Positions 1 to 39,696 of a DNA stretch of 39,696 bases are shown here, one piece after another (position 1 is the stretch's first letter; each line of letters starts with the position of its first letter). The position numbers and the translations under genes were made by a program. The stretch comes from a virus, in IMG/VR virus record IMGVR_UViG_3300021378_000060, positions 1 through 39,696 of that record; one strand, 5' to 3'. A model generated the notes under the pieces. That model had not been told where the DNA came from. It saw nothing but the letters and a program-made list of their open reading frames with translations, and did not search any database.

Positions 1-2
1 TA

Positions 3-125
3 ACAGCAACCCCAGCAGATCCGTCTACGAATAGTACTATAACAGCAGGAAAACACAACGATATTCGAAATGCTATTAATAGTTTAAGAGGCCATGTTCA
101 TAACTGGGAAGACAATGCTTCGTAG
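3..125 (+). CDS. C-terminal fragment of a virion-type protein (cut by window start)
   Basis: An open frame enters from the left edge and ends at TAG 123-125, giving the last 40 residues of a protein. The end reads GKHNDIRNAINSLRGHVHNW, a hydrophilic tail with an RxHxH element also seen in the next gene (RNHTHQ). A late promoter follows directly. The context (structural genes, late promoters) suggests a virion or baseplate protein, but the fragment is too short to assign a function. Confidence 0.55.
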   Translation, partial: TATPADPSTNSTITAGKHNDIRNAINSLRGHVHNWEDNAS

Positions 126-128
126 TAT

Positions 129-136
129 TATAAATA
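129..136 (+). promoter_or_regulatory. Late promoter TATAAATA
   Basis: Perfect match to the T4-type late promoter box, 23 bp upstream of the ATG of the 65-aa gene; an AGGAG ribosome site lies between. Confidence 0.8.
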
Positions 137-159
137 CGTTTATAACTTAGGAGTAAACA

Positions 160-357
160 ATGGCAGAGAATACAGGTGGACCTAGCAAAAGCCCTTCGGA
201 AGCAGATTCAAAGAGTTCAGGTGAACAAATTGAAGCACAAACATTTAGACAAATGCTGACTATCTTAAAGGATATGCGTAACCACACACACCAGTATTTT
301 GATGATTACAATACTGTTTGTGAATGTCAATGCCAGTGTCAAAGAGGAACAATATAA
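160..357 (+). CDS. Small Cys-rich phage protein, 65 aa
   Basis: A short hydrophilic protein. Residues 1-30 are Ser/Gly/Glu-rich and probably disordered. The C-terminal half holds RNHTHQYFDDY and then alternating cysteines (CECQCQCQRG, four Cys in seven residues). Similar small Cys-repeat proteins occur beside structural genes in marine T4-like phages (from memory). It has its own late promoter and a good AGGAG site, and its stop overlaps the next start (TAATG). The cysteines could bind metal or form disulphides; this is inference. Confidence 0.75.
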   Translation: MAENTGGPSKSPSEADSKSSGEQIEAQTFRQMLTILKDMRNHTHQYFDDYNTVCECQCQCQRGTI

Positions 358-1340
358 TGGCTAAATTTTTTATTAACGGAACACCCCCAAGACAAACTAG
401 GTCATTTGTTTCACAAATGTCTGCATTAACAATTGAAAAGAAAACTAACGATGCTGGTATTCCAGAATACAGTATGAAGGAACCATTTGTAAGTACTTAC
501 ATGGCATTGGATCCAAGAGTAGTTAGACTTAAGAAAACACTAGCAGATAGTGACATTACAGATTCAATTACAATGGGTTATGATTTTACAATGACTCAGT
601 ACAAAGGTGCTAGAGCAGAGATTGGTTTAGACTTAGACGCTATTGTAAAATACTTCACAGAAAAAGATGCTACTACAAGTGATAACTTAATATTTGCATA
701 TCCTATTACAAATGATGATACAATTGAAATTAGTACGAGTTTAATGGAAGCAAAGTTTCTTGTAAGGAAAAAAGATGCTGACGGTGATTGGGCAACTGTA
801 ATTAATGCAGTAGACAACAGTGTTGTATTCAGTAACAATGCAGACAAAAAAGAAATTAAAGTATTTTATTCTGTAAGTAAAATTGCAGGATTACCAGACA
901 CTTACATCATTAACATCAATGGTGAAGCAGTACAAATGATGGAAGACCTAAGTTTTACAGCAGGTGGTCATTCTGTAGCAGGAATATTAGAAGGACCTTA
1001 CAACTATCATGGTTTAGGTGGTGTGCTTATTGGTCCAACTATGATTGGTGCTAACGAACACGGCAATGGAGTTATTAGTTGTCCTAAGAACACATTTACT
1101 ATTAAACCATTTGCTAACGGCGAACTTAGAAATATCGGTATTGATACTTCAGCAGTAACCCTATCTGTTAAGACTAATTTAAATTGGTCAAAATTAGATA
1201 ATGGTAACTTACAATTTACATGGAAAGACAGTGCAGACACTTCTCCTAAATATGTAAGTTTACAAATTGTCCAAAATACAGAATTAGACTTTCACGAGTC
1301 AACACGTATCGCAATGAACTATACTGCTCATAGAGAGTAA
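357..1340 (+). CDS. Probable virion structural protein, 327 aa
   Basis: I do not recognise the family. ATG 357 is preferred over an upstream in-frame ATG at 324 because it has a GAGG site about 10 bp upstream and overlaps the previous stop as TAATG. The protein (MAKFFINGTPPRQTRSFVSQ) is rich in Thr, Asn and Asp with alternating hydrophobic positions, consistent with a beta-rich structural protein. It shows no signal peptide or membrane segment. It sits immediately upstream of the late radical-SAM operon, so it is one candidate substrate for that cluster; nothing in the sequence proves this. Confidence 0.7.
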   Translation: MAKFFINGTPPRQTRSFVSQMSALTIEKKTNDAGIPEYSMKEPFVSTYMALDPRVVRLKKTLADSDITDSITMGYDFTMTQYKGARAEIGLDLDAIVKYFTEKDATTSDNLIFAYPITNDDTIEISTSLMEAKFLVRKKDADGDWATVINAVDNSVVFSNNADKKEIKVFYSVSKIAGLPDTYIININGEAVQMMEDLSFTAGGHSVAGILEGPYNYHGLGGVLIGPTMIGANEHGNGVISCPKNTFTIKPFANGELRNIGIDTSAVTLSVKTNLNWSKLDNGNLQFTWKDSADTSPKYVSLQIVQNTELDFHESTRIAMNYTAHRE

Positions 1341-1346
1341 TAAATA
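1339..1346 (+). promoter_or_regulatory. Late promoter AATAAATA for the radical-SAM operon
   Basis: T4-type late box 33 bp upstream of ATG 1379, followed by an AAGGA ribosome site. It places the first radical-SAM gene in the late class. Confidence 0.65.
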
Positions 1347-1378
1347 CCTTGTAGACAACACTCTTACAAGGATACTTA

Positions 1379-3154
1379 ATGGCATTTACTACAGACCCGA
1401 ATCAGTTTAACTTTAAAAACAACCTCAATGACCTTCAAAAGAAGCGTCATAAAGATCACATTGCTACAGTTACAGTAGATGCTAATGGCAAGTTTGAAAC
1501 ACACAGTGAATTAATTATTACTCCTAAAGGTAATGATAAGATTAACAAACGTGTAAGTGTACTTCCAGACGCAGGCGAAACAGTAGTTAAAATGACTGAA
1601 GCAAGTTACTTGTTTAAAGACTTGCAACAGATGAATGTTATTCTTACTAATGCTTGTAACCTAAGTTGTTCTTATTGTTATGAACAACATAACAGAGACT
1701 TTGGTCGCTTTACTCCAGACAGTTTACTAGAAGCATATAACTTCTTACTCAACGTAAGTAAGCATGAACATAAAATGTTTCAATTCTTTGGCGGCGAACC
1801 TTTAATTCATAAAGATTTAATATTAGGCTTCTTAAGAGAAAACAAAGATTATCTTACAGAACAATCAAGAGGTTACACCAAGCAACAAATTAGTTGTGTT
1901 ACCAACGGATTGTTAATGACTGAAGACTTCTTAGAAGAATATTATTCATATCCGTTTACACATATTCTTTGTAGTCTTGATACTATTAGAGCAGAAGTTG
2001 ACCATAGAGAAATTGGTCAAAAAAGAATTGACGCTCTATTAAGAACAATAGATAAGATTCCAGAACATGCTAAAAAAGGTAATAGAATTACAATGCGTTG
2101 TACTCTTGCTAAAGAGAACGCTCCTTACTTTAAAGAGTTTGTAAAAGCAGTATATGATGCTGGTGTAAGGAACATTGTTGTACACCCGTTAATTTTAGAT
2201 AGTTCAAGAGGATTTATTGCTTGGACTGATGAACAATGGAACACACTTCATCAAGATATTCTATGGACATTAGAAAACTATTTTGATCTAGGAATACACT
2301 TTTCAGAAGGCGTTGGACAAAAAGGTGAAAACAACTGTATGGTAGGTAGTGACATGGTTGCTATTGACGCATCAGGTGACTACTCAGGTTGTTACTTCTT
2401 TACAAATCAAAAAGCAGGACCTGCAGGTAAAACAATCTTAGGTAATGTATTTGAAGATAGACTTTACTTAGATAGATACAAAGGCTTTCAACAATCATTT
2501 AGTAAAATGGTTGAGGAAGAAGAACAGTGTCGTACATGTGATTATAAAAATGCATGTTACCAATGTCCAGCAGGAAACATGGACACAGGTACACGTTTGT
2601 TCCGTCCGGATGATATGTGTCAAAAGATTGTAAAATTATATGTTGACCTACAAGACGATATTGAAATTAAAAAGTTCCAACAAACATATCAAATGACCAT
2701 TGACACTTGTGAAAAAGAAGGTGAAGAAAAAGTATTCATCAAGTCACCTTTACACGTTATGTTTAAAATGTTTTCAGATGTACATGCTAAAAGAGAAGAT
2801 ACAAACGAAGCATGGAAAAAGATTCCAAGCAGTGGACAACTATATGCGGCATGGCAAGCAATGATCAATGATGGTTACAAGATGGACAATAACAATGGCG
2901 AACCAGACTTCCATGTATTTTTGGAAGATGTTATTGGATACTGTAACGAAGACAGTATTTCTATTAAAGAACTATACGAATGGCTAACAGAGAAAGCCAA
3001 TATACCAAATGAATTAAGTAAAGCAGTTACAGACTTAAACTTTTATGCAAGATGTTCTTATTTGGTATTCTTAAACTTCCTAATATTACATAATAAAAAG
3101 CCATTATCAGGTTCAAACATCCAAACAGTAAAAGAAAAGTTGCTCGGCAACTAA
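1379..3154 (+). CDS. Radical SAM / SPASM-type protein 1, 591 aa
   Basis: Residues 93-100 carry the radical-SAM cluster motif CNLSCSYC (C93, C97, C100), which binds a 4Fe-4S cluster and S-adenosylmethionine. The FFGGEPL element (GGE at 138-140) is the SAM-binding GGEP motif. Further on, a SPASM-like set of cysteines (NNCMVG, GCYFF, CRTCDYKNACYQCPAGN) should hold auxiliary Fe-S clusters. This is the architecture of enzymes that modify peptides or proteins (anSME, PqqE and RiPP maturases). An 85-residue N-terminal extension and about 170 C-terminal residues have no assignment. It is the first gene of an operon of overlapping genes. The substrate is unknown. Confidence 0.9.
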   Translation: MAFTTDPNQFNFKNNLNDLQKKRHKDHIATVTVDANGKFETHSELIITPKGNDKINKRVSVLPDAGETVVKMTEASYLFKDLQQMNVILTNACNLSCSYCYEQHNRDFGRFTPDSLLEAYNFLLNVSKHEHKMFQFFGGEPLIHKDLILGFLRENKDYLTEQSRGYTKQQISCVTNGLLMTEDFLEEYYSYPFTHILCSLDTIRAEVDHREIGQKRIDALLRTIDKIPEHAKKGNRITMRCTLAKENAPYFKEFVKAVYDAGVRNIVVHPLILDSSRGFIAWTDEQWNTLHQDILWTLENYFDLGIHFSEGVGQKGENNCMVGSDMVAIDASGDYSGCYFFTNQKAGPAGKTILGNVFEDRLYLDRYKGFQQSFSKMVEEEEQCRTCDYKNACYQCPAGNMDTGTRLFRPDDMCQKIVKLYVDLQDDIEIKKFQQTYQMTIDTCEKEGEEKVFIKSPLHVMFKMFSDVHAKREDTNEAWKKIPSSGQLYAAWQAMINDGYKMDNNNGEPDFHVFLEDVIGYCNEDSISIKELYEWLTEKANIPNELSKAVTDLNFYARCSYLVFLNFLILHNKKPLSGSNIQTVKEKLLGN

Positions 3155-3168
3155 AAAGATGTTATAAT
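3140..3168 (+). promoter_or_regulatory. Sigma70-type promoter, leaderless start for radical SAM 2
   Basis: TTGCTC (3140-3145), a 17-bp spacer and TATAAT (3163-3168). The ATG of the next gene begins at 3175, exactly 7 bp after the -10 box, so transcript +1 and the start codon coincide. No ribosome site precedes this ATG. Confidence 0.6.
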
Positions 3169-3174
3169 AGTAGT

Positions 3175-4263
3175 ATGGATGGTCTTGATAAACTAAAACA
3201 TATTTCAGTCTATTTAGGAAACACATGCAATTTTGATTGTTCCTATTGTGATAGAGAATATATTGCTAAAGATGTCGGAGGGCAAACCCTTAAACATGCT
3301 TGGGTTGATCTTGTTGTAGACTTCTTTGATAAAACAATGCCTCACTGCAAAGGTTTAGATATCATCAGTGTGCATGGCGGCGAGCCTTTCCTATTCATAA
3401 GCAGAATGGACGACTTGTTTACAAAATTGTTTGACAAGTATATTAAAAATACAGATAGAAAGTTTTGTATTACTACTAATGGTAGTCTTATTGCAGAGAA
3501 CAAAGAGTTCTTAAAGAAATGGGGACCATATATAAAGTTTACAATATCCTACGATTTTGCATTTCAAAAACAAAACAGAGAGTATGTCGATGTTGTAGAG
3601 ATGGCAAACATCATACACGAATGCGGTGCTACTATGCAATGGCAATATGTTATGCCTACAGATGATAAACGTTGTTTTAATTTAGATGTTATTACAGAAA
3701 TTATTAGGACTTGTCAAAAGACAAAATGTAATACAATTAATCTTATACCATTAAGACACAAGCGTGGTGCTCGAAAGTTTGAAGTTATTATTGATGATAT
3801 TCATTTAGGTGAATGGTTTGATAACTTCTTACAGTTTATTACAATACTTTATACTAAACGTATTAACATTTATGTAGATGGTATATACGGAAACCTAAGT
3901 GCTATAGATAAGTTTTACTATGACAACCATCACAAGATGATACTGTCACCAGATGGATACATTTATCCTGAGTATGACTTTTTAGAATACAAACGAAATG
4001 AATTTAGAGTAGGGCAATGGACTGATGGTACATTAGAGTATACACCAGAGTTATATAGACAACAAGACGAAAAGAACCTAATACGATCTGAATGTTATAA
4101 CTGTCCAAGTAAAGATAGTTGCGGACTTAAATATCTATATAAGATGTTTGATCGACCACCTGGAACTAGTTGTATACAGTTTTATCAAATGGTTGATGCA
4201 AGTATTGCTTATTGTTACAAACTACAGCAAAAAGACTCAGTGTTTGAATGGGTAGGAATATAA
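3175..4263 (+). CDS. Radical SAM protein 2, 362 aa
   Basis: The N-terminus has CNFDCSYC (C18, C22, C25) followed by SVHGGEPF, the cluster and SAM-binding motifs of radical-SAM enzymes. The C-terminus has a shorter cysteine group (ECYNCPSKDSCGLKY and GTSCIQ), consistent with a SPASM or twitch domain holding at least one auxiliary cluster. It is shorter than protein 1 and lacks its N-terminal extension. It may be translated from a leaderless mRNA made by the promoter just upstream, or coupled by readthrough from gene 1. Its stop overlaps the next start (TAATG). The substrate is unknown, but peptide or protein modification is likely from family precedent. Confidence 0.88.
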   Translation: MDGLDKLKHISVYLGNTCNFDCSYCDREYIAKDVGGQTLKHAWVDLVVDFFDKTMPHCKGLDIISVHGGEPFLFISRMDDLFTKLFDKYIKNTDRKFCITTNGSLIAENKEFLKKWGPYIKFTISYDFAFQKQNREYVDVVEMANIIHECGATMQWQYVMPTDDKRCFNLDVITEIIRTCQKTKCNTINLIPLRHKRGARKFEVIIDDIHLGEWFDNFLQFITILYTKRINIYVDGIYGNLSAIDKFYYDNHHKMILSPDGYIYPEYDFLEYKRNEFRVGQWTDGTLEYTPELYRQQDEKNLIRSECYNCPSKDSCGLKYLYKMFDRPPGTSCIQFYQMVDASIAYCYKLQQKDSVFEWVGI

Positions 4264-5375
4264 TGGATAGAATAGTAGACACACCGGCACCAAATAGAAA
4301 TAGTTTCATACAGTATTTTTATGAAAACGATTCTTTGCTTAATGTACACAATGAAGTTATCTTTAGTGTATTAGGTAGATATAATTGTTTTGCTGGTTGT
4401 AAAGTATGCTATACTGAAAAGCATTTTAAGGAAGCAATGCCTTATTTTAAAAACTTTATACCCAAAGAGATCAACACAGACATAGAACAACAGTGGACTA
4501 AAGTATTTGAACACTTCAAACATATTAGTAACATTGATGATTTGTTTTGGATGAAGCATGAACAAACGCATTTATATGATTGGTACAAACAAAACAGTCA
4601 TAGATTCATTTGGGGAAGCATGACTGATAATAACTTTATTAGAACACAACCGTTGTTTGTTAATGAACTATCTGCAGATACAAAGATACAAGAGATTAGT
4701 TTTAGCACAGGTTGGCTAGACAAAGTTAATAAGACAGAAATATTTGCTATGCTCAAAGAACTTAATGAGCGTAACGGAATACAAAAGATAAAGTTTATTT
4801 TAACAACACAGGACAACAACAGTCTTGACTTGTTAAGCAAGTGGGTTGAAGATAACGGAATAGGTTACACTTGTTCACATCATGACTTTAATGAAGTTAC
4901 AAAGAAACTAGACACAGACATTCCACAAGCAGAACACATTGCAAGTTTTGACAGTGATGTATTCTATGTGTGTAGAGAAAGTAATTATCTACAACACAAC
5001 GGATTCTTTCTTACACTTATAGAAAGTATTGATGTAAACAACAGACCCTATCATCAATTCAAAGAGTTTGATGCTACTAAACACCTAAGTGATATGATAC
5101 AAGGCAAAGTAGATTTGTATACCAAATGGGTAAACAACAATCAAAATGTATTAGACATACAAGCAAACAAAGATTATTTTGATTATTTTAAATGGGTTTC
5201 AAATAATGTTAAAGTTAATCACAACTATAACTTTATACCAATTGATCTTCTAAATGCACAACACAAATATTATCATCAACTAACTAAAGTTGGATGGAAA
5301 ATAACAGATTACGGATTATTAAAAACAGGAACAAGCAATGTTGTTCCATTACTAGAGGTGAGCAATGACAGTTGA
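4263..5375 (+). CDS. Degenerate radical-SAM-like protein 3, 370 aa
   Basis: CFAGCKVC (C42, C46, C49) keeps the CxxxCxxC spacing of radical-SAM enzymes, so a 4Fe-4S cluster is plausible. I see no clear GGEP motif and no SPASM cysteine array, so it may be a reduced or divergent member. ATG 4263 is preferred over ATG 4248 because it overlaps the previous stop as TAATG with TAGGA just upstream. It lies between two well-formed radical-SAM genes and overlaps the next by 11 bp, so it is expected to be co-translated. It could be a partner subunit or an enzyme with a different reaction. Confidence 0.7.
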   Translation: MDRIVDTPAPNRNSFIQYFYENDSLLNVHNEVIFSVLGRYNCFAGCKVCYTEKHFKEAMPYFKNFIPKEINTDIEQQWTKVFEHFKHISNIDDLFWMKHEQTHLYDWYKQNSHRFIWGSMTDNNFIRTQPLFVNELSADTKIQEISFSTGWLDKVNKTEIFAMLKELNERNGIQKIKFILTTQDNNSLDLLSKWVEDNGIGYTCSHHDFNEVTKKLDTDIPQAEHIASFDSDVFYVCRESNYLQHNGFFLTLIESIDVNNRPYHQFKEFDATKHLSDMIQGKVDLYTKWVNNNQNVLDIQANKDYFDYFKWVSNNVKVNHNYNFIPIDLLNAQHKYYHQLTKVGWKITDYGLLKTGTSNVVPLLEVSNDS

Positions 5376-6828
5376 AATACCAATAAAGTTTATTACTCCA
5401 CATAAAATTGAAGACACACATCTTTTAGATGACGGAGATAATACAGGGCAAGTAAGCAGTATCATCAGTGGCACACACGAAGAAATTGCAGATGGTCCTT
5501 ACACAGTATTTCGTATGAAGAATACAGGACAACAACTTGTATATAGTAATTTTACAAATGGTATATATGATACTAACCTGAACAGTTTAAGTGAAGTAAC
5601 ACCACAAGACGAAAAGTGGGACGAGATACAATCACATGTAAAAAAGAGAACTAAAAGTAATACTCCAATATGGCTACGTATACTATTTGGTCATGCTTGT
5701 AACTATAGTTGTTCATACTGTTTACAAAAAGATATTGGTAACCCAGATGAACGTGGTAAGATATGGACACTAGATAGTTTTATTGACACAGTTAAAACCA
5801 AACTGGATCTAAGTCAAACAGAGAAGATTGACTTGTGGGGCGGTGAAACTATGCTGTATTGGAAAAGCATTACACCTATTATAGATGAGTTTGATAGACC
5901 AGGTATGCAATGGTACTTTGCTACAAACGGCACACCGTTAAGACAAAAGCATATTGATTATATTAACAAGATTAAAGGCATTGGATTGTTTGGAATAAGC
6001 CATGACGGTCCTGGGCATGTTTCATTACGTGGTAAAGAGTTCTTATGGGATCCTATTACAATAGAAGTTCTAAAGAACATGCAAAAGAATAGAGAGAAGA
6101 TACGTTTTAGTTTCAATCCTGTTGTAAGTGCAACCAACTATGATCTGTTCGCAATCAATAATTTCTTTAGAGATTATATGTTAGAAGTAGGATTAGATCC
6201 TGACCTAGTAACTATTAGTTACACGCTGGGCAGAGTACATGCTGACGAAGATCACGAAGGTAGCGTAAGCATGGACCATGTTATACGTGGTGATGATCTT
6301 AAAAAGTTTAAAGATATTGTTGATAGATTTATTGAATGCAATATTGAACAAGCACAAGGTATTAAAGACCACGGGTTGTTAAGAAGCAACATATTCCATA
6401 ATGGTCCGCGAAGTGTACTGGGCTATGGTGAAACATTCCAAAAACAGATACTTCCTAACATAAGTACAGTGTGTGGTGCAGATGATGATCAAGTATTGAG
6501 CGTTGATGTAGCAGGTAACGTTAGAACTTGTCCACATGTTGATGATAGTTTTATTAGTGGTACACTTAATAAACTTGAAGATGTAGTAATTAAAAAAGTA
6601 GATTACAGTCGTTATGATAAACACTGTAAAGTTTGTCCTGTTTATAGATTATGCAAATCTAACTGTCCAATCAATGTACCGGACTTCGTGTTCCTTACTA
6701 ATTGTGCATTAGAGAAAGTATGGAACAAAGCAATACAACGTGGAGCCTTTAAGGCAATTTTCGGCAGTGATGCAGAATTAGTAGAAAGTGGATTAAATGA
6801 AACTACCATTAAAAAATATAGAAGTTAA
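5365..6828 (+). CDS. Radical SAM / SPASM-type protein 4, 487 aa
   Basis: The radical-SAM motif is CNYSCSYC (C112, C116, C119), followed by DLWGGETM (GGE SAM site). The C-terminal SPASM-like cysteines appear in VCGADDD, VRTCPHVDD and HCKVCPVYRLCKSNCP. About 110 residues precede the core, as in protein 1, and could be a substrate-recognition region, though I cannot identify an RRE fold by eye. The start has an AGAGGTG site and overlaps the previous gene by 11 bp; the end overlaps the DUF3050 gene by 32 bp. A role in modifying a peptide or virion protein is inferred. Confidence 0.88.
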   Translation: MTVEIPIKFITPHKIEDTHLLDDGDNTGQVSSIISGTHEEIADGPYTVFRMKNTGQQLVYSNFTNGIYDTNLNSLSEVTPQDEKWDEIQSHVKKRTKSNTPIWLRILFGHACNYSCSYCLQKDIGNPDERGKIWTLDSFIDTVKTKLDLSQTEKIDLWGGETMLYWKSITPIIDEFDRPGMQWYFATNGTPLRQKHIDYINKIKGIGLFGISHDGPGHVSLRGKEFLWDPITIEVLKNMQKNREKIRFSFNPVVSATNYDLFAINNFFRDYMLEVGLDPDLVTISYTLGRVHADEDHEGSVSMDHVIRGDDLKKFKDIVDRFIECNIEQAQGIKDHGLLRSNIFHNGPRSVLGYGETFQKQILPNISTVCGADDDQVLSVDVAGNVRTCPHVDDSFISGTLNKLEDVVIKKVDYSRYDKHCKVCPVYRLCKSNCPINVPDFVFLTNCALEKVWNKAIQRGAFKAIFGSDAELVESGLNETTIKKYRS

Positions 6829-7564
6829 ACAGTTAGAACTTACAACACATCCTTTACTCAGTACCAATGTGATTCAAACACAGCAGGACTTAAGAATCTT
6901 TATGGAACATCATGTGTTTCCAGTATGGGACTTTATGAGTCTTGCCAAAGCATTACAACATCGTATCTGCCCAAGTGGTGATGTATGGTTACCTACAAAG
7001 CACACAAGAGATGAAAGTGCTAGACTCATTAACGAAATCATTTGGGGCGAAGAGTCTGACAAAGACTTAGGTGGCGGAAGCATATCACATTTTGATTTGT
7101 ACTTACAAGCAATGGCTGAAGTAGGTGCAAACACTAAACCTATTTTAAGATTCATTGACAATGTAGAACAACAAGGTGTTGACTACGCAATAGAAAATAC
7201 AAAAGGCATACCCGATTGTACTAGAGATTTTATGCGTACAACATTTGACTTTATTGCTACAGGAAAGAAACATGTAATTGCTAGTGCATTTACATATGGG
7301 AGAGAAGCAGTTATACCTGGAATGTTTCAAGGTATATTACAGCAACTTAATATTAACTCGTACGAGGCAAAGAAGTTTCATTACTATCTACAAAGACATA
7401 TTGAACTAGATGGTGACGAACACGGACCTATGGCTACTAAACTTGTAGAAAACTTATGTGGTGAAGATCCATTAGCATATGTTGAAGCAGAAACAGTAGC
7501 AATAGATGCAATGAATGCTCGTATTAAATTTTGGGATCAAGTGGAGAAAGAACTTTTTGAGTAA
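6797..7564 (+). CDS. DUF3050 family haem-oxygenase-like protein, 255 aa
   Basis: The sequence matches the DUF3050 pattern I know: [59 protein letters not shown] and [21 protein letters not shown]3050 belongs to the haem-oxygenase-like helical fold that also contains PqqC, TenA and diiron oxidases (HDOs). The His/Glu-rich signatures ([15 protein letters not shown]) would suit a metal site. The length is normal for the family. It overlaps the radical-SAM gene upstream by 32 bp and IF-1 downstream by 8 bp. It is probably an oxidase acting with the radical-SAM proteins; the exact reaction is unknown. Confidence 0.88.
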
Positions 7565-7775
7565 AGACGACATAATAGAATTAGATGGTACATGTTTAGA
7601 TACATTACCAAACCAAATGTACAAAGTACAACTAGATAACGGTCATACAATCATAGCCTATACGGCAGGTAGAATGAAAAAGAATAAGATTAGAGTGCTA
7701 ATGGGCGACAAAGTTAAAGTAGAAGTATCGCCTTATGATCTTACCAAAGGCAGAGTAACCTTTAGATACAAATAA
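7557..7775 (+). CDS. infA: Translation initiation factor IF-1, 72 aa, TTG start
   Basis: The protein aligns along its whole length with bacterial IF-1: [59 protein letters not shown] and RVTFRYK. IF-1 is an OB-fold protein that sits in the A site of the 30S subunit during initiation. TTG 7557 gives MSKDDIIEL and exactly the usual 72 residues, with GGAG 10 bp upstream. An ATG at 7515 in the same frame would add 14 unrelated residues encoded inside the DUF3050 gene. It overlaps that gene by 8 bp, so coupled translation is likely. It probably helps bias host ribosomes to phage mRNAs late in infection (inference). Confidence 0.95.
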
Positions 7776-8078
7776 TTAACCGTCAATTTTAATTGGATTA
7801 GTTTCTTCAAGAGGTGAGTTTGCTTTTAACCATCTAACAAGATCTAGTCTTACAGTGTGTAGGTTTTCTTTTAGCAAGTTATGCTCGTTGCCAAACACAG
7901 GACCACTGTCTACAAGGTTTTCTACAGACTGATCAATAGCATCAACAGCACCAATGAATATATTATACATTTCTACTGCCTGCTCTTTTTGACTTGGTTG
8001 TTCAATTGCTTCAATACGTTGCAGATAATCTTTACAATCATCCTGAAAACGTGGTAAATCTTTAATTTTTATTGCCAT
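7776..8078 (-). CDS. Hypothetical protein, 100 aa
   Basis: Unrecognised, acidic, soluble protein, largely alpha-helical in pattern (MAIKIKDLPRFQDDCKDYLQ ... LVRWLKANSPLEE). ATG at 8078 has a strong AAGGAG site and a late promoter (TATAAATA, minus strand, 8095-8102). Its 3' end abuts the IF-1 gene tail to tail with no spacer. It is one of few minus-strand genes in this area. No function is proposed. Confidence 0.75.
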   Translation of the reverse strand: MAIKIKDLPRFQDDCKDYLQRIEAIEQPSQKEQAVEMYNIFIGAVDAIDQSVENLVDSGPVFGNEHNLLKENLHTVRLDLVRWLKANSPLEETNPIKIDG

Positions 8079-8094
8079 GTTTACTCCTTACTAT

Positions 8095-8106
8095 TATTTA
8101 TAAATA
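8095..8106. promoter_or_regulatory. Palindromic bidirectional late promoter
   Basis: TATTTATAAATA is its own reverse complement, so a full TATAAATA box reads on the + strand (8099-8106) and on the - strand (8095-8102). Divergent genes start 23 bp to the right (8129) and 17 bp to the left (8078), each with its own AAGGAG site. Confidence 0.75.
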
Positions 8107-8128
8107 GTATTATAACAAGGAGTAACAA

Positions 8129-8608
8129 ATGGCAACAATTAGATGTAAAGGACTTACAGGTGTAGAGTTTGATCTTACTGTTACTATGGGAACGACTACA
8201 ATGAACGGACTTACAGCACTTGCACAGGCTGTTGAAGGACAGGAGATTGTTACTGCAATGTATGCAGAAATACACGCTGTTAAAGATACTACTATAAATC
8301 AAACAAATGATGGTGCCAGCACACTTACAGCCGCAGGTTTAGTTGACGGTGATAGAGTTTATTGTATTCCTAGATACTCAGGAGTAACTGGGTTCAAAAG
8401 ACAACGACAAGAAGAAAAACTAAGAATTGCTGTTAGCAAACGTAAAGGACTAGCGGCCGCAGATACTAATGCAACATATTACAGAGCATTGAATACAAAA
8501 ACCAAAAACGACTTGCCTACGCTTTACACAGCAAGTAACAACGATTCAGGCACGTTAGTTAATAATGCTAACACAGGTGGACTTGTAACAGGTCGACCCT
8601 GGACATAA
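8129..8608 (+). CDS. Conserved phage protein, 159 aa, possibly virion-associated
   Basis: Unrecognised function. The N-terminal 95 residues look beta-rich (MATIRCKGLTGVEFDLTVTM, then TLTAAGLVDGDRVYCIPRYS), followed by a basic stretch (KRQRQEEKLRIAVSKRKG) and a Thr/Asn-rich tail ending in GRPWT. I recall similar small proteins in marine T4-like phages. It has a strong AAGGAG site and the bidirectional late promoter, so it is expected to be abundant late in infection. It could be a structural or decoration protein; this is a guess. Confidence 0.75.
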   Translation: MATIRCKGLTGVEFDLTVTMGTTTMNGLTALAQAVEGQEIVTAMYAEIHAVKDTTINQTNDGASTLTAAGLVDGDRVYCIPRYSGVTGFKRQRQEEKLRIAVSKRKGLAAADTNATYYRALNTKTKNDLPTLYTASNNDSGTLVNNANTGGLVTGRPWT

Positions 8609-8620
8609 TAGTTCCTAACC

Positions 8621-8628
8621 AATAAATA
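8621..8628 (+). promoter_or_regulatory. Late promoter AATAAATA
   Basis: Late box 28 bp before the thermonuclease ATG, followed by a GAGGAG ribosome site. Confidence 0.6.
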
Positions 8629-8655
8629 CACACATAATAAAAGAGGAGCGAGAGT

Positions 8656-9144
8656 ATGAATACCAACGAGTATGATGTAAAAGTCATTAAAGTAGTTGAT
8701 GGTGATACAGTAGATGTAGACATTGACTTAGGGTTCGGAGTAACCCTAACAGACGAACGTGTACGCATTATGGGCATTGATACGCCTGAGTCACGCACAA
8801 GAGATAAAGTAGAAGACTTGTTTGGCGAAGCCGCTAAAGCAAGACTCAAAGAACTTATGAAGGACGGTGGTAAACTTATTACTACTGAAGATCGTAAAGG
8901 CGAAGATATGAAAGGCAAGTTCGGACGTATCTTAGGAGACTTCAAAGTAGAGCGTTGGGAAAATCAACCAGCAGAACTAGTAACAGATATTCTTGTTGAA
9001 GAAGGACATGCAGTTGCATACTTTGGCGGAAGTAAAGAAGAAATTGCTATGAAACATCTAGCAAACAGAGAAAAACTATTACGTGAAGAAATCGTTAGTC
9101 GTGAAGATTATGATAAAGCAGTAGCGTTAATGGAAGGCAAGTAA
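8656..9144 (+). CDS. Thermonuclease-like (SNase) protein, 162 aa
   Basis: Staphylococcal-nuclease family: VVDGDTVDVDIDLG, then RVRIMGIDTPESR (the calcium-binding and first catalytic Arg region), FGEAAKA (catalytic Glu region) and GKFGRILGD (second catalytic Arg region), in the canonical order. The family hydrolyses DNA or RNA with calcium. No signal peptide is visible, so it should act in the cytoplasm, for instance in host DNA degradation or nucleotide recycling. Its own late promoter and a terminator make it a single-gene unit. Confidence 0.88.
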   Translation: MNTNEYDVKVIKVVDGDTVDVDIDLGFGVTLTDERVRIMGIDTPESRTRDKVEDLFGEAAKARLKELMKDGGKLITTEDRKGEDMKGKFGRILGDFKVERWENQPAELVTDILVEEGHAVAYFGGSKEEIAMKHLANREKLLREEIVSREDYDKAVALMEGK

Positions 9145-9155
9145 TCAGTCAATAA

Positions 9156-9187
9156 AAACCCCGGCACTATTTCTAATGTCGGGGTTT
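9156..9187. terminator. Bidirectional intrinsic terminator after the thermonuclease gene
   Basis: An 11-bp stem (AAACCCCGGCA / TGTCGGGGTTT, one G-U pair) with a 10-nt loop, flanked by A- and T-rich runs, lies between the convergent thermonuclease gene and the 103-aa minus-strand gene. Confidence 0.85.
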
Positions 9188-9205
9188 CTATTCTAGTGTT
9201 TATTA

Positions 9206-9517
9206 TTAACGCTTATTGATAAAGTCGTAAAACTTTTCAGCAGTATCTAACACTTTATCTACACCCGGAATCTCAGGCGCATCCACTTTAGAAATAATCT
9301 GTCCAGTTTCTGGATCACGTTTGGTTGAAGTTTCAAACCCCATCCATTTGTTCGCGAACTCAAACTCTGTGAAAGATTTAGCCATGTCAAGAACCTGTGT
9401 TCTAATTTCATAGCCATTCTTGTTAAATTTTACTTCTGGAAGTTGTGGCTTGAATTGCTCAGCCATTTTCTGCATTTGTTCGGCCATTTCGGCGAACTGT
9501 TTTGTATAGTCAGTCAT
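9206..9517 (-). CDS. Hypothetical helical protein, 103 aa
   Basis: The N-terminus is a regular amphipathic helix (MTDYTKQFAEMAEQMQKMAE), likely a coiled coil. The middle (FEFANKWMGFETSTKRDPET) is more polar. ATG 9517 has an AAGGAG site. Two promoters overlap upstream: a late box and a TTGACA-17-TATATT pair, suggesting expression both early and late. It ends at the shared bidirectional terminator. I do not recognise the function; a phasin-like or scaffold role is only a guess from composition. Confidence 0.75.
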   Translation of the reverse strand: MTDYTKQFAEMAEQMQKMAEQFKPQLPEVKFNKNGYEIRTQVLDMAKSFTEFEFANKWMGFETSTKRDPETGQIISKVDAPEIPGVDKVLDTAEKFYDFINKR

Positions 9518-9568
9518 ACGTTTTCTCCTTTGTGTGTATGTGTGTTGTTATACTAATATAACTCTACT

Positions 9569-9597
9569 AATATAACAGAAGTATTTATATTTGTCAA
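9569..9597 (-). promoter_or_regulatory. Overlapping sigma70 and late promoters
   Basis: On the minus strand TTGACA (9597-9592), a 17-bp spacer and TATATT (9574-9569). Inside the spacer region lies a perfect late box TATAAATA (9589-9582). Both drive the 103-aa gene at 9517. Confidence 0.7.
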
Positions 9598-9779
9598 CAA
9601 CCTTTTTCTTCCAAACATGGCCAATCTGAATAGTATATTGAGCAAGTTCCTACTACATGATCAACATTATCTGTATAAATTTCCACTGAATCTGCTCCAC
9701 TTTGGGACCAAATTAATAAAACAAAGACTACTAAAAATATAACCAACCCCCACGGAGATGGCTCCGGTGCTTTATTCAT
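9594..9779 (-). CDS. Small single-pass membrane protein, 61 aa
   Basis: A hydrophobic segment at about residues 11-25 (WGLVIFLVVFVLLIW) follows a short N-terminus and is followed by a polar tail with three cysteines (CSIYYSDWPC and a C-terminal GC). An AAGGAAC site precedes ATG 9779. It lies downstream of the pqqA terminator on the same strand, so it needs either readthrough or an unseen promoter. Small phage membrane proteins like this often act on the host envelope. No function can be assigned. Confidence 0.6.
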   Translation of the reverse strand: MNKAPEPSPWGLVIFLVVFVLLIWSQSGADSVEIYTDNVDHVVGTCSIYYSDWPCLEEKGC

Positions 9780-9799
9780 AACTGTTCCTTAAAATAAAA

Positions 9800-9821
9800 A
9801 AGGGAGCCCGAAGACTCCCTT
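9800..9821 (-). terminator. Intrinsic terminator of pqqA
   Basis: Stem AAGGGAG / CTCCCTT with an 8-nt loop; on the minus strand it is followed by TTTTTATTTT. It begins 10 bp after the pqqA stop codon. Confidence 0.85.
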
Positions 9822-9830
9822 AAAACTCGT

Positions 9831-9902
9831 TTACTTGTTCATTACATACATTGTAACTTCAAAGCCAAAACGCATTTCTTCAAACGTAGGTTTTGTCCAC
9901 AT
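9831..9902 (-). CDS. pqqA: PqqA, precursor peptide of pyrroloquinoline quinone, 23 aa
   Basis: Too short for usual gene calling. The peptide begins MWTKPTFEEM and continues RFGFEVTMYVMNK. It has the same length (23) as Klebsiella PqqA and aligns without gaps: MW at 1-2, P5, R11, G13, E15-V-T, Y19, N22. E15 and Y19 are the two residues that PqqE and later enzymes fuse to make PQQ, and both are present with the required three-residue spacing. An AGGAG site lies about 9 bp upstream, a TTGACT-17-TTAAAT promoter about 85 bp upstream, and a strong terminator follows the stop. No pqqB, C, D or E is seen nearby, so the peptide would feed host enzymes or the phage radical-SAM cluster. Confidence 0.9.
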   Translation of the reverse strand: MWTKPTFEEMRFGFEVTMYVMNK

Positions 9903-9980
9903 AATGTTTCTCCTTTTGTTAAGATTTACAAAATGTAAACAGATCGGGGGAGAGTTAAAACAAGTCCCCTTTGAGTCTAC
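9903..9980 (-). promoter_or_regulatory. Structured 5' leader of pqqA
   Basis: The roughly 75-nt leader contains two hairpins: GGGGA/TCCCC with a loop of about 13 nt, and TTTACA/TGTAAA with a 3-nt loop just before the AGGAG site. It may be a regulatory leader; no known riboswitch is recognised. Confidence 0.35.
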
Positions 9981-9986
9981 AATACT

Positions 9987-10015
9987 ATTTAAACACATAC
10001 ATTACCTAAAGTCAA
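9987..10015 (-). promoter_or_regulatory. Sigma70-type promoter of pqqA
   Basis: Minus strand TTGACT (10015-10010), 17-bp spacer, TTAAAT (9992-9987). The rest of the gap up to the late box at 10083 shows no gene. Confidence 0.55.
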
Positions 10016-10082
10016 TAATGAAAATCATTAATCTAAACTATAAATCGCAATTATGGTAGTTTAACTATGTGATATACCTACC

Positions 10083-10088
10083 TAAATA
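10083..10088 (+). promoter_or_regulatory. Late promoter CTAAATA with hairpin leader
   Basis: TAAATA about 45 bp before ATG 10133. The leader has a GCTGA/TCAGC hairpin followed by GTTAAGAA and a strong AAGGAGG site. Confidence 0.55.
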
Positions 10089-10132
10089 AACATGCTGACG
10101 ACAGTGATCAGCGTTAAGAAAAGGAGGTTCAT

Positions 10133-10366
10133 ATGGACATTCTAAATAAAGTAAAGGCTTGGGCCGGAGCATTAACAGAAGCAGGAATTAGTCTGCTTTC
10201 GTTAGGCATCGTGTTAGAAGTCTTGTTCAACGGACAGAACATTCCGTTCTGGCCAAACATCAACATAATTGCTAACATTCAAAACATTGTTGCAGGTTTC
10301 TCTGCACAAGGTTTAGTTGGTCTTGTTGCTGTCTGGGTTTTATATTCAATTTTCAATAAAAAATAA
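10133..10366 (+). CDS. Small two-pass membrane protein, 77 aa
   Basis: Two hydrophobic segments, about residues 15-32 (TEAGISLLSLGIVLEVLF) and 53-72 (IVAGFSAQGLVGLVAVWVLY), separated by a polar loop with NGQNIPFWPN. It resembles short membrane proteins of marine T4-like phages from memory. It has an excellent AAGGAGG site and its own late promoter and terminator, so it is probably abundant late. A holin role is possible from size and topology but is unproven. Confidence 0.75.
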   Translation: MDILNKVKAWAGALTEAGISLLSLGIVLEVLFNGQNIPFWPNINIIANIQNIVAGFSAQGLVGLVAVWVLYSIFNKK

Positions 10367-10386
10367 TATATACTCAATTTGAAAAA

Positions 10387-10426
10387 GTTGCAGAGAAGTC
10401 ATCTTGGCGGGCGATTCCTCTGCAAC
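10387..10426 (+). terminator. Intrinsic terminator
   Basis: Nine-bp stem GTTGCAGAG / CTCTGCAAC with a 22-nt loop, followed by ACTTTTTATTTT. Confidence 0.8.
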
Positions 10427-10480
10427 ACTTTTTATTTTCCTGATACCCAGTCTTGCTCTTCTTCAGTGTAAGGCCACATA

Positions 10481-10615
10481 TTAGTAACTCGGATACATAT
10501 TATTCTTGAACTCAGTAATCTCTGCGGCTCTTTTGTAGTATCCATGAGCCCTTAGTTCTCGAATTGCCATACAGTAACTTCTGTATTCCATTGCTTTAAT
10601 AAATCTTTTAAACAT
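10481..10615 (-). CDS. Small basic protein, 44 aa, last gene of the DUF1127 operon
   Basis: Starting at ATG 10615 the peptide is MFKRFIKAMEYRSYCMAIRE followed by LRAHGYYKRAAEITEF. The pattern xxxRELRxHGYxxxAAE resembles the C-terminal part of the 69-aa gene upstream (RARAAAELSRQGYHDEARAL), so the two look like paralogous partners of the two DUF1127 genes. A longer open frame reaches back to 10747 but runs antiphase through the DUF1127 gene, so the short start is preferred. It overlaps that gene by 8 bp. Confidence 0.65.
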   Translation of the reverse strand: MFKRFIKAMEYRSYCMAIRELRAHGYYKRAAEITEFKNNMYPSY

Positions 10616-10853
10616 GTGCCTTACCTTTCCAAGTTGCAACAGTCCTACCACGCATGTAGTGATCACCTGCTTCGTATTTTTCTTTTGCTTCTTCTTCACG
10701 TACTGCTTCATATGCAATGTGTGCAATGTCTCCTCTACAAATACCAATATCTTTTAGGTCTTTGTCAGTGAGTTGACTCAACTCATTAAAAGTTTTTTCT
10801 GCTCTTCGATGTGCTAAAGATAACCCAAATATTTTTTTAATATGTAAAAACAT
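10608..10853 (-). CDS. DUF1127 protein (second copy), 81 aa
   Basis: The core ELSQLTDKDLKDIGICRGDI is the DUF1127 (YjiS-like) signature, preceded by a basic helix (RRAEKTFN). DUF1127 proteins are small Arg-rich proteins very common in Alphaproteobacteria; in Agrobacterium and Rhodobacter members have been tied to phosphate and carbon metabolism and to RNA binding. Here the usual short protein carries a longer C-terminus (YEAVREEEAKEKYEAGDHYM). Its start overlaps the previous stop as TAATG. It could modulate host regulation during infection (inference). Confidence 0.82.
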   Translation of the reverse strand: MFLHIKKIFGLSLAHRRAEKTFNELSQLTDKDLKDIGICRGDIAHIAYEAVREEEAKEKYEAGDHYMRGRTVATWKGKAHV

Positions 10854-11062
10854 TATTTCTTATACTCCAACGGTAAAGTCATTAATGCTCTTGCTTCATC
10901 GTGATATCCTTGTCTAGATAATTCAGCGGCCGCTCTTGCTCTGCCTGCTGATTCACCTAACGCAATTACACCTACAAAAAATACAGCGAAAACGTTTCGT
11001 ATTACACTACAAATTTTACATGTGTAGTTCCATGTTGTGTTTGAAATTGTTGCTACAGTCAT
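10853..11062 (-). CDS. Small membrane-anchored protein, 69 aa, DUF1127 partner
   Basis: ATG 11062 overlaps the previous stop as TAATG and has AAGGA at a suitable distance; an alternative ATG at 11071 would add MGI. A hydrophobic segment (VIRNVFAVFFVGVIALG, about residues 21-37) is followed by GRARAAAELSRQGYHDEARA, which resembles the end of the 44-aa gene at the operon's 3' end. The membrane segment sets this copy apart. Function unknown. Confidence 0.7.
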   Translation of the reverse strand: MTVATISNTTWNYTCKICSVIRNVFAVFFVGVIALGESAGRARAAAELSRQGYHDEARALMTLPLEYKK

Positions 11063-11322
11063 TATACCCATCCTTTTAAATTTCTGTTTGTTGTTACATT
11101 CATTCTACTATCATTAAATGTTCCTAGTGAAATAGATTTAATGTCTGATCTCCCAATTCCCAAGTCTTTTAGTTCATGATCTGATAATTCTTGCAATGAC
11201 TTGTAAGTTTTACGAGCCAGTGCTTTATCTTTTCTTTTGTGATTTATTTCTTTAACTAAATCTAACAAGCCGGCAATAGCGTCTTGAATCAAATTTGATA
11301 CTGTCATAATTGCTTGTGTCAT
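11062..11322 (-). CDS. DUF1127 protein (first copy), 86 aa
   Basis: TYKSLQELSDHELKDLGIGR followed by SDIKSIS is a clear DUF1127 motif, with a basic KRKDKALARK segment before it. The N-terminal 30 residues are hydrophobic and helical. The start overlaps the previous stop (TAATG) and has GGGAG about 12 bp upstream. It pairs with the second DUF1127 gene 200 bp downstream, suggesting duplication of a two-gene unit. The phage may use it to alter host phosphate signalling or RNA turnover (inference from the family). Confidence 0.85.
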   Translation of the reverse strand: MTQAIMTVSNLIQDAIAGLLDLVKEINHKRKDKALARKTYKSLQELSDHELKDLGIGRSDIKSISLGTFNDSRMNVTTNRNLKGWV

Positions 11323-11501
11323 TAGTTGTATACTCCCGCTCTTGGTCCGCGACCTTCATGCGTTAGCATATAATGATAGGCATAGCGCCAATCATTTCCG
11401 TACTCAGTTTTGGCGTAAGTGAGCATCTCTTTTTCGAACTTCCTAGTTGGAAGTGGGTTTCCAAGTAAACTCACAAGGCCGTTGAATAGCATAGTAGCCA
11501 T
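11322..11501 (-). CDS. Small protein, 59 aa, first gene of the DUF1127 operon
   Basis: Just under common length cut-offs but well supported: ATG 11501 with AAGGAG 7 bp upstream, stop overlapping the next start as TAATG. The sequence starts MATMLFNGLVSLLGNPLPTR and ends with YAKTEYGNDWRYAYHYML and RAGVYN. The AKTEYGxDWxYAYHxM pattern reminds me of short proteins encoded near DUF1127 genes in marine Alphaproteobacteria, but I am not certain. It is the leader-proximal gene of the five-gene minus-strand operon. Confidence 0.75.
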   Translation of the reverse strand: MATMLFNGLVSLLGNPLPTRKFEKEMLTYAKTEYGNDWRYAYHYMLTHEGRGPRAGVYN

Positions 11502-11679
11502 TTTACTTCTCCTTATATAAGTTTTGGATGCTTGAGGAAAGCAATACCCCGGAACTTCCCCGGCGGTGCAACTACCTTTGGTAGCCGTCGTTCGCTTTTT
11601 TAGGACGTCTGCGCCGTCCCACTGTCTTTCCAGTGTGTATGTGTGTTGAATAGTACAACCATGCTGTCCTACTCATCTC
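11502..11679 (-). promoter_or_regulatory. GC-rich structured leader of the DUF1127 operon
   Basis: Between the late promoter and ATG 11501 lies about 170 nt with GC content well above the surroundings and several stems on the minus strand: GGACG/CGTCC with a 7-nt loop, CTACC/GGTAG closed by AAA and nested inside CGGC/GCCG, and CCGG/CCGG. It looks like a folded RNA (cis-regulator or processed small RNA). No known family is recognised. Confidence 0.5.
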
Positions 11680-11687
11680 TATTTATA
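11680..11687 (-). promoter_or_regulatory. Late promoter TATAAATA, minus strand
   Basis: Perfect late box on the minus strand upstream of the structured leader and the five-gene operon. Confidence 0.75.
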
Positions 11688-11806
11688 TTATACTACTATA
11701 ATAATATAGAAAATGCAACCTATATTTGGTAAAGGCTGTCATGCATTTACAGCATGAGTATAAGAATATTAGCATGTTCTAAATTATTATGGTTTTTATG
11801 CCATAT

Positions 11807-11814
11807 TATAAATA
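11807..11814 (+). promoter_or_regulatory. Late promoter TATAAATA upstream of alkB
   Basis: Perfect late box about 100 bp before the AGGAGG/ATG at 11909. The 11700-11806 gap holds only a small CATGC/GCATG hairpin and no gene that I can support. Confidence 0.6.
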
Positions 11815-11827
11815 TATTGTATATAAC

Positions 11828-11856
11828 TTGACACATGAATTAGTTTGTGTTACAGT
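11828..11856 (+). promoter_or_regulatory. Sigma70-type promoter upstream of alkB
   Basis: TTGACA, 17-bp spacer, TACAGT. With the late box at 11807 it would allow expression in two phases. Confidence 0.55.
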
Positions 11857-11908
11857 TGTTATGTAGTATTGTAAACAACAGCCAAACATACTGGCAGGAG
11901 GAAATACA

Positions 11909-11932
11909 ATGCATATCGTAAAAAAGTACTAA
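11909..11932 (+). other. Frameshift start of alkB: short ORF with A AAA AAG heptamer
   Basis: A strong AGGAGG site (11896-11901) leads to ATG 11909, which reads only MHIVKKY before TAA. Codons 4-6 contain A AAA AAG (11920-11926) in the correct phase for -1 slippage, as in dnaX. A -1 shift there yields MHIVKKVLINIRYFIAPALI and runs straight into the AlkB frame. An undercounted A in the run would look the same. Confidence 0.65.
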
Positions 11933-11961
11933 TCAATATAAGGTATTTCATTGCTCCGGCA

Positions 11962-12984
11962 TTGATACTTGTTGCACTCGCAGGAGTGATGGCAGGTGGT
12001 GCATGGACATGGACAGGTGTGGGCCTATTGGGAATAGGCATCATATTTGATACACTAGTAACTCGCAAAACCTCAGGAGCAGGCTTTGATGAGAATGGTG
12101 AACCTTATGGCATCCCATGGTTACAAAATGCAGTAATGTATTCAATGTTACCAGTTTTCGTAGCACTACAACTTGGACTTGCATACCAGATATATTCAGG
12201 CATGTGGGGAGTAGAGTTGTTAGGTGCTGTTCTATCAACAGGTATATTTGCAGGCATAGGTATAATATATGGACATGAACTATCACACACCAAAGGCTTT
12301 AGTTTTATAATAAGTCGTTGGATGATGGGTCTTTCAGGTTCAGCACATTTTTGTTATGCTCATGTGTACAATCATCATTTGGAATTAGCAAGTGAAGATG
12401 ATCCTGCAACTGCACCACGTGGACGTAATCTATACGAACATTTCTTTAAAAGTCATCTAGGACAAAGTAAGTTCTTATTTGAAATGGAAAAGAGTAGATT
12501 GAAACGTTTAGATAAACCTTTTCTATCTTTAAGTAATAGATGGATAAGAGGTTACATGATGAGTTTCCCTACTATCTTCTTGTTCTTTTTAGCAGGTGGA
12601 TGGGCAGGTGTTGCATGTATGGCATTGGTATGGATGATATCAAACTTTGAACTAGAAGCACTTAACTATCTAGAACATTATGGTTTGGTACGTGTTAAAA
12701 GTGAACCAATAGACTACAGACACAGTTGGGATAATTCTACATTGTTCACAAGTTGGTTCTTTATAGAGATTGGTCGTCAGGCTGATCATCATGACAGAGG
12801 TGAAACACACTTTTGGGAACTAGACGAAGTAGGTGCACCTAACACAGGTATAGGTTACTTTACATTGTTTGCATTAGCATTAATACCACCAGTGTTCAAT
12901 CGCTTTATGAAAAAGCATTTGGATAACTGGGATGAAAATTTTGCTACTGAAGCAGAAAGAGAAATAGCGAAGCAATTCGTTTAA
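11962..12984 (+). CDS. alkB: AlkB-type integral-membrane alkane/fatty-acyl monooxygenase, 340 aa from TTG
   Basis: Diiron membrane hydroxylase with all AlkB histidine boxes: HELSH (105-109), HVYNHH (134-139), NYLEHYGL (235-242) and RQADHH (272-277). Several hydrophobic segments surround them, as in alkane 1-monooxygenase, which hydroxylates terminal methyl groups using rubredoxin electrons. No rubredoxin is seen here. The TTG start has no ribosome site; the frame is open upstream and joins the AGGAGG-driven ATG 11909 by a -1 shift, giving about 358 residues, closer to the family length. A fatty-acid or xylene-monooxygenase-like substrate cannot be excluded. It is probably host-derived. Confidence 0.88.
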   Translation: MILVALAGVMAGGAWTWTGVGLLGIGIIFDTLVTRKTSGAGFDENGEPYGIPWLQNAVMYSMLPVFVALQLGLAYQIYSGMWGVELLGAVLSTGIFAGIGIIYGHELSHTKGFSFIISRWMMGLSGSAHFCYAHVYNHHLELASEDDPATAPRGRNLYEHFFKSHLGQSKFLFEMEKSRLKRLDKPFLSLSNRWIRGYMMSFPTIFLFFLAGGWAGVACMALVWMISNFELEALNYLEHYGLVRVKSEPIDYRHSWDNSTLFTSWFFIEIGRQADHHDRGETHFWELDEVGAPNTGIGYFTLFALALIPPVFNRFMKKHLDNWDENFATEAEREIAKQFV

Positions 12985-12991
12985 TCCTGCG

Positions 12992-13013
12992 GGGGAGTAT
13001 TTAGGTGCTCCCC
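12992..13013 (+). terminator. Intrinsic terminator after alkB
   Basis: GGGGAG / CTCCCC stem with a 10-nt loop, then TTTCTTTTT. Confidence 0.85.
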
Positions 13014-13039
13014 TTTCTTTTTATAGACACACCCATTGT

Positions 13040-13047
13040 TATAAATA
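13040..13047 (+). promoter_or_regulatory. Late promoter TATAAATA of iscU
   Basis: Perfect late box 28 bp before ATG 13075. Confidence 0.7.
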
Positions 13048-13074
13048 AATGTAATACAACTACAAGAGAACGAT

Positions 13075-13455
13075 ATGGCATACTCCGATAAAGTACTTGA
13101 CCATTACGAAAATCCACGCAACGTTGGAACATTTGATCCCAAAAGAGATAACATAGGAACAGGCATGGTAGGTGCACCTGCATGTGGAGATGTTATGCGA
13201 CTACAAATAGAAGTTGAAGAAGGTGTCATTAAAGATGCTAAATTTAAAACCTATGGTTGTGGTAGTGCTATTGCTAGTTCAAGTTTACTAACCGAAATGG
13301 TCAAAGGTATGACACTTGAACAAGCCGGCGAAGTTAAAAACATGGATATAGCAAATGAACTTGCATTACCTCCAGTTAAAATACATTGTTCTGTACTAGC
13401 AGAAGATGCCATTAAAGCCGCCATCACTGATCTTAAATCCAAACTCGATATGTAA
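13075..13455 (+). CDS. iscU: IscU-type Fe-S cluster scaffold, 126 aa
   Basis: Full-length IscU homologue: it begins YSDKVLDHYENPRNVGTF, then APACGDV (C37, D39), TYGCGSAIASSS (C62) and PVKIHCSVLAEDAI (H104, C105). The three cysteines, the aspartate and the histidine that hold the nascent 2Fe-2S cluster are all present. The length matches bacterial IscU (about 128). No IscS, HscA/B or ferredoxin is seen, so it would use the host cysteine desulfurase. A likely job is to supply Fe-S clusters to the phage radical-SAM proteins (inference). It stands as a single gene with its own late promoter. Confidence 0.93.
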   Translation: MAYSDKVLDHYENPRNVGTFDPKRDNIGTGMVGAPACGDVMRLQIEVEEGVIKDAKFKTYGCGSAIASSSLLTEMVKGMTLEQAGEVKNMDIANELALPPVKIHCSVLAEDAIKAAITDLKSKLDM

Positions 13456-13475
13456 CAAAAATTTAATCTTCTATC

Positions 13476-13506
13476 TTGACATTGTTTTAAAACTATGCTA
13501 TAAATA
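13476..13506 (+). promoter_or_regulatory. Strong sigma70 promoter overlapping a late box, for the PiT permease
   Basis: TTGACA (13476-13481), 17-bp spacer, TATAAA (13499-13504); the -10 box is also a complete TATAAATA late box (13499-13506). Expression could start early and persist late. Confidence 0.75.
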
Positions 13507-13624
13507 ATTGTGTTTTATAGTTATTCGAATTATAGAATGCAGAAAGTTGGGCAACGTTGAGCCCAATCTCTTTTAACAATGTGAGCGATGTGGTAAAAGC
13601 ATCAAGCAGATAGGAGAAATAAGA
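13507..13624 (+). promoter_or_regulatory. Leader of the PiT gene with attenuator-like hairpin
   Basis: The roughly 115-nt leader contains TTGGGC / GCCCAA (13547-13552, 13561-13566) followed by TCTCTTTT, like a weak intrinsic terminator, and then a GATG/CATC hairpin before AGGAG. Possible attenuation or regulatory RNA; no known riboswitch recognised. Confidence 0.4.
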
Positions 13625-14584
13625 ATGGACGCACTCACCCTATGGATGGCAATAGGTTTCGCCTTTGCCGCTTATTCCGTAATAGCAAATGATTCAGTAC
13701 AGACTCTTGGTACATGGATCGCAAGTAACAATGAGAGATTCAATTGGAAAATTATGTGGGGGTGTGCAAGTGCAGTTCTCCTTTATACATTGTGGTATGG
13801 TTGGTATACCAACGGTGGAGATATTAGTTATGGACGACTAAACAAAATACCGTTTCAAGAGATACAATGGTATCATGCGGCGGCACCGGGACTATTATTA
13901 ATACTTACACGGATAGGAGTACCAGTTAGTACTTCTTTTTTAGTATTAAGTGCTTTTGCAAGTACATTTGTATTAGAGAAGATGCTTATGAAAAGCATGA
14001 TGGGTTATGCAGTTGCGGCAGTTGCGGCATATGTTATTTGGATAGGAGTTACTAAACTCTTAGATGAAGCAAAGCCTGTCAAAGAACAACATAAAAAAGC
14101 ATGGCGTGTTGCACAATGGGTAACAACAGGCTTCCTGTGGTTTACTTGGCTAAGTCATGACATGGCAAACATTGCTGTGTTCCTACCTAGAGAAATACCT
14201 TGGGATTTAATGGTCCTAATTAGTATTGTATTTGTAGGTGGACTTGCTTATATGTTCCGTGAAGGCGGCGGAAAGATTCAAAAGATTGTACTTGAGAAAC
14301 ACAATACTAGATACGTAAGAAGTGCTACTATTATTGATGGTGTATACTGGCTGATATTGTTTTTCTTTAAAGAACTAAATGATATTCCGATGTCAACAAC
14401 ATGGGTGTTTGTAGGACTACTATGTGGACGTGAACTTGCTATGGCAACTATGACAGGCAAGGAAAAGTTCAAAACAGTATTTCCATTAGTAACCAAAGAC
14501 TTCTTCAAGATGATGATAGGCTTAGGTGCATCAGTAGGAGTAGTGTTAATGATACACTATGTTATTGTTCCTAACGGACTTTAA
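13625..14584 (+). CDS. PiT-family (PHO4-like) phosphate permease, 319 aa
   Basis: Polytopic membrane protein with two inverted-repeat halves: ANDSVQTLGTW near residue 21 and SHDMANIAVFLPR near residue 173 correspond to the paired GANDVAN-type signatures of PiT transporters. VPVSTSFLVL and IPMSTTWVFVGLLCGRE are the matching re-entrant Ser/Thr segments of each half. About eight to ten membrane segments are visible. PiT proteins import inorganic phosphate with a cation; other anions such as sulfate are possible. An AGGAG site precedes ATG 13625, and a strong promoter and terminator isolate the gene. Phosphate import would suit DNA synthesis in phosphate-poor seawater. Confidence 0.78.
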   Translation: MDALTLWMAIGFAFAAYSVIANDSVQTLGTWIASNNERFNWKIMWGCASAVLLYTLWYGWYTNGGDISYGRLNKIPFQEIQWYHAAAPGLLLILTRIGVPVSTSFLVLSAFASTFVLEKMLMKSMMGYAVAAVAAYVIWIGVTKLLDEAKPVKEQHKKAWRVAQWVTTGFLWFTWLSHDMANIAVFLPREIPWDLMVLISIVFVGGLAYMFREGGGKIQKIVLEKHNTRYVRSATIIDGVYWLILFFFKELNDIPMSTTWVFVGLLCGRELAMATMTGKEKFKTVFPLVTKDFFKMMIGLGASVGVVLMIHYVIVPNGL

Positions 14585-14591
14585 TATTGGA

Positions 14592-14619
14592 AAAGGTAGT
14601 GTGCAACGACACTGCCTTT
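14592..14619 (+). terminator. Intrinsic terminator after the PiT permease
   Basis: Eleven-bp stem (one G-U pair), 6-nt loop, followed by TTTTTTC. Confidence 0.88.
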
Positions 14620-14623
14620 TTTC

Positions 14624-14652
14624 TTGACTTTAGATAAGTATGAACATATAAT
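14624..14652 (+). promoter_or_regulatory. Sigma70-type promoter of prs
   Basis: TTGACT, 17-bp spacer, TATAAT (14647-14652), starting 5 bp after the preceding terminator. Confidence 0.75.
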
Positions 14653-14701
14653 ACATATATAATAATACTTTTAACACCTTGCGTAATAGAAAGGACAACG
14701 T

Positions 14702-15658
14702 TTGAAGATGAAGATCATAACAGGAAATGCTAATCCTGAATTAGCACAAAAAATCGCAGAACACTGTTTTAGCGATTTAGTCCCAGCCAAAATAACAACG
14801 TTTGCAGACGGCGAATCTAGTGTAGAATTTACTGAAAACATACGTGGCGAAGATGTGTTTATTATTCAAAGTACATGCACACCTGTTAATGACAGTCTAA
14901 TGGAATTATTGATAATGGTTGATGCGGCACGTAGATCAAGTGCAAGTAGAATTACAGCAGTTATTCCTTACTTTGGTTATGCAAGACAAGATCGTAAAAG
15001 TGCAAGTCGTACTCCTATTACAGCCAAACTAGTTGCTAATCTATTAACAACATCAGGTACAGATAGAATCCTTACAATGGATCTACACGCAGGACAGATA
15101 CAAGGCTTCTTTGATATTCCAGTAGACGATTTAACAAGCCGTGTAGCATTTGCTAAAGATATTAAGAAACAATTTTATAAAGATGGTAGTAACATTGCTG
15201 AAGTAGAAACAGTATTTGTATCACCAGATGCAGGCGGTGTTGTTCGTGCTAGGAAGTTTGCTGATATGTTTGGAGGCGATATTGCTATTGTGGACAAACG
15301 TAGACCAGAAGCAGGCAAGAGCGAAGTTATGAACTTGATAGGAGATGTAAAAGGTAAACATGCTATCCTAGTTGATGACATTGTTGACTCAGGCGGAACA
15401 CTATGTAGTGCGGCCAAAGCAATTATGGACGCAGGTGCGGCAAGTGTTCGTGCTTACATCACACATGGTGTCTTATCAAACGAAGCATGTCAAAAGGTTG
15501 AGAAGAGTGTACTAGATGAATTAGTTGTAACTGATAGTATACCTAATCGTTGTCCTAAGAACTGTAAAAAAACACGCCAAGTAAGTGTTTCTACATTATT
15601 TGGTGAAGCAATACGTAGAGTTACAAACGAAGAATCTGTTAGTAGTCTTTTCGTATAA
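14702..15658 (+). CDS. prs: Ribose-phosphate pyrophosphokinase (PRPP synthetase), 318 aa
   Basis: Aligns end to end with bacterial Prs: FADGESSVEFTENIRGEDVF, IPYFGYARQDRK (ATP-binding loop), TMDLHAGQIQGFFDIPVD, DKRRPEAGKSE and VDDIVDSGGTLC (the PRPP loop). It makes PRPP from ribose 5-phosphate and ATP for nucleotide and NAD synthesis. TTG 14702 lies 6 bp after AAGGA; ATG 14708 (MKIITGN) is an equally good start 12 bp after it. The length is typical (about 315). It is probably a metabolic helper that feeds precursors to ribonucleotide reductase, encoded further on. Confidence 0.96.
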   Translation: MKMKIITGNANPELAQKIAEHCFSDLVPAKITTFADGESSVEFTENIRGEDVFIIQSTCTPVNDSLMELLIMVDAARRSSASRITAVIPYFGYARQDRKSASRTPITAKLVANLLTTSGTDRILTMDLHAGQIQGFFDIPVDDLTSRVAFAKDIKKQFYKDGSNIAEVETVFVSPDAGGVVRARKFADMFGGDIAIVDKRRPEAGKSEVMNLIGDVKGKHAILVDDIVDSGGTLCSAAKAIMDAGAASVRAYITHGVLSNEACQKVEKSVLDELVVTDSIPNRCPKNCKKTRQVSVSTLFGEAIRRVTNEESVSSLFV

Positions 15659-15708
15659 ATAATTTTGTAGGAACAAAGCCCGCCCAACAATAAATGAAAG
15701 CGGCTAAT

Positions 15709-15728
15709 AGTTTTACATATGTAAAACT
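15709..15728. repeat. Perfect 20-bp palindrome
   Basis: AGTTTTACATATGTAAAACT is an exact inverted repeat in the gap between prs and a 51-aa gene. It has no T-run, so it looks more like a protein-binding site or an mRNA hairpin than a terminator. Confidence 0.6.
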
Positions 15729-15739
15729 TCTAACTAATA

Positions 15740-15895
15740 ATGAAACGCAAATATAAGAAAACTGTAAACAACAGTCGGATGATTGCTGATATAAAACATC
15801 AATTGACAAAAACTTCTGATCCTATAGATAGAGAAGCACTTCAACAACGATTACATCATTATCAAATGCAATCTAAAAATACTAAATCTGAATAG
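15740..15895 (+). CDS. Small basic protein, 51 aa
   Basis: Short open frame starting MKRKYKKTVNNSRMIADIKH, then QQRLHHYQMQSKNTKSE. It is strongly basic at the N-terminus and helical after it. I see no good ribosome site, and the gene overlaps the converging lipase gene by 14 bp at its 3' end. Composition and codon use resemble neighbouring genes, so it may be real, but the support is modest. Confidence 0.5.
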   Translation: MKRKYKKTVNNSRMIADIKHQLTKTSDPIDREALQQRLHHYQMQSKNTKSE

Positions 15896-16691
15896 TTTCT
15901 GAACCATCTCTGTGTTTTGCAAGATGCTTCACATACTCAGTCATACTATGATCTGAGAAATTATCAATTTTACCTTTTTTGATTCCGCGCCACATACCAC
16001 GTAACTTGTCTTTGAACAGTTGCCATCCTGATGGCTTACGAACATTACCCCAAGTGTTTAAGTAGTGTTGTTGTCCGTGATGCTTGTACCCCATTAACCA
16101 TAATGGAACACTAGTTACTATGTCATTGTTATTCTTCCAGCGATGATGTACAACTGATAGACTATCTACATAAGTTGGCCAGCCAACTCTAGGGGAACCG
16201 AATGTATATAATTCGTTAGGATCAAGATTGTCAATGTTGTGTTTACAACGACTTGCCATAATAGTAGCCATTGCCGCTCCTAGTGAATGCCCACAGAACC
16301 ATAACTCTTTATTTTTGTTCTGTGTTCTTGTGATGTCCTCTTTGACCATAGGCCATAGTTCATCTACTTCTGCTTTGAAGCCTCTGTGTACTCTACTTAT
16401 TGTTTCTGATTTTACTGGATAAGCCTGTAGGTCTGCTTTAAGATCATTGAACTCTGTTGGTTCAGTACCTCTACAAGCAATAACAATATCATTCTTGTTC
16501 ATAAAGCGATATGTCTGTGCTCCGTCTAAGTCGTAATATTCAATTGTTGTAAAACCTAGTTGTTTTGCTATTTTTGTAGCATTTTTCTTTTCCAAATATG
16601 CAATTTGTGCTAGTTCGGCAAATAAAAGACTGCGTTCTTTGAAATTTAATGTTATAATAGGTTTAGTTAATTTATTTGTATGTATTTCCAT
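15882..16691 (-). CDS. Class 3 lipase-like alpha/beta hydrolase, 269 aa
   Basis: Lipase_3 family: IACRGTEPTEFNDLKADLQA (oxyanion region), WFCGHSLGAAMAT with the nucleophile Ser136 in GHSLG, TFGSPRVGWP, NNNDIVTSVP (Asp190) and FSDHSMTEYV (His248). The Ser-Asp-His triad is complete and in order. Members hydrolyse acylglycerols or phospholipids. No signal peptide is visible, so it would act on host lipids from inside or reach the membrane after lysis. A late box on the minus strand and an AGGAG site drive it. With AlkB nearby it suggests handling of lipids or fatty acids. Confidence 0.88.
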   Translation of the reverse strand: MEIHTNKLTKPIITLNFKERSLLFAELAQIAYLEKKNATKIAKQLGFTTIEYYDLDGAQTYRFMNKNDIVIACRGTEPTEFNDLKADLQAYPVKSETISRVHRGFKAEVDELWPMVKEDITRTQNKNKELWFCGHSLGAAMATIMASRCKHNIDNLDPNELYTFGSPRVGWPTYVDSLSVVHHRWKNNNDIVTSVPLWLMGYKHHGQQHYLNTWGNVRKPSGWQLFKDKLRGMWRGIKKGKIDNFSDHSMTEYVKHLAKHRDGSETIQI

Positions 16692-16720
16692 AGTATCGCT
16701 CCTAATTTCGTTCCCTATGG

Positions 16721-16746
16721 TATTTACCGTGTTACACCACTAAATA
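16721..16746. promoter_or_regulatory. Divergent pair of late promoters
   Basis: GGTAAATA on the minus strand (16728-16721) serves the lipase; CTAAATA on the + strand (16740-16746) serves the 90-aa gene at 16766. Confidence 0.6.
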
Positions 16747-16765
16747 GTGTTAAGGAGTTACGACA

Positions 16766-17038
16766 ATGAAACGCAAAACTAGAAGCCTATTAGAAGAACT
16801 TAATGATTTCGCTGTAACTAAAAAGACAGAGAATATTGTAGAGTCAAGAGCAAACCATGTAATTGAGAGTGCTATCAACATAGTTGAAATGATACGTACA
16901 AACTTTGATGGTGAAATTGCCCAGGATTTAGAGAAGCGTTTTTATAACTCTATCAAGTCAGGCGATGCAACAAAATTTATGCGAGGCATCAAAAAAATCA
17001 AAGCAAGTGATAAAAGTGAATTAGACGATGTTAATTGA
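16766..17038 (+). CDS. Hypothetical helical protein, 90 aa
   Basis: An all-helical, charged protein (KRKTRSLLEELNDFAVTKK at the start; KRFYNSIKSGDATKFMRGIK in the middle). It has a good AAGGAG site and late promoter and overlaps the next gene by 11 bp. It is the first gene of a series that appears to encode capsid-interior or head-associated proteins. It also has an LLEE site near its N-terminus, possibly relevant to prohead protease cleavage. No family is recognised. Confidence 0.75.
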   Translation: MKRKTRSLLEELNDFAVTKKTENIVESRANHVIESAINIVEMIRTNFDGEIAQDLEKRFYNSIKSGDATKFMRGIKKIKASDKSELDDVN

Positions 17039-18263
17039 AGACATTATAAGGCTACAAGAAGCCGAGGGTAAGAACACACATATGGAACACGTTGAGGAAG
17101 AAGCACTCAACCGTGGTAAAGAAGGGGCTGAATATGCAATCAATCAAATGATGTTGTTTGCAGATATGCTCAAAGGCCGTACTAACAAAAAGTTAAGAGT
17201 AAGTGTAAAATGGGATGGTGCTCCTGCAATCGTATGCGGAGTTGATCCTGAGAGTAAAAAATTCTTTGTAGGAACAAAGGGTGTGTTTAATGCTAGTCCT
17301 AAACTAGGAACTAGTCATGAAGAAATTGACAGACTATACGGAGAGTCAGGTGCAGTATCAAAGTTACATCTAGCATATGATTATCTTAGCAAACTAGGAA
17401 TTACAGGCGTACTACAAGGCGACTTTATGTTTGACGATAGTTCAAGACGTGAAGAAGAAATTGACGGCGAAAAGATGTACACTTTCAAACCACAACTTAT
17501 TACATATGCAGTACCAGTAGACAGCGACATTGGTAAGCGTATTGGAAATGCAAAGTTTGGTATTGTCTTTCATACAAACTACGAAGGCAATACATTAGCA
17601 GATGCAACAGCAAACTATGATGTTAATGTTAGTAACTTAAAACGTTCAAACGATGTTTGGTTTGACGATGCATTCTTTAAAGACGTTTCAGGTTCAGTGC
17701 TAATGACAAAAGATGAAACAGCACAAGTGAAAAAAGATTTGGCAGATGCAATGGGGGCTTATAAAGCAGTACCAAATGCAGTATGGGAAGCAATGAAATC
17801 AAATGATGATTTTATTAAAAACTTTAAGATTTGGATTAACACAAATATTAGACAAGGTAAACTAGCAGGCGATCCAGGCGAATTTTTAAACGGCTTTATT
17901 GATTGGTACAAGGAAAGAATTGAAGGTGAGATTGCAAAACTTAAAAATCAAGATCCAGAGAAACCAGCAGTTAAAAATAGATTACAAAAGATTCAAAACA
18001 ATATGAACTTTATTAACACAAACAGAAAAGGCTTGTCAGGCATTATTATTTTTATGACTGAGATTACAAACCTAAAGAAAATTTTTATTACTAAACTTAA
18101 CAACATTGAAAGCATTGCACACTTTTATAAAACAGCAGATGGCTATGAAGCAGGCTCACCTGAAGGCTATGTAGCAATTGATCATACAGGTGGAGCAGTT
18201 AAGATTGTTGATAGACTTGAGTTCAGTCGCAGAAACTTTACTACTCCTAAGGACTTTGGTTAA
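17028..18263 (+). CDS. Nucleotidyltransferase/ligase-like protein, 411 aa
   Basis: Residues 59-69 read SVKWDGAPAIV, matching motif I (KxDG) of ATP-dependent DNA/RNA ligases, where the Lys (61) is adenylated. TGVLQGDFMFD (about 126-136) resembles motif III, AKFGIVFHTN motif IIIa/IV, and SPEGYVAIDH with AVKIVDR resembles motifs IV/V. The order and spacing fit a ligase fold, though similarity is remote. The N-terminus (MLIEDIIRLQEAEGK) contains LQE/A, a plausible gp21-type cleavage site. It is tightly coupled to the genes on both sides. A polynucleotide ligase or adenylyltransferase is the best guess; it may also be a structural derivative. Confidence 0.6.
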   Translation: MLIEDIIRLQEAEGKNTHMEHVEEEALNRGKEGAEYAINQMMLFADMLKGRTNKKLRVSVKWDGAPAIVCGVDPESKKFFVGTKGVFNASPKLGTSHEEIDRLYGESGAVSKLHLAYDYLSKLGITGVLQGDFMFDDSSRREEEIDGEKMYTFKPQLITYAVPVDSDIGKRIGNAKFGIVFHTNYEGNTLADATANYDVNVSNLKRSNDVWFDDAFFKDVSGSVLMTKDETAQVKKDLADAMGAYKAVPNAVWEAMKSNDDFIKNFKIWINTNIRQGKLAGDPGEFLNGFIDWYKERIEGEIAKLKNQDPEKPAVKNRLQKIQNNMNFINTNRKGLSGIIIFMTEITNLKKIFITKLNNIESIAHFYKTADGYEAGSPEGYVAIDHTGGAVKIVDRLEFSRRNFTTPKDFG

Positions 18264-19138
18264 TGTCAGAGTTTAAGTTTTTAGATTTTATCACAGAAGG
18301 CAAAATGATTCGCAACTCAGATGGCGTTAGTAGATTAACGTTTACTGATGCCTCTGATCTAGTACTACTATACTTTTTAGCATTACACGTAATGCGTCAT
18401 TATCCAAGCAGACGCTTTGCAAAGTTATACAGTGAACAAGTACTTAAATGGCAAAACTGGAATAACTTTAGAAGTAGTGCTAATGACTTACATTGTTTGT
18501 TAAACATTATTGATGGCGATGAACGTATTATAGAAAAACTAAAAGACCCAAGATCAGCAAAGATGTTGCGTAAGCGTTTTACATTTCCTACACTAACTGC
18601 AAAAAGATTGTTAAGAAGTTATACTAACAGCAATCCAAGTTATGCAGATGCAAACGACTTGTTAAAAATAGACAATGGGTTATCCAACAGTCGCTACAGT
18701 GGATTGCGTAGACGTATTGCAAATTACGGAAGACTAACTCCAACAGAAAAGCGTAAAGCAGTTACTGAATTAGAAATGGCTTTAAAAGCAAGAGGACGTA
18801 ACTCAGACATAGTTGACTATTATGTGTTGTTTGTTAAAGACTATGACCTAGAAAGTTCACAAGTTAGAGACACTGAGCCAACAGTAAGTGTTAGTGATCC
18901 TGTACTAGCAGACACAAAAGATATACAGATGTTAAGACTATTAGGTGTACCTAATAAAGACTTGCCTTTTGCATACAAAGTATTAAGCATGACAAGTAGA
19001 GGCTTAGGTATTCCTCCACGTTTTGCACAAGCATATGCTCCTGTTATGCGTATTGTAAATGACATTATAAAAGCAGGTCCAGGATACGTAAACTTGTTAA
19101 AACAAGTACATAATAGAGCAAAACTAGCAAAACGTTAA
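18263..19138 (+). CDS. Hypothetical protein, 291 aa, possible capsid-interior protein
   Basis: Unrecognised, basic, helical protein (RKRFTFPTLTAKRLLRSYTN; YSGLRRRIANYGRLTPTEKR). The N-terminus MSEFKFLDFITEGK contains ITE/G, resembling the cleavable targeting peptide of T4 internal proteins. The start overlaps the preceding stop (TTAATG). No enzyme motif is visible. The high positive charge would suit DNA contact inside the head. Followed by a late promoter for the next unit. Confidence 0.7.
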   Translation: MSEFKFLDFITEGKMIRNSDGVSRLTFTDASDLVLLYFLALHVMRHYPSRRFAKLYSEQVLKWQNWNNFRSSANDLHCLLNIIDGDERIIEKLKDPRSAKMLRKRFTFPTLTAKRLLRSYTNSNPSYADANDLLKIDNGLSNSRYSGLRRRIANYGRLTPTEKRKAVTELEMALKARGRNSDIVDYYVLFVKDYDLESSQVRDTEPTVSVSDPVLADTKDIQMLRLLGVPNKDLPFAYKVLSMTSRGLGIPPRFAQAYAPVMRIVNDIIKAGPGYVNLLKQVHNRAKLAKR

Positions 19139-19166
19139 CTATATAGATATTATTTTTCCAAAGCAT

Positions 19167-19174
19167 AATAAATA
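19167..19174 (+). promoter_or_regulatory. Late promoter AATAAATA
   Basis: Late box 67 bp before ATG 19241; its transcript begins just before the first copy of the duplicated leader element. Confidence 0.6.
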
Positions 19175-19179
19175 TTAGC

Positions 19180-19214
19180 ACGGATGTCATGGAGAGTGAC
19201 ATACGCCATAAGAG
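19180..19214 (+). promoter_or_regulatory. Duplicated leader RNA element, copy 1
   Basis: A 35-nt element: ACGGATG, then a hairpin ATGTCA / TGACAT with loop TGGAGAG, then ACGCCATAAGAG. It matches copy 2 (19649-19683) at 30 of 35 positions. The stem shows a compensatory change (T-A here, C-G in copy 2). It sits between the late promoter and the ribosome site of a small, strongly terminated gene. Confidence 0.6.
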
Positions 19215-19240
19215 CAATTTATTAACAAGGAGAAAATAAA

Positions 19241-19573
19241 ATGGCTTCAATCGCAAGAGTAAACCAAGACGGTCGCGACCACGGAGTTCAATATTCAGTA
19301 GCACAATTGGCTGGATTTGAATTAGACGCAGGTGCATCGTTAGCGGCAAAAGATGGTATTGATGGATTCATCGCACAAGTTGTTGCAGAATTCCAACCAT
19401 TAATGTACAAATCAACAGGCACAGCAGGAAAGATCTTTATGATCTGTGATGGCCATGCAGTTGACGCGGCAAGTATGCAAACACGTTACCAAGCAATGGG
19501 TACAGTTGACGGAATCGCAACTGGTGCATTAACTATTGTTGCACGTGACTTAGACGCATTCGACGCAACATAA
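19241..19573 (+). CDS. Small abundant-type phage protein, 110 aa
   Basis: Unrecognised, Ala/Gly-rich protein (MASIARVNQDGRDHGVQYSV; FMICDGHAVDAASMQTRYQA). It is a single-gene unit with its own late promoter, leader element, AAGGAG site and strong terminator, an arrangement typical of highly expressed structural proteins. Its neighbour at 19705 has exactly the same arrangement and size but no obvious sequence similarity. A decoration or minor capsid protein is a reasonable guess; no domain supports it. Confidence 0.78.
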   Translation: MASIARVNQDGRDHGVQYSVAQLAGFELDAGASLAAKDGIDGFIAQVVAEFQPLMYKSTGTAGKIFMICDGHAVDAASMQTRYQAMGTVDGIATGALTIVARDLDAFDAT

Positions 19574-19593
19574 TATATAGTTTTATACTATGG

Positions 19594-19620
19594 AAAAGGG
19601 CGGCTTTATGTCGCCCTTTT
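19594..19620 (+). terminator. Intrinsic terminator
   Basis: AAAAGGGCG / CGCCCTTTT stem with a 9-nt loop, then further T residues. Confidence 0.9.
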
Positions 19621-19635
19621 TTTATGGCTGTATAT

Positions 19636-19643
19636 GATAAATA
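19636..19643 (+). promoter_or_regulatory. Late promoter GATAAATA
   Basis: Late box 62 bp before ATG 19705, just upstream of leader element copy 2. Confidence 0.6.
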
Positions 19644-19648
19644 AAAGT

Positions 19649-19683
19649 ACGGATGCCACGGAGAGTGGTAGACGCCATAAGAG
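19649..19683 (+). promoter_or_regulatory. Duplicated leader RNA element, copy 2
   Basis: Same 35-nt layout as copy 1: ACGGATG, hairpin around the loop CGGAGAG, and ACGCCATAAGAG before the AAGGAG site. Differences from copy 1 fall mostly in the stem. Confidence 0.6.
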
Positions 19684-19704
19684 AAAACTTTAAGGAGAAA
19701 TAAA

Positions 19705-20040
19705 ATGGCAGTTATAACAAATAATGCGGCGGCAATCGCAGGTAATGGTGTAGGTCCAAGAACTAGAATCATTAATTTAGCAAAAACAAACATGACACAA
19801 GCAGAACTAGATGCGGCGTTGATTTTCATCGCACAAGGCGGAACTGCTGGAACTGATGATGCACATACAGTTGCAGGTGTTTCAGTACTTACTGAAAACG
19901 GTGTGTTCACAAGTGGAACAACTGATGCAGTACAAGTTGCAATCCAAGGTACAGGTGCTTTTACAGCAGATGCTAACTACGGAATTGGTACAACTGGTGT
20001 TGCTTCAACACTTATTGCAGACATTGCTATCGTTTCATAA
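19705..20040 (+). CDS. Small abundant-type phage protein, 111 aa
   Basis: Unrecognised, Ala/Thr/Gly-rich protein (MAVITNNAAAIAGNGVGPRT; GVFTSGTTDAVQVAIQGTGA), probably beta-rich. It is a single-gene unit with late promoter, leader element copy 2, AAGGAG site and terminator. The expression layout mirrors the 110-aa gene upstream. A virion surface or decoration protein is plausible but unproven. Confidence 0.78.
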   Translation: MAVITNNAAAIAGNGVGPRTRIINLAKTNMTQAELDAALIFIAQGGTAGTDDAHTVAGVSVLTENGVFTSGTTDAVQVAIQGTGAFTADANYGIGTTGVASTLIADIAIVS

Positions 20041-20060
20041 TTGAGACTATAACAAATATT

Positions 20061-20086
20061 AAGGGTGTCGTTTTTACGGCACCCTT
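20061..20086 (+). terminator. Intrinsic terminator
   Basis: AAGGGTGTCG / CGGCACCCTT stem (one G-U) with a 6-nt loop followed by TTTTTT. Confidence 0.9.
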
Positions 20087-20097
20087 TTTTTATGACC

Positions 20098-20105
20098 GGT
20101 AAATA
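20098..20105 (+). promoter_or_regulatory. Late promoter GGTAAATA with leaderless start
   Basis: The last A of TAAATA (20105) is 6 bp before the A of ATG 20111, the expected +1 of a T4-type late promoter. There is no ribosome site. Confidence 0.6.
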
Positions 20106-20110
20106 TGTGT

Positions 20111-20518
20111 ATGAAAATACGTATTAAAACATTGATTGACATCACCCGCACAGACGTAAGACGCAAAGGGCAAGGTGACGATCTCAAACTCAATCAACAA
20201 CACAATTTTCAAACGTTACAACAAGTTATTGCCTTGCGTAATTTAATCAATCTCAACGCCGACCCATATTTGGAAACACGTAATGTAAATGGCGAGTTTG
20301 GAACAAAATACAAAGGTGAACACAAAGTTTGGACATACGAATTTGACGTTGACCATGCGGATGCTTATTACGATGATAAAAACGACCCTGTAGGACTATT
20401 AAAGCAAGATTTAGAACTAGTACCTATAACTGGTAGTTTAACTGAAACTGTGCCTAACCCAAAAATGTTTATAGTGAACAACAAAGGTAATTCCAATATT
20501 ACCGTTGAAGTTGTATAA
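20111..20518 (+). CDS. Conserved T4-like marine phage protein, 135 aa
   Basis: ATG 20111 (MKIRIKTLIDITRTDVRRKG) is preferred over ATG 20105, because 20105 lies inside the promoter box and would not be transcribed. The sequence DLKLNQQHNFQTLQQVIALR followed by the Tyr/Asp-rich EFDVDHADAYYDD resembles small proteins of cyanophages (from memory). The protein is soluble with mixed charge. The mRNA is predicted to be leaderless. Function unknown. Confidence 0.75.
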   Translation: MKIRIKTLIDITRTDVRRKGQGDDLKLNQQHNFQTLQQVIALRNLINLNADPYLETRNVNGEFGTKYKGEHKVWTYEFDVDHADAYYDDKNDPVGLLKQDLELVPITGSLTETVPNPKMFIVNNKGNSNITVEVV

Positions 20519-20521
20519 ATA
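20514..20521 (+). promoter_or_regulatory. Late promoter TATAAATA
   Basis: Perfect late box overlapping the stop of the preceding gene, about 100 bp before ATG 20624. The leader contains an AACCCTT / AAGGGT hairpin. Confidence 0.65.
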
Positions 20522-20623
20522 ACTATGAAGGCACAAAATAGGCATACCATAACACATTAAGGCTAACGACAAAGAGTTTACTTAATAACCCTTAGAGAAA
20601 GGGTGTTTACGGAGATATTAACT

Positions 20624-20860
20624 ATGGCACGTGCCACAGACTTAGAGAGACAAAATTTAGAAGCACACGTTGACTTGTGTGAGCAACGTTACATCACCCT
20701 AGAAAAACGTTTGGGTAAAGTTGAAGATAAAGTTCAACATATTCATGACGATTTAGGCAAATCACATTCATCTTTAATTAAAGTTATTATTGGTACCTCA
20801 GGTACAATTATTGCAGGACTGTTATCTACAGTCGTTGTTATTCTCATTAACATGTCTTAA
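20624..20860 (+). CDS. Coiled-coil protein with C-terminal membrane anchor, 78 aa
   Basis: ATG 20624 has GGAG 9 bp upstream and is chosen over an in-frame ATG at 20603. Residues 4-50 form a charged helix with heptad character (LERQNLEAHVDLCEQRYITL, LEKRLGKVEDKV). Residues about 58-78 are a transmembrane segment (KVIIGTSGTIIAGLLSTVVV). The layout resembles XhlA-type or other phage lysis accessory membrane proteins, but the assignment is only topological. Confidence 0.75.
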   Translation: MARATDLERQNLEAHVDLCEQRYITLEKRLGKVEDKVQHIHDDLGKSHSSLIKVIIGTSGTIIAGLLSTVVVILINMS

Positions 20861-20862
20861 AC

Positions 20863-20868
20863 TAAATA
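20863..20868 (+). promoter_or_regulatory. Late promoter CTAAATA with leaderless start
   Basis: TAAATA then CTAGT then ATG 20874: five bases between box and ATG, as in two other genes of the window. No ribosome site. Confidence 0.6.
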
Positions 20869-20873
20869 CTAGT

Positions 20874-21149
20874 ATGTTGATACTAGAACTTTTTAACGAT
20901 CTCACGGAGAAGCAAATTTGGGGACGAAAAGGCAAAGCCCTCGTTCGTAAGTTCCGTTGTACTGGCGGCAAGCGTCATGGACGTATTGTGGCTAAAGCAC
21001 AACAATGTTTTGCTCCACCAAATATACAAGCCAAGATGAAGATGCGTATTACACGCAAGAAACTTGGACAAAGAATGATGCGTAAGGCCAAACGTACTAA
21101 ACGTACAAACCCAGCATCTAGAGCATTGAAGACGTTGAATAGAAGATGA
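20874..21149 (+). CDS. Very basic small protein, 91 aa, paralogue of the next gene
   Basis: Start MLILELFNDLTEKQIWGRKG. The core VRKFRCTGGKRHGRIVAKAQ with QCFAPPNIQAK is shared with the next gene (SRKFRCVSGPRKGRIVAK...CHAPIDAQ), so the two are tandem paralogues. Two cysteines about 19 residues apart are conserved. The tail is rich in Arg and Lys. DNA binding inside the capsid is plausible. The N-terminus contains LTE, similar to prohead protease sites. An open frame extends upstream to 20790, but that part is antiphase with the membrane protein gene and lies before the predicted +1. Confidence 0.75.
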   Translation: MLILELFNDLTEKQIWGRKGKALVRKFRCTGGKRHGRIVAKAQQCFAPPNIQAKMKMRITRKKLGQRMMRKAKRTKRTNPASRALKTLNRR

Positions 21150-21478
21150 GAATTTTTGAAGTAACAGAAGCAGGTGGTAAGTTTATCTTTGGTCGAGGTG
21201 GTAAGCCAGGTGGCTCACACAAAGGTCAAATTTCACGTAAGTTTAGATGTGTAAGTGGTCCACGTAAAGGACGTATTGTTGCAAAGATGTCTACATGTCA
21301 TGCACCAATCGATGCACAAAAGAAAAAGACAATGACTGTTACTAGATCCAAAGCACCTTCTATGGCGGCAAAGAAATCAATGTTTACCAAACGAGGTTCT
21401 GGAGTAAGTAGAGCAGTATTAAGTAAGAATAAAGCGAAAGCACCTAAGAGAGCAAAAGTACAAAAAAGGAAACGTTAA
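21146..21478 (+). CDS. Very basic small protein, 110 aa, paralogue of the previous gene
   Basis: Start MRIFEVTEAGGKFIFGRGGK; ATG overlaps the previous stop (ATGA). It shares RKFRC-x2-G-x-R-x-GRIVAK-x4-C-x-AP with the gene before it. The C-terminus is almost all Lys, Arg, Ala and Ser, like a histone tail. VTE/A at residues 6-9 resembles the T4 gp21 cleavage site, suggesting capsid targeting. It may be an internal head protein that contacts DNA; this is inference. Confidence 0.75.
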   Translation: MRIFEVTEAGGKFIFGRGGKPGGSHKGQISRKFRCVSGPRKGRIVAKMSTCHAPIDAQKKKTMTVTRSKAPSMAAKKSMFTKRGSGVSRAVLSKNKAKAPKRAKVQKRKR

Positions 21479-22140
21479 TGCGTATTGACGAGATTGACCC
21501 AAAGCATAGTAAGTTCAAAGAAGTTATACTTGATCACGAGTTGACTGAAGAACAACTTAATGAGTTGGTTCCATTAGCCGCACTTGCTGGAGTAGGTGCA
21601 ACAGCCGCAAGAGTTGCAGGCGGAGCATTAGTAAGAGGTGCAGGAGCATTAGCACGTGGCGCAGGAGCATTAGCACGTGGCGCAGGTAGAACAATTAAAA
21701 GAACAGCACAAAACATGGCACCAGTACCAAAAACAGGACCAGGGTCAGGTACAAACAATAACAGCACTATTAGGAAGATAGGTAAAGCAGTAAATAACCT
21801 AGGAACTGATCTTGCTTCACAAGAACGTGGTAGTGCTAAAAAACAAAGCAACAACCAACAAAGTTTAAAAACGAACACAGCACAAAAACTTTCACAACAA
21901 GGCGGTGGACAGGGTACTATTGGAACACAGGGTACGCAAGGTACACAACAAACTAAACTAGCAAGAGGGCAAGAATTTACAATGCCTGTTGCAGATCCAA
22001 AAAGTCCAAGTAAAACATTTAATGCCAAAATGAAAGTAAAGAATGTAACCGGCAGTGAAATTGAACTGCAACCTTCCAAACAAGCAAAAGGCTTGCCTAA
22101 AACGGTAAAGTATAATAAAAAAGATCTTGCATTACAGTAG
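21478..22140 (+). CDS. Ala/Gly-rich low-complexity protein, 220 aa
   Basis: Start MRIDEIDPKHSKFKEVILDH with LTEEQ at about residues 22-26. Residues 31-70 form a hydrophobic Ala/Gly stretch (LVPLAALAGVGATAARVAGG) that continues into a GAGALAR repeat. A long disordered Asn/Gln/Thr-rich linker (GTQGTQGTQ) follows, and then a small C-terminal domain (KMKVKNVTGSEIELQPSKQA). The start overlaps the previous stop (TAATG). It could be an internal virion protein with a membrane-active segment; no family is recognised. Confidence 0.72.
   Translation: MRIDEIDPKHSKFKEVILDHELTEEQLNELVPLAALAGVGATAARVAGGALVRGAGALARGAGALARGAGRTIKRTAQNMAPVPKTGPGSGTNNNSTIRKIGKAVNNLGTDLASQERGSAKKQSNNQQSLKTNTAQKLSQQGGGQGTIGTQGTQGTQQTKLARGQEFTMPVADPKSPSKTFNAKMKVKNVTGSEIELQPSKQAKGLPKTVKYNKKDLALQ
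21640..21681 (+). repeat. Perfect 21-bp tandem duplication
   Basis: Two identical 21-bp units encode GAGALARGAGALAR within the preceding gene; a degenerate unit (encoding GGALVR) lies just upstream. Confidence 0.85.
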
Positions 22141-22155
22141 TTTTTACGTTATAAT
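22127..22155 (+). promoter_or_regulatory. Sigma70-type promoter, near-leaderless start
   Basis: TTGCAT, 17-bp spacer, TATAAT (22150-22155); ATG 22164 lies 9 bp after the -10 box, so the leader would be only about two nucleotides. Confidence 0.55.
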
Positions 22156-22163
22156 TTAAAGAC

Positions 22164-22652
22164 ATGAAACCAGAAGTTAAAAAATTAGTATCTGCCTTTC
22201 AGGCCACTGCACAGTCAGTAAAGATTCGTTTGAAACAAAACGGATTTGTATTGCCTGTTTCGCATAATGGTGGAATCAAATTCAAACATTGTTATATAAA
22301 GAAAGATAGACACGGCTGGTTCAATATACTAAATCTACATAATCCAAAGATAGCATACTACAAAGGTATTGCTAATCATAAGATAGCAGTAGCAATATCA
22401 ATATATTTGGGTATGGATACAGAGTTTGATGAACAGGAACATTTAGATACAGATCACAAATTTTTGCACTATTATAATGAAATACGCTTTTTAAAGCATG
22501 GATTAAAGGTTGCTGAACAATCAGAAGACTATTTTAAAGTAGATATGTATCACGCTAGGTTAGACGAATATTTGCCTAAATATGAGAAATACAAGCACAG
22601 AATAGGATTGCTTCTAGATGAGGCCGAAACTTTGCTGTTTGACACTAAATAA
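22164..22652 (+). CDS. Hypothetical protein, 162 aa
   Basis: Unrecognised soluble protein. Start MKPEVKKLVSAFQATAQSVK; later Lys/His/Tyr-rich segments (KHCYIKKDRHGWFNILNLHN; LDTDHKFLHYYNEIRFLKHG) and a helical C-terminus. There is no ribosome site, and a sigma70 promoter with its +1 almost at the ATG suggests a leaderless early or middle transcript, unlike its late-promoter neighbours. Function unknown. Confidence 0.75.
   Translation: MKPEVKKLVSAFQATAQSVKIRLKQNGFVLPVSHNGGIKFKHCYIKKDRHGWFNILNLHNPKIAYYKGIANHKIAVAISIYLGMDTEFDEQEHLDTDHKFLHYYNEIRFLKHGLKVAEQSEDYFKVDMYHARLDEYLPKYEKYKHRIGLLLDEAETLLFDTK
22646..22651 (+). promoter_or_regulatory. Late promoter CTAAATA
   Basis: TAAATA overlapping the stop of the preceding gene, about 30 bp before ATG 22683. 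Confidence 0.6.
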
Positions 22653-22682
22653 CACTATAATAACGTTAGGGGATTACACACG

Positions 22683-24002
22683 ATGAAAACGTCAGATTTT
22701 ATGAACAAAGTTACAGTAGAGTCTTTACAGAAAGACTTGCGTAGCAAACATGGTATTACAGTTGATCTTGCCAAATATAGCCAAGCACAACTAGAATCTT
22801 ATAGTACAAAGATTCAAAATAAATTAAAAGAATTCGAAGTTAAGCATAAGTTTAACGAATCACTAAAAAGTGATGAATATCAAAAAACATTGCTGATCAG
22901 CAAAATTGTAGAAAGTGCAATTAATCAATATCTTGACAATCCCCTTGAAAGTGTTGATGAGTACGATCTAGGCGAAGACATTATGAATGTTGATGAAACA
23001 GATGAAGATGTAGCACGTGACTTTGCAGAAGCAAACCCAAACGATGATGTTGATGATGATCCAGGTGCAGGTACTGACGTTGACCCTAACATGGATAACA
23101 ATACAAAACAAGATTCTAAAGTACTTACAGCATTAAGAGTTGTAATGGACGATCCAAGTAAAGCAAACTTGGCTAGAATGGCAATTGAAAAGATCATGCA
23201 AGGTAAGCCGTTAAACAAACAACAAATTGATGGCTTTAGAGATGCTATGACATCAATGATGCAACCTTTCTTAAGTATGCAAGGTGTACAAAGATTAAAA
23301 GCAATGAAAAAAGGAATGCCAAGTGCTGAAGCAGTAGGCGAAAGTAAAATTGTTAAAGAAGGTGCTGAAGAACAAGCAGAATTAACAATGGCCGCTAAAG
23401 ACATGGTAGATAGATTTACAGCATTCTTAGAAGATGTTGCTGAAATGGGTGCAGAAGGAATGTTAGAACTAGCAGACTCAATAAGAGATGAACTAGGACT
23501 AGAACAATCAGAAGCATTTGTTGCAACAGTTAAACCTGCATTAGAAGCAACACAAGAAGTATTAACTACATCACGTGAAGCACTTACAGCAGGTGTACAA
23601 ATTGTTACAGGCGAACAAGCACCAACAGATACTATTGGCGCTGATCCAGAAGGCGAAGAAGAACTAGATCCTGCAATGGATGTAGATGCAGACGGACCAG
23701 TTGATGCAGTTGATCCTATTGATCCATCAGATGAGTTTAGTGCAAGTGATGCCGCAAGTGGTGGAGAAGAAACTGCTGGCAGAGAAAAGCGTGAATCAAT
23801 TGGCGAAGGTGCAGTTAAAAGATCAATGGAAGACGATGCTGAAAGCATGACTAGAAAAGAGTTTATTGCAAAGCATGGTGACGCAGAATTCTTTGACGAA
23901 TATAATGGTAGTGATGAAGAAAACGATACACCAGAGTCATACACACCTAAGAAAAGATCAGTAGCAGAATCAACTCGTATAATGAACAAGTTGGCTCAAT
24001 AA
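22683..24002 (+). CDS. Acidic prohead-core-like protein, 439 aa
   Basis: A long, highly acidic, helical protein. The first 80 residues are mixed (MKTSDFMNKVTVESLQKDLR), then acidic segments (DETDEDVARDFAEANPNDDV), helices (MVDRFTAFLEDVAEMGAEGM), and a disordered acidic tail (DPEGEEELDPAMDVDADGPV). Acid-rich helical proteins of this size form the scaffold core of T4-like proheads, so a scaffold or internal head protein is likely. It is preceded by a late promoter and an AGGGGA site. The large minus-strand open frame across it is an artefact of its composition. Confidence 0.72.
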   Translation: MKTSDFMNKVTVESLQKDLRSKHGITVDLAKYSQAQLESYSTKIQNKLKEFEVKHKFNESLKSDEYQKTLLISKIVESAINQYLDNPLESVDEYDLGEDIMNVDETDEDVARDFAEANPNDDVDDDPGAGTDVDPNMDNNTKQDSKVLTALRVVMDDPSKANLARMAIEKIMQGKPLNKQQIDGFRDAMTSMMQPFLSMQGVQRLKAMKKGMPSAEAVGESKIVKEGAEEQAELTMAAKDMVDRFTAFLEDVAEMGAEGMLELADSIRDELGLEQSEAFVATVKPALEATQEVLTTSREALTAGVQIVTGEQAPTDTIGADPEGEEELDPAMDVDADGPVDAVDPIDPSDEFSASDAASGGEETAGREKRESIGEGAVKRSMEDDAESMTRKEFIAKHGDAEFFDEYNGSDEENDTPESYTPKKRSVAESTRIMNKLAQ

Positions 24003-24012
24003 GGAGTCGCAC

Positions 24013-24363
24013 ATGAGACTATTTGAATTTTCAGGTAGTGATTTAGAACAAGATATAGTATTGCTTTTCCGCAATCAAATTCAACGTGCTAACCAAACAA
24101 ACAATACTGCTGAACTATCCTATCAAGCAATAGGGTCGCTTATGAAAGCAAGTGGCCATGGTAGTTTTGATTATGGGATCTTCAAAGACTTGTATGATAC
24201 ATCAGATGAAGTCAAAGCAGTTATAAAGAACTTCGACCAAGATGGCGTTACACTTAACACTCAAATGCAACGTGACGCAGATGGTACAGTTGATGATGTT
24301 GACTCTAGTCCAACCAATAATATAGAAAAAATGGCAAAACGAGCAACAAACAGACGCTCATAA
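24013..24363 (+). CDS. Conserved small phage protein, 116 aa
   Basis: Start MRLFEFSGSDLEQDIVLLFR; the middle has ASGHGSFDYGIFKDLYDTSD followed by EVKAVIKNFDQDG, a segment I associate with small conserved proteins of marine T4-like phages. The N-terminus matches the MR(I/L)xE pattern of the preceding block and contains LFE and DLE, potential prohead protease sites. AAGGAG precedes the ATG. Function unknown; probably head-associated. Confidence 0.75.
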   Translation: MRLFEFSGSDLEQDIVLLFRNQIQRANQTNNTAELSYQAIGSLMKASGHGSFDYGIFKDLYDTSDEVKAVIKNFDQDGVTLNTQMQRDADGTVDDVDSSPTNNIEKMAKRATNRRS

Positions 24364-24364
24364 C

Positions 24365-24394
24365 TTGACATTCACCCTCCTTAGAAGTTATAAT
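24365..24394 (+). promoter_or_regulatory. Consensus sigma70 promoter
   Basis: TTGACA, 18-bp spacer, TATAAT, about 30 bp before the exonuclease start; both boxes are perfect. Confidence 0.8.
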
Positions 24395-24423
24395 TAATAC
24401 TACAACTACAGGATTTTTTATTA

Positions 24424-25119
24424 ATGGAAAAACATACCCCACCAACTTATGTGGAACGTTACAAGTATCACACAGTTAAACAAATAAACTTACAAGGTAA
24501 AAGACTTTACGAAGCACCCGATGGTAGTAAAACACCAAGTGTCACAACGATCCTAGGTAAAACGAAGGATATGACGCATTTAATCGCATGGAAAAAGCGA
24601 GTGGGCGAAAAACAAGCACAGCAAATTGTAACCGAAGCCGCAGGTGTTGGTACAGCAATGCACAATAATTTAGAACGTTTTCTTATAGGTGAAGAACGTA
24701 AACCAGGTAACAACCTAGTGCATGTTCAAGCAAACAAAATGGCTGATGTAATTATTGAATCTGCTCTAGTAGATGTAGACGAAGTATGGGGTATTGAACA
24801 AGCATTATACTATCCACAGATGTATTCAGGTACTTGTGATGTTGTAGGACAGTACAAAGGAACTCCTTGTATTATGGACTTTAAACAAACTAACAAGCCT
24901 AAGAAAAAAGAGTGGGTAGAGGATTACTATTTGCAGATGGCGGCATATGCTATGGCACACAATGCAGTATACGGCACTGATATACGTGAAGGACATGTGT
25001 TTATGTGTAGCAGAGCATTAGAATACCAGCAATTTGACCTAGTAGCAGACGAGTTTGAACACTGGTCTAACGAATGGTTAAAGCGAGTTGAAGATTACTA
25101 TGCCAATCATCACTTCTAA
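24424..25119 (+). CDS. PD-(D/E)XK exonuclease, MGME1/RecB-like, 231 aa
   Basis: Nuclease motifs in order: GVGTAMHNNLE (H80, E84), WGIEQAL (E125), YSGTCDVVG (D139), CIMDFKQTNK (D152, K154) and YYLQMAAYAM (Q171-x3-Y175). This is the RecB/Cas4/MGME1 pattern, with two acidic residues and the Lys coordinating metal for single-strand DNA cleavage. Many marine T4-like phages carry such a gene in their replication or recombination set. The consensus sigma70 promoter suggests early or middle expression. No ribosome site is obvious before ATG 24424. Confidence 0.85.
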   Translation: MEKHTPPTYVERYKYHTVKQINLQGKRLYEAPDGSKTPSVTTILGKTKDMTHLIAWKKRVGEKQAQQIVTEAAGVGTAMHNNLERFLIGEERKPGNNLVHVQANKMADVIIESALVDVDEVWGIEQALYYPQMYSGTCDVVGQYKGTPCIMDFKQTNKPKKKEWVEDYYLQMAAYAMAHNAVYGTDIREGHVFMCSRALEYQQFDLVADEFEHWSNEWLKRVEDYYANHHF

Positions 25120-25121
25120 TT

Positions 25122-25129
25122 GGTAAATA
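25122..25129 (+). promoter_or_regulatory. Late promoter GGTAAATA
   Basis: Late box 24 bp before the GTG start of the tail spike, followed by an AGGAG site. Confidence 0.6.
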
Positions 25130-25152
25130 CACATATAAATTAGGAGAACACA

Positions 25153-26808
25153 GTGGCAGTCGTACAAATTTCAAAGATTCAACATAGACGTGGTAAGGAA
25201 ACTATAACAGGTTTACCACAACTTGCCAGTGCAGAACTAGGCTGGGCAGTAGATACACAAAAATTATATATTGGTAATGGCAGTGTAACTGAAGGTGCCC
25301 CGGCTGTTGGAAATACTGAAATCCTAACAGAAAAAACAAACATCTTTCAATTACTTGATCAATATGAATTCCAAGGAAACACAGACGCAACTGTACAAAC
25401 AGGCGAGTTTTCTAACAATCCAATTAAAAGAAATATTCAAACACGTTTAGATGATATCGTAAGTATTAAAAGTTTTGGTGTAGTTGGTGATGGTGTTTCA
25501 GATGATACTGAAGCATTACAAAGAGCAGTCGATCAAATCTTTTTAAACAGTAGCGACAAGTTTAATGCAAATTCAAGAAGAGCATTAAAATTTGAGGCAG
25601 GCTCATATAAAATTACAAACACAATTCATATTCCACCTTATGCAAATATTATAGGTGACGGACCTGACAAAACTATTATCACAATGCATGTTGATACAAA
25701 TGAATTATCACAAACTGCAAAACCTGTTTTTCAAACAGTAGGCGGAAATAGTACTCCAGGAAGTTATGTAGAGTTTGCTTCAATGCAAAACATTAGCCGT
25801 CCACAAAATATTATGATACAAGGTATGACATTAACAGTTGATGCAACAGTAACAGCAGATGCTCCATTACTTTACTTAGATAATACAACAGAAAGTATTA
25901 TTGATAATGTTAAATTTACAGGTACATGGAATGCACTACAAGGATTAGATGCGGCACAGTCTGGTATTGAAGTAAGAGGCTTAGGTGCACTTACTTCTGA
26001 AAACGTTACAATTAGTAACTGTCAGTTTACACAATTAAGTATTGGTGTTTACAGTATATACGACACACAAACAATTACAATTAAAGATAGTTTGTTTACA
26101 TTTGGTCATGTTGGTATTGACCTAGGTAGAACAAGTTCAGGATCAGGCTCTCAAGCACAAGGTCCAAGACATTACTTAATTACTAATTGTAAATTTGATA
26201 AGATTGATGACTTTGGTATTGCAGTACATGCACCAAACAACACAACTCCATATGGACACACATCATCTTCAAACATTTTTATTGATGTTGCTAACAACGG
26301 CAACGGACAAAACTCACCACAAACAAGTGTAATTAAATTTGACAGTGAACTATGTGCAAGTGTTGGAGACTTCTTTGAAAGAGATGCATTTGTAAATCAA
26401 ACTTCATTAAGTGCAGTTCCATTTAAACCAACAGTTGATGGATTACATTATACTAAATCACGTTTGAAAACTGAAACACTATCAGAAGTAGATGCACCTA
26501 CACAAATTATTAAATTACCTTTTACCAAAGATAAGATTGCATATATTGATTATCTTGTTGTAAAAGACGGAACATCTAGTGATACAACTAGACAAGGTAA
26601 GTTAACACTTACAATTAGAAATGACAGTAGTATAAACATAACAGACAACTACAGTCACACAGGCACAAGCGATGGTGCCATCGAATGGACAGCAGTACTT
26701 GATGACATGGACAGTACATCAGGTAGTGAAACTTTATTAGTTAAGTATAGAAACCCAATCGGTAATGGCATAGGAACCCTAAGTTATACTATCAGTTACT
26801 TTGCATAG
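25153..26808 (+). CDS. Tail spike / fibre with pectate-lyase-3 beta-helix, 551 aa
   Basis: GTG start with AGGAG 7 bp upstream. Residues 1-60 (VQISKIQHRRGKE, LPQLASAELGWAVDTQKLYI, GNG) are the N-terminal attachment domain common to marine phage fibres. From about residue 100, SIKSFGVVGDGVSDDTEALQ starts a right-handed parallel beta-helix (Pectate_lyase_3 type), with repeating short strands (IVSNCQFTQL-like turns, IIGDGPDKTI). The C-terminal 110 residues form a separate beta domain. Such proteins bind or cleave host surface polysaccharide; I cannot point to the catalytic residues. Confidence 0.85.
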   Translation: MAVVQISKIQHRRGKETITGLPQLASAELGWAVDTQKLYIGNGSVTEGAPAVGNTEILTEKTNIFQLLDQYEFQGNTDATVQTGEFSNNPIKRNIQTRLDDIVSIKSFGVVGDGVSDDTEALQRAVDQIFLNSSDKFNANSRRALKFEAGSYKITNTIHIPPYANIIGDGPDKTIITMHVDTNELSQTAKPVFQTVGGNSTPGSYVEFASMQNISRPQNIMIQGMTLTVDATVTADAPLLYLDNTTESIIDNVKFTGTWNALQGLDAAQSGIEVRGLGALTSENVTISNCQFTQLSIGVYSIYDTQTITIKDSLFTFGHVGIDLGRTSSGSGSQAQGPRHYLITNCKFDKIDDFGIAVHAPNNTTPYGHTSSSNIFIDVANNGNGQNSPQTSVIKFDSELCASVGDFFERDAFVNQTSLSAVPFKPTVDGLHYTKSRLKTETLSEVDAPTQIIKLPFTKDKIAYIDYLVVKDGTSSDTTRQGKLTLTIRNDSSINITDNYSHTGTSDGAIEWTAVLDDMDSTSGSETLLVKYRNPIGNGIGTLSYTISYFA

Positions 26809-27225
26809 ATGTTCTTAGATACAAATACTGACGAACGTATAACACAATGGAGAACTTTCAGAGATACACTCGAAGAGTGTGTTGATCCTTATAAGGCATC
26901 TTTAGACTTCTGGAAGACTGCACCTGTTACTGACAAATATCTTAATCCTTTTAATTCTCAACAGTGGCCAACGCCTTGGGAGTTAATTAAAGAAAACCGG
27001 TATTGTCCCGTCGGTATACCCCTTATGATAGGACATACCCTGAAGTTAACTACAAGGTTTACCAAAACGTCTGTTTTGATAAAAATATATATAGACCATA
27101 CGACAAAAAGATACTATAATCTAGTTAAAGTTTGTGACAATATTATTGACTATGAAAACAATAATATTTGTATAAGTAGTGAACTATCAGATAGCATGGT
27201 TTGCCAGGAAACAATTGAATTGTAG
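26809..27225 (+). CDS. Conserved phage protein, 138 aa
   Basis: ATG directly follows the spike stop (TAGATG), so translation is probably coupled. It starts MFLDTNTDERITQWRTFRDT; WxTPWEL and RYCPVGIPLM are distinctive, followed by a small beta-rich part (LIKIYIDHTTKRYYNLVKVC). I recall similar proteins with the ITQWRxFR motif in marine T4-like phages. No membrane segment is seen. It could be a fibre chaperone or a small structural protein; unproven. Confidence 0.75.
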   Translation: MFLDTNTDERITQWRTFRDTLEECVDPYKASLDFWKTAPVTDKYLNPFNSQQWPTPWELIKENRYCPVGIPLMIGHTLKLTTRFTKTSVLIKIYIDHTTKRYYNLVKVCDNIIDYENNNICISSELSDSMVCQETIEL

Positions 27226-27285
27226 TTTTTGTATTAAATACTGGACTGCACACATGATAAAAGAACGTATAGAAAAGAGGACATA

Positions 27286-29667
27286 ATGAACGCATCTAAA
27301 GAACCATTTATAACCAAAAGAGACGGAAATAAAGTAAAGTTAGACTTAGATAAAATTCATTTTGTTGTAGAAGAAGCCTGTGAAGGACTTACAGGTGTAT
27401 CAGCATCACAAATTGAAATGAATGCGGATTTACAATTTTACGACGGAATGACTACTGACGAAATCCAAAACATTTTAATTCGAAGTGCAAATGATTTAAT
27501 ATCACTTGAATCACCTAACTATCAATATGCCGCGGCAAGATTGTTATTATACGGACTTCATAAACAAGTTTACGGAACTTATGAACATATGACTCTTTCT
27601 CAAGTTATAGATGCTAACATTGAGCGTGGAGTATATGACTCTAATATACGTGAAAAATATACTGAAACAGAACTTAAGAAACTAAACACATTCATTAAAC
27701 ATGATCGTAATGAAGAATTCACATACGCAGGACTAAGACAAGTTGTTGATAAGTATCTTTGTCAGGACAGAAGCAGTGGAGCAATTTATGAAACTCCGCA
27801 GTTTATGTATATGATGATTGCGGCAACATTGTTTGCTGAATATCCACAGGAGACACGTTTATCATACGTGAAGAAATATTATGACGCAACATCCTTATTC
27901 AAAATTAACATTCCTACACCGGTCATGGCCGGAGTCCGTACTCCAATTAGGCAGTTTGCTAGTTGTGTACTGGTTGATGTTGACGATACTTTGCCTAGTA
28001 TTTTTAGTAGCAATTCCGCTATTGGTTATTATATCGCTCAGCGAGCGGGTATTGGCATTAACGCAGGTCGTGTACGAGCGATTAACTCGAAGATCAGAGG
28101 CGGCGAAGTAGCACACACAGGTGTTGTTCCTTTTCTAAAAGTATATGAAGCAACAGTAAGAAGTTGTACACAAAATGGTGTACGTGGTGGTAGTGCTACT
28201 ACACACTTCCCACTTTGGCATTATGAAATTGAAGACATCCTTGTACTAAAAAATAATAAAGGTACAGATGATAATAGAGTACGTAAGTTAGATTATTCTA
28301 TTCAACTTAACAAATTAATGTATGAAAGGTTATTGTCCGGTGGAGACATAACTCTTTTCTCGCCACACGATGTGCCAGGATTATATGAAGCATTTTATTC
28401 AGGCGACAATGATAAGTTTAAAGAACTATACGAAATGTATGAACGTAAAACATCTATTCGTAAAAAGAAAATAGATGCACATGAATTATTTTCATCAGTA
28501 CTAAAAGAACGTGCAGAAACAGGACGTATCTATATTATGAATGTAGATCACTGTAATACACACAGTTCATTTAAAGATCCTATTTACATGAGTAACTTAT
28601 GTCAAGAAATTACATTACCTACTAAACCTATTCAGCATATTGATGATGCTAACGGTGAAATTGCATTGTGTATTCTTAGTGCTATTAATATAGGTGCATT
28701 AACATTAAACAAAGAAAGTTCAGAACTTGAAGAACTGTGTGATTTGTCCGTTCGAGCATTAGAGGAAATTATTGACTATCAAGGATATCCTGTAAAAGCC
28801 GCTGAAATAAGCACAAAGGCTCGACGCTCATTAGGTATTGGTTACATCGGCCTAGCACATTACCTAGCAAAACACAAAGTCAATTATGCCGATAAAGAAG
28901 CATGGAAACTTGTACACGACTTAACTGAAAGTTTTCAATACTACTTGTTAAAAGCATCAAACAAACTAGCAGAAGAACGCGGAGCATGTGAATACTTTGA
29001 CCGCACTAAATACTCAGACGGCATTATGCCAATTGATACTTACAAAGAAGAAGTTAACGATATTGTTGGAAAGAAACTTAATCATGATTGGAAGACTTTA
29101 CGATCAGATATTAGTAAACACGGGTTACGGCACTCAACATTGTCCGCACAAATGCCATCGGAGAGCAGTTCCGTTGTGTCGAACGCAACAAACGGAATCG
29201 AACCACCACGCGGATACTTGTCCGTTAAGAAAAGTAAAAAAGGGCCTCTTAAGCAGATTGTACCACAGTATAGTCAACTAAAGAACTTTTATACTCTATT
29301 ATGGGACATGAAAGGTAACGAAGGTTACATAAATATCGTCGCTGTAATGCAGAAGTTTTTTGATCAAGCCATTAGTGGTAACTGGTCATACAATCCGTTA
29401 CAGTATGAAAACAACGAAGTACCTATGAGCGTTATGATGAAGGACATGTTGACAACTTATAAGATGGGTTGGAAAACAAGTTATTATCAAAACACTTATG
29501 ACTTTAAAGGTGCTGAAGATGATGCTGAGGATTTGAAACAAGCAGAGGTTGACAATAAAACAAATGGTGCTATAATTAATGGTACAAACGGTCATACAAA
29601 TGGCCAGAACGGTAATACGCAGACAGTTGATCAAGATGATGAAATGTGTGATGCGTGTGCCATTTAA
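27286..29667 (+). CDS. nrdA: Ribonucleotide reductase class I alpha subunit, 793 aa
   Basis: N-terminal ATP-cone (ITKRDGNKVKLDLDKIHFVV), then the ten-stranded barrel with GIGINAGRVRA, NGVRGGSATTHFP, MSNLCQEITLP and NGIEPPRGYLSV. The C-terminal redox pair is CDAC in DDEMCDACAI, matching the E. coli tail that accepts electrons from glutaredoxin or thioredoxin. An Asn/Gly/Thr linker (NGTNGHTNGQNGN) precedes the tail and accounts for the greater length than E. coli (761). It reduces ribonucleotides to deoxyribonucleotides with NrdB. TAAATA lies upstream at 27235 and an AGAGGAC site precedes the ATG. It forms an operon with nrdB and grx. Confidence 0.97.
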   Translation: MNASKEPFITKRDGNKVKLDLDKIHFVVEEACEGLTGVSASQIEMNADLQFYDGMTTDEIQNILIRSANDLISLESPNYQYAAARLLLYGLHKQVYGTYEHMTLSQVIDANIERGVYDSNIREKYTETELKKLNTFIKHDRNEEFTYAGLRQVVDKYLCQDRSSGAIYETPQFMYMMIAATLFAEYPQETRLSYVKKYYDATSLFKINIPTPVMAGVRTPIRQFASCVLVDVDDTLPSIFSSNSAIGYYIAQRAGIGINAGRVRAINSKIRGGEVAHTGVVPFLKVYEATVRSCTQNGVRGGSATTHFPLWHYEIEDILVLKNNKGTDDNRVRKLDYSIQLNKLMYERLLSGGDITLFSPHDVPGLYEAFYSGDNDKFKELYEMYERKTSIRKKKIDAHELFSSVLKERAETGRIYIMNVDHCNTHSSFKDPIYMSNLCQEITLPTKPIQHIDDANGEIALCILSAINIGALTLNKESSELEELCDLSVRALEEIIDYQGYPVKAAEISTKARRSLGIGYIGLAHYLAKHKVNYADKEAWKLVHDLTESFQYYLLKASNKLAEERGACEYFDRTKYSDGIMPIDTYKEEVNDIVGKKLNHDWKTLRSDISKHGLRHSTLSAQMPSESSSVVSNATNGIEPPRGYLSVKKSKKGPLKQIVPQYSQLKNFYTLLWDMKGNEGYINIVAVMQKFFDQAISGNWSYNPLQYENNEVPMSVMMKDMLTTYKMGWKTSYYQNTYDFKGAEDDAEDLKQAEVDNKTNGAIINGTNGHTNGQNGNTQTVDQDDEMCDACAI

Positions 29668-29673
29668 GGATTT

Positions 29674-30807
29674 ATGACGAGGAAGAAGGGTAATACTAAA
29701 GCGATGACAAAGACAGTTTTTAACCGAGAGAAGGTTGACTTTACAAAAGAGCATATGTTCTTTGGAGCAGATCAAAACACACAAAGGTATGATGTATTCA
29801 AATATCCTGAGTATGATAAACTTAACCAAACAATGCTTGGTTACTTTTGGAGACCAGAGGAAGTTAGTCTACAAAAAGATAGAGGTGACTATCAACAACT
29901 TCGTGATGAACAAAAACATATTTTTACAAGTAACTTAAAATATCAAACACTATTAGATAGTGTACAAGGACGTGGACCATGTCTAAGTTTTTTACCTTAC
30001 TGTTCAAATCCAGAACTAGAAGGTTGTATTATTGCTTGGGACTTTTTTGAAACACTCCACTCACGTTCATATACACATATTGTAAAAAATGTATATGCTA
30101 ATCCGGGTGAAGTATTTGATACTATCCTTGATGATGAAAAGATTCTTGAACGTGCTGAAAGTGTTACAAAATACTATGACGAGTTCAATGACATTGCAAA
30201 CAATTACTTTAATAAAGGCAAAGGTACTTTGTATGATGTTAAGAAAGCATTATACAAAGCAATGATGACTGTAAACATTTTAGAAGGTTTACGTTTTTAT
30301 GTTTCATTTGCATGTACGTTTGCATTTGGTGAATTAAAAATGATGGAAGGTAGTGCTAAGATTATTAGTCTTATTGCAAGAGATGAAGCAACACACCTTA
30401 ACCTAAGTACACACATTCTCAAACATTGGGCCAAAGGTGACGATGATCCAGACATGGCTAAAATCGCAGTAGAACTTAAAGATGAAGTTTATGACCTATG
30501 GCGTGAATGTGTTGCAGAAGAAAAGAATTGGGCGGACTACTTATTCAAAGACGGAAGTATGATTGGACTTAATGCTAATCTTCTTCATGCTTATGTTGAG
30601 TTTATTGCTAACAAGAGATTGAAAGCACTAGGACTTGATATGATTTACGATCGTCCGCTTAATACTAATCCGCTACCGTGGACACAACATTGGTTGTCAA
30701 GTGCAGGACTACAAGTTGCCCCACAAGAAACAGAAGTTGAAAGTTATATCGTTGGCGGTGTTAAACAAGACATTAACAAAGATACATTTAAGGACTTCAA
30801 ACTATGA
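29674..30807 (+). CDS. nrdB: Ribonucleotide reductase class Ia beta subunit, 377 aa
   Basis: Class Ia R2 protein: EHMFFGADQNTQRYDV, FWRPEEVSLQKDRGDYQ, LLDSVQGRG (Asp iron ligand), FFETLHSRSYTHI (Glu, His ligands and the radical Tyr) and ISLIARDEATHL (Glu and His ligands). It generates the tyrosyl radical used by NrdA. ATG 29674 overlaps an AAGGA site at the nrdA stop; ATG 29704 (MTKTVFN) is a possible alternative, which would remove ten basic residues. The stop overlaps the glutaredoxin start by four bases (ATGA). Confidence 0.97.
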   Translation: MTRKKGNTKAMTKTVFNREKVDFTKEHMFFGADQNTQRYDVFKYPEYDKLNQTMLGYFWRPEEVSLQKDRGDYQQLRDEQKHIFTSNLKYQTLLDSVQGRGPCLSFLPYCSNPELEGCIIAWDFFETLHSRSYTHIVKNVYANPGEVFDTILDDEKILERAESVTKYYDEFNDIANNYFNKGKGTLYDVKKALYKAMMTVNILEGLRFYVSFACTFAFGELKMMEGSAKIISLIARDEATHLNLSTHILKHWAKGDDDPDMAKIAVELKDEVYDLWRECVAEEKNWADYLFKDGSMIGLNANLLHAYVEFIANKRLKALGLDMIYDRPLNTNPLPWTQHWLSSAGLQVAPQETEVESYIVGGVKQDINKDTFKDFKL

Positions 30808-31055
30808 TCGAAATATTCGGAAAGCCAAGTTGCCCGTATTGTGTTAAAGCAGTAAATCTGTGTAAGACAAGACAACTTGAACACACATACAAATCTTTAG
30901 GAACTGACTACACTAGAGAAGAATTAATGGAATGGTTTCCAACTGCAAGAACTGTACCACAAATTAAAATCAATGGAAAAAATATTGGTGGGTATGATCA
31001 ACTTGTAAACTACATTGATGACACAGGTTATAACGGAACAGGACACACAATATAA
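30804..31055 (+). CDS. Glutaredoxin, 83 aa
   Basis: Thioredoxin-fold protein with the active site KPSCPYCVKA (C10, C13), the cis-Pro loop RTVPQIKINGK and GGYDQL for glutathione binding. It probably reduces the C-terminal cysteine pair of NrdA. It is the third gene of the nrdA-nrdB-grx operon, overlapping nrdB by four bases and the next gene by one (TAATG). Length and motifs are typical. Confidence 0.95.
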   Translation: MIEIFGKPSCPYCVKAVNLCKTRQLEHTYKSLGTDYTREELMEWFPTARTVPQIKINGKNIGGYDQLVNYIDDTGYNGTGHTI

Positions 31056-31366
31056 TGTTAATCGAAGCACCATATAAAGTTGGAGATACTGTTACTTTTA
31101 AACTTAACTCTGGCGAAGAGATTGTAGGTAAACTTACAGAAGAAAATGAAAAGGGTTTTAAGATTAAAACTCCTCTTACACTTGTAATGAACGGACAAGG
31201 GTTAGGATTACAACAGTTCTTATTTACAGGTGATCCAGACAAAGGCTATTTGTTTAAAAAAGAAAGTATAATGGTTCTTACTAAAACTATTAAACAGTTT
31301 GCAGATCTCTATCAACAACAAACATCAAATATAGTAACTGCACCGCCAAATCTAAAAGTAAAGTAA
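31055..31366 (+). CDS. Conserved small phage protein, possibly Sm/LSm-like, 103 aa
   Basis: VGDTVTFKLNSGEEIVGKLT, GFKIKTPLTLVMNGQG, then ESIMVLTKTIKQFADLYQQQ. The first part could fold as a small beta-barrel of the Sm/Hfq kind (GxxVxxxLxSGExxxGxL), but the assignment is by pattern only. I recall it as conserved in marine T4-like phages next to nrd genes. Start overlaps the glutaredoxin stop. If Sm-like it might bind RNA; uncertain. Confidence 0.7.
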   Translation: MLIEAPYKVGDTVTFKLNSGEEIVGKLTEENEKGFKIKTPLTLVMNGQGLGLQQFLFTGDPDKGYLFKKESIMVLTKTIKQFADLYQQQTSNIVTAPPNLKVK

Positions 31367-31368
31367 AA

Positions 31369-31374
31369 TAAATA
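31369..31374 (+). promoter_or_regulatory. Late promoter AATAAATA with leaderless start
   Basis: TAAATA, then CTCGT, then ATG 31380. The same 5-bp spacing is seen at 20105/20111 and 20868/20874. No ribosome site. Confidence 0.6.
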
Positions 31375-31379
31375 CTCGT

Positions 31380-31586
31380 ATGCACGAGTTTGTTTTTCTA
31401 ATAGATGGTAAACAGGTAACAGTTAATTCTTGGGACGATATTCCTGAAAGATTTGATCACGTTATTAAATTCCTTCCAGATTGTCCTGAACCTCCACATA
31501 CAGAAGAACAACATAGAGAAATAGAATTGTGGCCAGCAAGGTTACAACAACTTATGGAGATAGAACGTAATGCCAGCAATAACTAG
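31380..31586 (+). CDS. Conserved small phage protein, 68 aa
   Basis: MHEFVFLIDGKQVTVNSWDD followed by IPERFDHVIKFLPD and a helical LQQLMEIERNASNN. I recall this in marine T4-like phages beside the PAAR gene. It overlaps the PAAR gene by 17 bp, so the two are probably translated together and may act together in the baseplate. The mRNA is predicted to be leaderless. Function unknown. Confidence 0.78.
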   Translation: MHEFVFLIDGKQVTVNSWDDIPERFDHVIKFLPDCPEPPHTEEQHREIELWPARLQQLMEIERNASNN

Positions 31587-31860
31587 AATAGGCGATGCAG
31601 ATGTTACTCATTGTTCTGGAATGACTAGAGCAGGTGGGTCTGGAACTGTATTTGCAAACGGTATTGGTGTCAGTAGACAAGGTGATAATAACACAGGACA
31701 TCTATTACCAGGCGTTCCATGTCCAAGTCATGCCGCTCCAATAGCAACAGGTTCAACTACTGTATTTGTAAACGGACTAGGTTGCGGAAGAATTGGTGAC
31801 GGCATTAGCGGATGTACATCAGTTGCCGCCGGTAGTGCTAATTGTTTTGCAGGAGGCTAG
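31570..31860 (+). CDS. PAAR-repeat baseplate spike tip protein, 96 aa
   Basis: PAAR-family features: MPAITRIGDADVTHCSGMTR, FANGIGVSRQGDNNTGH, CPSHAAPIATGSTTVFVNGL and GRIGDGISGC. These repeats fold into a cone that caps the central tail spike (T4 gp5.4) with a metal bound by His and Cys. The length (about 97) matches gp5.4. It overlaps the small gene before it and is followed directly by the next start. It sharpens the membrane-piercing spike. Confidence 0.92.
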   Translation: MPAITRIGDADVTHCSGMTRAGGSGTVFANGIGVSRQGDNNTGHLLPGVPCPSHAAPIATGSTTVFVNGLGCGRIGDGISGCTSVAAGSANCFAGG

Positions 31861-32082
31861 GTGACTATGAAACCAAATAAGAACTTTGAATTAACAATTC
31901 GAGACATAGAAATTATCGAATCAGCACTAAGAGCAAAGGCTGGCCGTAGAGGATTGGCTATTGCACAAGGCGATGTATCTACGCAACTACATTTAGAAAT
32001 GACAGAGATACAAGAATTGTTAGGACGTATACATCATCAAAAAGTGTGGTATAGTCCAAAAGAGTTTGTTCCAGGCGGTTAG
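31861..32082 (+). CDS. Conserved small phage protein, 73 aa
   Basis: GTG 31861 lies 5 bp after AGGAGG; ATG 31867 (MKPNKNFEL) is an alternative 11 bp after it. The sequence NFELTIRDIEIIESALRAKA then EIQELLGRIHHQKVWYSPKE resembles short helical proteins of marine T4-like phages. It converges with the minus-strand operon, overlapping it by four bases. Function unknown. Confidence 0.75.
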   Translation: MTMKPNKNFELTIRDIEIIESALRAKAGRRGLAIAQGDVSTQLHLEMTEIQELLGRIHHQKVWYSPKEFVPGG

Positions 32083-32267
32083 GCTCTGCCCCAAGCAATA
32101 GGAACATCTTTATCATCAACTACTAAATCTCTAGTATCTTTATATTGAGCAACCATTATACCTTTACCTTTGCCATCAGCAATATACTTACAAGGTATAA
32201 TTTCTCTTTCTTTGTGATATCTTTTTAAGTGGTTAGTAATAACTCCACGTGCTTTTATTCCAGCCAT
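32079..32267 (-). CDS. Small basic protein, 62 aa
   Basis: MAGIKARGVITNHLKRYHKE at the N-terminus, then GKGKGIMVAQYKDTRDLVVD. Lys/Arg-rich with one Cys. Its start overlaps the stop of the 47-aa gene (TAATG), making it the last gene of a four-gene minus-strand operon. No family is recognised. Confidence 0.7.
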   Translation of the reverse strand: MAGIKARGVITNHLKRYHKEREIIPCKYIADGKGKGIMVAQYKDTRDLVVDDKDVPIAWGRA

Positions 32268-32410
32268 TATTTTCCTTGTCCTCTATAAAACTTGTGACTA
32301 CGTTTTTTAGATTTGTTCATAGATGAAAATTTGCAACGTGCTTTGGTACCTGCTTGACTTGTTTTCTTAGGTTGTGAAACATGTCCTTCGTATGACTTAT
32401 GTATTTTCAT
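32267..32410 (-). CDS. Very small basic protein, 47 aa
   Basis: Below usual length limits. Starts MKIHKSYEGHVSQPKKTSQA and ends MNKSKKRSHKFYRGQGK, with one Cys (ARCKFSS). GGAAAG precedes ATG 32410 and the stop overlaps the next start (TAATG). Its coupling on both sides supports a real gene. A nucleic-acid-binding role is suggested by charge only. Confidence 0.68.
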   Translation of the reverse strand: MKIHKSYEGHVSQPKKTSQAGTKARCKFSSMNKSKKRSHKFYRGQGK

Positions 32411-32411
32411 A

Positions 32412-32660
32412 TTACTTTCCTAACTTTGCTTTTAAGGCCGCTCTTTTCTTTTCTAGCATTGCCGCTTGTCTTATTTTTCTACCTAATGGTAATGACTGTA
32501 TCATTTCGTATGTTCCGCCTTTTTTGGCTGTCCATTCTACTCTAACTGATTTACTTTTTGTATTACCTTGAAAAGATCGTACTGCTTTCCGGTAACTCAT
32601 TTCTTCTTTAGTTTCTACATTGTCTCCGTCGTAGAAAGTATATGTTCTCATTTTGGCCAT
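32412..32660 (-). CDS. Small basic protein, 82 aa
   Basis: MAKMRTYTFYDGDNVETKEE, then RKAVRSFQGNTKSKSVRVEW and a basic helical C-terminus (QAAMLEKKRAALKAKLGK). Start overlaps the stop of the gene upstream (32660). The N-terminal half looks like a small beta-sheet domain. No function recognised. Confidence 0.72.
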   Translation of the reverse strand: MAKMRTYTFYDGDNVETKEEMSYRKAVRSFQGNTKSKSVRVEWTAKKGGTYEMIQSLPLGRKIRQAAMLEKKRAALKAKLGK

Positions 32661-32854
32661 TATTCTATCTCCGTTCTTACAATATGTTTTCGTAAGGCTC
32701 TAACTAGTTCTTCAATTTTATCTACTACAGATATCATATCTTTGTCTGTAATGTATTTTTGTCGTTCACGAAGTCTGTCGTATTCCTTTAAAGGAATTGT
32801 TACTGTACTTTGTTCATTTTCAAAAGTTGCGTCAACTGATCTATCATCTGTCAT
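32660..32854 (-). CDS. Small charged protein, 64 aa, first gene of minus-strand operon
   Basis: MTDDRSVDATFENEQSTVTI then a charged helix (PLKEYDRLRERQKYITDKDM, EELVRALRKHIVRTEIE), possibly a coiled coil. ATG 32854 has a GGAGAG site. I see no convincing promoter on the minus strand just upstream. Function unknown. Confidence 0.7.
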   Translation of the reverse strand: MTDDRSVDATFENEQSTVTIPLKEYDRLRERQKYITDKDMISVVDKIEELVRALRKHIVRTEIE

Positions 32855-32939
32855 AACTCTCCATTGTTAATATTGAGTATTTTCTTGAGCATTAGTTATT
32901 ACGTAATAGATACAAACTAATAGATTCTGAAGAAAAAGG

Positions 32940-32968
32940 TTGACTTTTTGGTTAAAAGATAGTATAAC
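32940..32968 (+). promoter_or_regulatory. Sigma70-type promoter of the tmRNA locus
   Basis: TTGACT, 17-bp spacer, TATAAC; +1 near 32975 at the start of the tmRNA acceptor piece. Confidence 0.65.
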
Positions 32969-32974
32969 TATATA

Positions 32975-33037
32975 CGTAACGTTGAAGCAATTCAAACGCT
33001 ATTCAGGACCCCGGGGCGGTACCGGGCGACTCCACCA
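32975..33037 (+). ncRNA. ssrA: Permuted tmRNA, acceptor piece
   Basis: Ends with CGACTCCACCA: CGACTCC pairs fully (one G-U) with GGGGTCG at the start of the coding piece (33243-33249), and ACCA is the aminoacylated tail. Just upstream is a T-arm, CCCGG / CCGGG (33010-33014, 33022-33026), with a 7-nt loop GGCGGTA. AACGCTATT (32995-33003) pairs with AATAGAGTT (33271-33279) of the coding piece, forming part of helix P2. This order, acceptor first, is that of the two-piece tmRNA of Alphaproteobacteria. The 5' end is approximate. Confidence 0.85.
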
Positions 33038-33052
33038 TAAGGACATTGAAAA

Positions 33053-33241
33053 ATGGAAATTATTTGGCATATACTATTAACAGTTTGTTCAGGCTCGACC
33101 TGCTTAGAACAAGATGTACAATGGTTTGAAACTAAAGCACAGTGTGAAACTATGCTTGTAGAATACGTAGAAGTACCAAGTGATGGATCTTGGGATACAG
33201 TTGAATACATCTGTAAGCCTGTAGGTTCAATGTCTTTATGA
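33053..33241 (+). CDS. Small protein encoded inside the tmRNA intervening segment, 62 aa
   Basis: MEIIWHILLTVCSGSTCLEQ followed by FETKAQCETMLVEYVEVPSD, SWDTVEYICKPVG. A hydrophobic N-terminus (possible signal or anchor) and four cysteines are visible. AAGGAC precedes the ATG. I recall similar Cys-containing short proteins (CLEQDVQWFE...GSWxTVEYxC) in marine T4-like phages. Its ribosome site begins two bases after the CCA of the acceptor piece, and its stop ends one base before the coding piece, so it fills the segment that is cut out when tmRNA matures. Translation would have to use the precursor or excised RNA. Confidence 0.8.
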   Translation: MEIIWHILLTVCSGSTCLEQDVQWFETKAQCETMLVEYVEVPSDGSWDTVEYICKPVGSMSL

Positions 33242-33242
33242 T

Positions 33243-33420
33243 GGGGTCGAAATAGGATCGACTGGTAGTTAATAGAGTTAGTGGAGTTATCCGGATCTAA
33301 GCACGGTTATCGCGAAGAAAACTTATAATTGCAAATGACAATTATGCGCCAGAAATGGCATTAGCGGCCTAGTTTAGGCACGTAGGGGTTGGCAACTTAC
33401 CTGGCAACAGAAAAGTTGCG
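33243..33420 (+). ncRNA. ssrA: Permuted tmRNA, coding piece with tag ANDNYAPEMALAA
   Basis: Begins GGGGTCG (acceptor 5' strand), then AAATAGGATCGAC (D-loop-like). The tag reading frame starts at GCA 33331 and ends TAG 33370-33372, coding for ANDNYAPEMALAA, with the usual AND start and LAA end for ClpXP recognition. After the tag a 7-bp hairpin (33392-33398 with 33413-33419) and possible pseudoknots follow. tmRNA with SmpB rescues stalled ribosomes. The 3' end is approximate. Confidence 0.88.
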
Positions 33421-33547
33421 TACTATAAAGAGAAATATAAATACTGTATATACAAAAGCACCTTTAACTATAACAAAAGAACACAGTATAGAACGGACTC
33501 TATCCACGCCGTAGGCGACTTACATATAAAATAAGTATATTTAAAAG
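33421..33547 (+). other. AT-rich tail of the tmRNA locus
   Basis: No gene seen. Contains a perfect late box TATAAATA (33436-33443) and a small CGCC/GGCG hairpin near 33515; possibly trailer sequence of the tmRNA precursor. Confidence 0.4.
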
Positions 33548-33575
33548 ATAGGAGTGTTGGAAACAATGCTCCTAT
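33548..33575 (+). terminator. Intrinsic terminator of the tmRNA locus
   Basis: ATAGGAG / CTCCTAT stem followed by TCTTTTAT. Confidence 0.75.
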
Positions 33576-33587
33576 TCTTTTATCAAC

Positions 33588-33595
33588 GGTAAATA
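33588..33595 (+). promoter_or_regulatory. Late promoter GGTAAATA of the tail fibre
   Basis: Late box 22 bp before ATG 33617; AAGGAG between. Confidence 0.6.
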
Positions 33596-33616
33596 CAGTA
33601 AGGAGAACCATAAAAT

Positions 33617-36600
33617 ATGTCAGTAAAAGTAATCGATTCATTCCGCATAATGGCGTTTCAAAAAGCCGGATCTAGTGTAGGACAAGTTGTTGCAGACGCA
33701 GATAACGATACACTTACAGTAATCGGTGGACCAGGTGTTAACTTTACTGTTGATCCTAATTCAGATGCTGTAACAATGAGCCTACAAAGTGCAGAAGATA
33801 TTGTTGCAAGTGCTATTGGTAGAGTTGAATTACGTGCAGATGATAGTACAGTTAGAATTGTACAAGGTGGTGAGAACTTAGGTATACTAGGTGACGGTGG
33901 AGTAATTAGTACTGCTTCAAATGCTGAAGGTGATATTACAATTAGTGCTAACACTGACCTATCACAATACAACAATGCAACATCGGCTTTTATAACTGAT
34001 GTAAGTGGAGACGATTTAGGTACACTTCAAAATGTTAATATTACAAGTATTGCTGACAATGAATTATTACAATACGACACGGGTACAGGTGCTTGGATAA
34101 ATCAAACAATTACAGAAGCAGGATTTGCCGCAGTAGCAACTAGTGGTGGATATGGTGATCTAACAGGCAGACCAAACATTACGTTTGACGGAGACATGAG
34201 TGGTAACACTGGTGGTGCTATTGCCGCAAACGCAAGTACAGTAACACTTACTCTTGATAATGTAAACACTGACATTGGAAGTTTTAATACTGTAACAGTA
34301 AATGCAAAAGGTCTTGTAACAAGTGCTTCCAACACAGCATTTGCAAGTGTAGCAACATCAGGTGATTACGGAGACTTAATTAATAGACCAAGTCTTGCAG
34401 GAACATATAAATGGACCATTGCAGACACAGCGTCATCAAGTTACATTGTCGAAACAGATACAACAATTCAATTTACAGGTGCTAGTAATATTACTACTGC
34501 ACTTGATACTAACTCGGGCGAACTTACTATTACAGGACCTGCTAACGTTTCAGACCTTACAAACGACACAGGATTTATTACTGCAAGTTCATCAGACACA
34601 CTAGTAAACAAATCAGGTAACATTACTCAGTGGACTAACAATGCAGGGTATGTTACACTTGCAGATATTCCAAATAACTTTACATTGAATGTAGGTGCAG
34701 ATGATTCAACCATGCGTGACATTAATGCAGGTGAAGGTTTTAAAATACTTGGTGGTACAAATATTACAACAGCAAGTGATGCTGAAGGCAATATTACAAT
34801 TACAGGTCCAACATTAACTACATACCAACAAGCAATAGCAACAGCAGGTAACACAGGTACAGGTAGTATTGGTGTAGGCGATACATTTACAGTACTAGGA
34901 ACAACAGGACAAATTAAAGTTGATGCGGCGGCTTTTGCTTTATCAATAAGTTTAGAAAATTTAATTAACACAGATTTAAAAGGTTCAGTATTTGCAGATG
35001 ATAGTACATTACTCGTTGACGGTGTAAGCGGATCAATACCTTACAGTGTTTTAAGCGGAGCACCTACAACAGTTAGTTCATTTACTAACGATAGCAACTT
35101 TGTTTCTAGTGGTGCTAACATTACAGAATTTACAAACAATGCAGGTTACGTAACAGCCGACCAAGTAGGATCAACATATAATTTTCGTATAGGTGCAGAT
35201 GATAGTACAATGCGTACAATCAATGCAGGTGAAGATGTTAAGGTTTTAGGCGGAACTGCAATTACAACAGCAAGTGATGCTGAAGGCAACATTACAATTA
35301 CAGGTGTAGCACAAGACTTTACTTGGGGTAGTGTTACAGGGACACCAACTACACTTACGGGCTATGGTATCACAGACGCTTATACACAAGCACAAATAGA
35401 CGCTAAGGTAGCGGCAGTACTTGACAGTGCTCCAGAACAATTAGATACATTAAATGAATTAGCCGCGGCACTTAATGACGATGCTAATTTTGCAACAACT
35501 ATTACGAATAGATTTACTAACATTGAAAACAACTTGTTTAGCATTGGAGCAGATGACTCCACAATGCGTGTTGTTAAACAAAGTGAAAACATTAAAATAC
35601 TTGGTGGCACAAACTTAACAACTTCAAGTGATGCTGAAGGAAACGTAACAGTAAACTTTGTCAATCCTGGATATATTACCTCAGGTTTAGAAACAGGTGA
35701 CAATGTAAGTGAACTTGCAAACGATGCAGGGTATATTTCACAACTGTTTGTAACAGGCGATGATAGTACAGTTAGAACAGTAGTCAAAGACGAAACAATT
35801 AAGTTTGCTGGTACAGGTAACATTACAACTACAACTGACGCAGAAGGTAATATTACTATTGACGGTGGCAATGAAACAATTACACTGTTTGGTGATGTAA
35901 CAGGTACTGGTACAACATCAATAAACGTTTCACTTGCTGACAGTCCAATTGCTCCAGGTACATATAATAGAATTACATTTGATACAAAAGGGATTGCACA
36001 AAGTGGTACACTAGTTGACTACTTAACTGACGGTAGTAATATTAGTAGATTAACTAATGACGCAGGTTACTTAACAAACGAACAAGCAATTAACTTTAAT
36101 ATTGTTGGAGATGATTCAACAGGCTTTAATATGGCCAATCAAGGTACTTTCCAATTTTTAGGTACTAACGGCGTTACGGTAACTGCCGCACAAGACCAAA
36201 CAACTCCGACTGTTACTATTGACGGAACTAGTTTTCTACAAGCAAGTGATAACATAAGTGTTCTTACAAATGATAGTGGATATTATAAAGCAGGCGATTC
36301 GATAATTGGTAACTTTACTGGTAGTGTGTTTAGTGATAACTCTACTCTAGTAGTTGACGGCTTAACAGGACAATTACATGGTACACTTAACGGAACACTT
36401 AAAGGTGACGTAAGAGGTAGCGTGTTTGCAGATGATTCCACAATGATCATTGATGGCGGTACAGGTAAAGTAGCAACTGCACAACTTGATACATATGTAG
36501 AAGGATTGCATGATTATACAATTACAGGATCATCAAGCGGAAGTTTAACAACAACTACAGGCTTCCAAAAAATGAGTTACACTAAAATAGGAAACCGTTG

Positions 36601-36904
36601 TTTCATTAGTGGTAAACTACAAACGGCAAACGGACAAGCATTACCATCAGGTGATATAAGAGTTAGTCTTCCATTTGCATGTGCTGACTTAACTGATCAA
36701 GGTGGACAAACAGGATTTCCAATTATGCTGTTTAATGTGTCTGGATTTAGTGGAGGTGTTACAGTACATGCTCAAATTGAAGAAAGTAATTCATTCTTTA
36801 CTATTGTCACAGTAGACGCTAACGGAACGGACAGTACACAATCTTTTAGTGATATCTCCAATAGTGGTATGGAAATTTTAATTAACGGCCACTATCCCGT
36901 ATAA
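33617..36904 (+). CDS. Long repetitive tail fibre protein, 1095 aa
   Basis: Built from repeating beta-rich modules. Four to six copies of a unit GADDSTMRxIxxGExxKxLG followed by GTxITTASDAEGNITITG, spaced by fibre segments containing LTNDxGYxT, occur through residues 70-830. A second motif, GSVFADDSTxxVDGxxG, occurs three times (near 450, 900 and 935). The last 130 residues (FQKMSYTKIGNRCFISGKLQ onward) look like a compact C-terminal domain, probably the receptor-binding tip. Late promoter and AAGGAG site. Typical of long fibres of marine myoviruses; trimeric assembly is expected. Confidence 0.85.
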   Translation: MSVKVIDSFRIMAFQKAGSSVGQVVADADNDTLTVIGGPGVNFTVDPNSDAVTMSLQSAEDIVASAIGRVELRADDSTVRIVQGGENLGILGDGGVISTASNAEGDITISANTDLSQYNNATSAFITDVSGDDLGTLQNVNITSIADNELLQYDTGTGAWINQTITEAGFAAVATSGGYGDLTGRPNITFDGDMSGNTGGAIAANASTVTLTLDNVNTDIGSFNTVTVNAKGLVTSASNTAFASVATSGDYGDLINRPSLAGTYKWTIADTASSSYIVETDTTIQFTGASNITTALDTNSGELTITGPANVSDLTNDTGFITASSSDTLVNKSGNITQWTNNAGYVTLADIPNNFTLNVGADDSTMRDINAGEGFKILGGTNITTASDAEGNITITGPTLTTYQQAIATAGNTGTGSIGVGDTFTVLGTTGQIKVDAAAFALSISLENLINTDLKGSVFADDSTLLVDGVSGSIPYSVLSGAPTTVSSFTNDSNFVSSGANITEFTNNAGYVTADQVGSTYNFRIGADDSTMRTINAGEDVKVLGGTAITTASDAEGNITITGVAQDFTWGSVTGTPTTLTGYGITDAYTQAQIDAKVAAVLDSAPEQLDTLNELAAALNDDANFATTITNRFTNIENNLFSIGADDSTMRVVKQSENIKILGGTNLTTSSDAEGNVTVNFVNPGYITSGLETGDNVSELANDAGYISQLFVTGDDSTVRTVVKDETIKFAGTGNITTTTDAEGNITIDGGNETITLFGDVTGTGTTSINVSLADSPIAPGTYNRITFDTKGIAQSGTLVDYLTDGSNISRLTNDAGYLTNEQAINFNIVGDDSTGFNMANQGTFQFLGTNGVTVTAAQDQTTPTVTIDGTSFLQASDNISVLTNDSGYYKAGDSIIGNFTGSVFSDNSTLVVDGLTGQLHGTLNGTLKGDVRGSVFADDSTMIIDGGTGKVATAQLDTYVEGLHDYTITGSSSGSLTTTTGFQKMSYTKIGNRCFISGKLQTANGQALPSGDIRVSLPFACADLTDQGGQTGFPIMLFNVSGFSGGVTVHAQIEESNSFFTIVTVDANGTDSTQSFSDISNSGMEILINGHYPV

Positions 36905-36910
36905 TAAATA
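36903..36910 (+). promoter_or_regulatory. Late promoter AATAAATA
   Basis: Late box overlapping the fibre stop; 53 bp before ATG 36963, with a CTAAG/CTTAG hairpin in between. Confidence 0.55.
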
Positions 36911-37044
36911 CACATACACTAAGGCAACTTAGGCACAAAGGCATATAAAGGAGTATAAAGGCATGAAAGCAAATCTATCTTCGTCCAATCTGGACAATAA
37001 ATCCAATTACGAACACAAAGTGGTAAAATTGGTAAAATCTACAA

Positions 37045-37073
37045 TTGACAAAACCTCTGAAGCAGTGTATTAT
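37045..37073 (+). promoter_or_regulatory. Internal sigma70 promoter
   Basis: TTGACA, 17-bp spacer, TATTAT (TATAAT overlaps at 37071), upstream of the AGGAGG site for ATG 37134. Confidence 0.65.
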
Positions 37074-37133
37074 AATACTAATACTGGTAAAACTGGTATT
37101 ATTAAAACTAATGGCTTAAGGAGGCAAAACACA

Positions 37134-37451
37134 ATGGCTAAAAGTATAGAGGTACTTGAAAACATCAAGACGATCTGCCGCAATGAATGGGGCAACGAAT
37201 CGGTGTATGAAGGACCGTCAGGCAAATATAAATGGGAAGTAGGCAGAGACACAGGCAATGGTATAATCAACGGCGTTGTACGTAAATTTGTTGCAGAAGA
37301 CAAAGACGGCAATGAGATTTACACAGTAGCAGGTAGTTTCAAAATCAATAACGACGGTGAAGTATCACGTTGGACAGGGTTACCGAGACGATTCCAAAAA
37401 GAAGCAAGTGAACTAGCAAAGTTAACAAACGGTCATACTAACGGAGACTAA
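37134..37451 (+). CDS. Conserved phage protein, 105 aa (162 aa from upstream ATG 36963)
   Basis: MAKSIEVLENIKTICRNEWG, then SGKYKWEVGRDTGNGIINGV and VAGSFKINNDGEVSRWTGLP; a small beta-rich protein I recall from marine T4-like phages starting at this MxKSIEVLE. ATG 37134 has AGGAGG and a nearby sigma70 promoter. The frame stays open upstream to ATG 36963 (also with AGGAG, behind a late promoter), which would add 57 low-complexity residues. The short start is preferred; the long form may be made late. The C-terminus reads KLTNGHTNGD. Confidence 0.78.
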   Translation: MAKSIEVLENIKTICRNEWGNESVYEGPSGKYKWEVGRDTGNGIINGVVRKFVAEDKDGNEIYTVAGSFKINNDGEVSRWTGLPRRFQKEASELAKLTNGHTNGD

Positions 37452-37452
37452 A

Positions 37453-37647
37453 ATGCAGTTTAAAGAGGCTTGTTGGAGAATGCCCAAGGAGGACCGTATG
37501 GCACTTTGGATGAAACGAATAGAAAGTGTTGACACAGTGCTTGAAACAGCAAACACAGGATGGCAACTAAACTATTGGGGAAGTGTTCGAAGACAACTTG
37601 TATATCAACTATCACTGTTAAGCAACGATAAAGTTTATGAAAAATAA
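37453..37647 (+). CDS. Hypothetical protein, 64 aa
   Basis: MQFKEACWRMPKEDRMALWM then KRIESVDTVLETANTGWQLN; small helical protein rich in Trp and Met. It starts one base after the previous stop and overlaps the glucosaminidase gene by 11 bp, so it is part of that operon. Function unknown. Confidence 0.72.
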   Translation: MQFKEACWRMPKEDRMALWMKRIESVDTVLETANTGWQLNYWGSVRRQLVYQLSLLSNDKVYEK

Positions 37648-38284
37648 ATTTAAAAAGTTCTTACCAACCTTATTCAAGTACATAATAGTAATCACTATTA
37701 TTGGATTAGCGTATATATACGGAACTTGGCGTCCTAACGATATTGTAAAGAACAAGATCATTCACACAGTTGAAGCAGATGTAGTCGAAACTGCACACAG
37801 TTTTGGTTTACATGAACCTTCGTTCGAATACAATAATGACGAATCATTTATTTCATCGTTAAAAACTTGTATTGATTATATCAATTTTAAAACTGCACCA
37901 AGGCAACGAATACCAAGTGCTATTATAATAGGCATGGCAGGGATTGAATCCGCTTGGGGTACAAGTAGATTTGCAACAGAAGGCAATAATCTATTTGGAA
38001 TAAGAACATGGGATCCAGATGCACCACAACTCAAACCATTAGAAATTCCTGATGCTAGATTTGGAGTAAAGGTGTATAAAACAAAATGTTCTAGTGTACA
38101 GGATATGATTGATACAATTAATAACCATTCTGCATATAAAGACTTTCGTAGAGAAAGAGAAATACAATATGATAATGGAGATTGGGATTACCGAAGATTG
38201 TTAGAAAAACTAGATGCTTGGAGTACGAATTCAAAATATGCAGGTATAGTTTTTGATACAATTATAACTAGACAATTACCATAA
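37637..38284 (+). CDS. Membrane-anchored glucosaminidase (Bax-like), candidate endolysin, 215 aa
   Basis: N-terminal basic residues and one hydrophobic segment (residues about 9-29, LPTLFKYIIVITIIGLAYIY) form a signal anchor. The domain that follows matches the glucosaminidase/Bax fold: RIPSAIIIGMAGIESAWGTS with likely catalytic Glu104, FATEGNNLFGIRTW, then a C-terminal Tyr/Asp-rich part (DYRRLLEKLDAWSTNSKYAG). It should cleave glycan bonds of peptidoglycan in the periplasm. A signal-anchor-release endolysin is a plausible model; a role in host wall remodelling is the alternative. Confidence 0.85.
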   Translation: MKNKFKKFLPTLFKYIIVITIIGLAYIYGTWRPNDIVKNKIIHTVEADVVETAHSFGLHEPSFEYNNDESFISSLKTCIDYINFKTAPRQRIPSAIIIGMAGIESAWGTSRFATEGNNLFGIRTWDPDAPQLKPLEIPDARFGVKVYKTKCSSVQDMIDTINNHSAYKDFRREREIQYDNGDWDYRRLLEKLDAWSTNSKYAGIVFDTIITRQLP

Positions 38285-38304
38285 ATGGAGTTACAATAAC
38301 TATT

Positions 38305-38769
38305 ATGACAATGCATCTAGAAAGAGGGTTGACTACTCTCAACACAAAAAAACGTAAGTCTAAAAAAGTTACAGAAGCACAACTTAAAAAGTATGAAGTG
38401 CAATGGCGTCAGCATAACAAAGAAATGCGCCGTAAACATTTACATGCACATCAGTTTGAACAACTAGATGATTATATTGCTTATTGTAAAGGGCAATACA
38501 AACCAAAACGTAAGACAGAAACTGTGATGAACACACCTTGGCACTATAGTGGCCCAGTACGTAGAGAAACAGAAAACATTCCAAGTCTTGCATCAAAGGA
38601 AAGTTTTGCACCTGCTACTAGAAAAGAATCAATGCAATACACAGGTAAACGCAAACTTGTAGGTATTGCTATGATGCATAAAAGTAATCTTGTTCCTGTA
38701 TTTGCGGACGAAAATGATACAGACGGATCTAAACAAGCGACTGAGATCGCACAAATGAGGAGAAACTAA
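38305..38769 (+). CDS. Conserved phage protein, 154 aa
   Basis: MTMHLERGLTTLNTKKRKSK at the start (ATG 38311 is an alternative), a charged helix (QLKKYEVQWRQHNKEMRRKH), then a linker with TPWHYSGPVRRETENIPSLA. GKRKLVGIAMMHKSNLVPVF near the end resembles a short conserved segment of marine T4-like phage proteins. No ribosome site is clear. Function unknown. Confidence 0.72.
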   Translation: MTMHLERGLTTLNTKKRKSKKVTEAQLKKYEVQWRQHNKEMRRKHLHAHQFEQLDDYIAYCKGQYKPKRKTETVMNTPWHYSGPVRRETENIPSLASKESFAPATRKESMQYTGKRKLVGIAMMHKSNLVPVFADENDTDGSKQATEIAQMRRN

Positions 38770-39006
38770 ATGGCTGACCCAGCACTAAAGACATCAAAAC
38801 TAGCATATCAAATTCTAGGAGATGTAAAAAAGATATCACCCAAAGCAGGAGATGTTATTGTCGTAGAACATAAAATCCCGTTAGCAACAGGTGATAGAAT
38901 GAAAGTACAAAAACAATTTCAAAGTTTATTTCCAAATAATACTGTAGTAGTAATGCAGGCAGGAATGGAGATGAAATTAGTCGGAACTGGTGGAGGACAA
39001 GGTTAG
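38770..39006 (+). CDS. Hypothetical protein, 78 aa
   Basis: MADPALKTSKLAYQILGDVK then SPKAGDVIVVEHKIPLATGD and QSLFPNNTVVVMQAGMEMKL. A small alpha/beta domain is likely. It starts directly after the previous stop with an AGGAG site, and ends 94 bp before the lipoprotein. Function unknown. Confidence 0.72.
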   Translation: MADPALKTSKLAYQILGDVKKISPKAGDVIVVEHKIPLATGDRMKVQKQFQSLFPNNTVVVMQAGMEMKLVGTGGGQG

Positions 39007-39030
39007 GTTCATTTTGGTAAACTTAACCGT

Positions 39031-39058
39031 TGACAAAACCGGTAATGATGTTATTATG
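39031..39058 (+). promoter_or_regulatory. Sigma70-type promoter of the lipoprotein genes
   Basis: TTGACA, 16-bp spacer, TATTAT, about 45 bp before ATG 39100, with an AAGGAGG site between. Confidence 0.65.
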
Positions 39059-39099
39059 TATATATAGGCTAAACAAACAGGCTAACAAAGGAGGCAATA

Positions 39100-39588
39100 A
39101 TGAAAGGCTTATTTAAAATCGCAGTTGCAGGAGTAATTGCAAGTACACTTGGTGCTTGTTCAAGTATGACTACAATCGCAGAACGAGACACATATGCACA
39201 ACCTAAATGGTATGCGTCATGTGCCCAATCAGGAACCGAAGGATACTTTTGGTGGACTAAAGAGTATGCATATGCATGTGGGGCTGGTGAATCAATTTAC
39301 CAACAAGCCGCAGAAGAGCAGATGTATGCTATTGCAATGAATAATTTTGCAAAACGTATCAACGGTAATGTAAACTCAAAAACAGAACTTGAGTTTAAAA
39401 ACGATAGTAAATCAACAAGTACATTTATTTCGTATGTTGTAAAAGATACACCAATCACACAACACATCGAAGAAGATAGAGCAACTTATGTATACGCAGG
39501 TAAACAATATACTTTCGTAAAACTTAGAATGCCTAAAGATGTATTTGATAGTTTGGTAGCAGAGTCTAAGACACAGAGAACAGACTAA
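39100..39588 (+). CDS. Lipoprotein, 162 aa
   Basis: Signal peptide MKGLFKIAVAGVIASTLGAC with lipobox TLGAC (Cys20 lipidated), then a periplasmic domain with CAQSGTEGYFWWTKEYAYAC and a conserved-looking AxEEQMYAIAMNNFAKRING. It may be related to LPP20-type envelope lipoproteins, but this is uncertain. The sigma70 promoter suggests early or middle expression. Phage lipoproteins often block superinfection or alter the envelope. It overlaps the next lipoprotein by one base. Confidence 0.8.
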   Translation: MKGLFKIAVAGVIASTLGACSSMTTIAERDTYAQPKWYASCAQSGTEGYFWWTKEYAYACGAGESIYQQAAEEQMYAIAMNNFAKRINGNVNSKTELEFKNDSKSTSTFISYVVKDTPITQHIEEDRATYVYAGKQYTFVKLRMPKDVFDSLVAESKTQRTD

Positions 39589-39696
39589 TGAGGTACTTGG
39601 TAATCCTATTTGGATTAGCAGTTATGACAGGATGCTCAAGCACTCCTAAGATGGTAGTTGATCAATCACAGTATTGCCATACATCAAGTACGAAGA
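39588..39696 (+). CDS. Second lipoprotein, N-terminal part (cut by window end)
   Basis: MRYLVILFGLAVMTGCSSTP has a signal peptide and lipobox VMTGC (Cys16). The start overlaps the previous stop as TAATG. Only 36 residues are in the window. A pair of coupled lipoproteins suggests that they act together in the host envelope. Confidence 0.75.
   Translation, partial: MRYLVILFGLAVMTGCSSTPKMVVDQSQYCHTSSTK

Follow-up and report, generated by a model that had tools for sequence, protein, structure and literature searches.

A candidate structured leader RNA upstream of a modular operon of small DUF1127-type proteins in a T4-like phage

The minus strand of a viral DNA between positions 10481 and 11501 raises the question of where a compact series of small genes, two of them of DUF1127 type, comes from and how its expression is set. 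The DNA analysed, called the window in the following, is a linear virus record of 39,696 bases. An earlier note on it had described five tightly overlapping minus-strand genes, interpreted them as a doubled unit of a DUF1127 gene and a small partner gene, and seen in them a hint of a takeover of host phosphate control. The five open reading frames are present, and neighbours share 1-10 nt:

11501-11322, minus strand: gene A, 59 aa, helical, motif AKTEYGxDWxYAYxYM
11322-11062, minus strand: gene B, 86 aa, DUF1127
11071-10853, minus strand: gene C, 72 aa, hydrophobic segment and RARAAAELSRQGYHDEA hairpin
10853-10608, minus strand: gene D, 81 aa, DUF1127 head and GDHYMRG..WKG tail
10615-10481, minus strand: gene E, 44 aa, MEYRSYCMAIREL..GYYKRA

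Purifying selection acts on all five genes. Measured against close relatives, dN/dS amounts to 0.18-0.34 for A, 0.47-0.88 for B, 0.23-0.28 for C, 0.21-0.24 for D, and 0.11-0.18 for E. The 59- and 44-residue genes, which had been pointed out as lying below common length cut-offs, are therefore real. The partner genes are likewise conserved, as the earlier interpretation presupposed: besides their low dN/dS, C has 365 viral relatives and A has 191, and 29 distinct relatives of E occupy the same operon position. No Pfam or PHROG family matched A, C, or E. A BLAST search of A against 50,697 phage records yielded nothing useful, a comparison of C with plasmids gave no match, and the two-helix structure that AlphaFold predicts for A (mean pLDDT 69) is too weak for a useful fold search.

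The roles of DUF1127 and DUF3563, two families of small bacterial proteins, are still under debate. B and D are both DUF1127 proteins, as claimed, and as such related to stress regulators of bacteria; they score 38.3 and 39.4 bits, respectively, with PF06568 (gathering score 23.3) and are also matched at the DNA level. Neither is arginine-rich (5.8% in B, 7.4% in D), whereas the family averages about 14% arginine (PMC12501420); this richness is a typical trait of DUF1127 proteins that comes with no defining cut-off. In Agrobacterium and E. coli, members of the family bind PhoR and can replace one another across species, and CcaF1 of Rhodobacter binds RNA (PMC12501420). For A to E, we infer functions in host regulation.

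The alignment of the two pairs bears on their origin. Within the DUF1127 core, the identity between B and D from a single phage is 0.45-0.52, that between D and the B-type genes of other phages 0.55-0.70, and that among D genes 0.70-1.00. In relatives, proteins outside DUF1127 that are encoded at this operon position also carry the GDHY..WKG tail of D. C and E do carry a common E-L-x3-G-Y-x3-A segment, as had been noticed, but the motif is weak, and only 12 residues agree overall. A tandem duplication of a DUF1127-partner unit inside this phage lineage would account for this short motif and for the B-C-D-E order, which resembles a repeated pair. However, D resembles the genes of other phages more than the B of its own phage, its tail stems from another module, E lacks the hydrophobic part of C, and operons with two DUF1127 genes, as in the window, form a minority of about 8 in some 110 loci. 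The doubling is scarcely credible in view of these observations. The identity pattern and the shared tail fit a second module that was recruited, rather than a duplicated pair, with D as this module and not as a copy of B.

The make-up of the operon also varies across related phages. Viral loci were fetched with B, D, A, and C as queries, and in the operons tallied, A comes first by construction of the search. Module classes were assigned by rules from sequence patterns, with some errors expected, and in this tally about 34 module orders occur over about 110 distinct related phage loci. A is followed by varying combinations of a DUF1127 or DUF3563 protein (the latter with 32-37 bits for PF12086, cut-off 26.9) and then of hairpin, tail, and membrane modules. 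The C-type module consists of a hydrophobic segment and a RARAAxELxxxGYxxxA hairpin. Further modules are the GDHY..WKG tail, placed on a hairpin or a DUF1127 head, the E-type protein, and short membrane proteins. The commonest orders are A-DUF3563-hairpin/tail-membrane and A-DUF1127-hairpin-E. Judged by these sequence patterns, the operon is modular and reassorts around the leading gene A, and it shows phages carrying and shuffling DUF1127 and DUF3563 genes. No paper on DUF3563 was found in the literature searched.

The phosphate hint relied on a PiT permease of the phage, and a divergently oriented PiT-like gene does exist, 2 kb from the operon:

13625-14584, plus strand: PiT-like permease, divergent (PDB 6l85, E=5e-4 with phmmer)

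With 12.7 bits for Pfam PHO4 (PF01384), its product stays below the cut-off of 33.7 for the PiT family, and no match to it was found among the 50,697 phage records. Of the 377 loci fetched, some of them redundant, 166 contain the gene. Within 6 kb and always in divergent orientation, a homologue accompanies 14 of 22 DUF1127 operons and 7 of 24 others, in a small sample of loci taken as independent though they are related. The phage DUF1127 proteins might bind host PhoR and alter the Pho response while the permease imports phosphate, a possibility with which this association, the short distance, and the PhoR binding known from two bacteria agree. However, the PiT assignment itself is weak, the arginine content of B and D is about half the family mean or less, and DUF3563 replaces DUF1127 in about a third of the operons. 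While the permease-like gene stands, its use in a phosphate takeover is unlikely.

The protein encoded at 17028-18263 is closest to those of the OM43 Melnitz phages, followed by cyanomyophages (about 40% identity), which identifies the virus as a T4-like phage. Going by a core gene, for which OM43 phages of the Melnitz group are the best-matching isolates, hosts other than SAR11 or Roseobacter come into question. PqqA, the radical-SAM genes, and the alpha-type tmRNA fit a methylotroph or an alphaproteobacterial host, without settling the matter. Several features of the window outside the operon are listed here:

1379-3154, 3175-4263, and 5365-6828, plus strand: three clustered radical-SAM genes
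4248-5375 and 6797-7564: uncharacterised genes interleaved with the radical-SAM genes
9831-9902, minus strand: PqqA precursor peptide of canonical form, MWTKPTFEEMRFGFEVTMYVMNK (46.4 bits with NCBIfam TIGR02107, cut-off 20)
10133-10366, plus strand: membrane protein of 77 residues, with conservation in 147 of the fetched loci
11944-12984, plus strand: fatty-acid desaturase/AlkB-like enzyme, divergent from the operon
13075-13455, plus strand: NifU_N/IscU-like protein, divergent from the operon
32942-33424, plus strand: alpha-type tmRNA encoded by the phage, permuted and in two pieces (107 bits with RF01849)

Variants of PqqA occur in several related phage loci, and PqqA has been reported for a methylotroph phage from Lake Baikal (PMC7678222). 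The NCBIfam models nearest to the radical-SAM genes are a PapB-type peptide maturase and a viperin-like one, all far below cut-off. The permuted alpha-type tmRNA is known in Melnitz-like phages (PMC9004378). The membrane-protein gene possibly has a hairpin leader of its own (GCTGACGACAGTGATCAGC) just upstream.

A stretch upstream of A is more conserved in the alignment than the genes themselves. It belongs to a leader of about 170 nt (11680-11502, minus strand), which starts at a T4-type late promoter and has the following parts:

11680..11687, minus strand: late promoter element TATAAATA, T4-type, exact match
11648..11674, minus strand: hairpin H0 at the leader 5' end, from the MFE fold, with similar hairpins seen by eye in relatives
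11620..11635, minus strand: hairpin H1, covarying stem round the loop G[GANAGA]C
11603..11619, minus strand: hairpin H2, changes on both sides in 4 of 5 pairs, in a covariation alignment that has the window's own copy off by one column
11570..11586, minus strand: hairpin P2 with CC-AAA-GG triloop, covarying; 0, 1, or 2 copies in relatives
11546..11567, minus strand: hairpin P3 (ACCGCCGGGGAAGUUCCGGGGU), near-invariant; G[NAAAGA]C hexaloop form in relatives
11529..11543, minus strand: hairpin H5 (UGCUUUCCUCAAGCA), from fold and comparison; loop UUUCCU complementary to the Shine-Dalgarno (SD) sequence, putative loop-SD pairing
11528..11635, minus strand: leader core, match of covariance model R1 (107.4 bits, E=1.6e-23)
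11509..11513, minus strand: SD sequence AGGAG of gene A, from sequence
11467..11480, minus strand: early A codons (GGCCUUGUGAGUUU), complementary to the SD region; pairing with AAAACUUAUAUAAGG, 11511-11525

The promoter element occurs at positions -225..-110 before A in 56 of 78 distinct leaders, with a median position of -188 in these 56, while shuffled sequences reach a mean of 1.1 and a maximum of 5. It agrees with the T4-like late promoter used for Melnitz (PMC9004378). With this late promoter upstream, the gene cluster is a predicted T4-type late operon.

The leader has a conserved secondary structure with compensatory changes. In H1, 100% of the helix cells are paired and 2 of 3 pairs show compensatory changes; its 15 distinct arm pairs, taken without an alignment, are 86.7% paired against 60.7% after shuffling. 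For P2, compensatory changes affect 4 of 6 pairs, and the corresponding values for 20 distinct arm pairs are 95.8% and 69.5% (shuffled maximum 80.8%). In 22 diverse sequences, standard pairs fill 95.5% of the pair cells (81.9% shuffled), double-change cells number 66 (20.7 shuffled, sd 3.6), and the covariation score is 0.372 (0.112 shuffled, at most 0.059 in slid controls); these sequences share descent, so the counts are not independent and comparison with the shuffles makes significance too high. The wide spread of compensatory pairs speaks more strongly for the structure. P3 and H5 barely vary, being too conserved for a covariation test, and are predicted from folding and from alternative P3 stems in variant leaders. 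A candidate helix P1 (GYGAU/AUUGC), a competitor of H5, fits many loci by sequence. CsrA-type GGA sites were rejected, as several hairpins have no GGA in the loop, and so was a loop-loop pairing of H1 and H2, for which the complement is not kept across loci.

Model R1, built from part of the related sequences and with a seed that included a near-identical relative of the window copy (L158), has its only significant match in the window at the leader, with no second copy there. It finds most of the related loci; a weak second match of 18 bits in one of them (L289) apparently lies inside coding sequence. No Rfam family reached the gathering score for the window leader or for six variant loci, and the E-value mode returned only noise for the same sequences.

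The distribution of the leader links it to A. An exact 23-mer of the leader is present in 104 viral contigs. In the 105 loci fetched (these contigs and L165), A is the next gene in 96 of 98 readable cases; the two near-identical loci L116 and L117 apparently have a hairpin-type ORF after the leader instead. The search used leader DNA alone, so that the link to A was not built in. A genes without the 23-mer have leaders that share this architecture but are built of other hairpins. The loop G[NANAGA]C is found in many of them, and such variants possess two middle hairpins where others have one or none. A degenerate probe for the variant form matched 51 contigs, with A next in all 49 readable ones, and with a third probe, A follows nearly every true element among the matches listed. 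Altogether, at least 155 viral contigs carry the leader, with A nearly always immediately behind it, and the leader hence holds a fixed position upstream of one gene family. Without an Rfam match yet so widespread, it is a previously undescribed RNA of ocean phages. A BLAST search of the leader against the 50,697 phage records yielded nothing useful, and no cultured phage carrying it was found. Its sole match in a genome collection, L165 (PAND01000020.1), is a contig binned as Flavobacteriales, probably a mis-binned phage contig.

The recurrence of the G[NANAGA]C loop in several hairpins of varying number would also suit a trans-acting RNA, i.e., a hairpin chain that, once cleaved off the mRNA, sequesters a ribonuclease or RNA-binding protein of the host. 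Such a free sponge would need neither the almost constant fusion of the leader to the ribosome-binding site of A nor the coupling of its 3' part to the A codons, and this use is quite unlikely.

The coupling concerns the start of translation. In the window, AAAACUUAUAUAAGG includes the start of the SD sequence and can pair with CCUUGUGAGUUU in the A codons, and other clades reach a similar SD-codon pairing from different sequences. The predicted probability of the SD sequence being unpaired is 0.40, compared with 0.54 for synonymous recodings of A (Wilcoxon p=1.9e-10 for 80 loci, taken as independent though they are related). In these 80 loci, the SD region also folds more stably than the recodings (median percentile 0.05). 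The bias is modest, with three or four loci showing the opposite, and in these models it suggests that masking of the SD sequence exceeds what the protein sequence of A needs. The H5 loop UUUCCU could pair with the SD sequence as well.

A pairing of this type is known from Sinorhizobium meliloti, where the ribosome-binding site of a leader ORF upstream of a DUF1127 gene pairs with the early codons of that ORF (PMC12218461). By analogy, translation of A as a leader ORF may decide whether transcription proceeds into the DUF1127 gene. However, A is conserved as a protein, overlaps B directly without a terminator gap, and also heads operons devoid of DUF1127, and the S. meliloti leader, as far as described, has no such hairpin chain, which makes a translation-sensing attenuator decidedly improbable. 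A long structured 5' end beside a late promoter might, in turn, merely stabilise the late mRNA against ribonucleases. Stability alone explains neither the near-invariant loops and single-stranded parts nor the coupling to the A codons, and a purely passive leader is very improbable.

The reading we favour, and hold to be probable though well short of certain, is a late, translationally coupled operon of host-type regulatory small proteins, controlled by a structured 5' leader RNA that belongs to a new class. Transcription would start at the late promoter, and the nascent leader would fold into a chain of the hairpins H0, H1, H2, zero to two copies of P2, P3, and H5. In the resting fold, the SD sequence of A would be masked by the early A codons and possibly by the H5 loop. 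A factor recognising the hairpins would shift this fold and set the translation of A; it is most likely a protein, since the same loop type recurs in variable copy number. Overlapping stop and start codons would carry the control of A on to B-E, and the products of such operons (A, hairpin and membrane modules, and DUF1127 or DUF3563) would then target RNA or regulatory proteins of the host late in infection. The regulatory step, the ligand, and the protein targets are put forward here as a proposal. Speaking against a leader-gated model, the Methylophilales phage Melnitz (MZ577097) has an A-C-DUF1127 operon, and no copy of the leader RNA was found in this phage; the leader is therefore not essential to the gene set.

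A broader version is tentative and falls just short of an even chance. It assumes a new riboregulator class of T4-like marine phages, in which modular hairpins recognising proteins or metabolites gate the late translation of interchangeable, host-mimicking small proteins (DUF1127, DUF3563, and unnamed modules) and thereby rewire host signalling. To our knowledge, phage leader RNAs of such size and conservation have rarely been described. The leader and the always-first gene A provide defined handles on the timing of late expression in phages of streamlined ocean bacteria.

A close relative among known operons is that of Melnitz (MZ577097, 31038-31624), in which genes similar to A and C and a DUF1127 gene lie tightly packed in the same order; unlike the window, it has a single DUF1127 gene, and the paper on this phage does not mention DUF1127 (PMC9004378). 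Like established DUF1127 proteins (PF06568; YjiS, CcaF1, the Agrobacterium SDPs), B and D exceed the family cut-off, are small, and co-occur in several copies, but they are low in arginine, phage-encoded, and part of an operon with A and hairpin modules. DUF3563 (PF12086), absent from the window's own operon, takes the second operon position in those relatives that have it. The glutamine riboswitch of Melnitz-like phages (PMC9004378), a different RNA from the leader, is a precedent for control by structured RNA among T4-like phages that infect streamlined marine bacteria. The duf1127_1 leader of S. meliloti also places DUF1127 under 5'-UTR control, with a ribosome-binding site paired to early codons of the upstream ORF; there, control works by attenuation of transcription and depends on the RNA rather than on the peptide (PMC12218461), whereas the phage combines a conserved protein A with a hairpin-chain leader.

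Follow-up and report, generated by a model that had tools for sequence, protein, structure and literature searches.

Precursor transcripts of phage permuted tmRNAs appear to double as messenger and rescue-RNA precursor in many marine phages

Introduction

tmRNA is the RNA that rescues ribosomes. In its permuted form, the acceptor piece precedes the coding piece, and the intervening segment (IVS) that separates them is predicted to be excised. The locus described here belongs to one IMG/VR virus record of 39,696 bases, the whole of which was analysed and is called the window below. A complete protein gene fills the IVS of its tmRNA, which raises the question of how a segment bound to be discarded can also be translated. 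The initial annotation saw two ways out: either one transcript is both mRNA and tmRNA precursor, or the excised loop is itself translated. The analysis reported here favors the first; in many marine phages the tmRNA precursor transcript appears to double as messenger and rescue-RNA precursor.

The Permuted tmRNA of the Window

Judged from its sequence, the region 32976-33424 is an intact alpha-type permuted tmRNA (Table 1). ARAGORN calls a permuted tmRNA at 32944-33463. Infernal matches RF01849 (alpha_tmRNA) to 32942-33424 with 107.4 bits for a gathering threshold of 50, a check proposed in the initial annotation, and RF04321 (tmRNA_permuted) to 32976-33372 with 104.8 bits for a threshold of 47. 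The pairings of the acceptor stem and T-arm noticed there are complete across the reversed pieces, CGACTCC pairing with GGGGTCG at 7/7 positions and the T-stem at 5/5. The tag frame ends with a stop and encodes a hydrophobic C-terminus. Intact tags and model matches in many independent contigs rule out a decayed tmRNA, a pseudo-tmRNA or an artefact. The possible promoter lies just upstream of the acceptor piece; it is absent from the list of a consensus scan, which demands a T at position 6 of the -10 element. As for the terminator-like hairpin, one was found vs 0.5 expected in shuffles.

Table 1. Features of the tmRNA locus and of its nested gene (window coordinates).
Feature	Position	Strand	Remarks
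Possible sigma-70-like promoter TTGACT-N17-TATAAC	32940..32968	+	Read from sequence; weak
tmRNA acceptor piece	32976..33037	+	T-arm, acceptor 3' strand; RF04321 and RF01849 alignments
5' helix arm ACCATAAGGACATTGA	33034..33049	+	Contains CCA and Shine-Dalgarno; pairs 33227-33242; MFE fold
Encoded CCA of acceptor piece	33035-33037	+	Acceptor strand CGACTCC-ACCA ends 33037
Intervening segment (IVS), 205 nt, predicted excised	33038..33242	+	Between CCA and coding piece
Shine-Dalgarno AAGGA	33039-33043	+	9 nt before ATG
62-aa gene MEIIWHILLTVCSGSTCLEQDVQWFETKAQCETMLVEYVEVPSDGSWDTVEYICKPVGSMSL, family F1	33053..33241	+	ATG 33053, TGA 33239-33241
3' helix arm TCAATGTCTTTATGAT	33227..33242	+	Last codons, TGA and one base; pairs ACCATAAGGACATTGA
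Predicted RNase P cut	33242/33243	+	5' end of coding piece
tmRNA coding piece	33243..33424	+	Rfam alignments
Acceptor 5' strand GGGGTCG	33243-33249	+	Start of coding piece
Tag reading frame ANDNYAPEMALAA*	33331..33372	+	ARAGORN
Intrinsic terminator-like hairpin	33547..33576	+	13 pairs; T-rich tail to about 33586

In the vicinity of the tmRNA, the minus strand of 32660-32854 encodes a 64-aa protein with weak similarity, below the cut-off, to T7 gp5.9 (PF25708, E 0.005). T7 gp5.9 is a RecBCD inhibitor.

The Gene Nested in the Intervening Segment

The IVS consists almost wholly of a 62-codon gene of a family termed F1. The initial annotation described it as complete, with a ribosome site beginning two bases after the CCA and a stop codon separated from the coding piece by a single base, and each of these details is borne out. 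Its reading as a gene called for conservation in related phages. Among the 22 distinct IVS copies compared, none departs from a length of 189 nt or has a break in the frame; their dN/dS is 0.20, with changes mostly at third codon positions, and the same DNA read in two shifted frames yields pN/pS values of 0.66 and 1.75. The protein is 69% identical to a homologue in the cultured OM43 phage Melnitz (tblastn), and 144 relatives were found in IMG/VR. Their settings are varied: some lie in tmRNA IVSs or just upstream of tmRNAs, others follow a PAAR gene or, directly, the CCA of a tRNA, and still others are found in different places. Given this purifying selection, the constant 189-nt length, and the homologues that are ordinary phage genes elsewhere, the F1 ORF is, on sequence grounds, a real protein-coding gene, and its translation is predicted.

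A spurious ORF in an IVS conserved as structured RNA only, or a tmRNA decayed by an insertion, would be the opposite interpretation. The IVSs of Rhodobacter and Ruegeria phages lend it some substance, as they are long and apparently non-coding, and thus long structured IVSs exist. However, a spurious ORF is countered by the dN/dS, the third-position bias and the homologues in unrelated contexts, and a decayed tmRNA by the intact tags, the acceptor and T stems and the Rfam scores. Both variants are refuted by these selection, homologue and tmRNA-integrity tests, and retain a negligible probability.

The AlphaFold (AF2) model of the F1 protein is a confident one, with a pLDDT of 90, and displays a beta-beta-alpha-beta arrangement. 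It has no structural match at E up to 0.001 in the PDB or BFVD; the top PDB match, 8g9s chain A, was rejected as a structural relative, being too weak (E 0.13). Pfam and PHROGs contain no family for this protein, nor for most other IVS proteins. A promoter of its own was also considered, and the strongest promoter-like site in the IVS, 33046-33075, was rejected because its -10 element falls downstream of the start codon and cannot serve the gene.

In a DNA tree, counting the changes forced by well-supported branches, F1 has moved into or out of the IVS at least 4 times. In five contigs (L011, L050, L073, L079, and L080), the F1 gene directly follows the CCA of an ordinary tRNA gene, as it follows the tmRNA acceptor piece in the window, hinting at recombination between tRNA-like ends. 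In L055 (464-820), F1 closely precedes a tmRNA with an IVS of only 28 nt, in which both arms of the helix described below are retained, TAAGGACATT..ATGTCTTTTTGAT; this contig likely represents an intermediate in the gain or loss of an IVS gene.

Recurrence in Phage tmRNAs

Nested genes extend beyond the locus of the initial annotation. A DNA pattern for the coding piece, picked without reference to any ORF, retrieves at least 106 unique permuted tmRNAs from IMG/VR. In this ORF-independent set, 24 of the 64 IVSs of at least 75 nt combine an ORF that spans 60% or more of the IVS with a Shine-Dalgarno sequence (SD) at most 18 nt from the CCA, while shuffles yield a mean of 2.2 and a maximum of 7. 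When the loci found via the 62-aa protein are taken in, unique phage IVSs of 75 nt or more number 89; of these, 35 harbor an SD-preceded ORF over at least 60% of their length, compared to 0.88 expected from dinucleotide shuffles. The tmRNAs themselves are intact: Rfam finds one in 20/20 representative ORF-bearing loci, and 98 of 106 distinct coding pieces have intact tags, the remainder looking like misses of the simple pattern. Used as a blastn query, the coding piece of the window matched no phage records; the phage relatives were retrieved with the Melnitz and F2 tmRNAs as queries.

The same pattern applied to bacterial genomes yields at least 105 unique tmRNAs. Their IVSs have a median length of 31 nt and a maximum of 116, vs a median of 94 nt at the phage loci, and an SD-preceded ORF filling the IVS occurs in none of the 105 unique bacterial tmRNAs listed. 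The statement in the initial annotation that the IVS is normally short and non-coding thus holds for these controls.

By homology, the nested genes fall into at least seven unrelated families: F1, F2, F3, F4, F6, F7, and F8. Among the matches listed, F1 is inside an IVS at about 30 of 81 loci, including three (L027, L029, and L031) overlooked by the automatic detector because their coding piece reads TAGAC. On the same basis, the IVS houses F2 (38-44 aa, one TM segment) at 65/80 loci, F3 (the Melnitz type, MFKWL..KYLSG) at 18/18, F4 (MDEV..YICINNYS.RHARL..) at 48/72, F6 (75 aa) at 3/7, F7 (77 aa) at 15/20, and F8 (65 aa) at 2/6. F3 is present, unannotated, in the tmRNA IVS of the cultured phage Melnitz. 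The dN/dS of IVS copies is 0.17 for F2, 0.40 for F3, and 0.18 for F4, with shifted-frame pN/pS controls of 0.66-1.82 across families. All families except F3 are also known as ordinary genes outside tmRNAs. T4-like genes for replication (helicase loader, thymidylate synthase, exonuclease) occur on the contigs of F2 and F3, and baseplate-like genes on one F1 contig.

This diversity is what would be expected of a neutral cargo slot, the strongest rival to a regulatory role. The excised IVS would tolerate insertions, and small genes would settle there by compaction and recombination, borrowing the tmRNA promoter and a ready-made TGA without any regulatory link to the tmRNA. At least seven families share the slot, and its contents are exchangeable, since in L346 and L347 the IVS houses F6, F2 being located elsewhere. 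The repeated moves of F1 fit as well, and selection is alike inside and outside the IVS: the copies of F1, F2, and F4 outside display dN/dS values of 0.15-0.17, similar to those inside. The position of the ribosome-binding sites, examined in the next section, weighs on the other side.

Some IVSs have a more complex content. That of L528 and L529 (388 nt) has room for a second small ORF before F7, and that of L106 (499 nt) contains an F3-like ORF followed by a 120-aa ORF. In L139, L158, and L173, IVS positions 14-91 hold a second, overlapping ORF of 23-25 aa with the motif LGDSDEEPS.KK; it starts at the SD adjoining the CCA, ahead of the F2 start, making translational coupling of the two possible. 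Cultured phages of Rhodobacter, Ruegeria, and Mesorhizobium (L509, L510, L512, and L513) possess permuted tmRNAs that are unannotated in their records, with IVSs of 93-111 nt that appear non-coding.

The Precursor Helix

The two ends of the IVS are complementary and prolong the acceptor stem (about 20 bp), and both the SD and the stop codon lie within this helix, a feature beyond those noted in the initial annotation. In the window, 15/16 positions of the two arms are paired, and the segment from acceptor strand to acceptor strand through the IVS folds with z = -5.9. The helix is conserved. In the 109 phage tmRNAs whose IVS measures 40 nt or more, pairing in register involves 12.2 of 14 IVS-end positions, and sliding the arms by 1-3 positions lowers this value to 4.1-7.6. 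When arms are exchanged at random among 128 tmRNAs (78 distinct 5' arms), 9.4 +/- 0.1 pairs form vs 12.0 observed. In F4, the ninth pair of the helix is A-T, G-C, or G-T and is paired in 23/23, a compensatory change.

Position 2, a C opposite an A, is unpaired in nearly all cases, and this A together with U(-1) forms the leader dinucleotide A(-2)U(-1), which RNase P prefers (PMC9433436). U(-4)G(-3) of the IVS 3' end pair with the CCA, and 108 of 139 phage IVSs end with TGAT, next to the coding piece. The constraints on the RNA alone would thus place a UGA a single base ahead of the mature 5' end, and it is on that UGA that the F1 and F2 genes end. The last sense codons of F1, TCT TTA, are invariant in 22/22 IVS copies, with zero synonymous change, and are also found in L057, an IVS copy that belongs with this set; copies outside tmRNAs end differently (SRGT, STST, SIAS, SISS). 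The constraint on the RNA appears, therefore, to have rewritten the C-terminus of the F1 protein. IVS ends pair in bacteria too, at 9.4/14 positions vs 6.8 in shuffles; as bacterial tmRNAs share the helix, it probably exists for processing, and the SD, where it overlaps the helix, could have been accommodated there without serving regulation.

In F1 and F2, the ribosome-binding site occupies one strand of the helix, and the last codons and stop the other; in F8, the SD is also located in the helix arm beside the CCA. Folding predictions for the window give the SD a probability of being unpaired of about 0.55, falling to 0.00 once the 3' arm is made. In growing F1 and F2 transcripts, this value is about 0.4-0.8 before the 3' arm and 0.00-0.01 after it. 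The SD is thus predicted to be paired in a repressed state, as in an SD-sequestering riboregulator, with a probability of being unpaired of 0.00 in the full precursor. The families are not uniform: the F3 SD is placed in the loop, close to its edge, and remains accessible (0.66), and that of F4 is only partly hidden in the fold.

These data bear on the neutral cargo slot in both directions. Against it stand the SD within the helix arm beside the CCA in F1, F2, and F8, and the association between an ORF and an SD close to the CCA (24 IVSs with an ORF and 5 lacking one, vs 14 and 21; Fisher p 8e-4), although both may result from the need for an SD at all. The unsequestered SD of F3 agrees with it. 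On the whole, such a slot is a possible but rather doubtful explanation.

A Model for Translation and Maturation

The preferred reading, which we consider probable, is that the IVS acts as a coding cassette, translated co-transcriptionally before closure of the helix and maturation to a two-piece tmRNA. One transcript would carry the acceptor piece, the small gene, and the coding piece. As long as the polymerase is inside the IVS, the SD beside the CCA would be partly accessible and ribosomes could load. Once transcribed, the 3' end of the IVS would pair with the SD arm, lengthening the acceptor stem and shutting the ribosome site. The closed helix would then set the stage for RNase P to cut at the A(-2)U(-1) junction and for 3' trimming to the CCA, releasing the two-piece tmRNA. 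The progress of transcription would be the switch between open and closed SD. Since folding leaves the SD open only until the second strand is made, we infer a co-transcriptional translation that excludes maturation; the two would be mutually exclusive on each molecule and joined by a single promoter. F3 falls outside this switch, because its SD remains open.

Of the alternatives left by the initial annotation, a transcript that is both mRNA and precursor is the more likely one, and translation of the excised loop is disfavored for F1. An excised IVS serving as a real message, translated as a short mRNA after tmRNA maturation, would profit from the fact that the SD, start, and stop of F1 and F2 are all contained in the IVS, the stop being followed there by a single base, and that the F3 SD is accessible in the excised IVS (probability 0.63). 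In contrast, the SD of F1 and F2 stays paired in the excised IVS, with predicted values of 0.01-0.03, and F4 would lose its stop. We hold such a message to be improbable.

The case of F4 suggests a further possibility. Its ORFs end with ..MGAK*. For most distinct IVSs, the TAG is part of GGGGGCGAAATAG, and it lies 11-13 nt into the mature coding piece. Maturation would thus leave the message non-stop: RNase P would remove the stop, and late ribosomes would become substrates of the new tmRNA, a feedback with a documented precedent in arfA (PMC10107115). It is inapplicable to the window ORF, whose stop is inside the IVS, and we regard it as unlikely.

Taken together with the co-transcriptional cassette, these elements may define a new bifunctional RNA class, a proposal to which we give somewhat less than an even chance. 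The precursor would be an mRNA and the processing helix a translational off-switch, so that protein comes first and tmRNA second; in F4, maturation would make the message a non-stop one, to be acted on by the same tmRNA; and the slot would have been filled repeatedly, by at least seven families. One transcript would face two exclusive fates, translation or incorporation into the machinery that rescues translation. Why marine phages own a tmRNA, how a precursor is processed when ribosomes occupy it, and whether coupling small proteins to ribosome rescue aids infection can now be tested.

Comparison with Known Systems

The initial annotation was not aware of any description of this arrangement. 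As regards the nested gene this stands, literature searches having retrieved no account of a tmRNA IVS with a protein gene; nor is such a gene known to be described in older work (Keiler 2000, Sharkady 2004, Mao 2009). It does not stand for the two-piece phage tmRNA, as that of phage Melnitz has already been published, together with a glutamine riboswitch (PMC9004378; MZ577097). Melnitz, a T4-like marine phage, resembles the window in that its permuted tmRNA is phage-borne, is of the alpha type, and has an IVS ORF of its own (F3); its F1 homologue is just upstream of the tmRNA. The IVS gene is absent from the Melnitz paper (PMC9004378), in which the word "intervening" is never used, and the GenBank record has no CDS there. 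Genes of the IVS are thus hidden under the RNA feature even in a cultured phage, an annotation blind spot.

The glutamine riboswitch follows the tmRNA coding piece in L081 (5607-5655), L404 (3303-3351), L201 (1903-1956), and L121 (1019-1072), and in Melnitz it precedes the gene of a late-transcription coactivator. Contrary to the published Melnitz reading, its location seems to suit control of the downstream gene better than control of ssrA.

Other nested genes are known in tmRNAs. In the passages found in a database paper on tmRNA from 2025 (PMC11915505), a tRNA gene and a repeat are mentioned as the contents of two IVSs, and none is described as holding a protein gene. The tRNA gene, a tRNA-Ala, is nested in the IVS of a permuted tmRNA from one nominally archaeal genome; a gene is thus located in the IVS as it is here, but it is an RNA gene rather than a protein gene. 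According to the same paper, group I introns with homing endonuclease genes occur in the tmRNA T-loop and are self-splicing (PMC11915505). They too place a protein gene inside a segment removed from a tmRNA, whereas here that segment is the IVS of a permutation. A group I intron was rejected in the window, the Rfam scan listing tmRNA models only and no intron match, and the IVS proteins have no endonuclease match in Pfam or PHROGs.

With arfA (PMC10107115), the common point is that F4-type ORFs would lose their stop by RNA cleavage and become tmRNA substrates, and the sequence agrees with such a removal for F4 only. In contrast, the window ORF keeps its stop, as 33239-33241 lies inside the IVS, and the cleaving event would here be tmRNA maturation itself.

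The closest relative is the two-piece tmRNA of alphaproteobacteria (RF01849; Caulobacter, Orientia), with the same order of acceptor piece, IVS, and coding piece, the CCA, the acceptor and T stems, a tag ending in ALAA, and paired IVS ends. A short non-coding IVS is typical of its bacterial members, without defining them; that of the window, in contrast, is 205 nt long and is a protein gene, with its SD in the precursor helix. The RNA class is therefore a known one, and what is new is the recurrent, possibly regulated, coding role of the segment it discards: the spacer of a much-studied RNA is a recurrent and selected home for phage genes.
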